This document shows positions 1 to 64,000 of a DNA stretch of 64,000 nucleotides, piece after piece. How positions within the stretch are numbered: position 1 is the stretch's first letter; each line of letters starts with the position of its first letter. Below the pieces are notes generated by a model, which was given only the letters and a program-made list of their open reading frames with translations, was not told where the DNA came from and did not search any database. The translations under genes and the position numbers were made by a program. Origin of the DNA: Syntrophorhabdus sp. PtaB.Bin027 (GTDB lineage: Bacteria; Desulfobacterota; Syntrophorhabdia; Syntrophorhabdales; Syntrophorhabdaceae); assembly GCA_002067585.1 (NCBI GenBank), contig MVQO01000026.1:1-64000 (forward strand), read 5' to 3'.

Positions 1-1
1 A

Positions 2-295
2 ACCCCTGTTTTGCTGACAAAAGGCACTCACAATCTCTTTGCATCATTTCGACGAGGTTACTTTTTCAACTCCAAAGAGCCGAAACTCTATGTTTCAGAT
101 AAACATGTTGACAAGGAAGCTATTCTTTCAATTGAGAAAGATGCATCGATTTACATAGAAGTCATGTTGAACCCTTCCTTTGATGGAGATAATATAGAGT
201 TTAAAATCTACGATGTGACTGAGAAAAAATCCCAACTCTTGAAAACAATCATTAAGACAGAAGCTGCTAAGTCAATAGAATTTTTTAAGGATTAA
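2..295 (+). CDS. C-terminal part of an unrecognised protein (partial)
   Basis: The reading frame is open from the left edge, so this is the tail of a longer gene; a TTG at 11 is inside it and is probably not the start. The visible 98 residues are rich in charged residues and alternating hydrophobics (SIYIEVMLNP, IEFKIYDV), which suggests a beta-rich domain. I recognise no family. Its TAA stop overlaps the ATG of the next gene (TAATG), so the two are likely translationally coupled. Confidence 0.55.
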   Translation, partial: TPVLLTKGTHNLFASFRRGYFFNSKEPKLYVSDKHVDKEAILSIEKDASIYIEVMLNPSFDGDNIEFKIYDVTEKKSQLLKTIIKTEAAKSIEFFKD

Positions 296-1044
296 TGCCT
301 TCTGAAAGGCTATCGAAATTCCTCTCCAGTTCAGGAATCGCATCACGAAGGAAATGCGATACTATTATTAAGTCAGGAAGAGTCAAAGTTAATAATAGTA
401 CCATATTAGAACCATTTTATAAGGTATTACCTTGCATTGACAATGTAACTGTCGATAATTATAAGGTAATACCGTATACTCAATTTATTTACTTAGCCTT
501 AAATAAACCAATAAACTATATATCTGATCTTGTGAAGGAAAGAGATCGGCACGATGCAAGATCTTTGATTCCTGTAAAAACGTATTTGTTTCCGGTTGGG
601 AGACTTGACTATAACTCAGAAGGTTTAATACTATTCACAAACGACGGTAATTTTGCACAGAAAATAACTCATCCCAAATATGGCGTTGATAAAGAATATC
701 TGGTTAAGTTTAAAGGAATAATTGAAGATTATTTATTAAATAAAGTTCAGAAAGGTGTCTCCATTGAAGGATCACTCCATAAGATAAAAAAAATATCCTT
801 CATAAAAACATCTCAAACTAATAGTTGGTATAACGTAATCCTTGATGTGGGTAAGAATAGAATGATAAGAAAAATTGGCTATTCAATTCATCATCCTGTT
901 TTAAAGCTCAAACGAATTCGCATCGGTCCGGTTACATTGGGTGGTCTTAAACCTGGTGAATATCGATCACTCTCAAAAAAGGAAAGAGATTATTTCATTA
1001 ATTTATCGGTTCCTGAAACACAAACAAAAATAGACAGAATTTAA
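295..1044 (+). CDS. 16S/23S rRNA pseudouridine synthase, RsuA/RluB family
   Basis: Isomerises a specific uridine in rRNA to pseudouridine. Residues 1-60 form an S4 RNA-binding domain (ERLSKFLSSSGIASRRKCD). The catalytic motif VGRLDYNSEGLILFTNDG lies at about residues 101-118, with Asp105 as the expected nucleophile. The C-terminal block GKNRMIRKIG...LKRIRIGP...GLKPGEYRSL is typical of the family. Length (249 residues) fits RluB/RluE/RsuA; which rRNA position is modified cannot be told by eye. It overlaps the upstream gene by one base and converges with the dehydrogenase gene at 2321-1179. Confidence 0.93.
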   Translation: MPSERLSKFLSSSGIASRRKCDTIIKSGRVKVNNSTILEPFYKVLPCIDNVTVDNYKVIPYTQFIYLALNKPINYISDLVKERDRHDARSLIPVKTYLFPVGRLDYNSEGLILFTNDGNFAQKITHPKYGVDKEYLVKFKGIIEDYLLNKVQKGVSIEGSLHKIKKISFIKTSQTNSWYNVILDVGKNRMIRKIGYSIHHPVLKLKRIRIGPVTLGGLKPGEYRSLSKKERDYFINLSVPETQTKIDRI

Positions 1045-1178
1045 TTGTGGTCTGTTACAATCGATAGTTAACATAATATCTCTTATCGGTACTTATATTT
1101 TTTCAACCAAAAACATTTTGCTTGACGATCTTATTGATTTGATTTTTTGAAAAACTTTATAGATTTTACAAACTTCGA

Positions 1179-2321
1179 TCAAAGAGATAGCATTGAAATG
1201 GTTGTTTCTGTTTGATGTACTTTAGCGCCCCTCTTGACTAGTTCAGCAAGGAACTTGGCGGGGTTAATGCAACCCTCGGGTGCTACGACGCCTTTGACTG
1301 TAACATCCCCGGCACCAATCATGAGGGCGGCAATTGAGGCAGGAAGGCCTGTACCTGGCGCCATTCTTCCGACAACGCAAGCTGTATATGTTGTCTGTTT
1401 CCCATCCTTTTCACCTTTTACTATAACTTTTAAACCTGAGGAAGCAGGTCCTTTATCCCTATTTTGTGGAATTGTCTCCCATAGTTTCAATGTTAGGTCA
1501 TAAGGAACTACTTTTGTTCCATTTAATTCAATGTATTCCTTATTAAGAAGCCCTGTGGCTTTCTGTTCTTTTATTAGTTTGTCTACCCATAACGGCATGA
1601 GTCCGCCTTTTATTACCACTTTTTTAACACCTTGAATGTACTTCGGTATGGTTAATGGCTGAGGGTGGCCTACATAACTGACAACACATTCTCCGAGCGG
1701 TTCCAGAAACTTCTCTATTTCCTCGCCTGTACCTCCTTCCACGTATTCGAGCTTTCCATCTAGATACTGTGGTATTTTCCCCAGAATCATATGAAGGCTG
1801 TGATCCCAGGTTGCACCTGAAACCTCAGCAATACTTATTACCCAGTAGAGATAGATCTCATCAACGCGATCAAGTTTGTCAGCATACCACTTTACGAGCA
1901 CATTGTTCGTGCCTGGGTCTGATCCCATGCCTGTTAAAACGATAATGTCTGCGTCTTTTGCAGCTTTATCAATATTAGAGGCAAATAGAATTTCCGTTGC
2001 CTCATAATCATCGCAAATATCAATATAATTTACTTTAGCTTCAACTGCTGCCTTGGCGACTGCCACTGCTGTTTTGTAAAAAGGACCAGCACAGTTGATC
2101 ACAACATCCACCTTCTTGATTGCATCAACCATACTATTGTGGTTGTTCACATCAATTTTAGCAAGGGAAATTTTATCGCTTGTTTGCAGTTTCTGTTGTA
2201 ATCTGTTTAAAGCTGTATTTTTATCACCGAGAATGACTGCCGCAATCTGTCTTTGTTTTATAAGATCTCTTGCAACACCCTGGCCCATACTGCCTGTACC
2301 GCCTATAACCAATACTCTCAT
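1179..2321 (-). CDS. Saccharopine dehydrogenase-like NAD(P)-dependent oxidoreductase
   Basis: The N-terminus MRVLVIGGTGSMGQG is a Rossmann nucleotide-binding loop, and the segments VVINCAGPFY and DICDDYEAT match the saccharopine-dehydrogenase/homospermidine-synthase-like superfamily. Length is 380 residues. The substrate is unknown: lysine metabolism is possible, but many members of this family act on other amino acids or lipids. It is the last gene of a leftward cluster with a VOC protein and an isopropylmalate-dehydrogenase relative, separated from the VOC gene by 25 bases. No terminator is obvious after its stop. Confidence 0.85.
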   Translation of the reverse strand: MRVLVIGGTGSMGQGVARDLIKQRQIAAVILGDKNTALNRLQQKLQTSDKISLAKIDVNNHNSMVDAIKKVDVVINCAGPFYKTAVAVAKAAVEAKVNYIDICDDYEATEILFASNIDKAAKDADIIVLTGMGSDPGTNNVLVKWYADKLDRVDEIYLYWVISIAEVSGATWDHSLHMILGKIPQYLDGKLEYVEGGTGEEIEKFLEPLGECVVSYVGHPQPLTIPKYIQGVKKVVIKGGLMPLWVDKLIKEQKATGLLNKEYIELNGTKVVPYDLTLKLWETIPQNRDKGPASSGLKVIVKGEKDGKQTTYTACVVGRMAPGTGLPASIAALMIGAGDVTVKGVVAPEGCINPAKFLAELVKRGAKVHQTETTISMLSL

Positions 2322-2346
2322 TGATAACCCTCACTATTCAGAGCAA

Positions 2347-2766
2347 TTACTTACTTAAATCAAAATCCCCTTCCAGAAGCTCTGTCAATACTCCGTGCAA
2401 CTTGTTTGGATGATGGATAAAAGCATACCTGTTCCCAAACAGTTCTCTGGGTTTTTCGTCGATTAGCTCTATATTTTTTTGCTTTAATTCTTCCAATGCT
2501 TTTGACAAGTCATCAACTTTATATGATATTAGGAAAGCGCCCTCCCCTTTCTTTTCAATAAATTTTGCAACCTCACCGTCGGGAGATGTTGACTCCATAA
2601 ACTCGACGGCTACTTCACCTATATAATATCGTGCAACTTTGATTTTTTCTGAATCTGCGATATATTCGCAATCCGGCACCAATCCAAAATCATCTCTATA
2701 AATCCTTTTTGTATCCTCAAGATCTTTTACCGCAAAGCAAATATGGTCAATTTTCTCTATTTTCAT
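2347..2766 (-). CDS. VOC-superfamily protein resembling methylmalonyl-CoA epimerase
   Basis: Overall pattern and length (139 residues) match methylmalonyl-CoA epimerase: IDHICFAVKDLE near the N-terminus, FMESTSPDGEVAKFIEKKGEG in the middle, and a terminal acidic LTELLEG. Two of the metal-ligand positions expected in the epimerase appear changed: the usual Gln region reads SEKIKVARYY, and the motif usually written G-[I/V]-H-H-[I/L] reads GAFLIS. The first His (DHICFAV) and the final Glu remain. It may therefore be a VOC enzyme with a different substrate, or a non-catalytic relative. Confidence 0.75.
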   Translation of the reverse strand: MKIEKIDHICFAVKDLEDTKRIYRDDFGLVPDCEYIADSEKIKVARYYIGEVAVEFMESTSPDGEVAKFIEKKGEGAFLISYKVDDLSKALEELKQKNIELIDEKPRELFGNRYAFIHHPNKLHGVLTELLEGDFDLSK

Positions 2767-2815
2767 TCTGGTTCACCTCATGTCAATTTTTTCACTGACC
2801 TTGTGACCGGGTTGC

Positions 2816-3883
2816 CTATTGATCAACTATATTCTGAACAATCAAATCACCCAATTCTTTCGTTCCCATACCCATTTTTCCTGCATCCAGCGATCTTACA
2901 TTGTTTATAAGGGCTTTTTGGACGGCTATTTCAATTGAATCTGCAGCCGCTTGTTGATCAAGAAACTCCAGCATCATTGCTCCAGCAAGTATAGCCGCAA
3001 GGGGATTGATCATATTTTTTCCTGTATATTTTGGTGCAGATCCTCCCATTGGCTCGAACATTGAAACACCTTCAGGGTTTATATTTCCTCCAGCTGCAAT
3101 ACCAAGTCCGCCTTGAATAATCGCGCCAAGATCTGTGATGATGTCTCCGAACATATTGTCAGTTACAATAACATCAAACCATTCAGGATTCTTGACCATC
3201 CACATACATGTTGCATCTACATGCGCATAATCCGTAGATATATCCGGGTACTCTTTAGCAATTTCGTAGAATGTCCTTTCCCACAAGTCAAATGCATAAG
3301 TTAGTACGTTCGTCTTCCCACATAAAGTAAGCTTTTTTGATTTATTTCTTTTTTGAGTATACTGAAAAGCAAAACGAATACACCGCTCAACACCTTTTCT
3401 TGTATTGATTGACTCCTGAGTTGCAATTTCGTCTTTGGTTCCTTTTTTTAAAACACCCCCTGCTCCAGCGTATAACCCTTCTGTGTTTTCCCTGACCACA
3501 ATGAAGTCGATATCCTTTGGCCCCTTATTTTTTAAAGGCGTGTCGACTCCCTCGTAAAGCTTGACCGGTCTCAAGTTGATATATTGATCAAGCTCAAAAC
3601 GCAGACGAAGAAGAATGCCTTTTTCTAGGATACCAGGTTTAACTTCAGGATGACCGATTGCCCCGAGATAAATGGCATCATGTTGTCTTAATTCATTTAT
3701 TATACTGTCTGGAAGCACTTCGCCAGTTTTTTTAAAACGTTCTCCACCAAGATCGTACCTGGTAAATTTTGTGTTGAATCCAAATTTATGGCTTGCAGCT
3801 TGGACAACTTTTACTCCTTCAGCCAGGACTTCTGGGCCTGTACCATCGCCAGGCAACAAAGCTACGCTATATTCATTTTTCAT
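2816..3883 (-). CDS. Isocitrate/isopropylmalate dehydrogenase family protein, LeuB-like
   Basis: NAD-dependent beta-decarboxylating dehydrogenase. Family marks: [11 protein letters not shown] at the N-terminus, the arginine-bearing [34 protein letters not shown], the catalytic Lys region [21 protein letters not shown] and [13 protein letters not shown]. Most like 3-isopropylmalate dehydrogenase (leucine synthesis), but no other leu gene is nearby, so homoisocitrate- or tartrate-type substrates are possible. Three in-frame starts exist; I chose ATG 3883 because GGGGGC lies five bases upstream, whereas the ATG at 3913 has no visible Shine-Dalgarno. Confidence 0.88.
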
Positions 3884-3937
3884 GATAGCCCCCATGTTTT
3901 TATTGGAACTCATTATTACAGTAGTTTTTTGTCTTCT

Positions 3938-5221
3938 TCAATGAAACGAAATTGCTTTAGCACCAATATCCTTTCGATACTGCATCCCATCGAATCGTAT
4001 ACATGAGACTGCATCGTAAACCTTTCTCGTAGCATCTCTGTAGGTTTGACCTATTGCCGTAATGCCGAGGACCCGTCCCCCTGCTGTGTAAAAATTATTT
4101 CCTGCCTTTTTTGTCCCTGCGTGGAAGACCATGACGTCCTTATCTCCCTTGAGGTCGTCCAGGCCGTTTATAACCATCCCCTTTTCAGCTTTCTCAGGAT
4201 AACCTTTTGATGCGAGGACAACACATACAGATACCCCATCTTTCCACTGAATAGCCTCTGATTCATTTAATGTACCTTCTATGCATGACTGAAATATAGG
4301 TACAATATCGTTTTCCATTTTGAATAAGAGGGGCTGCGTTTCAGGGTCACCGAGACGGGCATTAAACTCTATTACATAGGGTTTTTTATCATCCATTAAC
4401 ATGAGCCCTCCGTATAGTACCCCTTTGTAATCTGTGCCTTCGTTTTTCATAGCATTAATAGTTCGTTTCATAATGCTAGTTTTGATCTCACCCTCCATTC
4501 CATCATCAATAAAAGGAATAGGCGTATAAGCCCCCATTCCACCTGTATTCGGTCCCTTATCATTATCGAGAAGCGGTTTATGGTCTTGTGAGGCGAGCAT
4601 TGGGAGTATAGATTCACCATCAGTGAACACAATATACGATGCTTCTATTCCAGAAAGAAACTGTTCCACAATTACCCGTTCCCCTGCCTCACCATGAATT
4701 TTATTCACCATAACGTTTTTTAATACTTCCTTTCCCACATCATTATTTTTTATAACATAGGCACCTTTTCCCGCACACAATCCATCAGCTTTAATTACGT
4801 ATGGAGCTCCAATTTCGTTCACATACCTATTGGCATCTTTGAAGTCACTAAAAATACGGAAAGAGCCAGTCGGTACATCGTATTTATCCATTAGTTCTTT
4901 TGCGAAAATTTTGCTTGCTTCAATCTGTGCGCCCTTTTTTCGCGGCCCAAAAATGGGAATATCGTGTTCCTCGAAATAATCCACAATGCCTATTGCAAGT
5001 GGATTCTCTGGGCCAACCACAACAAGGTCTATGTGCTCGCGCTTTGCAAACTTGACAAGTCCATCGAGATCTTGGAGGTTAATATCAACACAATCAGCAA
5101 TCTCGGAAATTCCACCATTACCAGGAATACAAAAAATCGATTGCACTCCTTTTGATTGTGATATCTTCCATGCTATCGCGTGTTCCCTGCCCCCACCACC
5201 TATTATCAAAACTTTCATCAT
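3938..5221 (-). CDS. purD: Phosphoribosylamine-glycine ligase (GARS)
   Basis: Second step of purine synthesis: ATP-dependent joining of phosphoribosylamine and glycine. ATP-grasp enzyme. N-terminal VLIIGGGGREHAIAW; RVIVEQFLSGIEASYIVF and the strongly conserved blocks DHKPLLDNDKGPNTGGMGAY and VIEFNARLGDPETQ are all present. 427 residues, the usual full length. It lies ten bases downstream of the IMP cyclohydrolase gene on the same strand, so the two purine genes are probably co-transcribed. ATGATG gives two adjacent starts. Confidence 0.96.
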   Translation of the reverse strand: MMKVLIIGGGGREHAIAWKISQSKGVQSIFCIPGNGGISEIADCVDINLQDLDGLVKFAKREHIDLVVVGPENPLAIGIVDYFEEHDIPIFGPRKKGAQIEASKIFAKELMDKYDVPTGSFRIFSDFKDANRYVNEIGAPYVIKADGLCAGKGAYVIKNNDVGKEVLKNVMVNKIHGEAGERVIVEQFLSGIEASYIVFTDGESILPMLASQDHKPLLDNDKGPNTGGMGAYTPIPFIDDGMEGEIKTSIMKRTINAMKNEGTDYKGVLYGGLMLMDDKKPYVIEFNARLGDPETQPLLFKMENDIVPIFQSCIEGTLNESEAIQWKDGVSVCVVLASKGYPEKAEKGMVINGLDDLKGDKDVMVFHAGTKKAGNNFYTAGGRVLGITAIGQTYRDATRKVYDAVSCIRFDGMQYRKDIGAKAISFH

Positions 5222-5230
5222 CCAATCCTC

Positions 5231-5821
5231 TCAAGACTTTATTTCTGACAGATAAGTATAAATAGCCTTGTCATAATCTGCAGTCAGATAAAAAACTTTC
5301 ATGGCAAGGTAGAATCTTAGTTCCTCTGTTGTTTCACCATTATTTGTCTTTATGCTCTCAATGATATTGGGATAATCAGCAGGATCAACGATAACGGTCA
5401 CAAACTTAAAGTTTTTCGCTGCTGCCCTGATCATAGAAGGACCACCGATATCAATGTTTTCAATTGCTTCTTCAAACTTGCAACCCTTACTGATGACTTC
5501 CTTAAAGGGATAAAGGTTCACTACAATCATATCGATATGTTTTATGTTGTGGGCTTTCATTGCAGCCTGATGATCAGCATTATCTCTGATGTTTAATATA
5601 CCACCATGAACTTTAGGATGTAGGGTCTTAACTCTTCCATCCATGATTTCAGGGAAACCCGTATAAGAACTTACTTCAACAGGGTTTACCCCTATTCCGT
5701 CAAGGTATTTTTTGGTGCCACCCGTAGACAATACCTCTACATTAAACTCTTTGAGGCAGAGAGCTAATTCAGAAAGACCGGTTTTGTCAGACACACTTAT
5801 GATAGCCCTTTGTATTTTCAT
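5231..5821 (-). CDS. purH: Stand-alone IMP cyclohydrolase (N-terminal PurH domain only)
   Basis: Closes the purine ring of FAICAR to IMP. The 196-residue protein is the MGS-like IMP cyclohydrolase domain: [51 protein letters not shown] and [17 protein letters not shown]. Bacterial PurH is usually about 510-530 residues, with a C-terminal AICAR formyltransferase domain. Here the frame ends naturally after the cyclohydrolase domain, and purD follows after nine bases, leaving no room for the second domain. The formyltransferase must be encoded elsewhere, for example by a separate AICARFT or PurP-type enzyme. Confidence 0.93.
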
Positions 5822-5832
5822 TTCTTTCCCCC

Positions 5833-6474
5833 TTATAGACCTAATTCTTCATTTATCAGATAAACCGATATGTTAGTACCAATCGGCCTTCTCTGTATTA
5901 TCGATGTAATCCTGCAGATTCTTGCTTCAACTTTACAATCGTGGCAATATCCAGTTTCAGCACATGGAAGGGGCATATTCAACCTTTTGGCGTTGAGTGG
6001 AGCAGCAATTCTTTTTATACGATCTAAAGCCGAGCTGATATCTGGTGTTATCTTATTATATCCTGCTATAATGATGACTTTTTTTGGTCCAAAAGTCATT
6101 GCATTAACTCGGTTACCGGAGCCATCAATGTTAACAATATCACCTTTCTCTGTGATTGCGTTTGCGCTCGACAAAAAAAGATCACACGTGAGTTGAGCTA
6201 GCCTTATTACATCAATATCTTCTTTTGTTAATCCTTGTTTCCAATGATCCAGAACCTCCACATCAATTTGTGCAAGATTCTCAAGGAGTCCTATCCCTCT
6301 TATGCTTAGTGATCCACCAATGCCAATCGTCATTCCAGGATAAACATGATACATGATAGACTCCAGGAGTGATGTTCTGTCAGTAAAAAAATGGGCATCA
6401 AAATAGTTAGACAAAAGAGCCTTTACGGTTCTTTCCATCATCCTTTCTTTGTGCCACTCTCGAAGATTTTCCAT
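5833..6474 (-). CDS. LUD-domain protein (lactate-utilisation/YkgG-like)
   Basis: 213 residues with the LUD (formerly DUF162) pattern: [61 protein letters not shown] and [14 protein letters not shown]. The tail carries a cysteine cluster, [13 protein letters not shown] and ARICRI, found in a subset of LUD proteins. Some LUD proteins take part in lactate oxidation complexes, but stand-alone members like this have no settled function. It is the first gene of the leftward cluster ending with the saccharopine-dehydrogenase-like gene, eleven bases before the IMP cyclohydrolase. Confidence 0.85.
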
Positions 6475-6555
6475 TAAATTTCCTAAAATGAAGATTTATA
6501 GTAATTTCTCGTTGGGCATTTTGTCAACACTAAATGTCTCATGATTTTCTATTTT

Positions 6556-7488
6556 TCATGAGCCTGCGGTAATATAATAAACCTCTGTACCCGAGTAATA
6601 ATCTTTTATCAACCCTTTTTTTTGCATACTACGTAGTGTTTTTTTAATAACAGATGATTTCACGCCGGTTATCGCAACTATATCACGTAAAGTAAGGGCT
6701 CTTCTTTTTAAAATATCGAGAAGTGTTTCCACCCAGTCCTCATAATGTTTGTGGATACTACCATCTTTTTCAAATGGAGAAATGACTTCACATTTATCTC
6801 CAAAAAAACTTCTTATTTGTTCCAATTCCTCCCGTTCCATGCGGTCTGTATTACTTTCGCATGGTGGTCTCGTAACGGTGTTCAGATGAATCTTGTCTAC
6901 GTTCAAATCATATAGTATGTCACGCATTTTTCTCAGATCTTCTGATGAGTCATTCATGCCTTTAATTAACATAATTTCCAACCAAATCAATCCTCTATAA
7001 CATTTTCGAAATACCTTGATACCGTCTATTATCTCTATCAGGTTGATACCTGGCTGTGGCCTGTTGATGCATTGAAACATTTGTTCAGATGCAGCATCGA
7101 GTGATGGCAATACAACATCAGCGTCCATAAGATCATCTCTCACCTCTTCAAAGCTTAACAGTGTGCTGTTTGTGATCACTGCTATGGGAGTGTCAATACT
7201 ATTTTTTATCTCCCTGATCATTGTTCCTAAATTCCTATTCAATGTTGGTTCGCCAGAGCCGGAAAATGTAACAAAATCGACTTTGTCAGCGGCATGCACA
7301 GCAGCAATCACCTCATTAACCACCTCTTTTTCTTCAAGAAATGCCTTTCTCGCTACATTCTTTTCTGTTGTCTTTCCTACCTGACAGTAAATACAATCAA
7401 AATTACAATATTTACGCGGAATTATATCCACACCTAATGAAAAACCAAGTCTTCTTGACGGCACAGGACCAAACACAAATTTACGCAT
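6556..7488 (-). CDS. Radical SAM protein with C-terminal winged-helix segment
   Basis: Residues Cys28, Cys32 and Cys35 form the CxxxCxxC motif (KYCNFDCIYCQVG) that binds the [4Fe-4S]-SAM cluster. The start FGPVPSRRLGFSLGVDIIP is characteristic of a widespread uncharacterised radical SAM group. TFSGSGEPTLN is the glycine-rich SAM-binding strand. The last 60 residues (LLDILKRRALTLRDIVAITG...IKKTLRSMQKKGLIKDYY) look like a winged-helix domain, suggesting nucleic-acid or regulatory contact. Substrate unknown. It is monocistronic by position, with its start about 60 bases left of the tRNA-Val promoter. Confidence 0.88.
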   Translation of the reverse strand: MRKFVFGPVPSRRLGFSLGVDIIPRKYCNFDCIYCQVGKTTEKNVARKAFLEEKEVVNEVIAAVHAADKVDFVTFSGSGEPTLNRNLGTMIREIKNSIDTPIAVITNSTLLSFEEVRDDLMDADVVLPSLDAASEQMFQCINRPQPGINLIEIIDGIKVFRKCYRGLIWLEIMLIKGMNDSSEDLRKMRDILYDLNVDKIHLNTVTRPPCESNTDRMEREELEQIRSFFGDKCEVISPFEKDGSIHKHYEDWVETLLDILKRRALTLRDIVAITGVKSSVIKKTLRSMQKKGLIKDYYSGTEVYYITAGS

Positions 7489-7545
7489 ATGAGAATATAA
7501 ACGATTACCATGAGAATTGAAATAGAATTCACATCTGCGTTTATA

Positions 7546-7575
7546 TTGACTTTTTTATTTTTATACGCTTATAAT
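7546..7575 (+). promoter_or_regulatory. Sigma-70 promoter for tRNA-Val and the yebC-ruvCAB genes
   Basis: TTGACT at 7546-7551 and a perfect TATAAT at 7570-7575 are separated by 18 bases. Transcription would begin about 7582, at the first base of the tRNA. No terminator is visible between the tRNA and yebC, so the same promoter probably serves the protein genes. Confidence 0.8.
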
Positions 7576-7582
7576 TATGCAC

Positions 7583-7659
7583 GGGCGATTAGCTCAGATG
7601 GTTAGAGCGCTGGTCTCACATACCAGAGGTCGTTGGTTCGAATCCAATATCGCCCACCA
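7583..7659 (+). tRNA. tRNA-Val (anticodon CAC), CCA encoded
   Basis: Acceptor GGGCGAT pairs with ATCGCCC. The anticodon stem CTGGT/ACCAG encloses the loop CTCACAT with anticodon CAC, and the T arm contains GGTTCGAATCC. The 3' CCA is encoded (7657-7659). The yebC start lies only 20 bases downstream, so the tRNA must be processed from a transcript that continues into yebC-ruvCAB. Confidence 0.95.
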
Positions 7660-7679
7660 TTCAATCCTCAGGGGGTCCA

Positions 7680-8432
7680 ATGTCAGGCCACAGTAAATGG
7701 AGTTCTATTAAACACAAGAAAGGTGCGGCTGATGCAAAAAGAGGAAAGATATTTACTAAACTCATCAGAGAAATAACAACTGCAGCTCGTATTGGCGGTG
7801 GAGATCCAGAATCCAACTCAAGACTCAGGGTCGCAATTTCCCAAGCGAAGGCTGAGAACATGCCCAAGGATAATATTGAAAAAGCTATCAAGAAAGGCAC
7901 AAGTGTTGGAGAAGGTGGAGAAAATTACGAGGAGCACATCTATGAAGGCTATGGACCGGGAGGCGTTGCAATACTAATTCAGGCACTGACTGATAACAAT
8001 AAAAGGACAACGGCTGATATCAGGCATATCCTTTCAAGGCTTAACGGTAACCTTGCTGAGCCAGGCAGTGTCTCGTGGATATTCAGCAAGAAAGGCTATA
8101 TAACATTTGATAAAAAAACCGTTGACGAAGATAAAATTATGGAACACGCCCTTGAAGCCGGTGCTGAGGACATTACATCGGATGAAAACGAGATTGAAGT
8201 TATCACCGATCTTCAAAGTTTTGAAAAGGTCAGGAAGGCTTTTGAAAATGCTGGACTTAAATATGTACTAGCCGAAATGAGCATGATTCCTCAAACTTCT
8301 GTCAAATTGGAGGGCAAAAATGCCGAAACCATGTTGAAACTGATGGAGGCACTGGAAGACTCCGATGATGTACAGAGCGTATACGCTAATTTTGACATTC
8401 CGGCACAAGAATTGGAAAGACTAAGCCAATAA
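7680..8432 (+). CDS. yebC: YebC/PmpR-family protein
   Basis: 250 residues, starting [20 protein letters not shown] with the family motifs [20 protein letters not shown] and [14 protein letters not shown], and further on [14 protein letters not shown]. The family is described as DNA-binding regulators, and more recently as factors that relieve ribosome stalling at proline-rich stretches. It is placed directly before ruvC, a very common arrangement. Shine-Dalgarno AGGGGG precedes the ATG. One base separates its stop from ruvC. Confidence 0.97.
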
Positions 8433-8433
8433 C

Positions 8434-8946
8434 ATGAGAGTTATTGGAATTGATCCTGGACTTTCCGCTACCGGCTACGGCATAATCGAGAGTAGCGGCC
8501 TCAATAAATACACAGGAATTGCTTATGGAAGTATAAAAACCTCTCGTAAAAAAGATATCCCGACTCGGCTTTTTGATATTTTTACAAACCTGGCAAATAT
8601 TATAGAATCATACTCACCATCATACGGTGGCATTGAGACCATATTTGTAGGCAAAGACCCGAAAAATCATCTTCATATGGGAGAAGTCAGGGGCGTCATC
8701 TTTTTAGCTATGAAGATGAAAAATATATCTATTCGCGAATTCTCTCCTTTACAAGTAAAAAAATCAGTCACCGGCTATGGTGGAGCTCAAAAACCACAAG
8801 TATCGTTCATGGTCACCAGACTTCTTAATATAGATACTGTTATCGATGAACACACTGCTGATGCTCTGGCAATTGCCATGGCCGTTTTAAATCAACATGA
8901 CCTAGAGCAGAGATACGTACACTATGATAGAATCACTTCACGGTAG
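8434..8946 (+). CDS. ruvC: Holliday junction resolvase RuvC
   Basis: Endonuclease that nicks Holliday junctions symmetrically at the RuvAB-bound crossover. 170 residues. The acidic catalytic set is present: Asp7 (VIGIDPGLSATGYG), Glu68 (GGIETIF), and His140/Asp143 in DEHTADALAIA. It starts one base after yebC and overlaps ruvA by 23 bases, so expression is tightly coupled. Confidence 0.96.
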   Translation: MRVIGIDPGLSATGYGIIESSGLNKYTGIAYGSIKTSRKKDIPTRLFDIFTNLANIIESYSPSYGGIETIFVGKDPKNHLHMGEVRGVIFLAMKMKNISIREFSPLQVKKSVTGYGGAQKPQVSFMVTRLLNIDTVIDEHTADALAIAMAVLNQHDLEQRYVHYDRITSR

Positions 8947-9511
8947 ACTTATCGAAAAAACAGTGGACGGCATCGTTGTTGACACTCATGGCGTGGGTTA
9001 TGGGCTAAAAATACCCCTTACAACTTATTATTCTCTTCCGGAAAAGGGAGGTGATGTCACACTTTTTGTCCACACACATATAAAAGAAGACGCTGTTCAG
9101 CTTTTTGGTTTTCTAACAAAAGATGAGAAGGATATTTTTTTACGGTTTATTAAAATTAGAGGCGTTGGGCCTAAACTTTCTCTTAATATCCTGTCTTATT
9201 TGCCGGTGAAAGACCTATCATCCACACTGGCTGGAATAGATTTTAATACCCTTATCAGCATTCCAGGAGTTGGTAAGAAAATGGCTGAACGTATTCTTTT
9301 TGAGGTCAAAGGTATCATTGAAAAAGAAAATTCCAAAGAAACCAAAGATCTTGATTCTGAGTTTGCGAAACAAGCTCATTCTGCCCTTATCAACCTTGGG
9401 TTTCCATCAACACAGATAGATAAAGTCATTAAAGAAATTATGAAAGACGATAAATCATTACCCTTGGAAACTCTTATCAGGAAGTCATTAAAACTTCTTA
9501 CAAAAATATGA
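8924..9511 (+). CDS. ruvA: Holliday junction branch migration protein RuvA
   Basis: 195 residues. Beta-barrel domain I begins [20 protein letters not shown]. Two helix-hairpin-helix motifs follow ([16 protein letters not shown] and [16 protein letters not shown]), and a C-terminal helical domain that contacts RuvB contains [20 protein letters not shown]. It binds four-way junctions as a tetramer and recruits RuvB. It overlaps ruvC upstream and ruvB downstream (ATGA). Confidence 0.96.
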
Positions 9512-10530
9512 AGAAAGAAATCTTAACTCCTCAAAAAACAGATTATGACATTGAAACACCCTATGAAAGGGATGTGCGACCCCGTAAGCTAACTGATTAC
9601 ATCGGTCAGGAAAAAGTCAAAGACGGGCTTAAAATATTTATCGAGGCGGCAAAGCATAGAGGTGATAACCTTGACCATATACTTCTTTATGGCCCCCCTG
9701 GTGTCGGCAAAACAACCCTTGCCTATGTAATTGCTCACGAGTTAAATGTTAGCATTAAAATTACGTCGGGCCCTATTCTGGAGAAAATTGGAGACCTTGC
9801 TGCTATCCTCACAAATCTTGAGGAAAGAGAAGTGCTGTTTATCGATGAAATACATCGGCTCAATCGATCTGTAGAAGAAATGCTCTACCCGGCTCTCGAA
9901 GAATATAAACTAGATATTCTCATCGGCCAAGGACCTGGAGCCAAGATATTAAGAATAGATATCCCAAGGTTCACGCTCATTGGCGCTACAACCAGGGCTG
10001 GCCTTCTAACATCTCCCTTGAGAAACCGTTTTGGGCTCACCATGCGTCTCGATTATTACAAAGATGATGAGATTGTGTATATTCTCGAACGGTCAGCCAA
10101 AATCATGGGCCTGACTATCAATAGAGAAGCGTCTTTAGAAGTTGCTCAAAGAACGCGGGGCACTCCAAGGATTGCAAATAGGATTTTAAGGAGAATCCGA
10201 GACTATGCACAGGTAAAATCCCATGAAATCATTGATCGTGCTTGTGTTTTAGAGGCTTTTGAACTCCTTGACGTAGATGATAAAGGCTTCGATTCAATGG
10301 ATAGAAAACTTTTGGATACAATCATAGATAAATTTAGCGGAGGTCCTGTGGGAATCGATTCTCTGGCGGCAAGCCTGAGTGAAGACAAGGAAACGCTAGA
10401 AGACGTTTATGAGCCATATCTGATTCAAAAAGGTTATATCCAACGAACAACAAGAGGGAGAATGGCAACACCCCTGGCTTACGAATACTTGAAAAAGAAT
10501 TCTAAACAACGGGAAGATACGCTTTTTTAA
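9508..10530 (+). CDS. ruvB: Holliday junction ATP-dependent helicase RuvB
   Basis: AAA+ motor that drives branch migration. Walker [11 protein letters not shown] (about residues 61-70), Walker [13 protein letters not shown], sensor 1 [11 protein letters not shown], arginine finger region PLRNRFG, and a C-terminal winged helix ([30 protein letters not shown]). 340 residues, full length. Last gene of the yebC-ruvCAB run; it converges with the RodZ-like gene. Confidence 0.97.
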
Positions 10531-10554
10531 AGAGATATTTGTTTTGAGGTAGTC

Positions 10555-11304
10555 TTAAGAAAGTTTTATTCTTTTTACTTCTCCACTCTTTCCGGTAAAA
10601 TCTATGTCCTTTCCGTTAAGAATGAGGGTTACTCCTCCTGCATTTCCAATCAAGAGGTCAAACCGTTCTTTTGCATGGAGAATGATCATCTCTTGGGCAT
10701 TTAGCATGAATTCTTTTTTTTCATTGTCATCTATTACTACGCTTATCCAGGCTCGCTCTTTACAGGTAATCATCAGTTTTTTACCTTCATTGATAGACGG
10801 AACCGTCTGTTGTTCAGCCGTAATACTACTATCAGGATTGACCTGCGATTGAGATGAGAAACCCACTGTTGTTTCAATCTTCGAAACGGTTTCAGGAACA
10901 TAATCCCTGTTCATCCTGTCGATCACATAAAAACCCACGAGAATTAAAGCAATCGCAGGATAAACAAATGCTTTACGGGGAAGATGCAAAAATGAAAATT
11001 TAGGCAGCTTTATTGCAAATTTCTGTTGGGGCTTGCTCTCAGACATTTTCTCTGGTGCGTCTTCTTCTTTTTCTTCTATTAATTCCGGCAGTATTTGATC
11101 AGAAAGGTTCAAAAAAGCTGCATATCTCTTAATATAACTCCTAACATACACCTCATGAGGCAACATTTTCAAATTTCCCGCCTCTATGGCTTCCACTAAT
11201 GATTTCCTTAAACAAAGCACATCTGACACTTCACGCAGGTCAATTTTTTTTACTTCTCTTGCTGTTTTAAGGATTGATCCAATCTTGTTGTAGTCAACTG
11301 CCAT
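10555..11304 (-). CDS. RodZ-like helix-turn-helix membrane protein
   Basis: Residues 1-70 are an Xre-type helix-turn-helix (GSILKTAREVKKIDLREVSDVLCLRKSLVEAIE, then YVRSYIKRYAAFL). A charged linker follows, one membrane segment at about 113-128 (FVYPAIALILVGFYVI), then a periplasmic domain with GKKLMITCKERAWISVVID and NAGGVTLILNGKDI, typical of DUF4115. This order is that of RodZ, which links MreB filaments to the cell-wall elongation machinery. At 249 residues it is shorter than E. coli RodZ (337), as in many non-enteric bacteria. Confidence 0.85.
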   Translation of the reverse strand: MAVDYNKIGSILKTAREVKKIDLREVSDVLCLRKSLVEAIEAGNLKMLPHEVYVRSYIKRYAAFLNLSDQILPELIEEKEEDAPEKMSESKPQQKFAIKLPKFSFLHLPRKAFVYPAIALILVGFYVIDRMNRDYVPETVSKIETTVGFSSQSQVNPDSSITAEQQTVPSINEGKKLMITCKERAWISVVIDDNEKKEFMLNAQEMIILHAKERFDLLIGNAGGVTLILNGKDIDFTGKSGEVKRIKLS

Positions 11305-11698
11305 CCTTTTCCTCTTGAAAATGTGTTATATCCTCTCACAGAAAAGAAACAATTTCAATGATATTCCTCAACAGGCAAAAATACTAATACATATATTATC
11401 GCCAATATATCAAAATTATAAAACTTATCATGTTATAAGAGAGTTTTTTGTTCTCACATTTATTAAAATTTGCAAATTAAATGCCATTGAAATTTCAAAA
11501 CTTACAAAGCATGAACCTTGTATTTACTGAGTTATCCCTCATTCTACGTAAAGACTCATATGAGGAACGCGAATGGTTAAATCACATTCATATCCTTGAC
11601 TTATTTGTGTCTCGTGTGTTACTAATGTGCCAAATGGCGCATCAGAATGCCATCAACAGAAGAAAAATTGCGCAATAAATCCTTTAAAGGAAGCGTAT
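11305..11698 (+). other. Intergenic region without recognisable gene
   Basis: 394 bases between divergent rodZ-like and flavoenzyme genes. AT-rich with short overlapping open frames on the plus strand (11315-11530, 11481-11678) that have no Shine-Dalgarno and no family resemblance. It must hold the promoters of both flanking genes, but I could not pick convincing -35/-10 pairs. Confidence 0.5.
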
Positions 11699-13642
11699 AT
11701 GTCAAAATATCCACACATATTTTCGCCAGGAAAGATAGGCTCGCTTGTAGCTAAGAATAGAATAAAATATGCTGCCACTGAAACCAATTTCCCGTTTGGA
11801 GATGGCTTTGTTAGTGACAAAGAAGTTGCATATATGAAGGCTCAAGCATTTGGTGGAGCAGGGATTGTAACAACGCAAGGGGCATACCCAGACCCAAAGG
11901 GTGAAGGTAAGGGTTTCAAAGGGATGATGGCTATTCATGACGACCGGTTTATACCTGGTCTTGCTCGAATAGCATCTGTTATCAAGCAGCACAATGCCCT
12001 TTCTTGTCTACAGATTCTGCATTGTGGACGAGAGGGGGGCGTAGACCTTGATTATAGTATCATGGCATCTGTTGTTCCTCAAAGGCTCTCTTATTTTAAG
12101 GCACCAAAAGAAATTACCTTTGAACAAATACAGGACTCAATTAAAGAACATATCAACGCAGCACGTAGGACCAAAGAAGCGGGCTTTGATATGCTTGAGG
12201 TTTCAGGTATTGTTGGATATCTCATTTCAACTTTCATATCGCGGTATACAAACAAACGTACTGATGAGTACGGTGGAGATATTAGGAGTCGTTGCCGTTT
12301 GATGATGGAGATTCTCAGAGGGATCAAGTCTGAGGTTGGAGACGCAATGCCAGTGGGAATAAGACTTTGTGGTTTGGAACTTTTAGATGATCGAGGGGGA
12401 AACACGTTTGAAGAAAGTCTTGAAAGTTTTAAACTGGCAGAAGAAGCTGGAGCAGATTATGTAAGTGTGACTATCGGTTGGCACGAGTCATCTACATCCG
12501 TTATTACTCGCGATGTTCCTATGGGGCACTGGCTTTATGTGGCAAAGGAAGTGAGAAAAGTTGTGAATATCCCAGTTATGATGGCCTTTCGTCAGTTTTT
12601 ACCCCATATACCTGAAAAAGCCATAGCTGACGGTGAAATTGATTTCTGGGAAGCTTGCCGTCCCATGATTGCAGATCCTGATCTGCCCCGTAAAGTGCTC
12701 GATGGTAAGGAAGACGAAATCATCCCATGTATCGCCTGCAATGTTTGTTTTTCTAGGCTGTATTACCACCAGCCAATAATGTGTTCTGTCAGGCCAACCG
12801 TGGGTCATGAAGGTGAGCCAGAGTGGGGTTATTACGGGTTCAACAAGACGACTAATCCTAGAAAAGTTGTCATCATTGGCGGTGGTCCTGCAGGCTTACA
12901 GTGTGCCGCAGTTGCAGCCAAAAAGGGTCATCAGGTTTCCCTCTATGAAAAGAATACTGATCTTGGGGGTAGCGTGAATCTGGCATCACAGATTGATCAC
13001 GGCTCCATTGAGCTTTTGCGACCTATCAAAACTCTTCAGAAAGAGTGTCAAAATGCTGGCGTGGTAATTGAAACTAATGTTTGCATGACTGAAGAAAAAT
13101 TGACACATATAAGTCATGATATCCTTGTCATTGCAACAGGTGCAACAACACGTGAACTTCCTTTTATTTTTCCCGAAAACGTGTATTCGCCTGCCGATAT
13201 TATTGCTCATGGAAAAAAGCCACCAAAAAACATTGTAATTATTGGTGGGAACGGCGTTGGTCTCGGTGTGGCTGTTTTTCTTTTGAGGCAAGGTGATTAT
13301 GATATTACCATAGTTGAAGAGAGTGGTAAACTTGGTCGTGATGTGAATCCCTTTTATCTCTGGCAGTACGTTCGTCTCTTAAAAGAACGGGGAGCAAAAA
13401 TCTTGATCAAAACAACATTGACAAATGTATCAGGAAATACGCTCCACTTAGATCTGAGAGGTGAAAGCAAACAGATTGAAGTTGATGGTTGTATCGTAGC
13501 CCTTCAAGATCCCCACAGATCATGGGTTTCCTTTGGTCATGAGTACGACAAAGAAATTTATTATATTGGTGATGCAAAACAACCTAGAAGACTGAACAAT
13601 GCTATTCACGATGGTTATCGATTAGGAATGGTGATTTCATGA
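11699..13642 (+). CDS. NADH:flavin oxidoreductase / 2,4-dienoyl-CoA reductase-like enzyme
   Basis: Old-yellow-enzyme family protein of 647 residues with the three-part layout of FadH-type reductases: an FMN TIM barrel (about 1-340), a [4Fe-4S] segment with CIACNVCF and a later IMC cysteine, then FAD/NAD(P)-binding domains beginning KVVIIGGGPAGLQCA and NIVIIGGNGVGLGVA. I chose ATG 11699 because AAAGGAAG precedes it and the protein then starts SKYPHIFSPGKIG, as relatives do; an upstream in-frame start at 11627 only adds low-complexity residues. Substrate unknown: enoyl-CoA, bile-acid-like or other unsaturated carbonyls. A ferredoxin gene overlaps its stop (ATGA). Confidence 0.9.
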   Translation: MSKYPHIFSPGKIGSLVAKNRIKYAATETNFPFGDGFVSDKEVAYMKAQAFGGAGIVTTQGAYPDPKGEGKGFKGMMAIHDDRFIPGLARIASVIKQHNALSCLQILHCGREGGVDLDYSIMASVVPQRLSYFKAPKEITFEQIQDSIKEHINAARRTKEAGFDMLEVSGIVGYLISTFISRYTNKRTDEYGGDIRSRCRLMMEILRGIKSEVGDAMPVGIRLCGLELLDDRGGNTFEESLESFKLAEEAGADYVSVTIGWHESSTSVITRDVPMGHWLYVAKEVRKVVNIPVMMAFRQFLPHIPEKAIADGEIDFWEACRPMIADPDLPRKVLDGKEDEIIPCIACNVCFSRLYYHQPIMCSVRPTVGHEGEPEWGYYGFNKTTNPRKVVIIGGGPAGLQCAAVAAKKGHQVSLYEKNTDLGGSVNLASQIDHGSIELLRPIKTLQKECQNAGVVIETNVCMTEEKLTHISHDILVIATGATTRELPFIFPENVYSPADIIAHGKKPPKNIVIIGGNGVGLGVAVFLLRQGDYDITIVEESGKLGRDVNPFYLWQYVRLLKERGAKILIKTTLTNVSGNTLHLDLRGESKQIEVDGCIVALQDPHRSWVSFGHEYDKEIYYIGDAKQPRRLNNAIHDGYRLGMVIS

Positions 13643-13830
13643 TACCAATAATTGATGAATATATGTGCATTGGGTGTGGAAAATGCATCGAGGTATGCCC
13701 TCCTCAAGCCTTGATTCTAACTAACGAAAGGGCTCATCTCAGAGAAGAATTTTGCGAAGAATGTGGTTTCTGTGCACCTGAGTGCCCGGTAAATGCTATA
13801 ATTATTCCATTTCCTCTCTCAACAGACTGA
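13639..13830 (+). CDS. Two-cluster [4Fe-4S] ferredoxin
   Basis: 63 residues with two complete CxxCxxCxxxCP motifs, CIGCGKCIEVCP and CEECGFCAPECP, so a bacterial 2[4Fe-4S] ferredoxin. The ATG overlaps the stop of the flavoenzyme gene, which suggests it is the enzyme's electron partner: electrons could enter or leave the flavin/Fe-S chain through this protein. That pairing is inferred from position only. Confidence 0.92.
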   Translation: MIPIIDEYMCIGCGKCIEVCPPQALILTNERAHLREEFCEECGFCAPECPVNAIIIPFPLSTD

Positions 13831-14218
13831 TATCGCAGCATAAATATAACAACCTTAATACAGTTGATCTTCACTTTTATTGATGTTTTCAGATCATTTT
13901 TTTCTTTTATTTATACGTTGCGGATAAACTGAAAGGTTTTTATAGAATATGATGGAACAACGCGAGGTTTCAGGCACTATTTTTCATCGAACTCCCTTTC
14001 CTTCGGCTATATCCACATTATGAAGTAATCTTTACGTGTATTAAAAAAATAAATTTTTTTAGTCAATATTTTTTTCGTCCAAAGATCGTTCTTAATCGAT
14101 TTCGTGAAAAAACGTACCGTGAATATTGTTAATAACTCTGGTATTTAGACAAAAATATTGTTAATATCTAACCAAATATCTATCTTGACCACAATCTTGT
14201 AAAAGGAGGAGTAATACC
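13831..14218 (+). other. Intergenic region with a 13-bp direct repeat before the ferritin-like gene
   Basis: 388 AT-rich bases. AATATTGTTAATA occurs at 14122-14134 and again at 14154-14166, exactly 32 bases apart (about three helical turns), within 100 bases of the ferritin-like start. This spacing suits a dimeric regulator binding one face of the helix. A good Shine-Dalgarno (AAAGGAGGAG) precedes the gene. No ORF of note. Confidence 0.5.
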
Positions 14219-14707
14219 ATGAACCTATTTACTGCCAGTGACATTTTGCAGTTTGCGATAAGAATCGAGGAAGATGGCGAGCAATTTTACCGTAGAGCGG
14301 CAAGCTTTACTGATAAAGCTGAAATAAACCATTTGTTTAATGAACTTGCAGACGAAGAAATCCGTCACAAGAAAGTATTTACTGATATGCTAGAAAAAAT
14401 TACAGACATAAGGCCTCCTGAGACTTATCCTGGCGAATTTATGGACTACCTTCGTGACTATATCGATGGCAAAGTTGTTTTTTCAACAGACTTGAAAACA
14501 ATGGCTGATGATATTAAAGATTCTGTTTCTGCCCTTAAATTTGCAATGGGGCGGGAACTTGAATCCATTGCTTATTATCATGAGGTTAAATCCTTTGTTC
14601 CTCAAAAACACTATTCACAAGTTGATGCTATTATTATGGAAGAAAGGAGACATTTTGCAAAACTTGCAGAGGTTCTCAAAAATCAAAAACAGAAAGATGC
14701 AAAATAA
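14219..14707 (+). CDS. Ferritin-like diiron protein (rubrerythrin N-terminal type)
   Basis: 162-residue four-helix bundle with paired carboxylate/histidine motifs: IEEDGEQFY in helix A, ADEEIRHKKVF in helix B, GRELESIAYYHEVK in helix C and MEERRHFAKL in helix D. These match rubrerythrin-type diiron ligands. It lacks the C-terminal rubredoxin-like Cys4 domain of full rubrerythrin, so it is an erythrin-like protein; peroxide reduction or iron handling is likely in an anaerobe. Monocistronic. Its stop is only 38 bases from the right-hand att repeat of the integrated element. Confidence 0.87.
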   Translation: MNLFTASDILQFAIRIEEDGEQFYRRAASFTDKAEINHLFNELADEEIRHKKVFTDMLEKITDIRPPETYPGEFMDYLRDYIDGKVVFSTDLKTMADDIKDSVSALKFAMGRELESIAYYHEVKSFVPQKHYSQVDAIIMEERRHFAKLAEVLKNQKQKDAK

Positions 14708-14744
14708 CTCTTTTCTTCAACAATAAGAGAGATTTTCCTGGTTC

Positions 14745-14761
14745 AAAGCCGAAGCGGGGAT
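14745..14761 (+). repeat. Distal attachment-site repeat of the integrated element
   Basis: AAAGCCGAAGCGGGGAT, identical over 17 bases and in the same orientation to 21558-21574, where it is the 3' end of tRNA-Thr. The flanking bases differ on both sides. This is the expected att duplication left by a tyrosine integrase, and it marks the far end of a 6.8-kb element. Confidence 0.85.
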
Positions 14762-14890
14762 CGGGCGTGTACCACTTTTCTTTGACCCTTTGTCTCCTTG
14801 TAACATATTGTATACGTTAGATATTTGCCTATTATTACTCTGCCCTCCTTTAGATAGTTCAATTGTAAATGTATCCGTATATGTATGCTA

Positions 14891-15460
14891 TTATTTTCTT
14901 CTACGTAATCTTTGCGTCACGTGTTGTCCGTGTAACATCCCTGTTCTGAGGAAGTTAACAAATTCACTTTGGCTAAGGTTATAATGTCCTATTAGTTCAA
15001 GACCAGTCCTGTCTTCTCTTGGTTGATCGAGTTGGAAGTTGACTTGCCCAAGAATGAATTGCTTATTCTCGTTGATTGTGTTGGGTGTGGCGCGTATGAT
15101 AGTACAAGCAATTTTTATGTGTTTGATCATATCTGCCCATGTTGGCAAGCGTTGCACGCGTGCATCATAAATTACATGCCCTTCATCAAAGCAATAATAT
15201 ATGCCTTGAGTCCAACGCATTACGCGCTTGTCATCTTCTTTCCTCACTGTGTATTTAATATCGAGTTGATCCTTGAACCACTCACCAACAGCAAAATACC
15301 AATCTTTTGCATATCCATCTCTGAAATTGGCTATAAGCTCTAAGCTTCGCTCCGCTCTTCTTTTTCTTCTTCCTCTTCTTTCACAGTCTGTTCCATCTTG
15401 CTCAGCTTCTATCAAGGGTGTGAATGTCTTATCCTGATCATTATCATTTAAGGGGTTCAC
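14891..15460 (-). CDS. Unrecognised island protein, 189 residues
   Basis: I do not recognise a family. The N-terminus is acidic and low-complexity, followed by a basic stretch (ERRGRRKRRAERS) and then a folded-looking part rich in aromatic residues (AKDWYFAVGEWFKDQL, RWTQGIYYCFDEGHVIYD, TWADMIKHIKIA). It ends with a basic tail TQRLRRRK. The start overlaps the stop of the SWIM protein gene by four bases (ATGA), so the two are made together and may work together. The basic patches would suit nucleic-acid binding. Confidence 0.65.
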   Translation of the reverse strand: MNPLNDNDQDKTFTPLIEAEQDGTDCERRGRRKRRAERSLELIANFRDGYAKDWYFAVGEWFKDQLDIKYTVRKEDDKRVMRWTQGIYYCFDEGHVIYDARVQRLPTWADMIKHIKIACTIIRATPNTINENKQFILGQVNFQLDQPREDRTGLELIGHYNLSQSEFVNFLRTGMLHGQHVTQRLRRRK

Positions 15461-15828
15461 ATCACTCTCCTGCCGAAGAGAGCTTGGGCTAATTTTTTCT
15501 TCGCTGTCTTCAATTCTTTAGTAGCTTTGTCTATAGTTGTTTGAGCTTCATTCATTTGCTTCAACAAGGGTTCAACCGTTGAGTCAGTCACCCATGTTTT
15601 GAGTATATTAACCTCATTGTGGTTATCACTGACAATATTATCATGACTTCCCGCTAATAAGTTTAAACGATGCTTACAAATCATCCCATTCTTAGCTGCC
15701 TCACATGTGCAAAGCCCTATAAGTATGTTACCCTGCTTGGTGAATTGAACTTCATAAGGTTCTGTTTCTGATCCTTGGATTAAGAACTTGATTTGCTTTG
15801 GGTTTGGTGGTGTGGAATTAAGACTCAT
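15457..15828 (-). CDS. Small SWIM-type zinc-finger protein
   Basis: 123 residues. Cys40, Cys42, Cys51 and His53 form CxC-x8-CxH (GLCTCEAAKNGMICKHR), the SWIM zinc-finger pattern known from transposases, SWI/SNF-linked proteins and bacterial proteins. Residues 85-115 (LLKQMNEAQTTIDKATKELKTAKKKLAQAL) look like a coiled coil. There is no catalytic domain, so it is probably a nucleic-acid- or protein-binding adaptor. It is co-translated with the following 189-residue gene. This function is inferred only from the motif. Confidence 0.7.
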   Translation of the reverse strand: MSLNSTPPNPKQIKFLIQGSETEPYEVQFTKQGNILIGLCTCEAAKNGMICKHRLNLLAGSHDNIVSDNHNEVNILKTWVTDSTVEPLLKQMNEAQTTIDKATKELKTAKKKLAQALFGRRVM

Positions 15829-15919
15829 TCTCTAAACCTCTGTTTCAATTATATAAGAATGAAAGCTTTATGTAAAGTATATACAGGGTAAATGCTTTTG
15901 TAGTGTAGTTGCATTTCTT

Positions 15920-16603
15920 TTAATTTGTCTCCTCGACCCTTTTCATTATCTGCTTCACCGTTGTAGGAGTCCACTTCGATCCTCCCCTTGGTGTAAGCTC
16001 CTTCTTCTCCATCATTCTCTTGGCAATTGCATTCAAGCTGAGTCCTTTATCCATCAAGTCTTTGATGATCGGATACATACTTTGGGAATAAGCGTCTGCT
16101 TTAGCAGCTCTGCGTTCAAGGCTAATGGGAACACCCTTCTTTGTTGCATCCTCTGGAAGCCCTTGCGGATTCCCCAAGCGCACACCTCTTGCCTTTGCTG
16201 CTGCGAGAGCATCTTTAGTTCTCTTACTGATCATTTCTCTTTCATGCTCTGCCATTGATGCCATGATATGTACTGTAAGCTTGTTAGCAAAAGGCATGTC
16301 AACTGCAATAAACTCAACTCCACTCTCCATTAGATTGCTTAGGAATGCAACTGATCGTGAGAGTCTGTCAAGCTTCGCTATGACCAATGTGCTTTTTGTC
16401 CTTTTACAGTGTTCCAGTGCCTTCTTCAATTCAGATCGATCAGATTTCTTTCCACTCTCAACCTCTGCATATTCAGCTATCAATTCCCAATTGCCACCAT
16501 TCAGGAAGGTCTCAATAGCTTTTCTCTGAGCATCCATGCCTAAACCATTAATGCCTTGCTTGCTTGTTGAAACTCTGATATAGCTGATGAATCTGCCTTC
16601 CAT
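15920..16603 (-). CDS. Serine recombinase (resolvase/invertase family)
   Basis: 227 residues. The catalytic domain begins with ISYIRVSTSKQ, placing the nucleophile at Ser12 beside Arg10. ESGKKSDRSELKKAL, VIAKLDRLSRSV and MASMAEHEREMISKRTKDALAAAKARG complete the resolvase/invertase core and its long helix E. The C-terminus (GLSLNAIAKRMMEKKELTPRGGSKWTPTTVKQIMKRV) is a short helix-turn-helix DNA-binding region. Shine-Dalgarno AAGGAG precedes ATG 16603. It has its own consensus promoter overlapped by an inverted repeat. In an element that already has a tyrosine integrase, it may act as resolvase, invertase or regulator. Confidence 0.9.
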   Translation of the reverse strand: MEGRFISYIRVSTSKQGINGLGMDAQRKAIETFLNGGNWELIAEYAEVESGKKSDRSELKKALEHCKRTKSTLVIAKLDRLSRSVAFLSNLMESGVEFIAVDMPFANKLTVHIMASMAEHEREMISKRTKDALAAAKARGVRLGNPQGLPEDATKKGVPISLERRAAKADAYSQSMYPIIKDLMDKGLSLNAIAKRMMEKKELTPRGGSKWTPTTVKQIMKRVEETN

Positions 16604-16626
16604 GTTATGATCTCCTTTCTATAAAG

Positions 16627-16652
16627 TTAATCGTAATGACCGTTACGATTAA
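16627..16652. promoter_or_regulatory. Perfect inverted repeat over the recombinase promoter (operator or recombination site)
   Basis: TTAATCGTAA and TTACGATTAA are perfect 10-base arms around the spacer TGACCG. The repeat starts at the last base of the -10 box and covers the expected start of transcription, 24 bases before the recombinase start codon. A repressor bound here would block the promoter. It could equally be a binding or crossover site for the recombinase. Confidence 0.7.
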
Positions 16653-16679
16653 TTATACATCTTATGATTCTCTTGTCAA
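16652..16679 (-). promoter_or_regulatory. Consensus sigma-70 promoter of the serine recombinase
   Basis: Read on the minus strand, TTGACA (16679-16674) and TATAAT (16657-16652) are both perfect consensus hexamers, with a 16-base spacer. Such an unmodulated strong promoter usually needs a repressor; the inverted repeat at 16627-16652 is the obvious operator. Confidence 0.8.
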
Positions 16680-16732
16680 TCGTTAAAATGAAAATAGTGA
16701 AAGTATTTTTCCTTAAGCAAATAATGATAAAC

Positions 16733-16794
16733 AGGAAGAGACCTTTTAAATTCTCATAACAATTTGCATAAAAGTATCTTTCAGGTCTCTTCCT
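16733..16794. repeat. 12-bp inverted repeat with 38-base spacer
   Basis: AGGAAGAGACCT (16733-16744) and AGGTCTCTTCCT (16783-16794) are perfect inverted copies. The spacer is AT-rich. No T-run follows on either strand, so it is not a standard terminator. It lies between the recombinase promoter and the upstream Cys-rich gene and could be a recombinase site or a structured RNA. The rest of 16604-16965 holds only the promoter/operator and nothing else recognisable. Confidence 0.55.
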
Positions 16795-16965
16795 ATAAAA
16801 GTGAAGCTCTAAATAGCTCTTCCTGTATTCTCGTCTTACCTTCTGTACAACGTCTAACTCACCCTCAAAATCACGTCTAAAATATATGGCAATGGTTTTA
16901 TATGCCTTCCCTGTTTAAAATTGATTTGAAGGTCGTTTTAGCTCTTCTACAGAAGCTAACTCACC

Positions 16966-17256
16966 CTATGCTTCACCCTGCTCATCCTCATCCTTTACCT
17001 TGTTTCTGTTGTATGGCATGTAAGGGTAAAGTGGACAATCCTGTACTTCACAGTCATACCCGCCATCTCCACAGAACCCAAGGCAACTGTAACACATGGC
17101 ACGTATACTCTGTGCTCTGGTTAAACTTTTCCCTTCCAGAAACTTGATCATTTCTGATCGTCCTGCTGCTCTACCGAAATGTTTAGTATCCACTGTTACT
17201 GCTGATATTGACCCTGGTACTGATGTTGCTGATGCTGCTGCCTTTGATTCACCCAT
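16966..17256 (-). CDS. Small cysteine-rich island protein
   Basis: 96 residues. A cluster of five cysteines (Cys55, 58, 62, 69, 74) in AMCYSCLGFCGDGGYDCE and DCPLYPYMPYN resembles a short zinc-binding motif ending in CPLYPYR that I know from phage- and plasmid-associated proteins. The preceding FGRAAGRSEMIKFLEGKSLTRAQSIRA is helical and basic. Function unknown; a DNA- or RNA-binding role is plausible. It lies 18 bases downstream of the preceding gene on the same strand. Confidence 0.65.
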   Translation of the reverse strand: MGESKAAASATSVPGSISAVTVDTKHFGRAAGRSEMIKFLEGKSLTRAQSIRAMCYSCLGFCGDGGYDCEVQDCPLYPYMPYNRNKVKDEDEQGEA

Positions 17257-17274
17257 ATATCTTCTGATCTCCTT

Positions 17275-17565
17275 TTATAATGTTAAATTTCTTATGATCG
17301 ATTCAAGTAGAGTTTTAATGTCGCTCTTGTGTTCATTGATTAATTGTTGAAGCATAGGTTTTGAAATCTTGAGCGTGACAGTTGCCTTTTCCTTATGCCT
17401 TACAGGTTCAGTCAAAGCTCTCTTTAAATCCCATTTGCTATGGCGTATCCTCTGCAAAAGTGTTGTGTATGGAATCTTCGTTTCTAAAGCCCATTTATAT
17501 ATGGACTGTGTTTTCCCATTAAAGGTTATGGGTATACTGTTTCTGATGTAGTTATTCGTAGCCAT
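17275..17565 (-). CDS. Small island protein with a phage-type helix-turn-helix motif
   Basis: 96 residues. ITFNGKTQSIYKWALETKIPYTTLLQRI, followed by KWDLKRALTEPV, resembles the accessory DNA-binding repeat attached to phage HNH/AP2-type endonucleases (pattern: GxTxxxxxWAxxxGIxYxTLxxRL...WxxxxALTxPV). No nuclease domain is attached. The remainder (KATVTLKISKPMLQQLINEHKSDIKTLLESII) is helical. It starts four bases after the stop of the ribbon-helix-helix candidate, so the two are co-transcribed. A stand-alone DNA-binding regulator is the best guess. Confidence 0.6.
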   Translation of the reverse strand: MATNNYIRNSIPITFNGKTQSIYKWALETKIPYTTLLQRIRHSKWDLKRALTEPVRHKEKATVTLKISKPMLQQLINEHKSDIKTLLESIIRNLTL

Positions 17566-17569
17566 GTTG

Positions 17570-17848
17570 TCACGTTCCTTTACTTGCCTTTAGAAGTTCA
17601 TAACCCTCAACTATCTTCTGATTATCAGACAGGTTCTTTGTCAGTTCGTCATACACCCTTAATGCTCGTCTGACAATCACTGAATAACTGACTGGCGTTC
17701 CTAACTCTTTCAAGTTCTGAGCTGCTTCCTGAAGATTCTCAAACGAAATTGGGTCAACATTGAAGTGATACATTCTGCCTGTGTGTTGATTCACCTGCTT
17801 GGTAATTTTGCCTACCCTTGCTAATGCATCTTTGGTTCTTTCTGTCAT
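17570..17848 (-). CDS. Candidate ribbon-helix-helix DNA-binding protein
   Basis: 92 residues from ATG 17848, which has AAGGAG seven bases upstream; an in-frame ATG at 17881 lacks one. The segment YHFNVDPISFENLQEAAQNL, then PVSYSVIVRRALRVYDEL, has the strand-helix-helix pattern of ribbon-helix-helix repressors. It is the first gene downstream of the 1-kb non-coding block and could be the element's repressor. Assignment is by pattern only. Confidence 0.6.
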   Translation of the reverse strand: MTERTKDALARVGKITKQVNQHTGRMYHFNVDPISFENLQEAAQNLKELGTPVSYSVIVRRALRVYDELTKNLSDNQKIVEGYELLKASKGT

Positions 17849-18756
17849 TGTGTTTCTCCTTGTGAAATTAAAATTCATCATTGCAAAATGATGTGTTATT
17901 ACCTGTTGTTACTGCGTACTATGTTTTTAAACTTATAGATGTTATTGTGAAACTTATTGTTGCTTCTGCTGTGTGTTAGGAAAATGTTTCTTCTTCTATA
18001 GTGGGTGGTATTCATTTCGTGATTGATATCAATAAATTACGTTGCTGATAGGTAATCTCTTGTGCATCATGTTAATGCTCTGGTGTGCTATCATACCCCT
18101 CTTCCTCCTGATAGGTGGTAACTTAACCGCCTTATATTACAAAGGATTTTCCACAGCATCATGTTATTGTAATAAAGATATTTAACCCTTCAAAGCCAAT
18201 ACATCACTAAATCACTCAAGATTGATTTTGTACGAATAAAGTTACAATGTTCCAAAAACTTTAATGATTCTCTACATCCCAATGTGATGCTGTATCCCAT
18301 TGACAGAGCTGACATCCTCATCGTCATTGGAACAGACTTTTCTCCTATAGTGGGTGGCAGTTGAATAGCGAACAATATCAATTATTTATAATTGCCCTAC
18401 AGAGAGTACTCATAGAGTAGCTCTTCAATACAGAGAGTTAGCCTCAAGAGTTTTTAATAAAGACTCTCCTTCCATAAATGTGCTGTATGATTTGTAGGTG
18501 TAATATCAATCATTTACCTGACAGTCTACTGTGAGTATCACCGTCAACGTGCCCATAGTGTCAATGCATCATCAAAATCATTTTCAAGAGGGGTACGCTA
18601 AACTGCGGGGTACTACGGGGAAAAGTGTGTCTTCTCTTGATGACGCATACTCCTTCGCATTTTTGTAATAAAAACAAAGGTATAGCGAATGCAATAGCAC
18701 AAAATGTTCTGTAAGTTGCTGATATCATTGAATACAGTTAAACTCACCCCCCTTTG

Positions 18757-18806
18757 AACAGCTTGTAAGTTATTGGAATTGTTCAATAAAAGAGCTGTTT
18801 TTTTTT
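18757..18806 (+). terminator. Rho-independent terminator, rightward
   Basis: Outer arms AACAGCT (18757-18763) and AGCTGTT (18793-18799) enclose inner arms TTATTG (18770-18775) and CAATAA (18784-18789). Nine T residues follow (18798-18806). The T-run fits only plus-strand transcription, although all neighbouring genes are on the minus strand. Confidence 0.65.
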
Positions 18807-18811
18807 CCTGT

Positions 18812-18834
18812 AGTGTTCATTTTGAACACTTTTT
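18812..18834 (+). terminator. Second rightward terminator-like hairpin
   Basis: AGTGTTCA and TGAACACT pair perfectly (8 bp) around a TTT loop and run into five T residues. It stands six bases after the first terminator, so the pair would form an efficient tandem stop. As a short palindrome it could alternatively be a binding site for the ParB-like protein encoded just to the right. Confidence 0.55.
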
Positions 18835-18933
18835 GACTTATGTAGTTGAAATCATTACGTTTTAATTTTTCAAAATTAGCACTTAGAGAGCATTTTTGAA
18901 CAGTTAATTTTTATCTTGAGTAAAGATACTGTA

Positions 18934-19674
18934 TCAAAAATCATTGTTCACATCAGGCATCACCCATGCTCCCTGCTGTTTCATCAGCTCTAACACCTCT
19001 TGAGTTTTTTCGATAACCTTGCCCCTCGCAACACCGTTCCCATCAAGTGTCTTGCTCATCGCTAAAGCAAATTCTAAGGAAGCAGTTATCTTTTCTATAG
19101 TCTCATCGCTGTCATCTTTCAACTTCTTACCTCCCATCACTCCATACAGATTATCCTTATCTCTAAGCATCTCCCATATTTCAGGGTAGTCTTCCTTCAT
19201 CCAATACCAGAGTGTTGTGTGCTTAACAACCATCAGGTCTACTGCTATTTCTCTATAGCTCTTCAGCGCACGGCTATACTTGTTCATGTACTTCTCTGCG
19301 TCCATGTACGCCTTGAAAGCATTCCGCTTCTCATCTCTCGTCAGCGGCTTCCCATGTATCAGATTCCTCTTTGCAGCAATCCACTTCCACTCTTTCTCAG
19401 GTTCATCGGTCACAACTGCTTCAACAACCTCTGCACTTATTTTCTTCAATGCTGCAAGTCTATGAAAACCGTCAATCAAAACAAATCCATTTCCTTTCTT
19501 ACCGACTTCCACTGGTGGAAAGACTGCTCCGTTACGATATGCAGTAGCGTACTCTTCCACTTTCCAGTGATACATTTCATTCCTTATCTGAAGGTCTGCA
19601 TCAATAAGAATACCGTTGATAGGTATTTTTAAAACCTTCCTTGACTTTACCTGCTGCTGCATCTTCTTCTTCAT
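18934..19674 (-). CDS. ParB/Srx-fold nuclease-like DNA-binding protein
   Basis: 246 residues. The N-terminal ParB domain contains PINGILIDADLQIRNE, the spacing PPVEVGKKGNGFVLIDGFHRLAALKK and the signature DGFHRLAAL (residues 68-76), which in this fold binds nucleotide. The middle part (IHGKPLTRDEKRNAFKAYMD...SYREIAVDLMVVKHTTLWYWMKED) looks like the helix-turn-helix that follows ParB domains in island and phage proteins. No ParA partner is nearby. It may regulate or partition the excised element. It follows the integrase by 37 bases. Confidence 0.82.
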   Translation of the reverse strand: MKKKMQQQVKSRKVLKIPINGILIDADLQIRNEMYHWKVEEYATAYRNGAVFPPVEVGKKGNGFVLIDGFHRLAALKKISAEVVEAVVTDEPEKEWKWIAAKRNLIHGKPLTRDEKRNAFKAYMDAEKYMNKYSRALKSYREIAVDLMVVKHTTLWYWMKEDYPEIWEMLRDKDNLYGVMGGKKLKDDSDETIEKITASLEFALAMSKTLDGNGVARGKVIEKTQEVLELMKQQGAWVMPDVNNDF

Positions 19675-19711
19675 TTCATGTAAACCTCACTTCAATAAAA
19701 TACTCTCCTTT

Positions 19712-21415
19712 TTATTCTTTAAATGGAAACCTCACCTCATCAAATAACTTTGCATAATCAAGCTTCATGAGAACCTCTAACAATGGTTTAGGGTTATACG
19801 ATTGCCCATATGTATCAAACGTTATGTTAGGATGTTTATGTCCTAAAATAGCTGCAACAGGAGCTTCACTAATAGAGATTCCCTGCTGCTTTAGGTTATC
19901 TGAAAGCGTATTCCTAAACACATGAAAGTTCACCTCCCTGTCATCTGTAATATGCTTATCGATGTACTTGTTGAACTCTGTGCTGTAGTCCTCTTTGTAG
20001 TTCCCTTCCTTGAACTTCAATTCCATCCACATCCTTTCATTCCCCTGCTCTTCCATTATCTTCTTGTACTCAATTAATCCTGCTTTAATCACCACAGGGT
20101 GTAAAGGCACTATCCTCCTTGCAGCTTTACTCTTCAGTCTCTTGTCAGGAGAATTCTTATTCACATCGATACACCAAACCCCGTTGATCTCTCTGATATC
20201 TTCTGTGTGTAGTTGACATATTTCATTCATCCTCATTCCTGCAAACAACCCGATAAGAGGTATGAAGAATTGATAAGCTCTTTCTAAGGGTAGATTCTTG
20301 TCAGTAAAGATAGGTGACTGAACAAACCTAAGTAGCTCTTCTCTTGTATATGGTCTTCTCTTCTGCTTATCATCATCATCGACCTTCACTGCAAGGTTTT
20401 TAAAGTAGTTTTTATCGCAATAATCTGCATCGACACACCATTTAAACAACATCGATACTCGCTCAACATACTTCTTCCTACTGGAATCACTGAGAAGTTT
20501 AAATGTACCCTCCTTTTCCTTGTTCTTCTTCTCAACGATCTTCAAGACCTTGTCAATATGTTTGCCTTTAAACTCTTTCATTACATTCATGTTCTTCGGT
20601 ATTTTATTTACTACTGACATGAACTTGATTGCTGCATCCTTATTAATTGTTCTGATGTCAACATCACCAATAACCTGTAAGAGAAGATTAAATATGCTCA
20701 TGCTGTCTTCAACGGTCTGCTTACTATTCTCTTTCTTACCCACCTTCACATCAATGAATTTCTCTATAGCTCTTGATAAAAGTACTTCTTCCTTGTCACT
20801 ATTGCGGTTGTTTGTGGGAGTGTGTTGTTGCTGTCGTTGTGAAGAATGCTGCATGATCTTTGATATCTCTGCACTATCATATTCGTTGTCATAATTCCCC
20901 TTGAGTCTTTCAATCTCGATTTGCCAGAACTTTATTCTCATTTTCAAGGCTTCTCTACAAAGTTTCCGATATTCATAGGAATCTTTCTCTATACTTATAC
21001 CCTGGTCTTCTAAAGCTCCATCTAACCAGCCCTGAATACCCTCTAACTTGCTGAACTTAAGACTCTCAATATCTTGCTGCTGCATGATCCCATAAGCCTT
21101 GATCATCTTTTTAAGGGTTGATTCGTCTTCTATTGTGTTACCTTTCGACCTTCCCTCTTCAAAGTTTTCCAGAGTACCGTGAAAAAATTTGCTGATTATG
21201 TCCCTAATATCTTCATTAGAAATCATTCCACACCTCACTAATGTAAATAGTCTTTCAAGTTGATAATCGTACTTCTTAAGGATTAATTTAGCATTAGATA
21301 GCTGTGTAGTGTGTAGTGATTTCTTGATGACCTTCTTCTTCAATACCTTTTGCATATCAACAGGAACTCTCATTCTGAAATAGTAATGCCCTTTCACCTT
21401 GAAGAGATGCAACAT
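19712..21415 (-). CDS. Tyrosine recombinase/phage integrase
   Basis: 567 residues, long for an integrase because of an extended N-terminal region that begins HLFKVKGHYYFRMRVPVDMQ, as in a group of island integrases. The catalytic set can be read: Arg in FAGMRMNEICQL, the HxxR in FHVFRNTLSDNL, His in ILGHKH, and the nucleophile Tyr in ITFDTYGQSY. The gene starts 145 bases from the 3' end of tRNA-Thr, with the att repeat in between. A perfect-arm palindrome lies at 21453-21470, before its start. Confidence 0.95.
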   Translation of the reverse strand: MLHLFKVKGHYYFRMRVPVDMQKVLKKKVIKKSLHTTQLSNAKLILKKYDYQLERLFTLVRCGMISNEDIRDIISKFFHGTLENFEEGRSKGNTIEDESTLKKMIKAYGIMQQQDIESLKFSKLEGIQGWLDGALEDQGISIEKDSYEYRKLCREALKMRIKFWQIEIERLKGNYDNEYDSAEISKIMQHSSQRQQQHTPTNNRNSDKEEVLLSRAIEKFIDVKVGKKENSKQTVEDSMSIFNLLLQVIGDVDIRTINKDAAIKFMSVVNKIPKNMNVMKEFKGKHIDKVLKIVEKKNKEKEGTFKLLSDSSRKKYVERVSMLFKWCVDADYCDKNYFKNLAVKVDDDDKQKRRPYTREELLRFVQSPIFTDKNLPLERAYQFFIPLIGLFAGMRMNEICQLHTEDIREINGVWCIDVNKNSPDKRLKSKAARRIVPLHPVVIKAGLIEYKKIMEEQGNERMWMELKFKEGNYKEDYSTEFNKYIDKHITDDREVNFHVFRNTLSDNLKQQGISISEAPVAAILGHKHPNITFDTYGQSYNPKPLLEVLMKLDYAKLFDEVRFPFKE

Positions 21416-21452
21416 TATGTTACCTCTCTTAGAATTATTGATTCCTGTCTTG

Positions 21453-21470
21453 CTTTAGTTTGAACTAAAG
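21453..21470. promoter_or_regulatory. Inverted repeat upstream of the integrase gene
   Basis: CTTTAGTT, TG, AACTAAAG: two perfect 8-base arms with a two-base spacer, 38 bases upstream of the integrase start and about 90 bases from the att core. Candidate operator or integrase/excisionase arm site. Confidence 0.5.
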
Positions 21471-21557
21471 AATGTGTTCTAAAAAGTGACCAAAATGGAC
21501 GTGAACCTGAGATTAACTTATTGAAATGAAAAGGTTTTGCATACTTAAATAGAGAAT

Positions 21558-21574
21558 AAAGCCGAAGCGGGGAT
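21558..21574 (+). repeat. tRNA-side attachment-site repeat
   Basis: Identical over 17 bases to 14745-14761. Fourteen of the bases are the 3' end of tRNA-Thr, so integration keeps the tRNA intact while leaving a copy at the far border. Confidence 0.85.
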
Positions 21575-21631
21575 TTGAACCCCGGACCTGCTCATTACGA
21601 GTGAGCTGCTCTACCCCTGAGCTACTTCGGC
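21561..21631 (-). tRNA. tRNA-Thr (anticodon CGT)
   Basis: On the minus strand GCCGAAG pairs with CTTCGGC. The anticodon stem GCTCA/TGAGC encloses CTCGTAA with anticodon CGT, and the T arm reads CGGGG-TTCAAAT-CCCCG. CCA is not encoded. It is the integration target of the neighbouring element. Confidence 0.93.
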
Positions 21632-21749
21632 ATTTCTGTGAAATAACAAATTGAATTACTATATTAGAGGAAATTCCAAAGAAAGGCAAGTAGAATGAAA
21701 AGGCCCAATGACACCATCAGCGCTATGTATAAAAAATGTAATTGATTTT

Positions 21750-23423
21750 TTAGGCCGTTGTGTTTTGTGAAGTTTTCTCTTTTTTCTTTTCGAGTTTTCG
21801 TTTCTCCTCATCTCTGATTTCTCTTCTCAGTAACTTGCCAACCTTTGATTTTGGCAACATATCTCTGAACTCTATATAACCGGGCACTTTGTAGGGGGCT
21901 AATCTGTCGCGGCACCATTTAATAAGCTCGGTACTCCCTATTCCCTTTGCATCCTCCTTAAGAACAACAATCGCCTTAATCCGCTCACCAACCTTTGAAT
22001 CGGGCACACCAACAACACATGCACCAATTACTGTAGGATGATCCTGTAAAGCAGCTTCAACTTCCGAGGCCGAGACCCTATATGCCTTGTACTTAATGAT
22101 ATCCGCAGTTCGCTCAACAAACTCAAGTTCACCTGCTTCATTCCTCTTAACAAAATCCCCCATTCTATAGTAGGTCTCTCCATTGAGGTTAACATAAGAA
22201 TAGGAAGTCTCTTCAGGTTTGTTCAGGTATTCTTTTATGGGATACGGTGAGGTCACAAGTAGTTCACCAAGTTCCCCAGGAGGTAATGGTTCCAACGTCT
22301 CTTTGTCAACTACAATTGATTTTCTTGTTTTCAGGGGCTTTCCAATGGTGGTAGGTGACGGATCCTTATCGATCGGGCTATATGTGACATGACCGATCTC
22401 AGTTGAACCATAAACCTGGTAAAGAGGAATGTTGTACCTGTCTTTCCACGACCTGAACACTTCAATTGGTAGCACATCGCCGCCACAGTAACAATAACGT
22501 AGTGAGCTCAGATCATACTGTTCAAGCCTATCATTTTCCAGGATCATTCTGTAAAGAGCGGGGACACCCAGCACCCAACGAACTTTGTATCTTTCAATGG
22601 CCGATAACACTGCATCAACCTCTGGAAGTGGCATCAAAACGACAGTATTACCGTAGTTAAAACCAAATGCGATAGTAAAGCCCTTTGCCATGATGTGAAA
22701 AAGAGGGTTAACCATGAGCACCACATCTTTACCCTCATCTATGAATCCCTCAATTACGTCTTCCATGATGTCATTAATGTATGACACTTCACCAATATGA
22801 TTGCCAGGAACCCCCTTGGGAAATCCTGTTGTTCCACCGGTATACATTATATACGATAGATCCTTCCAAGGATCCAGATTGACTTCGGGTGGTTTTGGCC
22901 AACTTTGTTTGAGAATGTCGTTGAAGAAAAAAATGTCTTTGCCTTTTTCTACTGTTCCCATGGGAATCTTGTCCAACATATGACCCACCATTCTTTTCCA
23001 CCAGGGAATAAGATCAACCAGGTTGGTGACTATCACTCGTTTCAGGCCAACTCTTTCCTTAACCTCCCTCACATAAACAAAGTTTGTATCAAGACATATG
23101 ACAGTATCTATGCCCGCATCCTTCATCATATACTCAATCTCAAAAGCTGTGTAAATCGGAGAAACAGGAACAGTCACTGCCCCTATTCTGTTAATGGCAT
23201 AGTTGGCAATCAACCACTGGGGGCAATTGGATATATACAGCATTACCTTGTCGCTTTTCCCTACCCCAAGGTTCGAAAGCCCTGTTGCAAACTTGTCAAC
23301 CAACCTTTCCAAAGCACCATACGAAAATTTTTGTCCAAGGTATATAAGTGCAGTTTTACTTGAATATTTTTGACATATTTCATAAAAACGCGTGAAGGTT
23401 AATTGACTTTCAAAATTCTTCAT
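21750..23423 (-). CDS. Acyl-CoA synthetase (AMP-forming carboxylate-CoA ligase)
   Basis: ANL-superfamily enzyme activating a carboxylic acid to its CoA thioester. Motifs: P-loop YIMYTGGTTGFPKGV, YGSTEIGHVTYS, YRMGDFVKRNEAGELEFVERTADIIKY, and the C-terminal catalytic lysine in SKVGKLLRRE. ATG 23423 has GAGGGG eight bases upstream; a TTG at 23438 overlaps livF and is less likely. It is the last gene behind the liv transporter genes, so it probably activates the imported acid (fatty, aromatic or branched). The Lys-rich tail is unremarkable. Confidence 0.9.
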   Translation of the reverse strand: MKNFESQLTFTRFYEICQKYSSKTALIYLGQKFSYGALERLVDKFATGLSNLGVGKSDKVMLYISNCPQWLIANYAINRIGAVTVPVSPIYTAFEIEYMMKDAGIDTVICLDTNFVYVREVKERVGLKRVIVTNLVDLIPWWKRMVGHMLDKIPMGTVEKGKDIFFFNDILKQSWPKPPEVNLDPWKDLSYIMYTGGTTGFPKGVPGNHIGEVSYINDIMEDVIEGFIDEGKDVVLMVNPLFHIMAKGFTIAFGFNYGNTVVLMPLPEVDAVLSAIERYKVRWVLGVPALYRMILENDRLEQYDLSSLRYCYCGGDVLPIEVFRSWKDRYNIPLYQVYGSTEIGHVTYSPIDKDPSPTTIGKPLKTRKSIVVDKETLEPLPPGELGELLVTSPYPIKEYLNKPEETSYSYVNLNGETYYRMGDFVKRNEAGELEFVERTADIIKYKAYRVSASEVEAALQDHPTVIGACVVGVPDSKVGERIKAIVVLKEDAKGIGSTELIKWCRDRLAPYKVPGYIEFRDMLPKSKVGKLLRREIRDEEKRKLEKKKEKTSQNTTA

Positions 23424-23434
23424 AAATTTTCCCC

Positions 23435-24181
23435 TCAAACACCAAAATAAGCCGATTTTACATCTGGGTTATTAAGAAGTTCTTCTCCTGTCCCTTCTAA
23501 AACAGCAGAACCATTCTCAAGAATGTAACCATAGTCTATGATGGGGATAACTGGGCGAGCATACTGTTCTGTGACTATTATGGTGATACCTTTCGTATCG
23601 CGGATCTCTTTGGTTCCTTTCACCACAATGTCCATATAAGCAGGACTGAGACCCATGAGCGGCTCATCGAGAAGCAAAACCGTGGGATTCGCCATAAGCG
23701 CTCTACCAATGGCCAACATCTGTTGCTCCCCACCACTTAAAAATCCACCTTGTCTGTTGAGATGATCCTTGAGACGTGGAAATAGATTCAAAACATAATC
23801 GATATTATTTTTTGTATCCAGTCGGCTTGAGAGATAGGCACCAATTTTCAGGTTTTCCATGACAGAACTCTCAGGAAATATCCTTCGACGTTCTGGACAT
23901 AACACTATTCCCTTTTTTGCCCTCAAGTGGGGTTTGAGATTGGTCACATCATCTCCATTGAGGAATAACCTTCCAAACACTGATATCCGTTCTCCCCCCC
24001 TCATCTCTTCTTTTTTCTTAATATCGAGGATTATACCTGAAAGCGCATACATGAGCGTGCTTTTGCCTGCACTATTGGAGCCAAAAATGCCGATAATCTT
24101 CGCATCAGGTGCATTAATACTAACGTTGTTCAGTGCAATCATGTTCTCATAAAAAACCATCATTTCGCGTGCTTCAAACAT
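23435..24181 (-). CDS. livF: ABC transporter ATP-binding protein, LivF type
   Basis: One of two ATPase subunits of a HAAT-family (branched-chain amino acid or carboxylate) importer. Walker A IFGSNSAGKST, signature FLSGGEQQMLAIGRALMANP and Walker B VLLLDEPLMGLSP are all intact. 248 residues. Six bases downstream of livG. It overlaps the TTG-start version of the ligase gene. Confidence 0.92.
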   Translation of the reverse strand: MFEAREMMVFYENMIALNNVSINAPDAKIIGIFGSNSAGKSTLMYALSGIILDIKKKEEMRGGERISVFGRLFLNGDDVTNLKPHLRAKKGIVLCPERRRIFPESSVMENLKIGAYLSSRLDTKNNIDYVLNLFPRLKDHLNRQGGFLSGGEQQMLAIGRALMANPTVLLLDEPLMGLSPAYMDIVVKGTKEIRDTKGITIIVTEQYARPVIPIIDYGYILENGSAVLEGTGEELLNNPDVKSAYFGV

Positions 24182-24187
24182 AGTATC

Positions 24188-24955
24188 TTACACCTCTTCA
24201 CTTCCAAGATAGGCTTCTTTTACCTTCTTATTTTCAATGACAACGCTCGATTCACCTTCAGCAATTTTTTCTCCAAAATTGAGGGCCATGACCCTATCTG
24301 CTACTCTGAACAACTCACGCAGCCTATGTTCAATCATGATTAACGTGATTCCTTCTGATTTCATTTTCTCAATTAATGGGAGCATGCCTGCAATTTCGCT
24401 CATACTCAGACCTGAAAATACTTCGTCGCAGAAAATGATCTCCGGTCGCATAGCCATACACCGGGCTAGCTCAAGTCTTTTCTGGTATCCTGTAGGCAGG
24501 GTAGAGGCAAGTTTATAAGGAACCCTGGAATCTCGCTCAAATCCGATTTCCTCCAGAATATCGACCGCTACGGTATCCCTGTCCCCATGTTTTCCTCCAC
24601 CTCGCCATCCCCCTGTCGTCTTAGCTCTAGGTGACCAAAGGGGGACTATGAGATTCTTATATGCCGGAAGGCTATAATATGGCCTCATGATCTGAAATGT
24701 GCGGCTAATACCTATATGCGCGATTTTGTGAGGTTGCCAACCGGTGATATCTTTTTCCTTGAATAGTACCCGGCCTGAATTGGGTTTAATAAAACCTGTT
24801 ATGCAGTTAATCAGCGTTGTTTTCCCTGAACCGTTCGGCCCGATGATTCCATATACCTCTCCGCGGGTTATATCAAAACCCACATCTGCCAGTGCTTTTA
24901 GACCACCAAATGTTTTACTTATTCCTTGTACAGAAAGAATAATCTCTTCGCTCAT
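24188..24955 (-). CDS. livG: ABC transporter ATP-binding protein, LivG type
   Basis: Second ATPase subunit. Walker A IIGPNGSGKTT is normal. The ABC signature reads TLPTGYQKRLELARCM rather than the usual LSYGxQRRLEIARAL, and Walker B ends IIFCDEVFSGLS instead of LLDEP, so this half-site is divergent, though the catalytic Glu remains. ATG 24955 overlaps the livM stop as ATGA and has GGTGAAGG just upstream; an ATG at 24967 is an alternative. Confidence 0.92.
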   Translation of the reverse strand: MSEEIILSVQGISKTFGGLKALADVGFDITRGEVYGIIGPNGSGKTTLINCITGFIKPNSGRVLFKEKDITGWQPHKIAHIGISRTFQIMRPYYSLPAYKNLIVPLWSPRAKTTGGWRGGGKHGDRDTVAVDILEEIGFERDSRVPYKLASTLPTGYQKRLELARCMAMRPEIIFCDEVFSGLSMSEIAGMLPLIEKMKSEGITLIMIEHRLRELFRVADRVMALNFGEKIAEGESSVVIENKKVKEAYLGSEEV

Positions 24956-25962
24956 ACCTTCACCCACCTTTCAAATTGGTGGTATTTCCTCATCGCGTAC
25001 ACCATTATTCCCTCGCTCTTGAACACAATAAATCCTGTGAGAAGGGCACAATAAATGACTATTCTGAAAGTGCCAAAATTTCTGAGAACCTCCGAAAGGG
25101 GAACCAGTATGAAACTGCCAATAATTGCACCCAATAGAGTTCCACCCCCCCCGATAACCACTGATGCCATCGGTATTATCGAAAAGTCAAGCGCAAACAT
25201 GGAAAGCCCTGACCACATGTACATATGTGACATGTAAGCCCCCCCAAAACATCCCATGAATGCCGCTATGCATACAGCAAATGCCTTCATCTTTGTGACG
25301 CTTATGCCAGACGCCTTAACTGCCTGGTCATTGTCCTTAACCCCCCTTATTACAAGACCCACATCCTGGTTGACAAAACGCCTCATCGCGTAAAGAAAGA
25401 AGAGGGTCATCAGTATGATAGCATAATGTTCAACATACTCATTCGGCAGGCTGTCAAGGCCTGTAATTCCATTTGTTCCTCCTAATATATCAAGAGCTTC
25501 AATGACCCTTGTTGCAAGAAGTGGATACATGAGGGTGACAATCGCAAAATACACCCCTCTAAGAGGAAGGCACGGCATCAGAAGAAACGTACAGATAAAA
25601 GCTCCACAGATCGTAGCCAGAGGTATGGAAAGATAGACAGGGAAGTGAAGATAAACGTTAAATATGGCAGACAAATATCCTCCGACCCCAACGAAAAAAG
25701 CCCCTCCGAGACATACTAACCCCACATAATTTGCAAGAAAATCGAAAGATAGGGCAAGCAAAGCATATACGCACATTATGTTAATTACTCTCTTCCAATA
25801 TGGTGCAAGTTCAAGAATAACAGGAAGCAATATAACACCTATGATAAGGGCAAGTGGAGGACCCATAAGGTAGAGCATCTCTCGCCATGAGGAGATCGCA
25901 TAAAGGCCTGATGCTCTGACTCTAACTCCCCTGTCAATCCTTTCCTTCCGCATTGTTTCCAT
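24952..25962 (-). CDS. livM: ABC transporter permease, LivM type
   Basis: 336 residues with about nine hydrophobic helices. Conserved features are the FLANYVGLVCLGGAFFVGVGGYLSAI block, LRGVYFAIVTL, TNGITGL and the cytoplasmic loop RGVKDNDQAVKASGI that contacts the ATPase. The N-terminal 30 residues are charged and cytoplasmic. It overlaps livG and follows livH after three bases. Confidence 0.92.
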   Translation of the reverse strand: METMRKERIDRGVRVRASGLYAISSWREMLYLMGPPLALIIGVILLPVILELAPYWKRVINIMCVYALLALSFDFLANYVGLVCLGGAFFVGVGGYLSAIFNVYLHFPVYLSIPLATICGAFICTFLLMPCLPLRGVYFAIVTLMYPLLATRVIEALDILGGTNGITGLDSLPNEYVEHYAIILMTLFFLYAMRRFVNQDVGLVIRGVKDNDQAVKASGISVTKMKAFAVCIAAFMGCFGGAYMSHMYMWSGLSMFALDFSIIPMASVVIGGGGTLLGAIIGSFILVPLSEVLRNFGTFRIVIYCALLTGFIVFKSEGIMVYAMRKYHQFERWVKV

Positions 25963-25965
25963 AAA

Positions 25966-26835
25966 TTATACCCTTTCCTCAAGCTCTTTCTGTTTACCAA
26001 ATATTCCGGATGGTTTTATGAGCAGAGTAATGATTATTGCAAAAAGGGCTACCACCATCTGGTAGTGAGTGGAAAGAAAAGCTTCTGTAAGTATTTGCGC
26101 AAAACCTATGATGAAGGAAGCGAGTATCGTACCTCCCCAGCTGCCCAACCCTCCAATAACACACACAGCAATAGCAAAGATAAGGACGTTATATCCTACT
26201 TCCACTATTATATTTCCTAAAGGCAGAAGGAGGATTGCCGCAAAACCCGCAAGGCCAGAACCTATTGCAAGAGAGACTATGGCGGTCATGTCGGAGTCTA
26301 TACCCAGCATCATGGCAGCTCTCTCATCCTGTGCTATCCCCCTCAGCGCAAGCCCTACCCTGTTAAAATGTGTAAACAGATAAAGGCATGCGAAGGTCAC
26401 AATACCTATTCCAACAATAAGCAACCTTTGATAATCAACGCTTACTCCAAAAAGTTGAACACTGCCTGAAATAAAAGGAGGGAGGGTGAAGGTCCCCCCC
26501 CTTAACCCTCCCCACCTTAACCCCTCGAGGATCGCAAGACCAATTGCATAGGTGGCAATGATTTCTGAAATTTCCATCCCCCTCACTCTTATCAGGATAA
26601 ATCTGTATATGAGCGCACCAATCACAGCAGTGACACATATAGCAATCGCAATTGCCAGAGGATATGGGAACCCCGTAAGCTTATTCAGCAGGATCCATGT
26701 GATATATCCTGTTGTGATATACAGGGCACCGTGGGCAAAATTAGGTACCCGGGCTATGCTGTATACCAGGGTAAAGCCAAGCGCCATAAGTGAGAGAATT
26801 ATGCTGTTAATTATTCCATATATAATTATCTCCAC
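25966..26835 (-). CDS. livH: ABC transporter permease, LivH type
   Basis: Membrane permease with LMALGFTLVYSIARVPNFAHGALY and LRGIAQDERAAMMLGID, the LivH membrane start and EAA-like coupling loop. I place the start at GTG 26835 (GAGGG five bases upstream; protein begins VEIIIYGIINS as relatives do). A TTG at 26871 would add twelve charged residues and overlap livK. Confidence 0.9.
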   Translation of the reverse strand: MEIIIYGIINSIILSLMALGFTLVYSIARVPNFAHGALYITTGYITWILLNKLTGFPYPLAIAIAICVTAVIGALIYRFILIRVRGMEISEIIATYAIGLAILEGLRWGGLRGGTFTLPPFISGSVQLFGVSVDYQRLLIVGIGIVTFACLYLFTHFNRVGLALRGIAQDERAAMMLGIDSDMTAIVSLAIGSGLAGFAAILLLPLGNIIVEVGYNVLIFAIAVCVIGGLGSWGGTILASFIIGFAQILTEAFLSTHYQMVVALFAIIITLLIKPSGIFGKQKELEERV

Positions 26836-26858
26836 GTTACCCTCGATCTCCTCTTTTA

Positions 26859-28118
26859 CTATTTCATCCAAGGTGGAAGTAGAATTTTTCCCTCTGCCAC
26901 TTTAGGTGGGAATATCTGTACCCTTTTACCGGCCTGCCACTGAATCATACCGGTGACAGCTCCCTCTTTTGGATCCCATGAGTGAATGATCTGGTGCGTT
27001 TTCTTATCAAACCTCATTCTGCCATATACACCCATAAAGTCCTGGCTTTCCAGCGCTGCAATAACGGCATCTGATTCAGTTGTTTTGGCTCTCTCTATAG
27101 CATCTTTCAACTGATATACTGCCATATAGCTTGATGAGGTACCGTATCCTTCTGGCTCAAGCCCCCATTTCTTTTTGTATGCTTCAACAAACTTCATGGT
27201 CCATGGAGTAATTTTTGCTGGAGCATTTCCACCGTTTACGAGGTTAACAATCATATATTCACCCTTTCCACCGGTTGCTTTCCAGAAACCAGGCTGTTCA
27301 GCAGCATTCATAAAACCCATAGGAAGGGATTTGAGCTTCATATTGCTCCACTGCTGAAGAAGAGCTGCGCTTTCCGGCATATCCATCCAAAGGAAGAGTA
27401 TTTGAGCGCCTTTTTTGCCTGAATCGATAAGTCCCTGAGAATAGTCAGTAGTTCCAGTTGGATAAATCTTCATATCAACAACTTCCCATTTCTTTTCTGA
27501 AAGGGCTTTTTTCATATATTCTCCACCAGCTCTCGCATGTGCTACATCCTGTACCATGATGTAGGCTTTATTAAAACCTTTAGTCTTATGAAGGTCTTCA
27601 AGCAAGGCCATGAAATCACCCATCATTGGTGGAACCTCACTTGAATTCCGGAAACAATATTTATATTTGCCATAATTTTCTGCAATTCGTTTGCTATAGG
27701 CCGGAGTAAGAACTCCTGTAGTCAGAATGCTTATTTTTTTGTGTTTGCTTAGAAGGTCCATTGCCGCAAGAGCAGCCTCTGAACGCACAGGGCCTCCGAC
27801 GATGAAATCTGCTTTCTTCTCAAGAATCAGCTTTTCCACTGCGAGCAGAGCATCTGCAACCGGAACGCCAGGCTCAAGATCTCTTGTATCAATAACTTCG
27901 ATTTTTAACAGCCTTTTCTTTCCAGCAACGTTCACCCCGCCTGCAGTATTGATTTCATCGGCTGCCAGTTTTATCCCGCGCTCAGCGTCCCATCCATAAA
28001 GGAAAGCTGTTGCTAAGGGAGCACCTATAACAATAGGTTTCTCTTGTGCAAAGGTAGCTATTGGGGCGCAGAATAAAACAACAATAATTCCAATGGAAAA
28101 GTAAATCAACTTTTTCAT
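26859..28118 (-). CDS. livK: Periplasmic ligand-binding protein, LivJ/LivK type
   Basis: 419 residues. The signal peptide is MKKLIYFSIGIIVVLFCAP with cleavage likely after TFAQ. It is a type I periplasmic binding fold: PIVIGAPLATAFLYGWDAERGIKLAADEIN, KADFIVGGPVRSEAALA, YIMVQDVAHARAGGEYMKKAL. The ligand is unknown; linkage to an acyl-CoA ligase favours an organic acid over an amino acid. First gene of the operon, about 70 bases downstream of a sigma-54 promoter. Confidence 0.92.
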   Translation of the reverse strand: MKKLIYFSIGIIVVLFCAPIATFAQEKPIVIGAPLATAFLYGWDAERGIKLAADEINTAGGVNVAGKKRLLKIEVIDTRDLEPGVPVADALLAVEKLILEKKADFIVGGPVRSEAALAAMDLLSKHKKISILTTGVLTPAYSKRIAENYGKYKYCFRNSSEVPPMMGDFMALLEDLHKTKGFNKAYIMVQDVAHARAGGEYMKKALSEKKWEVVDMKIYPTGTTDYSQGLIDSGKKGAQILFLWMDMPESAALLQQWSNMKLKSLPMGFMNAAEQPGFWKATGGKGEYMIVNLVNGGNAPAKITPWTMKFVEAYKKKWGLEPEGYGTSSSYMAVYQLKDAIERAKTTESDAVIAALESQDFMGVYGRMRFDKKTHQIIHSWDPKEGAVTGMIQWQAGKRVQIFPPKVAEGKILLPPWMK

Positions 28119-28198
28119 AAACCCCCCTTTTTCAATTTCTTTGTTCTTTTCCTTTTATTTGCTATATAACCCCCGCCAACGCCAATAAAAAACAAATT

Positions 28199-28214
28199 AG
28201 CAATTACTATGCCA
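28199..28214 (-). promoter_or_regulatory. Sigma-54 (-24/-12) promoter of the liv-ligase operon
   Basis: Minus strand TGGCATA-GTAA-TTGCT matches the RpoN consensus TGGCACR-N4-TTGCW at all key positions, with GG and GC ten bases apart. Transcription would start about 28188, giving a 70-base leader before livK. The NtrC-type activator is encoded 500 bases upstream. Confidence 0.8.
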
Positions 28215-28307
28215 CCCAAGAAAATGTTTATTTGTCATTTTATTCCAATATATTAGACAATAGACCTTACAGAAAAGAAATAACTTATTGAACTAATCTT
28301 TTCATTT

Positions 28308-28324
28308 TTGAAAATTATTTTCAA
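28308..28324. promoter_or_regulatory. Candidate activator-binding palindrome upstream of the sigma-54 promoter
   Basis: TTGAAAAT-T-ATTTTCAA is a perfect 17-base palindrome about 100 bases upstream of the -24 element, the usual place for an enhancer site of an NtrC-type activator. A shorter palindrome TTTCGAAA (28376-28383, in a similar AT-rich context) may be a second site. The rest of 28119-28443 shows no gene. Confidence 0.55.
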
Positions 28325-28443
28325 TCTTTGTCATAGGACACTGAAAAGTAACATAAACATATTGAATAAACGTATTTTCGAAATATAGTGTAAGTTATTT
28401 TCACAATTTCAAAATGTCAATAGACGCTGGCTGGTAGGTTTAT

Positions 28444-28602
28444 TTATGGTTTTTTGATTGTAATTGGTTTCAAAATACGAATCTGTTTCTTAATAACTCT
28501 TTCTGGTACTTTGAGGATTTCACTTGCTTTTTTCATATCCCATCCGGTTTTTTCAAGGACCTGGAGAATGTGTTTCAGTCTTATTTCATCGAGGCTTTGC
28601 AT
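28444..28602 (-). CDS. 52-residue stand-alone Fis-type helix-turn-helix protein
   Basis: Translation from ATG 28602 to TAA 28444 gives MQSLDEIRLKHILQVLEKTG... and then WDMKKASEILKVPERVIKKQ with a basic tail. This is the C-terminal DNA-binding domain pattern of NtrC-type activators (LxEVExxHIxxVLxxxxGNxxxAAxxLGIxxxTLxxKL) with no attached AAA+ or receiver domain. No strong Shine-Dalgarno is visible. It sits between the response-regulator gene and the sigma-54 promoter. It may be a small regulator competing for the same sites, or the relic of a lost activator gene. Confidence 0.5.
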   Translation of the reverse strand: MQSLDEIRLKHILQVLEKTGWDMKKASEILKVPERVIKKQIRILKPITIKKP

Positions 28603-28717
28603 GTTGTAATAACAGATATATGTGCAAGTGGAATACCATTACAGACTCTTAATAGTTTAAAATAGTTCACGATACATGGTGAAAACCTGTTAAGGCTTAC
28701 AGTGTATGGGGAATGGA

Positions 28718-30091
28718 TTATTCGGAATCAGGAGTTGAGGCAACTATGCCATATTCTTTCATTTTTTGCCTTAATGTAGGACGAGAAATACATAAAAAAT
28801 CGCACGTCTTTCCAAGATGCCAATGTGTATGCTCCAGGACCCTTTTAATATGCTCTTTTTCCACTTCCTGCAAACTAGGCATGATAAAAATATCTTCTTT
28901 TTCTTTAAAATCCGCTTTGTCAACAAGAAGCGACAAGGACTCGTCCAGAATCAGCTCACCATGGGTATTAATGGCTGCACGGGTAAGAACATTCTCCAGC
29001 TCTCTTACATTACCTGGCCAGTCATATGCCATAATGCGGTCTGCAGCTTTTTCTTCAATGCCTTTGATATTCTGATGTAATTCTGTGTTGATTTTTTTCA
29101 GAAGATATTCAATCAGCAGGGGTATATCCGTCCTCCTCTCTCTCAATGGGGGAACTTTGATCGATGCCACGCTCAAGCGATAATAGAGATCTTCGCGAAA
29201 AACTCCATCTTTAACCATTTGCCATAGATCTCTATTTGTTGCCGCTATAACCCGTGCATTCGATTTTAGGCTTTTCTCCCCGCCTACTCGTTCAAATTCT
29301 TTTTCCTGTAGGAATCGCAAAATTTTTGCCTGAAGTTCAAAAGGAATCTCGCTCACTTCATCGAGAAATATGGTACCTTCACCTGCTAACTCGAACTTGC
29401 CTCTCTTTGTTGTTATGGCACCGGTAAATGAGCCTTTCTCATGTCCAAATAACTCACTTTCGAGAAGCGTTCCAACTATAGCTGAACAATTTATGGCGAG
29501 AATTGGCTGATACTTATCAGAACTGTGATAATGGATTGCCCTTGCAATTAATTCTTTTCCTGTACCAGTCTCGCCTTCAATCAACACAGTGACTCTGTTT
29601 TCAGATAAAATACCGATAGATTTGAATATTTCCTTCATGATCCTGCTTTTGCCGATTATTTTTCCTTTTTCGTAAGTCAGCGATGGATCGAGGGAAATTG
29701 CATCTCCGCTTTCCCTCGCTGTCCGTCCTACGGTAAAAACCCTTTCCACTGCCTGCTCAAGTTCTTCAATATCGATCGGTTTTGGAATGTATTCAAAAGC
29801 ACCTCGTTTCATTGCTTTTATTGTGGTATCCATATCATGAAAGGCAGTAATAATTATGATATTCTTTCCGCGATGATTTTGTTGTAGTTCTTCAAGGATA
29901 TCAAGACCATTTTTGTCCGGCAGCCTAACATCAAGTATAATAACATCTGGCTGCACCGACTGGTTCATTTCAAGGCCTTCTGTAGCGGTAAGTGCACTGT
30001 AAACATGGTACCCTTTTTCACTGAAAAACATATCAAGTGATTCAAGAAGAGACTGTTCATCGTCAATAATCAGAATTTTTTCTTTTCTCAT
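28718..30091 (-). CDS. Sigma-54-dependent response regulator (NtrC/AtoC type)
   Basis: 457 residues. The receiver domain has Asp54 as phospho-acceptor ([11 protein letters not shown]) and acidic residues IIDDEQ. The AAA+ domain carries Walker A GETGTGKE (173-180), the sigma-54 loop [15 protein letters not shown] (211-225; GSFTGA is an accepted variant of GAFTGA) and Walker [13 protein letters not shown]. The Fis-type helix-turn-helix is at the C-terminus ([19 protein letters not shown]). It overlaps the kinase gene by four bases (ATGA). Likely activator of the sigma-54 promoter at 28199-28214. Confidence 0.94.
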
Positions 30092-31620
30092 TTTGTCTGC
30101 CTAACCGGGATAACGAGCAAACATTGGGTACCCTTTTGTTCTCTTGCTACTATGCTAACTGTGCCACCATGAGCTTCAAATACTTTTTTTGCATTTGAAA
30201 GTCCGAGACCGGTTCCCTTCTTCTTGTTGCTGAAGAAAGGATCAAAAACATAAGGCAGATCTTCTTCGCATATTCCCGGACCATTATCAGTTATCTCCAC
30301 ATATATCAGTCCGTTATTTGATTTTTCCATCTTCGATCGAATTTGTATTTCTCCTTCCAAAGACAAAGCTTCTACAGAATTAAGAAGCACATTGATAATT
30401 GCCTGTTCAAGCTTATCCCGATCAAGCATGGTCCATGGGATTCTCTTTGAGTACTTTTTTTTGACTGATATACCTTTTTCTTTTATTTTGACATCGACAA
30501 TATCAAGGCACTTGTCGATTACGCTGTTGATCGATGTTGGTTCAAGGTATAAACGAAGTGGTTTTGCAAAATCGAGCATCTCAGCAAGTATTTTTTCAAG
30601 CCTTGAAATCTCTGAGGACATGATTTCCATGCGTCTTTTGTCGTTTCCATCAAATTCCACGTTTTTTAATAATATTTGAATATTCATTTTAACAGAGGAT
30701 AACGGATTTCTGATTTCATGGGCGAGAGAGGTGGTAAGTTGTCCAATATGAGCAAGATTTTCAGACTCACGAATCTGTTTCTCCATCTCCATGCGTTTTG
30801 TAATATCTCTGCATATTCCCGCAATAGCTAATTTATCCTGGTACATGATGGTTTTTACTTTGTTCTCTGTGGGAAGGCTTGTTCCATCTTTGTTTAAACG
30901 GTAATAAGTATAGAGGTTTTGTGAATGACCTTTACTAATCATTCTATCATTATACAATCTCTTGACTAATCTCTTGACCTCCTCTGCAGATTCCTGGGAA
31001 ATAAAATCTAAAAAAGACCTGCCAACGACTTCTCCTGGTTTATAACCGTGGATGTTGCAAAATGCCTTGTTTGCGAAGACGATGTTTCCGTCTTGAGTGA
31101 CAAAATATCCATCATTTATTTCTTCAACCAATACACGGTATTTTGCCTCAGATTCAGTAAGCTCTCGTGTTCTATTTGCTACCTGATGCTCAAGCTTTAA
31201 CGCATGGTCCTTAATCTCTCTTTCATGTAAAGATTGAAAATAATTGCTGTATCGCCTAATGGTATAAAAGAGACATGTGTTTAATTGTTCTATGGCTTTC
31301 GATAGACTGGGACCTTTTAATTCCTTTGTTAAGGCTGGAAGTAGAAGTACTCTATAAAGTTCATACGCATTTTGAACCTCTGAGAGTGAAAATCCACCTT
31401 CAAGCCTTGCTTTCGTAATCCATTCTATATGGCAGCCAATTTTTGAAAAGTCATTGTGTATCAGGACAGCATGGCTTGCATCATATGCACCTGCAACTGT
31501 GATGCGAAGTTCATCAAGGGGTCGTTCTCTGTATCTCTCGCTGGAACCAGAATGAAGACGCTCAATCCACTCTTCGATAATCTGGTCACGATATTTCCTT
31601 AAAATGTTTTCAAGATTCAC
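30088..31620 (-). CDS. Soluble PAS-domain histidine kinase
   Basis: 510 residues. Residues 1-135 resemble the RsbRD N-terminal helical domain (KYRDQIIEEWIERL...WITKARLEGGFSLSEVQNAY). A short coiled coil, a PAS domain (VLVEEINDGYFVTQDGNIVF...GRSFLDFI...ICRDITKR), the phospho-acceptor His in LAHEIRNPLSS, an N box (INVLLNSVEAL) and G boxes (DNGPGICEED, GTGLGLSN) follow. No membrane segment is seen, so it senses an internal signal, perhaps an acyl-CoA or redox state. Partner of the overlapping response regulator. Confidence 0.92.
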   Translation of the reverse strand: MNLENILRKYRDQIIEEWIERLHSGSSERYRERPLDELRITVAGAYDASHAVLIHNDFSKIGCHIEWITKARLEGGFSLSEVQNAYELYRVLLLPALTKELKGPSLSKAIEQLNTCLFYTIRRYSNYFQSLHEREIKDHALKLEHQVANRTRELTESEAKYRVLVEEINDGYFVTQDGNIVFANKAFCNIHGYKPGEVVGRSFLDFISQESAEEVKRLVKRLYNDRMISKGHSQNLYTYYRLNKDGTSLPTENKVKTIMYQDKLAIAGICRDITKRMEMEKQIRESENLAHIGQLTTSLAHEIRNPLSSVKMNIQILLKNVEFDGNDKRRMEIMSSEISRLEKILAEMLDFAKPLRLYLEPTSINSVIDKCLDIVDVKIKEKGISVKKKYSKRIPWTMLDRDKLEQAIINVLLNSVEALSLEGEIQIRSKMEKSNNGLIYVEITDNGPGICEEDLPYVFDPFFSNKKKGTGLGLSNAKKVFEAHGGTVSIVAREQKGTQCLLVIPVRQTK

Positions 31621-31748
31621 GCATAGATTGTATCCCTATAGCTAAATTTGGTCAACTAATATCAAATTGTAAATTGCCTCCCACATCGTCAAGCCAGAGC
31701 CAAACACATTTTTTTAAGACTGATTATTCCGTCACTGTGCAGTGATGC

Positions 31749-33782
31749 TTACCCACCGAAGGCGTACTGTATGGAGAGGAAAAACTGCCGCTCAGGGGAA
31801 GGATACAAACCCACTTTGTTGGCAAAGGAGCTGTAAACACCGTACTCACTGTATCTTTTTCCAGTCAAATTTTTTATTGCAAAAAGAGTCATGAATTTTT
31901 CGGTACGCCAAACCACAGAAGCGTCATAAGTCGTGTAACCGGGTAATTTTGATTGCTGATTCTTCTGGTCGCTTATGGCGAAACAGTTGCTTCTCGTGAC
32001 AGCCATGAGGTTAAATGTGAGCTTATCTAATGCTGTATAGGATAACTTGACGCCAAGTTTGTTGTTTGGCACAAGGGGAACATCATTTCTTCCAAATACT
32101 CCGCCATCGAAGATAGCTTTGACGTATGAATAGGTTACTGTAACAAGAAAAGGATCAAATGGCCGATAGAACACAGCTGTCTCTATTCCGGTCCGCTTCG
32201 TCCTGTCATAATTCATGTTAGCAAACAATATGGGATCATAATAGATTTCATTCTTATTTTTTGCCTGAAAAACCGTGACACTACCACCTGCAGTATTGAG
32301 AAGGTTATAACGCAAACCTATGTCTATTTCGTCTGTAATCTGGGGTTTAAGTGCACTGTTGACCTGTGTAGGTTGGCAGTATCCAAAAAAACAATACCCT
32401 GGGATAACAAATTCATCCGTTACCGGAAAGCGAAATCCCCGTCCGTAGCTACCAAAGATAGCCCCGTTTTTTCCGATTAGATAATTAATTGAAAACCGAT
32501 AGGCTTCCTTGTCCTGGTGTGTTAACGCTGAAGATGTTAGGACAGGGTTAATCATATCACGGTGATCGATATCATATCGAGTTTTATGTCTTCTGTACCC
32601 TCCCTCAATCATTAGGTTGCTGAACGGATAGAATCGTTCATTTATGTAAAATGCATTGTCAGTTCTTTCAACATCAGTATCGGTATTTGATGGCCCGAGA
32701 AAGCTGTTTCCCGCGGCTTTCACAGTTGTAGAGTAATTGTAATAATCCCATCCAATTACAAAGCTACTCTTTCTTCCAAAGATCGGTTTATCTATTATAA
32801 TCTTGGGCGTCAAGGCTATGGTGGAAAGATTACTCCTGCTTTCAGTAAAGCTTCCCGAACCGTAAAAGAAATAGGACGGTTGAAGTCTATTTCTAAACGA
32901 TCCACCAATGGAAGCCTGTCCCACATTTCCAATTTTTGCATTAACCTCTGTATCAATAAAATTATCCTCTGTTCGAGCATGGTCAAATGGATGGGTTGAA
33001 TCTTTTTGGTCGACGGAACCACTTCTAAGTTCATTAATATACAATGCCCCCGGCAAACCATACTTGTCTTTATGATGGCCAGCCTTAACGGCTATGTTCA
33101 GGTTCTGCAGAATGTCAAAAGAAAAATTACCAAATATATCTCTCGCATCAGAATAATTGTTATGTCTATACCCATCCGAATTGAGGGCAGACATGAGAGC
33201 AAAATAAGAGAACCCGCCCTCCCTGCCTGATATTGAGAGCTGTGAATTCAAATATTTGTCACTTCCGCCTGACACACCTGCAGTCGTCTTCAGTTTCCCT
33301 TCTCCTTTTTTCAGGATAATGTTCACGGCCCCCGCAGCTGCATTATCTCCAAAAAGTACGCTGGCAGGTCCCCGATAAATTTCAACACGCTCTATTGCAT
33401 CGATCGGAATTTGTGACAAATCTGTTCCGGAGAGGTCGATACTGTTGACACGCCTGCCATCAACAAGAAAAAGCACATTCTGAGGCGCGGTTTCACCATA
33501 ACCGCGAATATCAACCTGGGCACGCTTTGGATTGTTCAAAAGATTTGATGTGGTGACACCCGGCTCCATGTCAAAAATATCAATAAGCGTTCGTGCGCCT
33601 GCGGCTTTAAAATCTTCTTCGCTGATGATCGTGACATTTGTCGACGTTTCGATCAGCGGCATTTGAATCCGTGAAGCAGTTACAACAATATCTTGAAGTC
33701 GAAATGGGCCTTCCTGGGCCATAGACAAACCAAGACCTGCAAAAAAAATAACAATAAAAAATATAAAGGAAACTTTTTTCAT
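31749..33782 (-). CDS. TonB-dependent outer-membrane receptor, probable cobalamin transporter (BtuB-like)
   Basis: 677 residues from ATG 33782, which follows AAGGAGGT by six bases; longer in-frame starts run back through the riboswitch and are rejected. Signal peptide MKKVSFIFFIVIFFAGLGLS, a TonB-box-like DIVVTAS, then the plug domain (TLIDIFDMEPGVTT, VDIRGYGETAPQNVLFLVDGRR, DAIERVEIYRGPASVLFGDNA) and a 22-strand barrel ending FFLSIQYAFGG. The upstream cobalamin riboswitch argues for B12 or another corrinoid as substrate. No btuCDF or tonB is adjacent. Confidence 0.92.
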   Translation of the reverse strand: MKKVSFIFFIVIFFAGLGLSMAQEGPFRLQDIVVTASRIQMPLIETSTNVTIISEEDFKAAGARTLIDIFDMEPGVTTSNLLNNPKRAQVDIRGYGETAPQNVLFLVDGRRVNSIDLSGTDLSQIPIDAIERVEIYRGPASVLFGDNAAAGAVNIILKKGEGKLKTTAGVSGGSDKYLNSQLSISGREGGFSYFALMSALNSDGYRHNNYSDARDIFGNFSFDILQNLNIAVKAGHHKDKYGLPGALYINELRSGSVDQKDSTHPFDHARTEDNFIDTEVNAKIGNVGQASIGGSFRNRLQPSYFFYGSGSFTESRSNLSTIALTPKIIIDKPIFGRKSSFVIGWDYYNYSTTVKAAGNSFLGPSNTDTDVERTDNAFYINERFYPFSNLMIEGGYRRHKTRYDIDHRDMINPVLTSSALTHQDKEAYRFSINYLIGKNGAIFGSYGRGFRFPVTDEFVIPGYCFFGYCQPTQVNSALKPQITDEIDIGLRYNLLNTAGGSVTVFQAKNKNEIYYDPILFANMNYDRTKRTGIETAVFYRPFDPFLVTVTYSYVKAIFDGGVFGRNDVPLVPNNKLGVKLSYTALDKLTFNLMAVTRSNCFAISDQKNQQSKLPGYTTYDASVVWRTEKFMTLFAIKNLTGKRYSEYGVYSSFANKVGLYPSPERQFFLSIQYAFGG

Positions 33783-33790
33783 GGGAGACC

Positions 33791-33809
33791 TCCTTATGCC
33801 TCGTAAGGA
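33791..33809 (-). promoter_or_regulatory. Shine-Dalgarno-sequestering hairpin (riboswitch expression platform)
   Basis: On the minus strand TCCTTA (33809-33804) pairs with TAAGGA (33796-33791) around CGAGGCA, burying the AAGGAGG Shine-Dalgarno of the receptor gene. It lies directly 3' of the cobalamin aptamer, so ligand binding probably blocks translation. Confidence 0.6.
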
Positions 33810-33827
33810 CAATCGTTTGAAGTCTAA

Positions 33828-33982
33828 CCCAAGGTTTCCTGGCTCAGGGTTACCGGCCCTCGCGCCTTCCCGTTCCAAATTCATCGGAACAGTGGCTTTA
33901 AAAACATGCGAGTCATTAACCCATTACAGTTGCGGGACAGCGGCAGGATTTCACTGCACTTCCCTTGTAGGTTAAACCCTTA
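33828..33982 (-). ncRNA. Cobalamin (B12) riboswitch
   Basis: Read on the minus strand, the region contains the conserved landmarks in order: AAGGGAAGTGCAGTGAAATCC, split as AAGGGAA near 33966 then GTGAAATCC; GCTGTCCCGCAACTGTAA; GCCACTG (33896-33890); GGGAAGGC; and the B12 box GAGCCAGGAAACC (about 33845-33833). This matches the cobalamin aptamer. It precedes the TonB receptor start by about 45 bases. Confidence 0.93.
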
Positions 33983-34097
33983 CTATCAAATCGTTGAAAA
34001 CTATCACATTCTAAAAACGTTTGCAATGATTTTGAGAAGTTTTTGTAAACCCGACCCCGGGATGATATGTTATTGTATGTAGAGGGAAGAAAGTACA

Positions 34098-34514
34098 ATG
34101 CATGAGGAATATATTAAAAATCTGTTTAATAATTGCAATGTTGGCAAGCTTCTGGGTATCGAAGTGTATGACCTCAAAGAAGGTCATGCGAAAGGCAAGC
34201 TGACAATTCGTAACGAGCATATTAATGTTTTTGGGACAGTTCACGGTGGTATACTATTCACTCTGGCCGACCATATAGGTGGTGCATGTGGAAACACGTT
34301 AGGAAAAAAATCTCTACTCATTGAATCAACAATGCAGTTCATGAAAGGCGTCTTAGCGGGAGAAACTCTGTTTGCAGAGGCAAAGCTGTGCTATGCAGGC
34401 AAAAGAATTGGCAGGATTGAGATAAAGGTATACAGAGAAAATGAAGAGATTGTGGCCATGATGCATATGGTCTTTTACATGAAAAGCGATGATCACAAAA
34501 CAAAAACTCCTTAA
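34098..34514 (+). CDS. PaaI-family hotdog thioesterase
   Basis: 138 residues with the hotdog-fold pattern: VGKLLGIEVYDLKEGHAKGKLTI, the signature NVFGTVHGGILFTLADHIGGAC (HGG loop with the catalytic Asp in LAD), and LIESTMQFMKG. It hydrolyses acyl-CoA thioesters, often phenylacetyl- or medium-chain acyl-CoA, releasing trapped CoA. It overlaps the following glycosylase gene by 26 bases. Confidence 0.9.
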   Translation: MHEEYIKNLFNNCNVGKLLGIEVYDLKEGHAKGKLTIRNEHINVFGTVHGGILFTLADHIGGACGNTLGKKSLLIESTMQFMKGVLAGETLFAEAKLCYAGKRIGRIEIKVYRENEEIVAMMHMVFYMKSDDHKTKTP

Positions 34515-35139
34515 TATTTTTCAAACCCTTCTTGCATCATTTGGTCAACGAAACTGGTGGCCCGGTGAAACAGAGCTCGAAATAATAGTCGGAGCAATTC
34601 TCACTCAGAATACATCGTGGAAAAATGTCGAGAGGGCAATCAGCAACATGAAAGCCCATGGCGTGTTGAATGCAGATACCATTCAATCCATTCCTATTGA
34701 AAAATTAGAAGAAATCATCAAACCTTCTGGTTTTTATAAGCAAAAATCTGAAAGATTAAAAAGGGTTATCAGCATATTATTTAATGACAATCATAAATCC
34801 ATAGAAAATTTGAGACTTTTTGATACTGAGTATTTGAGAACCCTGTTGCTTAATATTAATGGCATTGGCCCTGAAACTGCAGACAGCATATTACTTTATG
34901 CATTTAACAGACCGATATTCGTAGTAGATGCATACACAAAACGTTTTGTAAAAAATCACCAATTATACAATGGTAATAACAGATATGATAACGTACAGCA
35001 GTTTTTTATGGAGAACCTCCCACGCAATGAATACCTCTTTAATGAATTCCATGCGTTAATTGTATATTTATGTCAAAATTACTGCAAGAAGGTGCCAGAA
35101 TGTTCTCACTGTCCTCTGAAATCAGAACTTAATATCTGA
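34489..35139 (+). CDS. Endonuclease III-related DNA glycosylase (MagIII/COG2231 type)
   Basis: 216 residues of the helix-hairpin-helix-GPD superfamily. WWPGETELEIIVGAILTQNTSWKNVERAI and KPSGFYKQKSERLKR are typical of the group containing Helicobacter 3-methyladenine glycosylase MagIII. The hairpin LNINGIGPETADSILLYAF has Glu where bifunctional Nth has the catalytic Lys, so a monofunctional glycosylase is expected; the catalytic Asp is kept in VVDAYTKRF. The C-terminus has four cysteines (CQNYCKKVPECSHC), suggesting a [4Fe-4S] cluster with unusual spacing. Confidence 0.85.
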   Translation: MITKQKLLNIFQTLLASFGQRNWWPGETELEIIVGAILTQNTSWKNVERAISNMKAHGVLNADTIQSIPIEKLEEIIKPSGFYKQKSERLKRVISILFNDNHKSIENLRLFDTEYLRTLLLNINGIGPETADSILLYAFNRPIFVVDAYTKRFVKNHQLYNGNNRYDNVQQFFMENLPRNEYLFNEFHALIVYLCQNYCKKVPECSHCPLKSELNI

Positions 35140-35219
35140 AAATTGTGCCTTGGGAGAATTTTTTTGACTTAAATCTCAATCAAACCATTATCGTATAAAC
35201 GATTGGAGGCTTTTCGTTC

Positions 35220-36263
35220 TTAGGAAATTCGCGATATCGTGATAACTTCCTTTCCTGATACCTTCCGTATATTGCCTAGAAGAAATACAGTTTCTCCATA
35301 TTTCTCCAGTAGGTTCATTATAGCCTCGCTTTCGTTCTGATTTACAACGAGGACAAATCCGATACCCATATTAAACGTTGAACACATTTCGTCAAATTGA
35401 ACGTTGCCCATCTCTTGAATAAGTGGAAATATAGAGGGAATTCTGGCAGACGGTACATTCAGTTGTGCCCCAAGGCCTCTCGGGAGGATTCGTGATATAT
35501 TCCCTGGAAGACCACCACCTGTAATGTGTGCCATTCCTTTTACTGTGTAACGTTCTAGAATTTGTTCAACCGATCTCACATAAATTCTTGTGGGCTTTAA
35601 TAATTCTTCATAGAGAGGAATTTCCAGCCCTGTAACTATATCATGCAGTTTCAGTGAATGAACATCAAAAAGTACTTTTCTTACAAGTGAATATCCATTG
35701 CTATGCAGTCCATTTGAAGCAAGTCCTATAATTACATCCCCTTCACATATTGTCGTCCCATTTACAATTTTGTCTCTTTCAACAAAGCCTATCGCAAATC
35801 CAGCAAGATCGTATTCGCCATCTCGATAAAATGACGGCATTTCAGCAGTCTCTCCACCAATAAGTGCACAATCAGCCTGAGTACATCCATCACAGATCCC
35901 CATAATCACATCTTCATAAACTTTTTCTTCAATGTGACCAGTAGCAAAATAATCGAGGAAAAAGAATGGTTTTGCACCCATGGTAAGTATGTCATTGACA
36001 GACATTGCAACAAGATCAATGCCTACTGTATCATGTTTATTCGCATTAAAAGCTATTTTCAACTTTGTCCCTACACCATCGGTTGAGCTTACCATTAAAG
36101 GATTGTTGTAACCTTTTGGTATTTCTGTAACTGCTGCAAAACCGCCTATCGTGTTCAGGACAAAAGGATTAAAGGTGCTACATATGTTGTGTTTGATTCT
36201 GTTCAGGACGTCATCGGCTTTTTTAATATCTACCCCAGCATCCTTATAGGTGGTAATTGCCAT
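35220..36263 (-). CDS. purM: Phosphoribosylformylglycinamidine cyclo-ligase (AIR synthetase)
   Basis: Fifth step of purine synthesis: ATP-dependent closure of the imidazole ring. 347 residues. Conserved blocks are YKDAGVDIKKADDVLNRIK, STDGVGTKLKIAF, GIDLVAMSVNDILTMGAKPFFFLDYFATG, ALIGGETAEMP, GLASNGLHSNGYSLVRK and HITGGGLPGNISRILP. Monocistronic here and 30 kb from purH/purD. Start ATG 36263 faces the por operon. Confidence 0.96.
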   Translation of the reverse strand: MAITTYKDAGVDIKKADDVLNRIKHNICSTFNPFVLNTIGGFAAVTEIPKGYNNPLMVSSTDGVGTKLKIAFNANKHDTVGIDLVAMSVNDILTMGAKPFFFLDYFATGHIEEKVYEDVIMGICDGCTQADCALIGGETAEMPSFYRDGEYDLAGFAIGFVERDKIVNGTTICEGDVIIGLASNGLHSNGYSLVRKVLFDVHSLKLHDIVTGLEIPLYEELLKPTRIYVRSVEQILERYTVKGMAHITGGGLPGNISRILPRGLGAQLNVPSARIPSIFPLIQEMGNVQFDEMCSTFNMGIGFVLVVNQNESEAIMNLLEKYGETVFLLGNIRKVSGKEVITISRIS

Positions 36264-36509
36264 GCGTTTAATCTAAAATGTTGGCTCACGAAAGTCAAGA
36301 ATACAATAAAATATTACAATTAACACTACTTCACTATTTACATTTTCGGCTAAAAATGTTAATAAAAACCTCACGTGAATGCTTTAAGTAATACACCTTA
36401 TATACCTTATAATTTGTGTGTTATTTCACGTTTTGAGGCTTTATCTTTCCAATCAATATTTGTTTGTGGTTTTATCTGCAAACGTTAATCATCTATAGGG
36501 AGACTCTTT

Positions 36510-36803
36510 ATGGCGAAACCAATGGATCAATACAAATGGCACGAGCTTAACTTAGGCTGTGTCATAGAAGATGTTGGCAATGCACAAGAGTACAAAACGG
36601 GGGACTGGCGATCGCAAAAACCCGTTCATGATAACACAAAGTGCACTCGATGTGCCCTTTGCTGGCTCTTTTGCCCTGACTCAGCTGTCTTTGAAATTGA
36701 GGATGAATACTTCGATACCAACCTGGATTACTGCAAAGGTTGTGGCATCTGTGCAAAAGAGTGCCCGGCTGATGCCATCACCATGGTAGAGGAGGAAAGA
36801 TGA
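36510..36803 (+). CDS. porD: 2-oxoacid:ferredoxin oxidoreductase, delta (ferredoxin-like) subunit
   Basis: 97 residues with two [4Fe-4S] motifs, CTRCALCWLFCPD and CKGCGICAKECP. Together with the N-terminal WHELNLGCVI this is the delta subunit of the pyruvate/2-ketoisovalerate oxidoreductase family. It passes electrons from the TPP site to external ferredoxin. Overlaps the alpha gene (ATGA). The usual gamma-subunit gene is not found before or after it. Confidence 0.92.
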   Translation: MAKPMDQYKWHELNLGCVIEDVGNAQEYKTGDWRSQKPVHDNTKCTRCALCWLFCPDSAVFEIEDEYFDTNLDYCKGCGICAKECPADAITMVEEER

Positions 36804-37957
36804 CGATGAAGAAAGGTATTGAAGTATCTATCGCTATAGCAGACGCAGCCAAGCTTGCACGTGTTGAAGTTATTGCAGCCTATCCCATCACTCCTCAAAC
36901 CCATATTGTTGAGCACCTCTCTGAAATAGTTGCAAATGGAGAACTGGAAGCAAAATATATAAACGTTGAATCAGAACATTCCGCCATGTCCGCCTGTTGT
37001 GGTGCTTCTGCTACAGGGGCACGCACTTTTACATCGACAAGCGCACAAGGTTTGGAGCTGATGCACGAGATTCTCTTCATTGCCTCGGGAATGCGATTTC
37101 CAATTGTCATGGCCACTGTCAACCGTGCCCTTTCATCCCCCCTCTCAATCTGGGGTGATCAGTCCGATGTGATGGCAGCGAGAGATTCAGGCTGGATTAT
37201 GCTATTTTGCGAAAATGGTCAAGAAGCTGTGGACTCGACCATAATGGCTTTTAAGATAGCAGAAGATAGAAGGGTCCTTCTCCCTGTAATGATCAACCTT
37301 GATGGTTTTTCACTTTCCCACGTCATAGAACCAATTTTGCTGCCTCCCCAGGAAGATGTTGATGCCTTTTTACCTTCCTATAATCCTGTCTACACCCTCC
37401 ATCCAGATAAACCTGTTACTATGGGTGCTTATGGTATGCCGGAAATTTACACAGAAGCCAAGTTTGCTCAGGAAACGGCTTTAAGGAATTCCAAGGTTGT
37501 CATTGATGAAGTTTTGGAAGACTTTGGAAAAAAATTTGGCAGGTCTTATAAGGCAGTTGAGAAATATAATAATGATAAAACTGAATTCGCATTCATTGGT
37601 TTAGGCTCAATATGTGAGAATATTAAAACCTCTATTGACTATCTAAAGGACGAAGGAAAGGAAGCAGGCCTTGTGCAGCTTCGTCTATTCCGACCATTTC
37701 CAAAAGACGATTTCCTGAAGGCTATTGAAGGGAAAAAGCGCCTTGCAATTATTGAAAGGGCAATGCCGGGCGGGGCCACTTACGGTCCCCTATTCAATGA
37801 AATTGCAGCCCTTGCTCATACCCATGGTCTTGACATAGCGCTTGAAAACTATATTTGTGGCCTTGGAGGTAGAGATGTACAACCAGAGGAGTTCATGGAT
37901 GTTTTTACGTCTCCCCAATCGGGGAAAAATATCACTGTTTTAGGGGTGAGAGAATGA
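36800..37957 (+). CDS. porA: 2-oxoacid:ferredoxin oxidoreductase, alpha subunit
   Basis: 385 residues. The N-terminal pyrimidine-binding domain shows IAAYPITPQTHIVEHLS, NVESEHSAMSACCGASATGARTFTSTSAQGLELM; then TVNRALSSPLSIWGDQSDVMAARDSGW, and the C-terminal FIGLGSICENIKTSIDYLK. These match pyruvate- or branched 2-oxoacid enzymes; which acid cannot be decided by eye. Overlaps porB by four bases. Confidence 0.92.
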   Translation: MTMKKGIEVSIAIADAAKLARVEVIAAYPITPQTHIVEHLSEIVANGELEAKYINVESEHSAMSACCGASATGARTFTSTSAQGLELMHEILFIASGMRFPIVMATVNRALSSPLSIWGDQSDVMAARDSGWIMLFCENGQEAVDSTIMAFKIAEDRRVLLPVMINLDGFSLSHVIEPILLPPQEDVDAFLPSYNPVYTLHPDKPVTMGAYGMPEIYTEAKFAQETALRNSKVVIDEVLEDFGKKFGRSYKAVEKYNNDKTEFAFIGLGSICENIKTSIDYLKDEGKEAGLVQLRLFRPFPKDDFLKAIEGKKRLAIIERAMPGGATYGPLFNEIAALAHTHGLDIALENYICGLGGRDVQPEEFMDVFTSPQSGKNITVLGVRE

Positions 37958-38880
37958 GATTGAAAAAAATATATTCATATACAGATCATCCAGAAGTTGA
38001 ATATGCCGTGTCAGGACATCGTGCCTGTCAGGGCTGCGCAGAGATATTAGGACTTCGTTTGGCCCTGAAGGTTTTTGGTAAGGATACTATTATGACCATG
38101 GCCACTGGTTGTATGGAAATCATTTCTACCCCTTTTCCTCTAACCGACTGGACAATACCGTGGATTCACGTGGCCTTCGAGAATGCTGCTGCAGTCGCCT
38201 CCGGTGTTGAATCAGCATTAAAAATACTCATGGAAAAGGGCAAGATTCCAAAAAAAGACATTCATGTCATTGCAAGTGCCGGTGATGGCGGGACGAGTGA
38301 TATAGGTTTGCAGGCATTGTCTGGAGCTCTGGAACGAGGTCACAAATTCACGTATATCTGCGTTGATAATGAAGCTTATATGAATACAGGCATACAAAGG
38401 TCATCTGCTACACCTTTCGGCGCCATGACGACCACCAGTCCTCCGGGCAAGAAAAGCATGGGTCAGGCAACGTGGAAGAAAAACATGCCTAAAATTGCAG
38501 CAGCCCATAATATCCCTTATGTTGCAACTGCTTGTCCCTCTTATCCTTTCGATCTCATGGAAAAGGCTAAGAAGGCTAAGAACACAAATGGTCCCTCGTA
38601 CCTTCACATCCTTTCCGTCTGTCCGACCGGATGGAGAATACCAACAGAGGCTGCAATAGAATATGGGAGACTTGCAGTAAGAAGTGGTGCATTTCCTCTC
38701 TATGAGGTTGAAAACGGAAAGTACAGGATTACTCAAAAAACTGATCGCCTGATACCAATATCTGAGTATCTGAAAGGCCAGGGGAGATTCCGTCACCTTA
38801 CTGACGATATTATTGAAAATATTCAGACACGTATAAGTGCAGAGTGGGAAGAACTGAAGTTTCTGTCGGGGATTAAGTAA
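37954..38880 (+). CDS. porB: 2-oxoacid:ferredoxin oxidoreductase, beta (TPP-binding) subunit
   Basis: 308 residues. GHRACQGCAEILGLR holds two of the cluster-binding cysteines; MATGCMEI and the TPP motif SAGDGGTSDIGLQALSGALERG...DNEAYMNTGIQRS bind Mg-TPP. Completes a D-A-B run that decarboxylates a 2-oxoacid to an acyl-CoA, reducing ferredoxin. Converges with pilU 17 bases on. Confidence 0.93.
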   Translation: MRLKKIYSYTDHPEVEYAVSGHRACQGCAEILGLRLALKVFGKDTIMTMATGCMEIISTPFPLTDWTIPWIHVAFENAAAVASGVESALKILMEKGKIPKKDIHVIASAGDGGTSDIGLQALSGALERGHKFTYICVDNEAYMNTGIQRSSATPFGAMTTTSPPGKKSMGQATWKKNMPKIAAAHNIPYVATACPSYPFDLMEKAKKAKNTNGPSYLHILSVCPTGWRIPTEAAIEYGRLAVRSGAFPLYEVENGKYRITQKTDRLIPISEYLKGQGRFRHLTDDIIENIQTRISAEWEELKFLSGIK

Positions 38881-38897
38881 GGCTGCGGAGTTAATTT

Positions 38898-40028
38898 TCA
38901 GAATTTCGAAAAATCGTCTACTTTAAGTTTGAACCCCGGATCTTTTCTCTCAGTATCCTCCTTTTTGATCTGAGACATCTTTATGCGTAATCTCACATCG
39001 TTCGGGCTGTCTGCATAAGCAACAGCCGTATTGTAATCAATTCTCCCAGCCATATACAGGTCAAATATGTGTTGGTCAAACGTTTGCATGCCCTCATTAT
39101 AAGACTGGGCCATTGTATCTTTTAAAACACCAATTTCACCTTTTAAAATGAGGTCTTTGACCCTCGGCGTATCGAGAAGTATCTCAAAGGCTGCAACTCT
39201 TGTACCATCTATTGATGGGAGCAGACGTTGTGAAATTATAGCCCTAAGGTTGAGAGAGAGCTGCATATAAATCTGGAGGTGTCTCTCTATGGGGAAAAAA
39301 TTGAGTATGCGCTCCATTGCTTGGTTTGCATTATTTGAGTGCAAGGTTGCCAACGCGAGGTGTCCGGTCTCAGCAAACGTGATGGCATCTTCCATGGTCT
39401 CTGCATCCCTGATTTCACCAATAAGAATTACATCTGGCGCCTGCCTCATTGTATTTTTAAGTGCATTGAGAAAGCTGTGGGTGTCAAAGCCCACTTCACG
39501 CTGAGTAATGACGCTCATTTTATGCTCATGAACAAATTCGATGGGGTCCTCAATGCTAATAATATGCCCACGTTGATTAAGATTTCTATAGTCTATCATT
39601 GCAGCAAGACTCGTCGATTTACCACTCCCAGTGGCACCAACAACGAGAACGAGACCTCTCTTTGTCATCACAATATCCTTCAAGATTTGCGGTAATCCAA
39701 GATCATCAATGGTTTTAATTTGTACCTTGATTTGACGGATAACCATCCCGACATAACCTCTCTGACGAAAGATATTGACTCTAAATCTACCTAGCTCTGG
39801 GTAATAGAGAGCCAGGTTCATTTCGAGAGTTTCTTCAAAAATTTTTCTCTGACGTTCGTTCATTGCCCGATACGCCATAGCCTCAGTATCATCAGGTTCC
39901 AATACATCCCCTGTATATGGATACACTACGCCCTCAATACGAAACATGGGTGGAACACCAACAGTTATATAAATATCCGACGCATCTTTCTCAACCATGT
40001 ATTTTAAATACCAAGTTAGATCTTCCAT
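38898..40028 (-). CDS. pilU: PilU-type twitching-motility ATPase
   Basis: 376 residues of the PilT/VirB11 secretion-ATPase family. N-terminal DASDIYITVGVPPMFRIEGVV, Walker A VVGATGSGKSTS, IISIEDPIEFVHEHKMSVITQREVG, Walker B PDVILIGEIRDAETM and the His box GHLALATLHSNNANQAMERIL. The extended C-terminus and KMSVITQREVGFDTHSF variant fit PilU, the accessory retraction motor. Four bases downstream of pilT. Confidence 0.9.
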   Translation of the reverse strand: MEDLTWYLKYMVEKDASDIYITVGVPPMFRIEGVVYPYTGDVLEPDDTEAMAYRAMNERQRKIFEETLEMNLALYYPELGRFRVNIFRQRGYVGMVIRQIKVQIKTIDDLGLPQILKDIVMTKRGLVLVVGATGSGKSTSLAAMIDYRNLNQRGHIISIEDPIEFVHEHKMSVITQREVGFDTHSFLNALKNTMRQAPDVILIGEIRDAETMEDAITFAETGHLALATLHSNNANQAMERILNFFPIERHLQIYMQLSLNLRAIISQRLLPSIDGTRVAAFEILLDTPRVKDLILKGEIGVLKDTMAQSYNEGMQTFDQHIFDLYMAGRIDYNTAVAYADSPNDVRLRIKMSQIKKEDTERKDPGFKLKVDDFSKF

Positions 40029-40032
40029 TTTC

Positions 40033-41067
40033 TCACCTCTGAACCTTTGAGAGATAGAAAGATACCTCGTCTTTGCTTACAAGGTTTCTGTCAACAAGAT
40101 CTTGAACTGAGGATTCCATAGTCTGCATTCCTATTCCTCTGCTGGTCTGCATTACAGAAGGAATCTGAAATATCTTATTTTCCCTAATCAGGTTTCTTAC
40201 CGCTGGATTTGATATCATAATCTCAAAGGCAGCTACACGCCCTTTTCCATCTCTTTTTTTGAATAAGACCTGAGAAACGATGGCCTGTAACGACTCGGCA
40301 ATCATTGAACGAACCTGGTTTTGCTGTTCTGCTGGAAAAACATCGACGATTCTATCTATCGTGTTTGGCGCACCGCTCGTATGAAGGGTTGCAAAAACGA
40401 GGTGGCCTGTTTCTGCGGCTGTAAGGGCAAGAGATATGGTTTCAAGATCTCTCATTTCACCTACAAGGATTACATCTGGGTCTTCACGAAGGGTGCTCCT
40501 TAATGCATTTGCAAAACTATGGGTATGGGGCCCCAATTCCCTTTGATTTACGAGACAGTTTTTTGATACATGAACAAATTCGATCGGATCTTCGATGGTG
40601 ATTATGTGGCTCTTGAACTCATTGTTAATAAGATCGATCATCGCAGCAAGGGTAGTTGATTTTCCGGTACCAGTTGGACCCGTAACAAGTACCAGGCCTT
40701 TCTCAAGCCTTGATACTGCTTTCAACACATTTGGCAAACCAAGCTGTTCAAAGGAAGGAATTATACTTGGAATTGTCCTAAAAACTGCAGCATCACCCCT
40801 TTGCTGCTTGAAAACATTACATCGAAACCGACCATACCCTCCAAGATCGAAAGAAAAGTCAAGTTCAAGGTGCTCTTCATAAGTCTTTCTCTGAAAATCA
40901 TTCAGGATTCCATAAATCATGTTATGTACATCTTCCCTGTCAAGATGTGGTAATTCGACCTTTCTCATCTCTCCGTTAATTCGTATAAACGGTTGTTCTC
41001 CAGAGCTGATGTGAAGGTCTGATCCTTTGTTTTCTACTGCAAAGATAAGAAGTTCTGATATATCCAC
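40033..41067 (-). CDS. pilT: Type IV pilus retraction ATPase PilT
   Basis: 344 residues. GSDLHISSGEQPFIRINGEM, Walker A VTGPTGTGKSTTLAAMID, ITIEDPIEFVH, QRELGPHTHSFANALRSTLREDPDVILVGEMRD, and the AIRNLI-like retraction motif near the C-terminus written here as PAVRNLIRENK. Powers pilus retraction. No pilin gene is in the window. Confidence 0.94.
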   Translation of the reverse strand: MDISELLIFAVENKGSDLHISSGEQPFIRINGEMRKVELPHLDREDVHNMIYGILNDFQRKTYEEHLELDFSFDLGGYGRFRCNVFKQQRGDAAVFRTIPSIIPSFEQLGLPNVLKAVSRLEKGLVLVTGPTGTGKSTTLAAMIDLINNEFKSHIITIEDPIEFVHVSKNCLVNQRELGPHTHSFANALRSTLREDPDVILVGEMRDLETISLALTAAETGHLVFATLHTSGAPNTIDRIVDVFPAEQQNQVRSMIAESLQAIVSQVLFKKRDGKGRVAAFEIMISNPAVRNLIRENKIFQIPSVMQTSRGIGMQTMESSVQDLVDRNLVSKDEVSFYLSKVQR

Positions 41068-41076
41068 GTTATCCCC

Positions 41077-41598
41077 CTAGTTTTCTAAGGCTTCTATTTC
41101 TTTTAATGTCGGCAAATCTCCGATATCCTTAAGCCCATATACCTCGAGGAATGTCTCTGTTGTTCTAAATACTATCGGTTTTCCAAAATCGTCCGTACGA
41201 CCGGCAATTTCTATCAGCTTTCTCTCAAGAAGTTGTTTAATCATCCTTGTTGAATCGACCCCTCTGATCATATCAACCTCTCTTTTGGTAATGGGTTGTT
41301 TATATGCTATGAGTGAAAGCGCTTCAAGCATAGGCCTCGTTAAACCTATTTCTCTTTCTTTTACAAATTTTGAAACCCACTCACGAAAGATAATCTTCGT
41401 TCTCATCTGGTAACCGCCAGATACAATTACTATTTCAATAGCCCTGTCAGAATGACTATATTCCTCTATCAACTCTTCCAGTGCATGGAGAACTTCTTCA
41501 CTGCTGTAAATTGCCAGTTTCTTGACAAGCATTTTCAGTTTCAAAGGCCTGGAGGAGGAGAAGAGTACTGCTTCGATAATGCGCTTTAATTCAATCAT
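41077..41598 (-). CDS. scpB: Segregation and condensation protein B
   Basis: 173 residues with two winged-helix units: LKRIIEAVLFSSSRPLKLKMLVKKL and LTRPMLEALSLIAYKQPITKREVDMIRGVDSTRMIKQLLERKLIEIAGRTDDFGKPI. Partner of ScpA and SMC in chromosome condensation; scpA is not adjacent. It overlaps miaA by four bases and precedes pilT by nine. Confidence 0.93.
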   Translation of the reverse strand: MIELKRIIEAVLFSSSRPLKLKMLVKKLAIYSSEEVLHALEELIEEYSHSDRAIEIVIVSGGYQMRTKIIFREWVSKFVKEREIGLTRPMLEALSLIAYKQPITKREVDMIRGVDSTRMIKQLLERKLIEIAGRTDDFGKPIVFRTTETFLEVYGLKDIGDLPTLKEIEALEN

Positions 41599-42515
41599 GC
41601 TAAAAAATCGATGACTCTTTTTTTAATTTTATTGTATTCTTCTGGATACTCATACCAGATTATGTCTTTTTCGCTGCGGAACCAGGTGAACTGCCGTTTT
41701 GCATAATGCCGCGTAAATTTTTTTATATCTTTTACCATATCGTCATAGGTAATGGAATCATGAACATACTGTAAAATCTCCCTGTATCCAATAGATGTAA
41801 AAGGCTTCAACCTTTCATCAAAACCCATAGCAAGAATGCCCCTTACCTCCTCAACCCACCCATTTTCAAGCATTTCTTCAACTCTTCTATCGATTCTTCT
41901 AAAAAGCTCGTATCTTGGTTTTGTTAAACCAATTTTTAATACCCTATAGCGAGGAACTCTAAAACCATGTGTTTTTGACCATGCAGACATTGAAAGTCCT
42001 GTTATTTGGAATACCTCCATAGCCCTAACCATTCTTCGTTTATCACGGAAGCTGATCTTTAAACCATATTCAGGATCAACTTTTTTGACTTTATCGTAAA
42101 AACTTAAAGGGTTATTATCATATTCCTCTTCTAATTTTTTTCTCAGCTTTTTGTCACTCTGGACCTTAAAGAGGCCATAGATCAGAGCACGGATATACAA
42201 CCCAGTGCCACCAACAACAATGGGTATTTTCCCCCGTGTCCATATCTCAAAGATTGCCCGGTCTGCCATATTCATAAAAATGGCAGCATTAAATTCCTCG
42301 TAAGGCTCCATGATATCAATTAGATGATGTGGAACAATTCGTTGAGATTCATTTGCCTGTTTAGCAGTTCCAATGTTGAAATGTTTAAAAACCTGCATTG
42401 AATCAGCGTTAATGATTTCTCCATTAAATTCTTGAGCCATATTCATTGCAAGTTCTGACTTTCCTGTACAGGTGGGACCCACTATTGTCACTATTTTGCT
42501 TCCGTTTGCTAACAT
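41595..42515 (-). CDS. miaA: tRNA dimethylallyltransferase
   Basis: Adds a dimethylallyl group to A37 of tRNAs reading UNN codons. P-loop VTIVGPTCTGKSELAMN, INADSMQVFKHFNIGTAK, PHHLIDIMEPYEEFNAA, VVGGTGLYIRALIYGLF and YAKRQFTWFR. I prefer ATG 42515, which places the P-loop at residue 8 and avoids a 13-residue hydrophobic prefix from the ATG at 42554 that would overlap the divergent PBP gene. Confidence 0.94.
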   Translation of the reverse strand: MLANGSKIVTIVGPTCTGKSELAMNMAQEFNGEIINADSMQVFKHFNIGTAKQANESQRIVPHHLIDIMEPYEEFNAAIFMNMADRAIFEIWTRGKIPIVVGGTGLYIRALIYGLFKVQSDKKLRKKLEEEYDNNPLSFYDKVKKVDPEYGLKISFRDKRRMVRAMEVFQITGLSMSAWSKTHGFRVPRYRVLKIGLTKPRYELFRRIDRRVEEMLENGWVEEVRGILAMGFDERLKPFTSIGYREILQYVHDSITYDDMVKDIKKFTRHYAKRQFTWFRSEKDIIWYEYPEEYNKIKKRVIDFLA

Positions 42516-42534
42516 TGAAGCTATACAGTATAAT
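42506..42534 (+). promoter_or_regulatory. Promoter of the PBP1A gene, possibly giving a leaderless mRNA
   Basis: TTGCTA (42506-42511), 17-base spacer, perfect TATAAT (42529-42534). The start codon lies at 42545, so the transcript would begin only 3-5 bases before it. The promoter overlaps the start of divergent miaA. Confidence 0.6.
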
Positions 42535-42544
42535 AAGATACGCA

Positions 42545-44374
42545 ATGTATTCAAGAACTATCAAGCTCTCCATCCTTCTCATTATCCTTCCGGCAATATT
42601 TGGTGTTGGATTTGGATATGCACTCGTTAATTACCTTGAAATCCCCGATGTCAAACAATTAGAAACATATAGGCCAAAATCTTCAACAAGGCTTTACGCT
42701 GATGATGGCACTTTATTTTCCGAACTCTTTGTAGAGAAACGAATTCCCATCCCTATCACGGAAATGCCAACACATTTGAGGAACGCATTCATAGCGATAG
42801 AAGATGTTAGATTCTACAAACACTTCGGTGTTGACGTACGAGGTATCGCCCGTGCCACTTATAGAAACATTATTCACGGTGGTATTACAGAAGGAGCCTC
42901 TACCATTACTCAGCAGCTCGCCAGAAATCTTTATCTAACTCACCATAAAAGCTTTAAAAGGAAGATTGAGGAGGCAGTTCTTGCTATTCAAATTGAGCGG
43001 TCCTATTCGAAAGATGAGATACTCAACATGTATCTCAACCTTATCTATCTTGGAGAAGGGGCACATGGCGTTGAAGCTGCAGCGTATACATACTTTCATA
43101 AAAAAGCTAAAGATCTATCCCTCCACGAATCAGCCATGCTCGCCGCTCTAACAAAATCACCATCCAGGCTGTCACCTTTTAAAAATCAGATGAAAGCACT
43201 AGAAAGAAGAAACATCGTTCTTAGAAAAATGTACCAGGCAGATTTCATATCAAAAAAAGTCTATGCACAGGCACTAAAAGAACCATTGAGCCTTGCGCCT
43301 TTCAGGGCTTATGAGAAAAAAACCGGATATTTTATTGAATATGTTAAACAAATCTTTGATGAATACGTAACTGACGTCCAGGAAATCTACACAACCGGTC
43401 TCAATATAAGAACTACAATCAACCTAAAAATGACAGGATTAGCCTATGATGCAATTGAGAAGGGCATCCAACAATACAGAGATAGACATCCGGCAACGAA
43501 AGAACTTCCTGAAGTCGCACTTATAGTAATTGAAGTAAAATCCGGTGACATAAAGGTCATGATCGGAGGTAGAAACTTTGCTGATTCGCCTTTTAATCGG
43601 GCTGTGCAGGCAAAGCGTCAACCAGGTTCATCTTTTAAACCCATTATTTATCTTGCTGCCCTTGAGAAGGGCCTTACACCTGACTATATGTTACGTGATG
43701 CCCCTATATCTTTTACCAACCCATGGACAAAACAGGTTTGGCAACCAAAGAATTACAAAAATGAGTATTATGGGAGTGTTACTGTCAGAAAGGCTCTCGA
43801 GCTTTCCCTAAACACAGCCACTGTAAGGCTTTTAGAAAAAGCTGGATTGGAAGATGTTATTAACATGGCAAAAAGGCTCCATATCAACAGTAATTTTGAG
43901 CCCAACCTTTCTCTTGCTCTGGGCACAACAGAAATCGCCCCTCTTGACCTTGCATGTGCATACGCTGCATTTGCCCGCGGAGGGGTTTATATCCCACCTA
44001 TAGCAATCAAAAACATTTCCACGATCGAAGGCGAGGAAAAATACAATGAAGAAACGCAGGGAGAGATCGTTGTAGCGCCTGAAGTTGCGGCCTCCCTCGT
44101 AGATATTATGAAAGGTGTAATAAAAAACGGCACTGCACGGAGCGCCTCAAAAATGCCGTATTTTCTGGCTGGCAAAACAGGTACTACTGACGATTTTCGT
44201 GATGCTTGGTTCATAGGCTTTTCTCCTGAACTACTCTGCGCAGTCTGGATAGGCTATGACAAGAAAACAAACCTTGGGAGTAAAGAATCTGGGTCGATGG
44301 CAGCCCTACCCATTTGGATCGACTTTATGTCCAAAGCCCTACCCTCCTATCCCAATGAAGACTTCGTATTTTAA
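42545..44374 (+). CDS. Penicillin-binding protein 1A (bifunctional peptidoglycan synthase)
   Basis: 609 residues. One N-terminal membrane helix (LSILLIILPAIFGVGFGYALV). The glycosyltransferase domain shows AIEDVRFYKHFGVDVRGI, TEGASTITQQLARNLYL and LNLIYLGEGAHGVEAAA. The transpeptidase domain has the catalytic Ser in RQPGSSFKPIIYL, SLNTA and KTGTTDDFRDAWFIGF. Shorter than enterobacterial PBP1A because it lacks large insertions, common outside the enterics. ATG 42545 puts the membrane helix at residues 6-26; in-frame codons further upstream lie within miaA. Confidence 0.94.
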   Translation: MYSRTIKLSILLIILPAIFGVGFGYALVNYLEIPDVKQLETYRPKSSTRLYADDGTLFSELFVEKRIPIPITEMPTHLRNAFIAIEDVRFYKHFGVDVRGIARATYRNIIHGGITEGASTITQQLARNLYLTHHKSFKRKIEEAVLAIQIERSYSKDEILNMYLNLIYLGEGAHGVEAAAYTYFHKKAKDLSLHESAMLAALTKSPSRLSPFKNQMKALERRNIVLRKMYQADFISKKVYAQALKEPLSLAPFRAYEKKTGYFIEYVKQIFDEYVTDVQEIYTTGLNIRTTINLKMTGLAYDAIEKGIQQYRDRHPATKELPEVALIVIEVKSGDIKVMIGGRNFADSPFNRAVQAKRQPGSSFKPIIYLAALEKGLTPDYMLRDAPISFTNPWTKQVWQPKNYKNEYYGSVTVRKALELSLNTATVRLLEKAGLEDVINMAKRLHINSNFEPNLSLALGTTEIAPLDLACAYAAFARGGVYIPPIAIKNISTIEGEEKYNEETQGEIVVAPEVAASLVDIMKGVIKNGTARSASKMPYFLAGKTGTTDDFRDAWFIGFSPELLCAVWIGYDKKTNLGSKESGSMAALPIWIDFMSKALPSYPNEDFVF

Positions 44375-44484
44375 AACGTCGAAACCAACCTGAACAGCGA
44401 TTTCTTGTTGAATTTAGGTAGCCAATGCGCAAGGTATTTGGTACAATTTCCATTTTTATAGATCTCATGCAGGGAGGTAAACAA

Positions 44485-47172
44485 ATGCCCTACCGAATAA
44501 GTCGTTTACTATTTATTGCACTTATAATCATCATCCTTTTTTCCCTATCCAAGATCATAGGCCTCTATGTTGACTGGCTTTTCTTTCATGAAGTAGGGTA
44601 TGAGATAATGTTTACAAAGGTTATTTCTGCAAAGGTTCTTACGGGATTTGCCTTTGGAGCCATATTCTTTCTATTCGTTGCTGGCAATGTTTTTCTTGCA
44701 TCAAGTACTAAAATTCCTGCAATTGACATTATGTTTATGGGACAAACGAGGATTCCCATAGACTTACGTAAATTTCAAAAGCTATTCAAGCTTTTTGGAA
44801 GTGGGATTGCTATTTTCGGTGGAATTTTGGTTGCTCTATGGGGCAGTACGCTTTGGGCAGTAATACTTGCGTTTTTTAACAAAATGAACGCGGGCAAGGT
44901 TGACCCAATTTTTAATAATGAAATTAGCTACTATATGTTCAGCCTTCCTCTCTTTGAGATATTGAACGGATTTTCCGGCTTAACCATTTTTTTGACAATT
45001 CTCATCATTGCAGGAAGCTATGCAGCGCGTGGAGGAATGCTTTTTGTGGGAAACAGAATATCACTTGCAAAAGGCGCTAAAAAACATCTCGCTGTTCTTA
45101 TCTTTCTGTTCTTCCTTAAACTTGCATTCGGATTCTATTTACACAGGTTTGATCTTCTTTATTCTTCCCATCCTGTTCTCACTGGAGCTTCGTACGCTGA
45201 TATCTATGGTCGTCTCATAGCGCTCCGTTTATTGGTACCACTGACCGTAGCAGGTGGTATTGTTTTTTGTTATGCCCTTTTAAAAGAAAAGTGGCAGGGC
45301 ATGGCCTATCCGGTAATCGGTATTCTTTCCGTCTATATTCTTGGAGTTGCAATTTACCCAAACATTCTTCAAAGTTTTAAGGTTGCACCGAGTGAGCAGG
45401 CTATGGAGGAACCATACATCAAGAATCACATAACTATGACAAAGTATGGTTATAATCTTGAAAATGTTCAGGTAATACCATTTGATGTATCTTTCGATCT
45501 TACAAACAAGGATCTGGAAAAAAATAACCCAACAATAAGAAACATAAGGCTCTGGGATGAAACGCCTCTACTCAGGACCTATAGCCAGCTCCAACAGATT
45601 AGAACGTATTATCGATTCAGCGATATAGATACTGATCGTTACATCATAAATGGTGAGTACCGGCAGGTGATGCTTTCTCCCAGGGAACTGTCCTATAATG
45701 ATCTTCCAAGCAAATCTTGGATCAATGAAAAATTTGTTTTTACTCATGGTAACGGTGTTGTTATGGGACCTGTTAGCAGAGTAACCCGGGAAGGGCTGCC
45801 AGAATTCTATATCAAAGATATTCCTCCTATATCGTCTTCCAGTCTTCAGGTAACAAATCCGGAATTGTATTATGGTGAACTCACCAGCGACTACGTCGTT
45901 GTAAATACCAGAATGCCAGAATTTAATTATCCTACCGCGGAAGGAAATGTGTACACATCATACAAAGGTTCTGGAGGTATTCTTCTCGATTCCATCTGGA
46001 GGAAGTTACTCTTTGCAGCCCACTTCAAAACGGTAAAAATAACCCTATCATCAGAAATAACACAGGAGAGTAAGATTCTTTATAATCGGAATGTTGTTTC
46101 AAGGATCCAAAAGATAGCTCCTTTTCTCATGCTTGATTCCGATCCTTATGTTGTAGCTGCAAAGGACGGAAAGCTTTACTGGATCATTGACGGCTACACT
46201 ACCTCCGATAGACTGCCCTATTCGAAGCATCTGAAAAATTGGGTGAATTACATGAGAAATTCCGTGAAGGCAGTGGTGGATGCTTACAACGGACAAGTCA
46301 CTTTCTACGTTAGCGATCCAGACGATGTAGTAATCAAGGTTTATTCCTCCATATTTTCTGGAGTCTTCAAACCGATGAATGAAATGGAAGACAATCTGAG
46401 AAAACATGTGAGATACCCCAGGGATTTTTTCAGGATTCAGACCACCATATACGCCACCTATCACATGACGGACCCAAAAGTCTTTTACAACAGAGAAGAC
46501 CTTTGGGAGGTACCGGTTCACAATGACAAGAGTATGGATGGTAACTATCTGATTATAAAACTTCCCAGAGAAACTAAGGAAGAGTTTGTCATTCTTGTAC
46601 CTTACACACCTGCTAAGAGGGACAACCTAGCAGCATGGTTCGCAGCAAGATGCGACAATGAGCATTATGGGAAACTAATCGTCTTTACCTTCCCGAGAGA
46701 CAGGCTCATCTTTGGTCCAAAGCAGATCGACGCAAGAATAGATCAAGATGCATACATATCCCAGCAGATTTCACTATGGAGTCAGAGAGGTTCATCAGTG
46801 ATAAGGGGGAGGCTTATGATCATTCCTATAGAAAACTCCCTCCTTTACATCCAACCGCTATTTCTGGCAGCAGAAGACAAAGGAAGTCTACCAGAACTCA
46901 GAAGGGTTATTGTGGCATATGAGAATAATGTCATCATGGAGGAGACCCTTGAACAGGCACTCAATGCTATTTTCGGTGGAAGAAGAACTGCCCCCACATC
47001 TTCGTCGGCCATTTCTACTTCGACTCACAGGTTATCCATTCAAGATATTGCAAAAGAGGCAGAACAGGTTTTTGAGCACGCCAAGTCTCTGCAGAAACAG
47101 GGTGATTGGGCTGGATACGGGGAAAGTCTCAAGAAACTTGAACAATTATTAAAACAGATGGCAGGGAAATAA
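44485..47172 (+). CDS. UPF0182 family membrane protein
   Basis: 895 residues from ATG 44485 (GGGAGGT seven bases upstream). Seven hydrophobic helices occupy roughly the first 310 residues (LLFIALIIIILFSLSKIIGLYVDWLFFHEVGY is characteristic), followed by a large soluble domain with KYGYNLENV, YGELTSDYVVV, YPTAEGNVYTSYKGSGGI and a region RLPYSKHLKNWVNYMRNSVKAVVDAYNG. Typical of UPF0182/COG1615, whose function is not established. The C-terminal 60 residues are helical (AKEAEQVFEHAKSLQKQGDWAGYGESL). Confidence 0.93.
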   Translation: MPYRISRLLFIALIIIILFSLSKIIGLYVDWLFFHEVGYEIMFTKVISAKVLTGFAFGAIFFLFVAGNVFLASSTKIPAIDIMFMGQTRIPIDLRKFQKLFKLFGSGIAIFGGILVALWGSTLWAVILAFFNKMNAGKVDPIFNNEISYYMFSLPLFEILNGFSGLTIFLTILIIAGSYAARGGMLFVGNRISLAKGAKKHLAVLIFLFFLKLAFGFYLHRFDLLYSSHPVLTGASYADIYGRLIALRLLVPLTVAGGIVFCYALLKEKWQGMAYPVIGILSVYILGVAIYPNILQSFKVAPSEQAMEEPYIKNHITMTKYGYNLENVQVIPFDVSFDLTNKDLEKNNPTIRNIRLWDETPLLRTYSQLQQIRTYYRFSDIDTDRYIINGEYRQVMLSPRELSYNDLPSKSWINEKFVFTHGNGVVMGPVSRVTREGLPEFYIKDIPPISSSSLQVTNPELYYGELTSDYVVVNTRMPEFNYPTAEGNVYTSYKGSGGILLDSIWRKLLFAAHFKTVKITLSSEITQESKILYNRNVVSRIQKIAPFLMLDSDPYVVAAKDGKLYWIIDGYTTSDRLPYSKHLKNWVNYMRNSVKAVVDAYNGQVTFYVSDPDDVVIKVYSSIFSGVFKPMNEMEDNLRKHVRYPRDFFRIQTTIYATYHMTDPKVFYNREDLWEVPVHNDKSMDGNYLIIKLPRETKEEFVILVPYTPAKRDNLAAWFAARCDNEHYGKLIVFTFPRDRLIFGPKQIDARIDQDAYISQQISLWSQRGSSVIRGRLMIIPIENSLLYIQPLFLAAEDKGSLPELRRVIVAYENNVIMEETLEQALNAIFGGRRTAPTSSSAISTSTHRLSIQDIAKEAEQVFEHAKSLQKQGDWAGYGESLKKLEQLLKQMAGK

Positions 47173-47317
47173 CAGTGAAAATAGCTGGATAGTAAGAAAA
47201 AAAAAGAAACTGTGGCATTATCTCAGGATCCCGTGACAAAAAATGCAGATACTTTGGTGGAAAATTGAATGAATAGTCTCTATAATAATGGAACCTATCA
47301 AAACAAGGGGTGAGCTT

Positions 47318-49471
47318 ATGAAAAGATTGTTCGTTGCTCTTGGTATCTTATTTGTAGTTTGCATGACTATAATCTCGGTATCATCGGCTCAAGATGAATC
47401 CCCGGTTATGGTTGGCCGTATATATCACATTGAGGGCCCTCTGCTCCGTTATATCGATGCAGAAAATGACTGGGTAGCTGCAGTCCCAGATGCACCGTTC
47501 GGTGCAGGAGATACACTTTACACAGGAAGTCAAGGACAGGCCGAATTTGTTGTTCCAAACGGAACCTGGATCAGGATTGGGGATAATACACAAATTCAGT
47601 TCATAGGTTTGGATTTGGATGTTTCTGAAGTCGATGTTGCCTCTGGCCTAGCAAGATTTTACAACAAGGACGATAACCTGGTGATTAAGTCCACGAGTCC
47701 CTTCGGTTATGTCCTTGTATACCCCGGTGGTGTCTTCGACTACTACGTTGGAGAAAACTCTGTAGAAATTGTACCTATCAAGGGTAGAATTACCTTCGTT
47801 CATACAACGACGAACACACGGTATGAACTATCCCCGGGAAACCCTTCAATATTGGCAGATCAAAATCAGGTGAGCTCAGGAGAGGGCGGAGTTGACCCTG
47901 GCTGGGATGAATGGAACAGAAGTCGGGAGAGTTTTTGGGCTTCAAGAGCAAATGTGACTGGCCCATCAGCTCAATATCTTCCACCTGCCCTTCGTCATGA
48001 TGCATACGTTTTTGAGGAAAATGGTCGATGGGAAAGAATCCCTTATGAAGGGAGTCCCAGATGGCTCTGGCGACCAACGAGAGTACCCGTTGGCTGGGCT
48101 CCTTTCACCGTAGGTCGGTGGACAGAATGGTATGGAGACCAAACATGGATACCTGCCGAACCTTTCGGCTACACAACTCACCACTATGGTAATTGGATTT
48201 TTGTGAGAAACCACTGGTATTGGGCACCTCCTGTTGTGCGGGCAACCGTAGGATTGCCAATTCTAAACATTGGCCTTTTCTGGTATCCCGGTCGTGTCTC
48301 CTGGATCCATTACGGAACGCACATTGGATGGGTTCCCCTTGCCCCGCGAGAGACTTATTACTCACATTACCGATGGGGTGGCCCACATTTCGCTCGAGTC
48401 ACCAACATAAATATAACTCAGATCAACATTCGTCCGCGAAATTACGCGTATGCACGACACGCAATCATCGTACCTCAGAATAACTTTTATACAGCCAATA
48501 ATTATCGTGCGGTTCGTATAACTAATATCAATACTACGACAATCATCAACAACTATCGTGCTGCACCTATCGTGAACGATAAGGTAATTAAAAATTACTC
48601 TACTAATAGGCAAAGATTTAACTTTGCTAATGTTGAAGTGAGGGAAAAACCTCATAGAACTGTGCTGGAACGAATTAATACAAACCAAAAATTAGTTCAA
48701 CAGGCAAGGAGGGAAAAAGGTTCTGTTTTACAGCAGCAAGCAAAAAGTATTCATGAAGGGAAAATAAGTCGTGAGGCAAGAATACAACAACCAAAGGCCA
48801 CTAATTTTATTGTTCCCGCGAATGAAACAAACAAACCAAGATCAGAGATAAGGTTCCAACAACGTGAGTTTAGAAGGGCTGCCCGTGAAACTAAAGAAAG
48901 ACCTGTTGAAACTGGTAAACCATCCTCTAAATCAATCAAACCTGTTACACCACCAGAGAAATCAGAAGAGTTACCAACGCCGCTGAAACCCAGGCCTGGA
49001 CGACAGGTTCCACAGCCCGAAGCAATTGCTCCGGAAAAATCCGTAAGAACGACACCGAGGCCTGAACACATGAAACCTTCCATGGTTCCTTCTGTAGAGA
49101 AACCACAAGGTGAAGCAACAAAGGGCATTACACCAGAACGCGAAGACCTTGCACCGGTAAAACCTGTTACGAGACCAAAGATAGAGGCGCCAACTAAACC
49201 CGTTCAACAAATGAAACCTGAAGCCCCAGAAAGAAGGATTCCCAAAAGGGAAGGGGTTGTGCCGGCTAAACCAGAACCCAAAGTAGACAGTGAACCCCTC
49301 GACAAGCCCTCTTCTAAGCGGGGTCAAATTGTGCCTGCTAAACCTGACACTAAAATAGAAAGAGAGGCAGTTGAAAAACCCTCACCTAAAAAGGAGCGGG
49401 CTGCAACAACCAAAATCCGTCCAGCAGACAAACACAGAGGTGAAACTGACGAACAGGTTAAGCCGAGATAA
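47318..49471 (+). CDS. Secreted FecR-like/DUF6600 protein with proline-lysine-rich repeats
   Basis: 717 residues from ATG 47318 (GGGGTGAG upstream). Signal peptide MKRLFVALGILFVVCMTIIS. Residues about 30-165 resemble FecR (VGRIYHIEGP, GDTLYTGSQGQAEFVVPNGTWIRIG). Next is a Trp/Tyr-rich DUF6600 region with repeated W-x-P and VGWAPFTVGRW / IGWVPLAPRE units (about 240-390). The last 200 residues are low-complexity, with imperfect repeats around VPAKPxxKxxxExxxKPSxKR. Probably periplasmic or surface-exposed; function unknown. Confidence 0.85.
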   Translation: MKRLFVALGILFVVCMTIISVSSAQDESPVMVGRIYHIEGPLLRYIDAENDWVAAVPDAPFGAGDTLYTGSQGQAEFVVPNGTWIRIGDNTQIQFIGLDLDVSEVDVASGLARFYNKDDNLVIKSTSPFGYVLVYPGGVFDYYVGENSVEIVPIKGRITFVHTTTNTRYELSPGNPSILADQNQVSSGEGGVDPGWDEWNRSRESFWASRANVTGPSAQYLPPALRHDAYVFEENGRWERIPYEGSPRWLWRPTRVPVGWAPFTVGRWTEWYGDQTWIPAEPFGYTTHHYGNWIFVRNHWYWAPPVVRATVGLPILNIGLFWYPGRVSWIHYGTHIGWVPLAPRETYYSHYRWGGPHFARVTNINITQINIRPRNYAYARHAIIVPQNNFYTANNYRAVRITNINTTTIINNYRAAPIVNDKVIKNYSTNRQRFNFANVEVREKPHRTVLERINTNQKLVQQARREKGSVLQQQAKSIHEGKISREARIQQPKATNFIVPANETNKPRSEIRFQQREFRRAARETKERPVETGKPSSKSIKPVTPPEKSEELPTPLKPRPGRQVPQPEAIAPEKSVRTTPRPEHMKPSMVPSVEKPQGEATKGITPEREDLAPVKPVTRPKIEAPTKPVQQMKPEAPERRIPKREGVVPAKPEPKVDSEPLDKPSSKRGQIVPAKPDTKIEREAVEKPSPKKERAATTKIRPADKHRGETDEQVKPR

Positions 49472-49581
49472 CCTTTTTTAAATAAAAAATTGAGGTAATT
49501 CTCTTCAATCATTAGTCACCTGTCAAGCTATCGTCTGTAAACCAATGAGTTCAAGCTAATAGGCTACAGCTGACTTCAATA

Positions 49582-49609
49582 TTGTTTGAGACTATAAAAC
49601 AAATATACT
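49582..49609 (+). promoter_or_regulatory. Possible promoter of the adhesin-E-like gene
   Basis: TTGTTT (49582-49587), 16-base spacer, TATACT (49604-49609), 23 bases before the TTG start codon of the next gene. Confidence 0.35.
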
Positions 49610-49631
49610 GCTTGGATAGAGAGAGGGTTTA

Positions 49632-50102
49632 TTGAAAAATATTTTTTTGTTGTTGCTTTCATCCACAGTATTATTGTTTGTTCCTCATGTTTATGGAGCT
49701 GAGTGGTTATCAATTGGAAAAGACAGGCTAGGTAATGAATTGTTCTATGATCCAGACACTATAATAAAACTCCCGACAGGTGTTACGAAAATATGGATAA
49801 AGGGGATCTATTCTATGGAGGGGAAGAAAGAGAGGATTCAACGCAGGATTAAAAGCAAATTACCTGTCGAAAATTATGATAAACTAAATTATGTTCTGGA
49901 ATTGCAGGAGATCAATTGTGCCAAAAGAGAGTACCGTGTCATGGCATACACAGACTATTCGTCTGATGGAGGAATTCTTAACAAATTTATTGTGGATCAA
50001 CAGACATCTGTGGGATGGGAACCTATCCCTCCAGACTCAATGGGAGAGATAATAGACCGAATAATCTGCCCTCCCCCGTCATCATTGCAGAAAAAGAGGT
50101 AG
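49632..50102 (+). CDS. Surface-adhesin-E-like secreted protein
   Basis: 156 residues, starting at TTG 49632 with GAGAGG upstream. Signal peptide MKNIFLLLLSSTVLLFVPHV, cleavage likely after VYG. The mature part begins AEWLSIGKDRLGNELFYDPDTI, then VTKIWIKGIYS, and NYVLELQEINCAKREYRVMAYTDYSSDGG, the layout of the adhesin-E (PF16747-type) fold, one small beta-barrel domain. Two cysteines could form a disulfide in the periplasm. Function in this organism unknown. Confidence 0.7.
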   Translation: MKNIFLLLLSSTVLLFVPHVYGAEWLSIGKDRLGNELFYDPDTIIKLPTGVTKIWIKGIYSMEGKKERIQRRIKSKLPVENYDKLNYVLELQEINCAKREYRVMAYTDYSSDGGILNKFIVDQQTSVGWEPIPPDSMGEIIDRIICPPPSSLQKKR

Positions 50103-50132
50103 CAAATATGCGGTTACGTTCTGCGTTGAACC

Positions 50133-50160
50133 TTGACACAATGAAAATCGCGTGTATACT
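50133..50160 (+). promoter_or_regulatory. Strong sigma-70 promoter without an obvious ORF
   Basis: Perfect TTGACA (50133-50138), 16-base spacer, TATACT (50155-50160). Downstream 50167-50501 contains only very short frames (15 residues at 50199 after GGGGG; 41 residues at 50288), so a small RNA or a small-protein transcript is likely. The gap 50103-50501 shows nothing else. Confidence 0.6.
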
Positions 50161-50501
50161 TGTCCGTGTGGGTATCTTTGGTTCTAAAGGGGGTAACATG
50201 GTAAAACAAGGAATCAACAGATTATCACGGTCACACATTTGGTGACCTGTAGAAAGGAGAATTAACGGTAAGGAAATCAAAAAAATCATGGCTTTCACAA
50301 GCATGATGGATAGAAAACTTGAGCAGTTAATCAAAGTGATTATGAATACCACAGCTCCATGCAGAATTACAGGATTGAACCGTCAATTCTGCTCAAAAAT
50401 CAAACCCCATTAAATTGTTCTATCCATTATGGTGGGAAACTATTGTTATGCTCAGAAAGCTTTCAATTTGGAGAATATCTGATTTCAATAAATTCTGACT
50501 C

Positions 50502-50681
50502 ATGAAAAAACACTCTTGTAACACGTTAATAAATTTAGATCAATTTCCTACTGTTAAAGAACTTCAGCGAATGTCGATAGAGGAATTGGAAGCCCTTGTT
50601 GCAGTTGGCAAAAAAGAGCTGGAACATATGCAAAACCTAGTTGATTATTTCGAACAGGAGCTGAAAAATAAAATGAAGTAA
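50502..50681 (+). CDS. Possible 59-residue small protein
   Basis: ATG 50502 to TAA 50681 encodes a mostly helical, charged peptide (TVKELQRMSIEELEALVAVG, then ELEHMQNLVDYFEQELKNK) with coiled-coil character. No good Shine-Dalgarno is visible and no family is recognised. The codon pattern and amphipathic heptads favour a real gene over chance, but weakly. It lies about 340 bases downstream of the strong promoter and 107 bases before the phosphatase gene. Confidence 0.35.
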   Translation: MKKHSCNTLINLDQFPTVKELQRMSIEELEALVAVGKKELEHMQNLVDYFEQELKNKMK

Positions 50682-50788
50682 TATCTCCAAATATCCATTG
50701 CCAAAGTCAAGAGATAACCTGAGAGGCATCATCAATAGAATACATTTTGAGATGGTTAGAACGAAAGGAGAAGATAACAGGCGATACG

Positions 50789-51217
50789 ATGACTTCAACA
50801 AATATAAAAATCCTCTTTGTCTGTTTTGCAAACAAAAGCAGAAGTCCCATGGCCAAAGCCCTTGCACAAAAGATGTCCTCCGGGAGACTCTATGTGGACA
50901 GTGCCGGTATCGATTCTGAAACATCTGGTGGCGCCAACTTCAGGGCGATCAGTGTGATGGGAGAATATGGGGTAGATCTCATGGGTCATCTCGCCAAGGG
51001 CATAAACAATATCCCTATCTCAGAGTTTGACCATGTAATTACTATGGATCATAATGTCTTCAACTCTATCATTCAAAAATATCCTGGAATAGTCGATCGG
51101 ACAATACAATGGCAGATTGAAGATCCGTTTTACGGAACAGTCGATTCATACAGAGTCTGCGCTGAGGAAATTTTTAATAACCTTAAAATCCTGTTATCCA
51201 GACTTGGAATGTTCTGA
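50789..51217 (+). CDS. Low-molecular-weight phosphatase/ArsC-like protein
   Basis: 142 residues. The P-loop ILFVCFANKSRSPMAKAL has the CX5R(S) active site with nucleophilic Cys, and the general acid is expected at Asp in QWQIEDPFYGT. Middle segment LYVDSAGI...GGANFRAISVMGEYGVDLMGHLAKGI is typical of the low-molecular-weight protein tyrosine phosphatase/arsenate reductase family. ATG 50789 starts the family homology; a start at 50747 would add 14 non-conserved residues. Protein-tyrosine phosphatase activity is more likely than arsenate reduction, given no ars genes. Confidence 0.85.
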   Translation: MTSTNIKILFVCFANKSRSPMAKALAQKMSSGRLYVDSAGIDSETSGGANFRAISVMGEYGVDLMGHLAKGINNIPISEFDHVITMDHNVFNSIIQKYPGIVDRTIQWQIEDPFYGTVDSYRVCAEEIFNNLKILLSRLGMF

Positions 51218-51640
51218 TCAAATATTCAACGAACCTTTAATGTCAATAACAGGGTTGAGTGTTGATAGTATTACACCTACGAATTCCCCTAACTTTTTCT
51301 AAAGAACCAACAACAAAAAGAAAATTCCCATGGACAGGTGCATTACGCAAAATACATGTGCTGGCTGTTTTTTGTAATTGCGTCATCTATGGGGAAAACA
51401 TTGCAGGCTGCATATCCCGTATTATCAGTCAACTATGAGTAATGATACGAGTGTGTGAATCCATATCCCAGCACAGCCACGCAAAGAGGTATTTAACAAC
51501 TATAAGATAAGCAACTCGTAAAAATAAAGAGGATAGAGGTGTATACCACCTCGATTAAAGGATACAGATAGCTGCCTCCAAGATGAAAATATGTGCTATA
51601 CTCAAAATACGGTTACAATAAACTTCAAGGAGTTTTGACA
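51218..51640 (+). other. Intergenic region without recognisable gene
   Basis: 423 bases. No ORF with family resemblance. One short hairpin (GAGGTG-TATAC-CACCTC, 51536-51552) lies about 90 bases before the small membrane protein gene and could be an operator; it has no T-run. Confidence 0.4.
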
Positions 51641-51790
51641 ATGAGTACCTTAGAAGAAGATGAGAAGAGCAAAGGAAACAAAGGAGCACAGTATAAGAGT
51701 TGGCTGTTCATCATCAGCTTCATGATATTCTTTTTTCTCATGGGACTTCTCGTAAAATGGTTTAGCGCTAACTCTCATAGTCCCCATTAG
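51641..51790 (+). CDS. 49-residue single-span membrane protein
   Basis: ATG 51641 is preceded by AAGGAG at good spacing, so this is probably translated. The N-terminal 22 residues are charged (MSTLEEDEKSKGNKGAQ), followed by one hydrophobic helix (WLFIISFMIFFFLMGLLVKWF) and a short SANSHSPH tail. No family recognised; an accessory subunit of a membrane complex is possible. Confidence 0.55.
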   Translation: MSTLEEDEKSKGNKGAQYKSWLFIISFMIFFFLMGLLVKWFSANSHSPH

Positions 51791-51887
51791 ACATTATGTT
51801 CTCCTGATATATTTTTTTGTCATTCTTATTTCTTGAACTGTCTTATCTAAAGTGGAAAAAATAGGGGACAGTGATCGCAAACAATGT

Positions 51888-52187
51888 TCAGCCTCCGGCA
51901 AGTGGTTCCATATATGCCTCTACATGCACTGTATCGCCATCAGAAATCTTTTTCTGTAACCCTTCGGAAAAGGAAAAGTGACTTTGTCCATTGAGGTATA
52001 CCTGTCGGAGATCATCACCCATTTCTCCTTTCTCAATGAATCGAAGATAAGGAGGAAACCTCTTGGAGACTATCTGTAAAACATCTTTTAATGTTGCCTG
52101 ATCTTCGCTTAACTCTATTTCTAAGGGGGTTTCAAAGATATTTTTAATTTTAAGGTTTGATTCAATCTTTATCTTCACTTTCATCAT
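51888..52187 (-). CDS. MoaD/ThiS-like ubiquitin-fold protein
   Basis: 99 residues with a beta-grasp pattern: VKIKIESNLKIKNIF, ATLKDVLQIVSKRFPP, VYLNG, then ISDGDTVHVEAYMEPLAGG at the very C-terminus. The terminal Gly-Gly after a GDxV-x-x-x-PLAGG block is the hallmark of MoaD/ThiS sulfur carriers, which are adenylated and thiocarboxylated. No moaE, thiG or E1-like gene is next to it, so its partner enzyme is unknown. Confidence 0.8.
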   Translation of the reverse strand: MMKVKIKIESNLKIKNIFETPLEIELSEDQATLKDVLQIVSKRFPPYLRFIEKGEMGDDLRQVYLNGQSHFSFSEGLQKKISDGDTVHVEAYMEPLAGG

Positions 52188-52476
52188 TTAACCCAATTTT
52201 TTATTTAAATAGTTATTTATTATGAATATATGTTGTCAGGTGTGGTTAAATCAAGCCCTCCTAAATAGCTTTTGCGACATCCCTTCCATAATTTTGCTCA
52301 TTCGGTTTCCAAGTGGAGACAGAAGGCAGATGGGATAGTAGATTCACTCTAGGAAATTCCCAACTAATTATGTAAGCAAAACACCCTGTATCTCCTTCTC
52401 AATAGTTCATATATGTGGTCTCCGTCCCTTACAAGTTACAGCTATGCAACTCATGCTGATTACTCGTTCTTTTCTT

Positions 52477-52920
52477 TTAGATCTTCAGCTCAAGATTGAT
52501 CATGTCTCCACGGCTAAAACCCATCTTGTCGAAAAACTGTAGAAGGTCCCAATCTTTCCAGTTTACAAAGACATAGACAGTATCCACACCAACCGCCTTG
52601 AACATATCCAGCATCTGCCGAAAGAGAAGCCGGGCTATCCCTTTTTTTTGGTATTCTTTAATCACCCCCAGAGTATCTATCCATCCAAAATTACCAGGAA
52701 TTGAATATTCCCCACCACTGGCCCTCCCCAGGATAAAACCGACCATCTTGCCATCCACTTCAGCAGCAAGGGAGGGAACAGCAGAACTTTCAGTGAGTTG
52801 AATCTTTTCCTCCCAATATCTCTTTCTTTCCGCCCCAAGAAGGCTATAGTCGATTTCGGTGACCGCATCTAGATCTTTCATGGTCAACTTTCTCAACCTT
52901 GCAGGGTATATCTGGCTCAT
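52477..52920 (-). CDS. GNAT-family N-acetyltransferase
   Basis: 147 residues from ATG 52920. ARLRKLTMKDLDAVTEIDYSLLG begins the fold; VDGKMVGFILGRA is strand 4, and GVIKEYQKKGIARLLFRQMLDMFKAVGVDTVYVFVNWKD is the acetyl-CoA-binding motif A (Q/R-x-x-G-x-A). Substrate unknown. A longer in-frame start at 52980 adds residues outside the fold. Confidence 0.87.
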   Translation of the reverse strand: MSQIYPARLRKLTMKDLDAVTEIDYSLLGAERKRYWEEKIQLTESSAVPSLAAEVDGKMVGFILGRASGGEYSIPGNFGWIDTLGVIKEYQKKGIARLLFRQMLDMFKAVGVDTVYVFVNWKDWDLLQFFDKMGFSRGDMINLELKI

Positions 52921-52980
52921 AGCTTCAAACCCCCTTTCTAATTGATTTTTGAATGTACTGCAAATTAGGATGGTTGTCAA

Positions 52981-53421
52981 GAAATGGGGCTTTGCTGGGT
53001 CAGGTATATGCCGTTTAATCGTAAAAACACACTTAATACTCGATAAGGGCTACAGCCCTGCGGTACGAGACGGTCAGGATTCAGGGCTTGGATTTTTGAT
53101 GATCATAAACATTAATAAGACTATGCTACATTGTTTTCTGAATGTTGAGATATTTTGATGGAATCTATTTTCAAATCACGGTGTGAATCTATTACGGGGT
53201 TTTGCCTTGCCCCCCTTCACCAATAAAGCCATTAAAGAGCCTCCCCCTCAAATTCATGTCATTCACTGTATTACTGCCCACGAGAGAGGCAAACCACATA
53301 AAAGGTCCATACTTTCAAAAAAAAGGGGTAAATGCACTTATTCATTCACCCGCAGTGTGTAATTTTAGTGACATAGACTTGCCCGTGTGAACCTACTGTG
53401 CTTTATTGATATCATTGAGAG
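52981..53421 (+). other. Intergenic region without recognisable gene
   Basis: 441 bases between the acetyltransferase start and tRNA-Glu. Short plus-strand frames have no family resemblance. A weak hairpin GGGCT-AC-AGCCC is near 53046. Nothing else noted. Confidence 0.4.
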
Positions 53422-53496
53422 CGTCCCCAGGGGGATTCGAACCCCCGTTGCCGGCTTGAAAGGCCGATGTCCTAGGCCAGGCTAGACGATGGGGAC
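53422..53496 (-). tRNA. tRNA-Glu (anticodon TTC)
   Basis: Minus strand GTCCCCA pairs with TGGGGAC. The anticodon arm carries CTTTCAA with anticodon TTC, and the T arm GGGGG-TTCGAAT-CCCCC is perfect. GTCTAG in the D arm is typical of tRNA-Glu. CCA not encoded. Confidence 0.93.
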
Positions 53497-53503
53497 ACTA
53501 TTA

Positions 53504-53577
53504 TGGGCCGTGCAAGACTTGAACTTGCGACTCTCTGCTTAAAAGGCAGATACTCTACCAACCTGAGTTAACGGCCC
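53504..53577 (-). tRNA. tRNA-Lys (anticodon TTT)
   Basis: Minus strand GGGCCGT pairs with ACGGCCC. The anticodon stem TCTGC/GCAGA encloses CTTTTAA with anticodon TTT; T arm GCAAG-TTCAAGT-CTTGC. Seven bases upstream of tRNA-Glu on the same strand, so the pair is one transcript. Confidence 0.93.
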
Positions 53578-54131
53578 CTGAAGGTTATAAGAATATGAAA
53601 TATTATGGCTATTGTCAAGCCTAATACTGCTATTTTTGTCGATCCTGTGGAGATCAATTTCCTTCATCATTCCAGTCCTTAAACACAAGCAAATGCTAAA
53701 AGCAATTTCATTATTTTAGAGATGACCTAACAACAGGACTTGCGGATAGGGCTCTTTTTATCCTCACCTAACCCACTGAAAAGGTTGATTTATAGAGACC
53801 GCTGTAGAGTGTGCAGTGGATATTCATTTTTGGTCATCCGACTGAACGCTCTCGGAAATCATTACAGTTTTAAGTTCACAAAAAATTCACTACAATCGAT
53901 GTAAAGTCTAATAAAATCGATGAGCACATGTGTCACTTCCTCAACTTGTTCACAGGTTTTCCATAGTTTTTGTTAAAAACTATGGAATGCTGCAAAGGCT
54001 ATTTTGCGAAAAAGAGAATGAGCAGACGTGTGTATGTATAAACGCCTGAATGCCAGAAAGAAGATACATGATTTAATACAATGCAAAAAGAAAAAACCTG
54101 ATCAACAAGAACAACGCATCTAGATAACAGC
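53578..54131. other. Intergenic region with a long perfect hairpin
   Basis: 554 bases between tRNA-Lys and the DUF192 gene. It should hold the tRNA promoter and possibly a small RNA. The only striking element is the 13-bp perfect inverted repeat at 53959-53987. A 29-residue basic frame (54034-54123) is too short to support. Confidence 0.45.
53959..53987. repeat. 13-bp perfect inverted repeat, 3-base loop
   Basis: TTCCATAGTTTTT-GTT-AAAAACTATGGAA. Stem pairing is complete over 13 bp. No T-run follows outside the stem on either strand, so it is not a standard intrinsic terminator. Confidence 0.6.
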
Positions 54132-54584
54132 TTAGAACGAATTCTTTAAAAGTTTTGTTTTTGTCCCATTTCTCATCCGGCACTTATCAGCCTTACCGGC
54201 TTTAATTTCAAGGACATACCGAGCTGGTTTCCGAGAAGAGATTATGCTCTCATCGAGAGGTTTTGCATTTTTATGAATGTCTACAACCAGGAAGTTGTTA
54301 TCAATGAAGACCAAGTCGAGAGGAAAGAGCGTGTTCTTCATCCAGAAATGTCTCAACTCCTCCCGTTGGAAGATAAAAAACATCCCTGCTTTATCATCCA
54401 GTGATTTCCGGAACATTAGTCCCCTTGCCTGCTCTTCATGAGTTATCGCAGGCTCAACATCGAATCGGCATGTTTCCGATCCCATGTCGGAATAGATTAT
54501 CAGGGTTTCACTGTTGGTCACGCATGGCACAAAAAAACAAATAGTTATGATAATGAACTGTAAAGAAATCGATATCTTGGTCAC
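54132..54584 (-). CDS. Exported DUF192 protein
   Basis: 150 residues from GTG 54584. The hydrophobic N-terminus (ISLQFIIITICFFVPCVTNS) looks like a signal peptide. The domain shows FDVEPAITHEEQARGLMFRKSLDDKAGMFFIF, HFWMKNTLFPLDLVFID and ARYVLEIKAG, the DUF192 hallmarks. Function unknown; a small periplasmic protein. Confidence 0.87.
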   Translation of the reverse strand: MTKISISLQFIIITICFFVPCVTNSETLIIYSDMGSETCRFDVEPAITHEEQARGLMFRKSLDDKAGMFFIFQREELRHFWMKNTLFPLDLVFIDNNFLVVDIHKNAKPLDESIISSRKPARYVLEIKAGKADKCRMRNGTKTKLLKNSF

Positions 54585-54607
54585 TTGCTATCAAAAACCT
54601 TTAATTT

Positions 54608-55291
54608 TTAATCTTTATTTGCCGGTGCAGTTAACATCTTTTGACGCATAAATTCGATAATACCCGGTAATATTGATATAATAATTATGGCAAAAATAAC
54701 GAGGGAAAAATTCTCTCTAATCATGGGCAGGTTCCCAAAAAAATATCCGGCAAGGGTGCAGATAAGTATCCAGGCAATCCCACCAATGATATTATAGCTG
54801 ATAAATTTCCAGTATGTCATGCTGCCAATTCCTGCAACAAAGGGGGCAAACGTTCTGATAATAGGGACAAAACGAGCAATGATGATCGTCTTGCCGCCAT
54901 ATCTTTCATAGAACTGATGTGTTCTGTCCAGATATTCTTTATTGAGAAAACGCACTTTTTCTTTGTGAAAAATCTTGGGCCCTATGTACGATCCTATCCA
55001 GTAATTAACCGTGTCACCTCCAATGGCAGCAACGGAAAGAATCGCAAAAAGCCATACTATATCAAAGGCACCTAACGCAGCAAATGCCCCGGCTGCAAAA
55101 AGAAGGGAATCACCTGGTAAAAAGGGAGTTACAACCAGACCTGTTTCCATAAAGACTATAATAAACAGTATCAGATAGGTCCAGAGACCGTAGTTCTGTA
55201 TGATTTCGCTTAGGTGCTTGTCAATGTGAAGAAAGATGTCGACAAGAGTCTTGAGCAATTCCATGCGGTATACTACACTGATCGATAGCAT
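54608..55291 (-). CDS. DedA-family membrane protein
   Basis: 227 residues. [77 protein letters not shown] and the final amphipathic/hydrophobic helices are typical of DedA (VTT-domain) proteins, which act in membrane lipid recycling (undecaprenyl phosphate or phosphatidylethanolamine flipping in studied members). Start is uncertain: ATG 55291 or ATG 55264, neither with a clear Shine-Dalgarno. Confidence 0.9.
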
Positions 55292-55404
55292 GAGTCAACA
55301 AACTTAAGGACTAAGTTGTCTGACTTATATAGTGCCTTTAAAAAACAAAACAAAAGAAGTATACTATGTTTGATTTAAAACCTAACAATTTTTATGGTGG
55401 ACAA

Positions 55405-56256
55405 ATGAATCAGACAAAGACATTCTTTCTGATGGTTGTACTTACAATCATCTTTGTTGCTTTAGGAAGCATGATTGGCGGACGAGACGGAGGCATGATT
55501 GCCTTTTTCATAGCTCTTGTTATGAATTTTATTAGCTATTGGTTTTGTGACAAGATTGTCCTCAAAATGTATAGGGCTCAAGAAGTATCTGAGGCTGAAG
55601 CCCCGCAGCTTCATGCGATGGTATCTGCGCTTGCACAAAAGGCGTCCATTCCCATGCCCAGAGTTTACATAATTGAAAACGACAGTCCCAACGCATTCGC
55701 AACAGGAAGAAGCCCATCAAAGGGCGTTGTTGCAGTCACCACCGGTATTATGAGAATACTAAGTAGAGAAGAGCTAGAAGGCGTTCTTGCCCACGAGATT
55801 TCCCATATTAAGCACCGAGACATCCTAATCCAAACAGTTGCGGCAACCCTCGCAGGCGCAATCACCATGATAGCGAACTTTGCTCGTTTTACAGCATTTT
55901 TTGGTGGAGGAAGCAATGACGACGAGGGAAGAGGAAACATTTTTAGCGTTATTATTTTTTCAATGCTTGCTGCTTTTGCTGCAATGTTGATACAGTTAGC
56001 AATTTCCAGATCACGGGAATATATGGCTGATGATCGTGGAGCACAGCTTTCAGGAAACCCCCTCTACCTCGCCGGTGCCCTTAAAAAACTGACCTTGGGG
56101 GTTGCCCGCTCTCCTATGAATGATGCCAATCCCTCAACAGCACCGCTTTTTATTGTTAATCCGTTCAGCGCAAAAGGGATTATTACCCTTTTCAGTACCC
56201 ATCCTCCAATAGAAGAAAGGATAAAACGGTTGGAGGACATGGCTTATAGACGATAA
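55405..56256 (+). CDS. htpX: HtpX-type membrane zinc metalloprotease
   Basis: 283 residues from ATG 55405; an in-frame ATG at 55366 would add 13 residues. Two N-terminal membrane helices, then ASIPMPRVYIIENDSPNAFATGRSP, the zinc motif GVLAHEISHIKHRD (HExxH), two more helices, and ISRSREYMADDRGAQLSG supplying the third ligand Glu. Ends STHPPIEERIKRLEDM. Quality control of membrane proteins. Its stop lies inside the 5' end of the rsmB frame. Confidence 0.94.
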   Translation: MNQTKTFFLMVVLTIIFVALGSMIGGRDGGMIAFFIALVMNFISYWFCDKIVLKMYRAQEVSEAEAPQLHAMVSALAQKASIPMPRVYIIENDSPNAFATGRSPSKGVVAVTTGIMRILSREELEGVLAHEISHIKHRDILIQTVAATLAGAITMIANFARFTAFFGGGSNDDEGRGNIFSVIIFSMLAAFAAMLIQLAISRSREYMADDRGAQLSGNPLYLAGALKKLTLGVARSPMNDANPSTAPLFIVNPFSAKGIITLFSTHPPIEERIKRLEDMAYRR

Positions 56257-57550
56257 ATCCTGGTTCACTCTGCGTTCACTTATAGTTACAATCATTGAAA
56301 AGGTTGAATCCGGCTGGCTTCTTGACGAAACGATAGACCACTTCTTCTCTGGTGAGCGCCTGCCGGCTGAGCAGAAAAGTCTCATTCATGAGATTGTTTC
56401 GGGTGTATTCCGATGGAAGGGGTATTTTGATTGGGTACTCAGACAATATGCCAGAAAAAATGTGAAGAAACATGTTAGATATCTCATTTGGGCTTCTCTG
56501 TACCAGGTTGCCTTCATGAAAAAATCCTCTCACCATGTAGTAAAAGAGTCTGTTGAATATGCAAAGGCTGAACACGGTATCAATACTGCCGGTTTTGTCA
56601 ATGCTGTTTTAAGAAAATACCTCAGAGAAATCGAGACAAGGCGTATTTCTAAACCAGGCGTTATCAGCCAAACAGGATCCCTGTCACCTGATATAATGGC
56701 TGTAGTCTACTCATTTCCCCAATGGCTTGTACAACGATGGAGGAAACGTTTTGGACATTCTAAAGCCGAATTACTTTTCTCTCACCTTAATAAACCGCCT
56801 GAGTTCGCTCTTAGAGTTATTGAGCATAACATTACAAAATGTGAGGCGATCACGAAACTTGAAAATTTGGGTCTCATGGTTAAACCTGGGAAATTTCTTG
56901 AATCCGCCCTCTATGTCAATAGGCTTGCCCCTTTAATCCAGGACGAGCTTCTCAGAAACAAATTAATATCTATCCAGGATGAAACGTCACAGCTTGCCGT
57001 CCATTCGCTTCAGTTAAAACCCGGTAGTCTTGTTTTGGACGCATGCTCTGGACTGGGTACCAAGGCTTCACATATTATGGATCTTGCCACTGGTATCCGT
57101 CTGGTTGCCTTGGATAATAGTTTAAGCCGTTTAAGCTTTGCTGATCGTCGCTCCAGCCTGATACTGGGAGATGCAAATTTTGCCCCTTTTAAAGGTGAGG
57201 TTTTTGATGCCATCATCCTTGATGCGCCATGTTCTTCCCTCGGCATAATACGAAAACACCCTGAGATTAAATGGAGAAGGCGCGAAAACGATATTAATCA
57301 TTTTAGTCACAAACAATATGCCATGCTTAAGTCGGTTTGGGATAAACTCAAAGTTGGTGGGCATCTCGTTTACAGCGTCTGCTCTTTCGAACCGGAAGAG
57401 ACAATCGATGTTATTAACAAATTTAAGAATATCAGGAAGTTTGCACTTGAAAATCCCCTTCCCTTCTTGTTTAATAAGGAGTACTTCGTTTCCTTACCTT
57501 TTGAAACCGGAATGGATGGCTTCTTTATAGCAAGGTTGAAAAAGTTATGA
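56246..57550 (+). CDS. rsmB: 16S rRNA cytosine-C5 methyltransferase RsmB, without a canonical start
   Basis: The N-terminal NusB-like domain (SLIVTIIEKVESGW...LIHEIVSGVFRWKGYFDWVLR) and the SAM domain (LDACSGLGTKASHIMDLA, catalytic LDAPCSSLGIIRKHPEIKWR, second Cys VYSVCSFEPEE) match RsmB, and 434 codons from 56246 is the usual length. In this frame no ATG, GTG or TTG exists between the stop at 56222 and the GTG at 56462, which would cut the N-domain. The best candidate is ATA 56246, nine bases after GGAGG; a CTG lies at 56270. Either a rare start is used or the N-terminal region has an indel. Confidence 0.88.
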   Translation: MDDKSWFTLRSLIVTIIEKVESGWLLDETIDHFFSGERLPAEQKSLIHEIVSGVFRWKGYFDWVLRQYARKNVKKHVRYLIWASLYQVAFMKKSSHHVVKESVEYAKAEHGINTAGFVNAVLRKYLREIETRRISKPGVISQTGSLSPDIMAVVYSFPQWLVQRWRKRFGHSKAELLFSHLNKPPEFALRVIEHNITKCEAITKLENLGLMVKPGKFLESALYVNRLAPLIQDELLRNKLISIQDETSQLAVHSLQLKPGSLVLDACSGLGTKASHIMDLATGIRLVALDNSLSRLSFADRRSSLILGDANFAPFKGEVFDAIILDAPCSSLGIIRKHPEIKWRRRENDINHFSHKQYAMLKSVWDKLKVGGHLVYSVCSFEPEETIDVINKFKNIRKFALENPLPFLFNKEYFVSLPFETGMDGFFIARLKKL

Positions 57551-58263
57551 CATGGAAAAAAGGGTTGCTCTATTCTCTCCTTCCCTTCTTTGTTTTTTTT
57601 GTATCTGTCTATCTTACCATTGATCTTTTACTAAAATCTGGTGGCAATGTCATCTGTCCTGATATACGAGGAAAAACTGTTGACGAAGCCCGGGAGGTTG
57701 CAAAAAAAACAGGGCTTCCCCTCGTAGTATTAAGATATGAAAACAGGAGCGATGTTCCCTATAACCATATAACCGTACAGAAACCAGAAGCAAACATCCC
57801 TATTAGAAAGGGCAGGATTATCCATGTCATAGTTTCTGAGGGTCCTAAATTAACGGACGTGCCCAACCTTATTGGCATAACCCTTCAGGAGGCCGAAGAA
57901 ACGCTAAAAGAAAAGAATCTTGGGATAGGAAAAATTATTCATATTCCTCATATTAAAGAAGGTAAGATTATAGCACAGACACCAAAGGGTGGAGAAAAAA
58001 TACTTGAAAAAAAGGAAGTAACGCTTTTTATTGCGCAAAATGAGTCCAAGTATTATTTTTTACCGGAATTGAAAGATTTGAATCTCTGGGATATACAAGG
58101 GGAAATGGATACAAAACAAATTAAATACAGGATCACCCTATTACCAACCGTGATGATTAATGACAGAACGGTTCAGCAAGAAAGCCTGAGACTTTCTCTC
58201 CCCTCCAGGACCATATTTAAAAGAGATGAGGAAATTCTTATATACATAAACAGTGGAGGCTGA
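57547..58263 (+). CDS. Membrane-anchored PASTA-domain protein
   Basis: 238 residues. One N-terminal membrane helix (LLYSLLPFFVFFVSVYLTIDLLL), then about three PASTA-like units: VICPDIRGKTVDEAREVAKK, DVPNLIGITLQEAEETLKEKNL, and a more divergent one starting FLPELKDLNLWDIQGEM. No kinase or transpeptidase domain is attached, so it is a stand-alone envelope PASTA protein that may bind peptidoglycan. Overlaps rsmB by four bases and precedes rpe by four. Confidence 0.87.
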   Translation: MTWKKGLLYSLLPFFVFFVSVYLTIDLLLKSGGNVICPDIRGKTVDEAREVAKKTGLPLVVLRYENRSDVPYNHITVQKPEANIPIRKGRIIHVIVSEGPKLTDVPNLIGITLQEAEETLKEKNLGIGKIIHIPHIKEGKIIAQTPKGGEKILEKKEVTLFIAQNESKYYFLPELKDLNLWDIQGEMDTKQIKYRITLLPTVMINDRTVQQESLRLSLPSRTIFKRDEEILIYINSGG

Positions 58264-58267
58264 AACG

Positions 58268-58948
58268 ATGAAAAAGACCTTAATAGCTCCCTCAATCCTT
58301 TCGTGTAACTTTCTCAAGCTCGAAGAGGAGATAAAAGATGTTGAAAAAGCTGGTGCCGATCTTATTCATGTTGATGTTATGGATGGCCATTTTGTTCCAA
58401 ATATTACGATCGGGCCCATGTTTGTCAGAGCACTTAAGACCATCACTACAACAGTACTTGACGTTCATCTTATGATCAAGAATCCACAGCAATACGTATC
58501 TGAATTCATTGAGGCCGGAGCTGATATTGTTACTGTACACGCTGAGGCTGACGTGCACCTTCTAAGGACCATCGATATGATACGGTCACAGGGCAGGAAA
58601 GCTGGTGTATCATTGAATCCTTCATCATCGCTCAATCTCATTGAATATGCATTATGCGCGATTGATCTTCTCCTCATTATGACCGTGAATCCTGGATTTG
58701 GCGGACAACAGTATATTACAACCATGGAACCAAAGATAACTGCAGCACGTGACATGATTAAAAAAACGGGCAGGAATATCGATCTTGAAGTGGATGGTGG
58801 TATCAAGGCAACAAATGTTCAGCGTGTTGTAAAAGCCGGTGCAAATATTGTTGTCATGGGTACAGAAATATTTCACAGTGGAGACTATGCAGCAAAAATT
58901 AGGGAAGTGAGAAAGATAGTAAGCTCCCAAGACTATGGAACACATTAA
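58268..58948 (+). CDS. rpe: Ribulose-phosphate 3-epimerase
   Basis: 226 residues from ATG 58268 (GGAGG eight bases upstream). TIM barrel with IAPSILSCNFLKLEEEI, HVDVMDGHFVPNITIGP, DVHLMIKNPQQYV, MTVNPGFGGQQY and LEVDGGIKATN; metal-binding His and catalytic Asp residues are present. Interconverts ribulose-5-phosphate and xylulose-5-phosphate. Overlaps the next gene by 14 bases. Confidence 0.95.
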   Translation: MKKTLIAPSILSCNFLKLEEEIKDVEKAGADLIHVDVMDGHFVPNITIGPMFVRALKTITTTVLDVHLMIKNPQQYVSEFIEAGADIVTVHAEADVHLLRTIDMIRSQGRKAGVSLNPSSSLNLIEYALCAIDLLLIMTVNPGFGGQQYITTMEPKITAARDMIKKTGRNIDLEVDGGIKATNVQRVVKAGANIVVMGTEIFHSGDYAAKIREVRKIVSSQDYGTH

Positions 58949-59591
58949 ACAGAAGGTTTACAAAAAAGTCTACCATATGGCATGTGAAGAGCTTCTCAAT
59001 GCCAATATTCCGCAGCGTTGCGAAGCAGCAGGCGTATTCTATAAGGAAGGTTCAAACAATTCAATCATAGCGATACCTTTTTTTAACGAAAGCATCACAG
59101 TCACCGTCCCAGGATTCACCTTCAAGAGTTCGAAGAATACCAACATTACTCTCGTTACAAGAATAATCCTTCTTCATTATCTGATCAAAGCATCAGGAGC
59201 CAAAATTGGGAAGGATATGGTACCTTATGAGGACATTCCTGGCCTCAGACACTACCTTCCTGTTTATCAAAAAAGAGCTTTAAAACCACTCCAGGCAGCA
59301 TTCGGATTTGACCGACATGCATTTCTTGAGGCCGGCCTCTCATTAGGTGCAATTCAGCAGGAATACGGTGATGCGTCGTTTACTTTACATGTGCTGCCAA
59401 GAATATCTATCACATTTATTCTCTGGGAAGGAGATTCAGAGTTTCCACCATCGATAAAAACGCTTTTTGACCCAACCATTCCGGATTACTTGCCCCTGGA
59501 AGATATTGTTGTTGTCTCCAAACTCGCTGCAACGCGTATTTTAAAAGAAGCAAGACGGCAACATGCTTTCGATGCAAGCGACTATTCTTAA
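58935..59591 (+). CDS. DUF3786 protein
   Basis: 218 residues with the DUF3786 layout: RCEAAGVFYKEGSNNSIIAIPFF, VTVPGFTFKSS, ILLHYLIKASGAKI, GLRHYLPVYQKRALKPLQAAFG and LPRISITFILWEGDSEFPP. Found mainly in anaerobes, sometimes near corrinoid or CO-related genes; no function established. Here it ends the htpX-rsmB-PASTA-rpe run. Confidence 0.85.
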   Translation: MEHIKQKVYKKVYHMACEELLNANIPQRCEAAGVFYKEGSNNSIIAIPFFNESITVTVPGFTFKSSKNTNITLVTRIILLHYLIKASGAKIGKDMVPYEDIPGLRHYLPVYQKRALKPLQAAFGFDRHAFLEAGLSLGAIQQEYGDASFTLHVLPRISITFILWEGDSEFPPSIKTLFDPTIPDYLPLEDIVVVSKLAATRILKEARRQHAFDASDYS

Positions 59592-59612
59592 AAGAGTACT
59601 ATTTCAAAAAGA

Positions 59613-60362
59613 TTAACCATTCAATTTTCTCGCAAATATAAGAAAACCTGTATGAGCAACCATTCTGTCTTCTGGCCTCACCCGCTCGGGAACAGTCTTA
59701 TACCTCCGCAACATGAGTTCCAGCACCTCAACATCTCCGAAACCTTCACTGAGTGCACGGAGTGTTTCAACAATCTGATTTGTGGTGGGCACTATAATCC
59801 CTAAGTATGTGCTTCCTTTCATGAGACTCCTTATCTTTTCAATAATCAGCCAGGGTTCCCGCACATCAATGAATGCAGCATCAAAATTTCTTTTGTCAGA
59901 ATCCATGATATCACCGTGATGAAGATCAACATTATCCCACTCGGTAAAGCGTTCTATATTTTTGCGTATATTTTTATAGTGCCTCTCTTCCTTCTCATAG
60001 GTTACAACACTGCCTTCAGGCCCTACCATTCTCGAAAAAATGCAGGTTAATGCACCGCTTCCTCCTCCAACCTCACAAACCTTTGAACCATTTCTGAGAT
60101 TGAGCTTGAAGCAAATGTGATAGGCTTCCTTCGGGTAAACAATCTGGGTTTCCCTTCTAAGCCCATACATGATTATGTCTTCCAATGTGGGCTTGAAAAA
60201 CTCGTAACTTCCTCGTTTCACACCATATTCAACACCCACAAGATCAGAATAATTTATTACACCCCCTGTACCATGAAACGATTTCCCCATCTCAACTTTT
60301 TTGAAATACCTCTTTTCCCTGTAAACAATTAATACGTAATCGTTTTCCGCAATTGTGTTCAA
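59613..60362 (-). CDS. trmI: tRNA (adenine-N1)-methyltransferase, TrmI/Gcd14 family
   Basis: 249 residues. The N-terminal barrel (GVEYGVKRGSYEFFKPTLEDIIMYGLRRETQIVYPKEA) and SAM-binding KVCEVGGGSGALTCIFSRMVGPEGSVVTYEK identify the TrmI family, which methylates A58 of tRNA. DAAFIDVREPWLIIEKI matches the catalytic Asp region. Converges with the DUF3786 gene. Confidence 0.92.
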   Translation of the reverse strand: MNTIAENDYVLIVYREKRYFKKVEMGKSFHGTGGVINYSDLVGVEYGVKRGSYEFFKPTLEDIIMYGLRRETQIVYPKEAYHICFKLNLRNGSKVCEVGGGSGALTCIFSRMVGPEGSVVTYEKEERHYKNIRKNIERFTEWDNVDLHHGDIMDSDKRNFDAAFIDVREPWLIIEKIRSLMKGSTYLGIIVPTTNQIVETLRALSEGFGDVEVLELMLRRYKTVPERVRPEDRMVAHTGFLIFARKLNG

Positions 60363-61156
60363 TTATATCCTCTCCGCTTCAGTAAATTCCCACAGAAGAG
60401 TCCGTGGAACTGGTATATCTTTTCCTTACGTGTGGCTAGTGTCACTGTTTTGCCATAATAATAAATGATATGGCAGTTATCAATTTACAACCTTATGTTG
60501 TATAATTTTTTCAAATTCTACAACTACTTTTGGCAATTCCATAGGAATAACACCGCCAACATTAAATGTGTTTGTCATCGAAACAATTGTGAGAAGTTTG
60601 ATCATGACGTCTATGAAGGGTGTGTCTTCATGTTGACAGCATAAAACTCTTCTCTTCCATGCTGTATATCCCATTTAAGAAACATAATTTTAATCTTTCT
60701 CACAAGCAGATTGTAGGAAAACACTGAAAATATGCAAGGCAACACAGGGGTCGGATCGCAGTTGCCTTCAGCGCCAGCGCAAGACCTGTCATTATTGTCA
60801 ACATACCCAGTATGCCATCTGCATAAAACGTTAGAAATTCCTCGTACCATGTCAAGAAGACCAGTGCATGGGCATTGTTTTCAATTGCTGCCACTAAAAA
60901 AATCTTTTTTTGAGGGCGGTTGCAAAGCTTTTTCACTATCTGAATACTCTTCAAGATTTACCTTTTTTATAAAATATACCTCTTTGAAAATACGATAAGT
61001 GAGGTTATTGGCATAAAAATAATACGTCCGATTATGCCAAATCTATTAAATAACCATGTTCCTTTCCTGTTAATCTATTATAAATAGCTATTATTGTCAA
61101 AACACTGCCATTCATCTACTTGAACTTATTTCTTCTTTAGAGTAAAACTAACAAAC
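60363..61156. other. Intergenic region without a supported gene
   Basis: 794 bases between trmI and smr. Several overlapping short frames on both strands (minus 60480-60674, 60611-60850, 60700-60954; plus 60732-60998) have no Shine-Dalgarno and no family resemblance; the mix of frames over one stretch would fit a decayed gene. TGCCATA (60451-60457) and TATGGCA (60469-60475) form an inverted repeat about 90 bases upstream of trmI, a possible operator. Confidence 0.45.
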
Positions 61157-61804
61157 ATGAAAAAATCTACTTCCATTTATACAATCCTCTCTGATTTGCC
61201 AGAATTTATTAAAGATAGAAAAATATCACTTAAGGGTTTGATTCGGGATGAAAAAGCCCTTTACGCTGAAGCTATGGAGGGTGTTAAGAAAATCTCCAAA
61301 AAAAAGACTATTATAAAACGCCCCAACACAATTATAAAAATTCATCCCATTAATCCAAGAAATGATCCTAAACATTTGCTGGAAGAAGCGATATCTGACA
61401 GACGAAAGATGAACGTGACAAACATGCCGGAGTATATGGAGGGTTACGCTGAAGGAACAAACCCTCTGGCTCTAGAAAAATTAAAGAACGGAGAATTCTC
61501 TGTTCAAAAAACCCTCGATCTCCATGGCCTTTCGATAGAAAATGCGAAATTGTCTTTCGAGCAGTTCATCATTGATTCTATAAAATTAGGCCTCACCTGC
61601 GTTAAAGTGGTTCATGGCAGAGGTTTAAGATCCAGAAATGTTCCAGTTTTAAAGGAAAATTTGAAAACATGGATTGTACGTGCCATGAACAGAAAATGGG
61701 TTACAGCTTTTTCCAGTGCCCGCATGTGCGACGGAGGTCCAGGAGCATCTTACATACTCCTTAAGAAAAACCCGGCTAAAAAAAAGATTCACATCTTTGG
61801 TTAA
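61157..61804 (+). CDS. Smr-domain protein
   Basis: 215 residues. The N-terminal 110 residues are basic and variable. The C-terminal Smr domain shows KTLDLHGLSIENAKLSFEQF (LDLHG motif), CVKVVHGRGLRSR and WVTAFSSARMCDGGPGASYILL (HGRG and TxA...GGxGAxxVxL equivalents). Stand-alone Smr proteins are nicking endonucleases or, in later work, nucleases acting on stalled ribosomes. Seems to head the smr-proC-pcm-sigma run. Confidence 0.88.
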   Translation: MKKSTSIYTILSDLPEFIKDRKISLKGLIRDEKALYAEAMEGVKKISKKKTIIKRPNTIIKIHPINPRNDPKHLLEEAISDRRKMNVTNMPEYMEGYAEGTNPLALEKLKNGEFSVQKTLDLHGLSIENAKLSFEQFIIDSIKLGLTCVKVVHGRGLRSRNVPVLKENLKTWIVRAMNRKWVTAFSSARMCDGGPGASYILLKKNPAKKKIHIFG

Positions 61805-61818
61805 GAAAAGGGGGTCAA

Positions 61819-62619
61819 ATGAAAAAAGTAGGGATAATCGGCATGGGCAATATGGGTGAAGCAATTTTGAAGACTCTTGTGAAAAACATCCAGCACAGAA
61901 CGAACATAGCTTGTGCCGAGGCAAAACCATCCCGGGCAAGTTTTATTGTAAAAACATATGGGATAAAGTGTTATAAAAATCCCGGAGATGTTGTTAAAAA
62001 AAGTGATTTTGTGATCCTTGCCGTAAAACCACAGGATTCAAAAACAGTTCTGCAATCAATAGCTCCTTTTTTTAATGAGAAGAAGGTTCTTATTAGCATT
62101 ATGGCAGGAATTACAACATCAAATATATTGTCAATGATAGGTAAAACCATAAAGGTCATTAGGATTATGCCAAACATCTGCGTGAAAGTTGGTGAAGGAT
62201 TGATGGGCGTTTCTATAAACAACCATGTGGAAAGCGTTGACGTTGAAGATGTAAAGGCAATGTTTTCATTTATGGGACAAACCATTGAAGTCAATGAAGA
62301 ATTAATGGATTCTGTTACAGCATTGGGTGGTAGCGGCCCAGCATTTGTTCTGTTATTTCTTGAAGCAATGATCGATGCTGGTGTTAAGTTAGGCCTCCCG
62401 CGAGATAAATCTTCTGCTATCTCATCTCAGGTTATTAAGGGAACGATAAAAATGCTTGATATGGAAAATCTGCATCCTACTTTAATGCGTGAAATGATCA
62501 CATCTCCCGGCGGTACCACTATAGCAGGCCTTGCAACTATGGAACAGCAGGGCTTTAAGGGCATCGTGATTCGTGCTATCGAAGACTCTTGTAAAAGATC
62601 AAAGGAGCTCTCGGTGTAA
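61819..62619 (+). CDS. proC: Pyrroline-5-carboxylate reductase
   Basis: Last step of proline synthesis. 266 residues. NAD(P) loop VGIIGMGNMGEAIL, SDFVILAVKPQD, IMAGITTSNI, RIMPNICVKVGEG, and the substrate-site block VTALGGSGPAFVLLFLEAMIDAGVKLGL...MITSPGGTTIAGLATME. Its stop overlaps the pcm ATG (TAATG). Confidence 0.95.
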   Translation: MKKVGIIGMGNMGEAILKTLVKNIQHRTNIACAEAKPSRASFIVKTYGIKCYKNPGDVVKKSDFVILAVKPQDSKTVLQSIAPFFNEKKVLISIMAGITTSNILSMIGKTIKVIRIMPNICVKVGEGLMGVSINNHVESVDVEDVKAMFSFMGQTIEVNEELMDSVTALGGSGPAFVLLFLEAMIDAGVKLGLPRDKSSAISSQVIKGTIKMLDMENLHPTLMREMITSPGGTTIAGLATMEQQGFKGIVIRAIEDSCKRSKELSV

Positions 62620-63269
62620 TGTTTAACGAGTATACTTCGAAAAGACAAAAAATGGTGGAAACGCAACTGATACCACGAGGAATTAAAGACCCTCGTGTCA
62701 TTGAGGCCATGAGAAAGGTTCCAAGGCATCTTTTTCTTGATGAGGCCCTATGGCCAGAGGCATATGAAGATCACCCGGTGCCTATTGGCGAGAAACAGAC
62801 CATTTCTCAGCCTTTTATTGTTGCTATCATGACTGAGGCATTACAGTTGAAAGGGAGAGAGAAAATCCTTGAAGTTGGAACAGGGTCAGGTTATCAGGCG
62901 GCGATTCTCGCTGAACTTGCTGATCAGGTCTATTCAATCGAAAGACTCCCTTCTATAGCAAAAAGGGCGAGGAAAATACTTGATCAACTGAAATATTCAA
63001 ACATTGTCATCACAATAGGTGATGGTACCCTTGGCTGGAAAGAACATAGTCCCTATGATGGCATAATAGTTACTGCAGCATCTCCATATGCTCCAAATAC
63101 ACTTCTTGAACAATTAACAATTGGTGGACGACTGATAATCCCTTTAGGCGATGAATTCACCCAAGATTTAACGCTATACATAAAAGAAACCAAGGATAAT
63201 TATAACAAGGAGAGTTATGGTGGTTGTAGATTTGTGAAGTTAATCGGAGAAAAGGGTTGGAAAGAATAA
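62619..63269 (+). CDS. pcm: Protein-L-isoaspartate O-methyltransferase
   Basis: Repairs isoaspartyl damage using SAM. 216 residues. [39 protein letters not shown], and SAM motif [18 protein letters not shown], then [31 protein letters not shown]. It precedes a sigma-factor gene, as pcm precedes rpoS (via nlpD) in enterics. Confidence 0.95.
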
Positions 63270-64000
63270 TTGGAGAGAGTCAAAAATCTGATTTCTTTGC
63301 AGATGAAGAATTCAAGGCTGAAAAGCTTTATATGAAGGACTTGAGAAAACTTCCCGTTATCACGATGGAGGAGGAAAAGGAATATGCCCGCCGCATCGCA
63401 CAAGGAGACCATGTTGCACGTAGAAAAATGATTGAGGCAAACCTCAGACTGGTTGTCAAAATTGCCAGGAAATACATGCATCAGGGTATTTCACATCTTG
63501 ACTTGTTTCAGGAAGGAAATCTTGGTCTGATTCGTGCAGTTGAAAAATTCGATCCTTCCAGAAACTGCAGATTCTCGACATATGCAACGTGGTGGATCAG
63601 GCAGTCCATTGAGAGAGCAATAGCCAATTTTTCCCGTACTATCCGACTTCCCATACACATTTCATCAAGAGTGTACCAAATATCAAAGATTATCAGCAAT
63701 TTTATGGAAAAAAATGGTAAAGAGCCATCATCTCAAGAGATAGCTGAAATCTCTGGGCTTCCACTCGATTTTGTCACAAATCTTTTTTCTGTGGTAATAA
63801 AGACATATTCCCTCGAAACCATCATAGATGAAGATGGTAAACTAACCCTTGAAGATGTGCTTGTAAACACTTCAGCTGAAGAACCACTTTCTGCGTTTGA
63901 ACAGACAAGAAGGGTTGAAGAGGTAGCATCCTGGCTTGAAGTTCTTGGTGATGACGAGAAACGGGTTATAATCCTCAGGTATGGCTTAGATGGCGAAGAA
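63257..64000 (+). CDS. RpoS/RpoD-type sigma-70 factor (3' end outside window)
   Basis: Open to the right edge, 248 codons visible. Region 1.2/2.1 [27 protein letters not shown]; region 2.2-2.4 [61 protein letters not shown]; region 3 [15 protein letters not shown]; the start of region 4 at [19 protein letters not shown]. It lacks a long RpoD-like N-terminal region, so RpoS-like is likely. The best start is TTG 63257 with GGAG upstream, overlapping pcm by 13 bases. Confidence 0.88.

Follow-up and report, generated by a model that had tools for sequence, protein, structure and literature searches.

The window, that is the whole stretch of 64,000 nucleotides that was analysed, contains an exact 17-bp direct repeat, AAAGCCGAAGCGGGGAT, the right-hand copy of which is the 3' end of a tRNA-Thr(CGT) gene. 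The two copies enclose an element of 6813 bp, measured from repeat to repeat (Table 1). Shuffled sequences gave a chance expectation of 0.06 matches with up to three mismatches in the window, and no third copy was found in the 3.07-Mb genome with up to one mismatch allowed. The first-pass annotation had described this repeat and had named its common occurrence elsewhere in the genome as a ground for giving up its reading; the genome holds these two copies only. From the tRNA end, the tyrosine integrase gene is followed by the ParB-like gene, an ORF-free region of about 1 kb, the genes of three small proteins, the serine recombinase gene, P2 and P1. Every convincing ORF lies on the minus strand and all of them are open, and both the adjacent integrase and the one-strand arrangement had been read correctly at the outset. 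The element is not set off from its surroundings by its G+C content.

Table 1. Features of the element in the window, from the cargo end to the tRNA end.
Feature	Position	Strand	Evidence or remark
Distal 17-bp att repeat, cargo end	14745..14761		Exact copy of the tRNA-Thr 3' end
P1, 189 aa, undescribed family	14891..15460	-	Overlaps P2 by 4 nt (GTGA)
P2, SWIM-type zinc finger and coiled-coil-like tail, 123 aa	15457..15828	-	CxC...CxH motif
P2-P1 cassette promoter, TTTACA-17-TATAAT	15848..15876	-	11/12 consensus
Small serine recombinase, 227 aa	15920..16603	-	Pfam Resolvase E 8.8e-31; phrog_125 E 4.2e-42
26-bp palindrome at the presumed transcript start of the serine recombinase	16627..16652		Candidate operator or crossover site
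Serine-recombinase promoter, TTGACA-16-TATAAT	16652..16679	-	12/12 consensus
Cys-rich protein, 96 aa	16966..17256	-	Relatives near the same integrase family in L112 and L116
HTH-like protein, 96 aa	17275..17565	-	phrog_3377 E 6.6e-10; Pfam HTH_17 (PF12728) E 0.0074, below cut-off
Small protein, 103 aa	17570..17881	-	Without Pfam or PHROG match
Region of about 1 kb without convincing ORF	17882..18933		ORF list
TGTTCA cluster, six sites	18755..18950		Includes palindrome AGTGTTCATTTTGAACACT (18812-18830)
ParB-like DNA-binding protein, 246 aa, no ParA	18934..19674	-	phrog_1033 E 6.6e-14; Pfam ParB_N E 0.0096, below cut-off
DUF6538-type tyrosine integrase, 567 aa	19712..21415	-	Pfam DUF6538 E 3e-15; Phage_integrase E 8.9e-13
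17-bp att repeat, tRNA end, integrase side	21558..21574		Overlaps the tRNA-Thr(CGT) 3' end
tRNA-Thr(CGT), integration target	21560..21631	-	ARAGORN; Rfam RF00005, 71.4 bits

The element is flanked on the left by oxidoreductase and ferredoxin genes and on the right by the tRNA-Thr, an acyl-CoA ligase gene and livF. In genome G012, a relative from the same family, the oxidoreductase-ferredoxin and tRNA-Thr-ligase-livF flanks are separated by about 4 kb of other genes, and the element is absent. The empty-site comparison proposed in the annotation thus showed an unoccupied locus with shared flanks, although close to the tRNA the left flanks of G012 and the window differ, the relatives compared being other species related at the family level. 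In a second family relative, G005, the tRNA-Thr stands beside the same ligase and is occupied by a different element (locus L027, G005:C282, positions 1-6932) with a 355-aa tyrosine integrase and phage-type genes, and this tRNA-Thr(CGT) is thus a repeated target. As the flanks occur without the element in G012 and another element sits at the tRNA in G005, this tRNA serves as an integration site, at which the 6.8 kb were inserted.

With an exact repeat at the tRNA 3' end, an adjoining integrase and a site that is unoccupied or otherwise occupied in relatives, the element is a tRNA-targeted integrative genomic island of an ordinary, known kind, carrying a DUF6538 tyrosine integrase. It shares with islands of the Islander/TIGER type (PMC12424338) the integrase beside the tRNA 3' end, the terminal direct repeats, the variable cargo and the lack of transfer genes, but it is just 6.8 kb long and adds a serine recombinase and an undescribed cargo pair. 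On the evidence of this anatomy and of the relative with the same flanks lacking the element, the tyrosine integrase has recombined the 17-bp core with the 3' end of the tRNA-Thr(CGT), so that the tRNA was restored. The R...HxxR...GH...Y motifs are visible in the integrase translation, and both recombinases retain their catalytic motifs as judged by eye. In agreement with the initial reading, no structural, replication or transfer gene was found in the element by Pfam or PHROGs, nor was a primase or a relaxase; lacking any recognised gene for transfer, packaging or replication, the element would need a helper or passive routes to move between cells.

The ParB-like protein recognised in the first-pass annotation has a weak Pfam match (E 0.01) and a clear one to a PHROG family. 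Its relatives in the phylum are distant ones only, so no relative of the whole element was found, and viral-contig scans with the single ParB-like or integrase protein gave no match. The AlpA-like signal of the 96-aa HTH-like protein is sub-threshold (17 bits against PF12728, cut-off 27). The 103-aa protein, possibly of the ribbon-helix-helix type when read by eye, has a relative at locus L110 (37% identity, E 8e-13) near the same integrase family. No Rfam family was found in the non-coding region, within which an imperfect repeat of 49 nt occurs at positions 17991 and 18340. The six TGTTCA sites fall within 221 bp, as compared with about 0.2 expected from the window frequency, and are suggestive of a candidate binding array, the motif having been picked after inspection.

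The serine recombinase had been credited with a strong promoter of its own, and the full consensus match bears this out. The -10 box abuts the 26-bp palindrome, which occurs once in the genome with up to three mismatches allowed. An invertible segment on which the recombinase would act through this palindrome was considered and rejected on account of the single occurrence, which makes inversion between a pair of these palindromes unlikely and points to self-regulation or to one crossover site. From the position of the palindrome on the promoter, the serine recombinase probably regulates itself. The same scan revealed no comparable palindrome upstream of the related serine recombinases at loci L117, L119 and L120.

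The integrase-distal end holds P2 and P1 as a two-gene cassette with a promoter of its own. The SWIM/unknown pair of undescribed function reported in the annotation was recovered as such: P2 of the window scored 13.2 bits (E 0.07) against Pfam SWIM, below the cut-off of 19.6, and its relative at locus L053 23.6 bits (E 3.8e-5), above the same cut-off. P1 is characterised by the motif LDI..T.R..D....WTQG...F..GD..Y ... QD.FV.FL..G. It had no match in Pfam, NCBIfam or PADLOC and no sequence or fold match in the PDB, and its PHROG matches were to families of unknown function only (E 4.9e-12). Two AlphaFold models of P1 (pLDDT 67 and 76, pTM 0.62 and 0.77) were compared with PDB folds, none of which was found at E <=0.001 with either model. 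In a viral structure library a P1 model matched one 168-aa uncultured-phage protein of unknown function, the length of which is that of the P1 member of phage LR797314. The predicted fold is best called unrecognised at this confidence, rather than new, and so no activity can be read from it.

By PADLOC no described defence system was found among the cargo proteins, and the only candidate, PDC-S62, was hit by P2 (E 6e-8) through its SWIM region, which matched model positions 45-150. PDC-S62 is a 566-aa SWIM protein; P1 does not match its remainder, and the idea that P1 is its missing half was therefore dropped. The match was likewise rejected as evidence for defence, since the model also matches in 6 of 14 control genomes. 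Literature searches combining SWIM with BRCT and prophage, SWIM with phage and defense, and DUF6538 with integrase returned nothing.

Profile searches of all fetched loci placed P1 at 14 independent loci, the window and 13 others, two of which (L152 and L153) are closely related to each other. A viral-contig scan with a single P1 sequence gave no match and one with the P1 alignment did; the two-sequence P2 alignment gave none. The 13 others lie in phages, prophages and islands and in distant bacteria. Among the carriers are two named phages, LR797314 from freshwater and Pseudoalteromonas phage PY3, as well as several IMG/VR contigs; P1 also occurs in an E. coli record, within a P2-like prophage region, on a Burkholderia plasmid and in three genome bins that bear the names Sedimentisphaerales or Phycisphaerales. 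The occurrence of the same genes without a tRNA-Thr boundary, which had been named beforehand as a ground for refutation, was thus found for the SWIM/P1 cargo in many other elements; the borders are not overturned by it. P2 adjoins P1 or is fused to it at half of the loci (7/14; four of the seven, L079 and L152-L154, had been found with P1 alone), and in Burkholderia the two form one 360-aa fusion protein. At all six phage loci (L078, L079, L080, L083, L160 and L165) a repressor-like gene adjoins P1 or lies one gene off, the HTH genes of L078 and L160 being counted on weak Pfam matches. At L053 and L152-L154 P1 occurs without an integrase or repressor nearby, and the last three loci lie outside recognisable islands. 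The P1 relative of L053 has a type II restriction gene and an adenine methylase-like gene as neighbours, and L084 has a P2-like protein only, without P1, beside an anti-phage dCTP deaminase. BRCT-containing proteins were found beside or fused to P1 at four loci: L078 and L054 (weak Pfam matches), L082 (by similarity to phage proteins) and L154, the BRCT gene of which resembles a second LigA 3' end.

In a sample of 297 genomes of the phylum, relatives of the integrase were found in 19 other genomes and close relatives of the serine recombinase (E <1e-50) numbered four. Three of the latter (L117, L119 and L120) lie less than 2.5 kb from a relative of the window integrase, and the fourth (L155) belongs to a prophage that has a different integrase. 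At L117 a 22-bp repeat bounds an island of about 23 kb inserted at a tRNA-Ser, in which large DruE-like, DpdE/DrmD-like and DrmMI-like proteins are encoded directly behind the serine recombinase; in L120 the same position is taken by HsdM and HsdS. A second sample, drawn from the order of genome G082, gave 20 further serine-recombinase loci, of which that of G512 is a near-copy of L117 and that of G461 again has HsdM/HsdS behind the serine recombinase; an integrase relative was present in the fetched stretch at only 6 of the 20. In view of these contexts, two recombinases side by side are a design that recurs without being universal, both in further tRNA-bound islands and close to prophages, and in some islands defence genes occupy the slot behind the serine recombinase. 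The combination of integrase and serine recombinase, part of the gene set from which the annotation had concluded on an unusual element, is accordingly not exceptional. The defence islands of L117 and L120 share with the window the tRNA, the DUF6538-type integrase, a serine recombinase of the same subfamily (48-49% identity) and accessory genes directly behind it; they carry DruE/DpdE/DrmMI-like proteins or HsdM/HsdS, whereas the window carries P2-P1 and a ParB-like gene. As a separate observation, a 249-aa protein between the integrase and the serine recombinase of L117 (17013-17762) resembles a mono-ADP-ribosyltransferase by eye; it had no PADLOC match.

Our preferred reading, to which we give a probability of about 0.5, is that of a small tRNA-Thr integrative island with phage-type regulators (the ParB-like and small DNA-binding proteins), a self-regulating serine recombinase and a protective P2-P1 cassette. 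P2 and P1 would act together, as suggested by the 4-nt overlap, their recurrence as neighbours and the one fusion, and would form a complex recognising incoming or damaged DNA. The cassette would then be a resident protective function such as lysogens direct against phages or other mobile DNA entering the cell. The argument for protection is one of position, beside temperate-phage repressors and in the slot where relatives of the island carry restriction-type genes; together with the spread among unrelated mobile elements, it makes a protective role the best single guess and most likely on our analysis, with a role in lysogeny control or excision as the alternative. Against protection it counts that other lysogenic genes, too, are found in the slot beside phage repressors and that no cassette protein belongs to a known defence family. 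Only tentatively do we propose that P2-P1 is an undescribed two-component protective system, with P1 a new family that also pairs with BRCT proteins and with the serine-recombinase slot variously filled with defence genes. That alternative, in which P2-P1 is a regulator of lysogeny or an excision helper and not protective, would account for its place next to repressors or integrases in phages and for its location at the att end in the window; we consider it unlikely, as the genes also occur without an integrase or repressor nearby (L053, L152-L154) and have their own promoter in the window.

Three other origins were weighed for the island as a whole. It could be a shrunken prophage, with the integrase, ParB-like, Cys-rich and HTH proteins as early-region leftovers and P2-P1 as a former lysogenic accessory pair; the ParB-like and HTH proteins do match phage families, P1 lies beside repressors in phages, and related integrases also serve phage-like elements. 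This is improbable given that there is no structural gene or repressor remnant, the ORFs are open, the borders exact and two near-consensus promoters intact, and a prophage of this sort might be what the island arose from, not a rival to it. The open ORFs and the catalytic motifs also tell against the term domesticated used in the annotation. Its other term, satellite, implies a PICMI-, P4- or PICI-like element that would leave the chromosome when a helper infects, replicate and become packaged, with an origin or packaging site in the non-coding region of 1 kb. Satellites as small as this are known, with defence genes among their cargo (PMC10803314), and the size, the single tyrosine integrase, the small regulators and the large non-coding region with a repeated motif fit; like PICMI satellites the element is small, with an integrase, few genes and an accessory slot at one end. 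PICMIs, however, are defined by int, alpA and prim, the primase being DUF3987/DUF5906 and AlpA of the PF05930 or PF12728 type (PMC10803314), whereas the window element has no primase or other replication gene by Pfam or PHROGs, an AlpA-like signal that stays sub-threshold and no known helper, which makes a satellite more doubtful still. Least probable is a mobilizable element with an oriT only, moved by a conjugative helper and with neutral or metabolic cargo: such elements are a recognised class, iOriT (PMC11389934), and the non-coding region with its repeats could hold an oriT, but no relaxase was matched by Pfam or PHROGs.

Of the interpretation first given, the integrative element with precise borders and the undescribed cargo pair are thus supported, and the satellite and the domestication are not. 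In the island favoured here the new part is the P1/P2 pair, the island itself being of a known kind. This small, widespread gene pair is missing from current family and defence libraries; if it is indeed protective, further copies can be sought through the WTQG motif and the seat beside phage repressors. The integrase and serine recombinase backbone is likewise a handle for finding islands whose cargo is still unrecognised.

Some further observations were made at the P1 loci. At L154 (7639-8869) P2 and P1 lie between ligA and a second gene resembling the LigA 3' end (HHH remnant and BRCT), with 69% DNA identity over 182 bp. At L054 (G152:C187) a 347-bp direct repeat of the livF 3' end, 97.7% identical (about 2244-2590 and 5714-6060), flanks a 3.1-kb segment encoding P1, a TerB/BRCT-like protein and a DUF3467 protein, with no recombinase visible inside. 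The P1 protein of PY3, encoded by gene PY3_2 (L165, 2006-3115), has an extra N-terminal part that looks WYL-like by eye, and a small protein, also WYL-like by eye, precedes the P1 gene at L082 (8363-8692); Pfam confirms neither. The L082 record (CP061233.1), 1 Mb long and labelled as an E. coli plasmid, carries msrA and chromosomal-looking genes beside the P2-like prophage and may be a mislabelled part of a chromosome.
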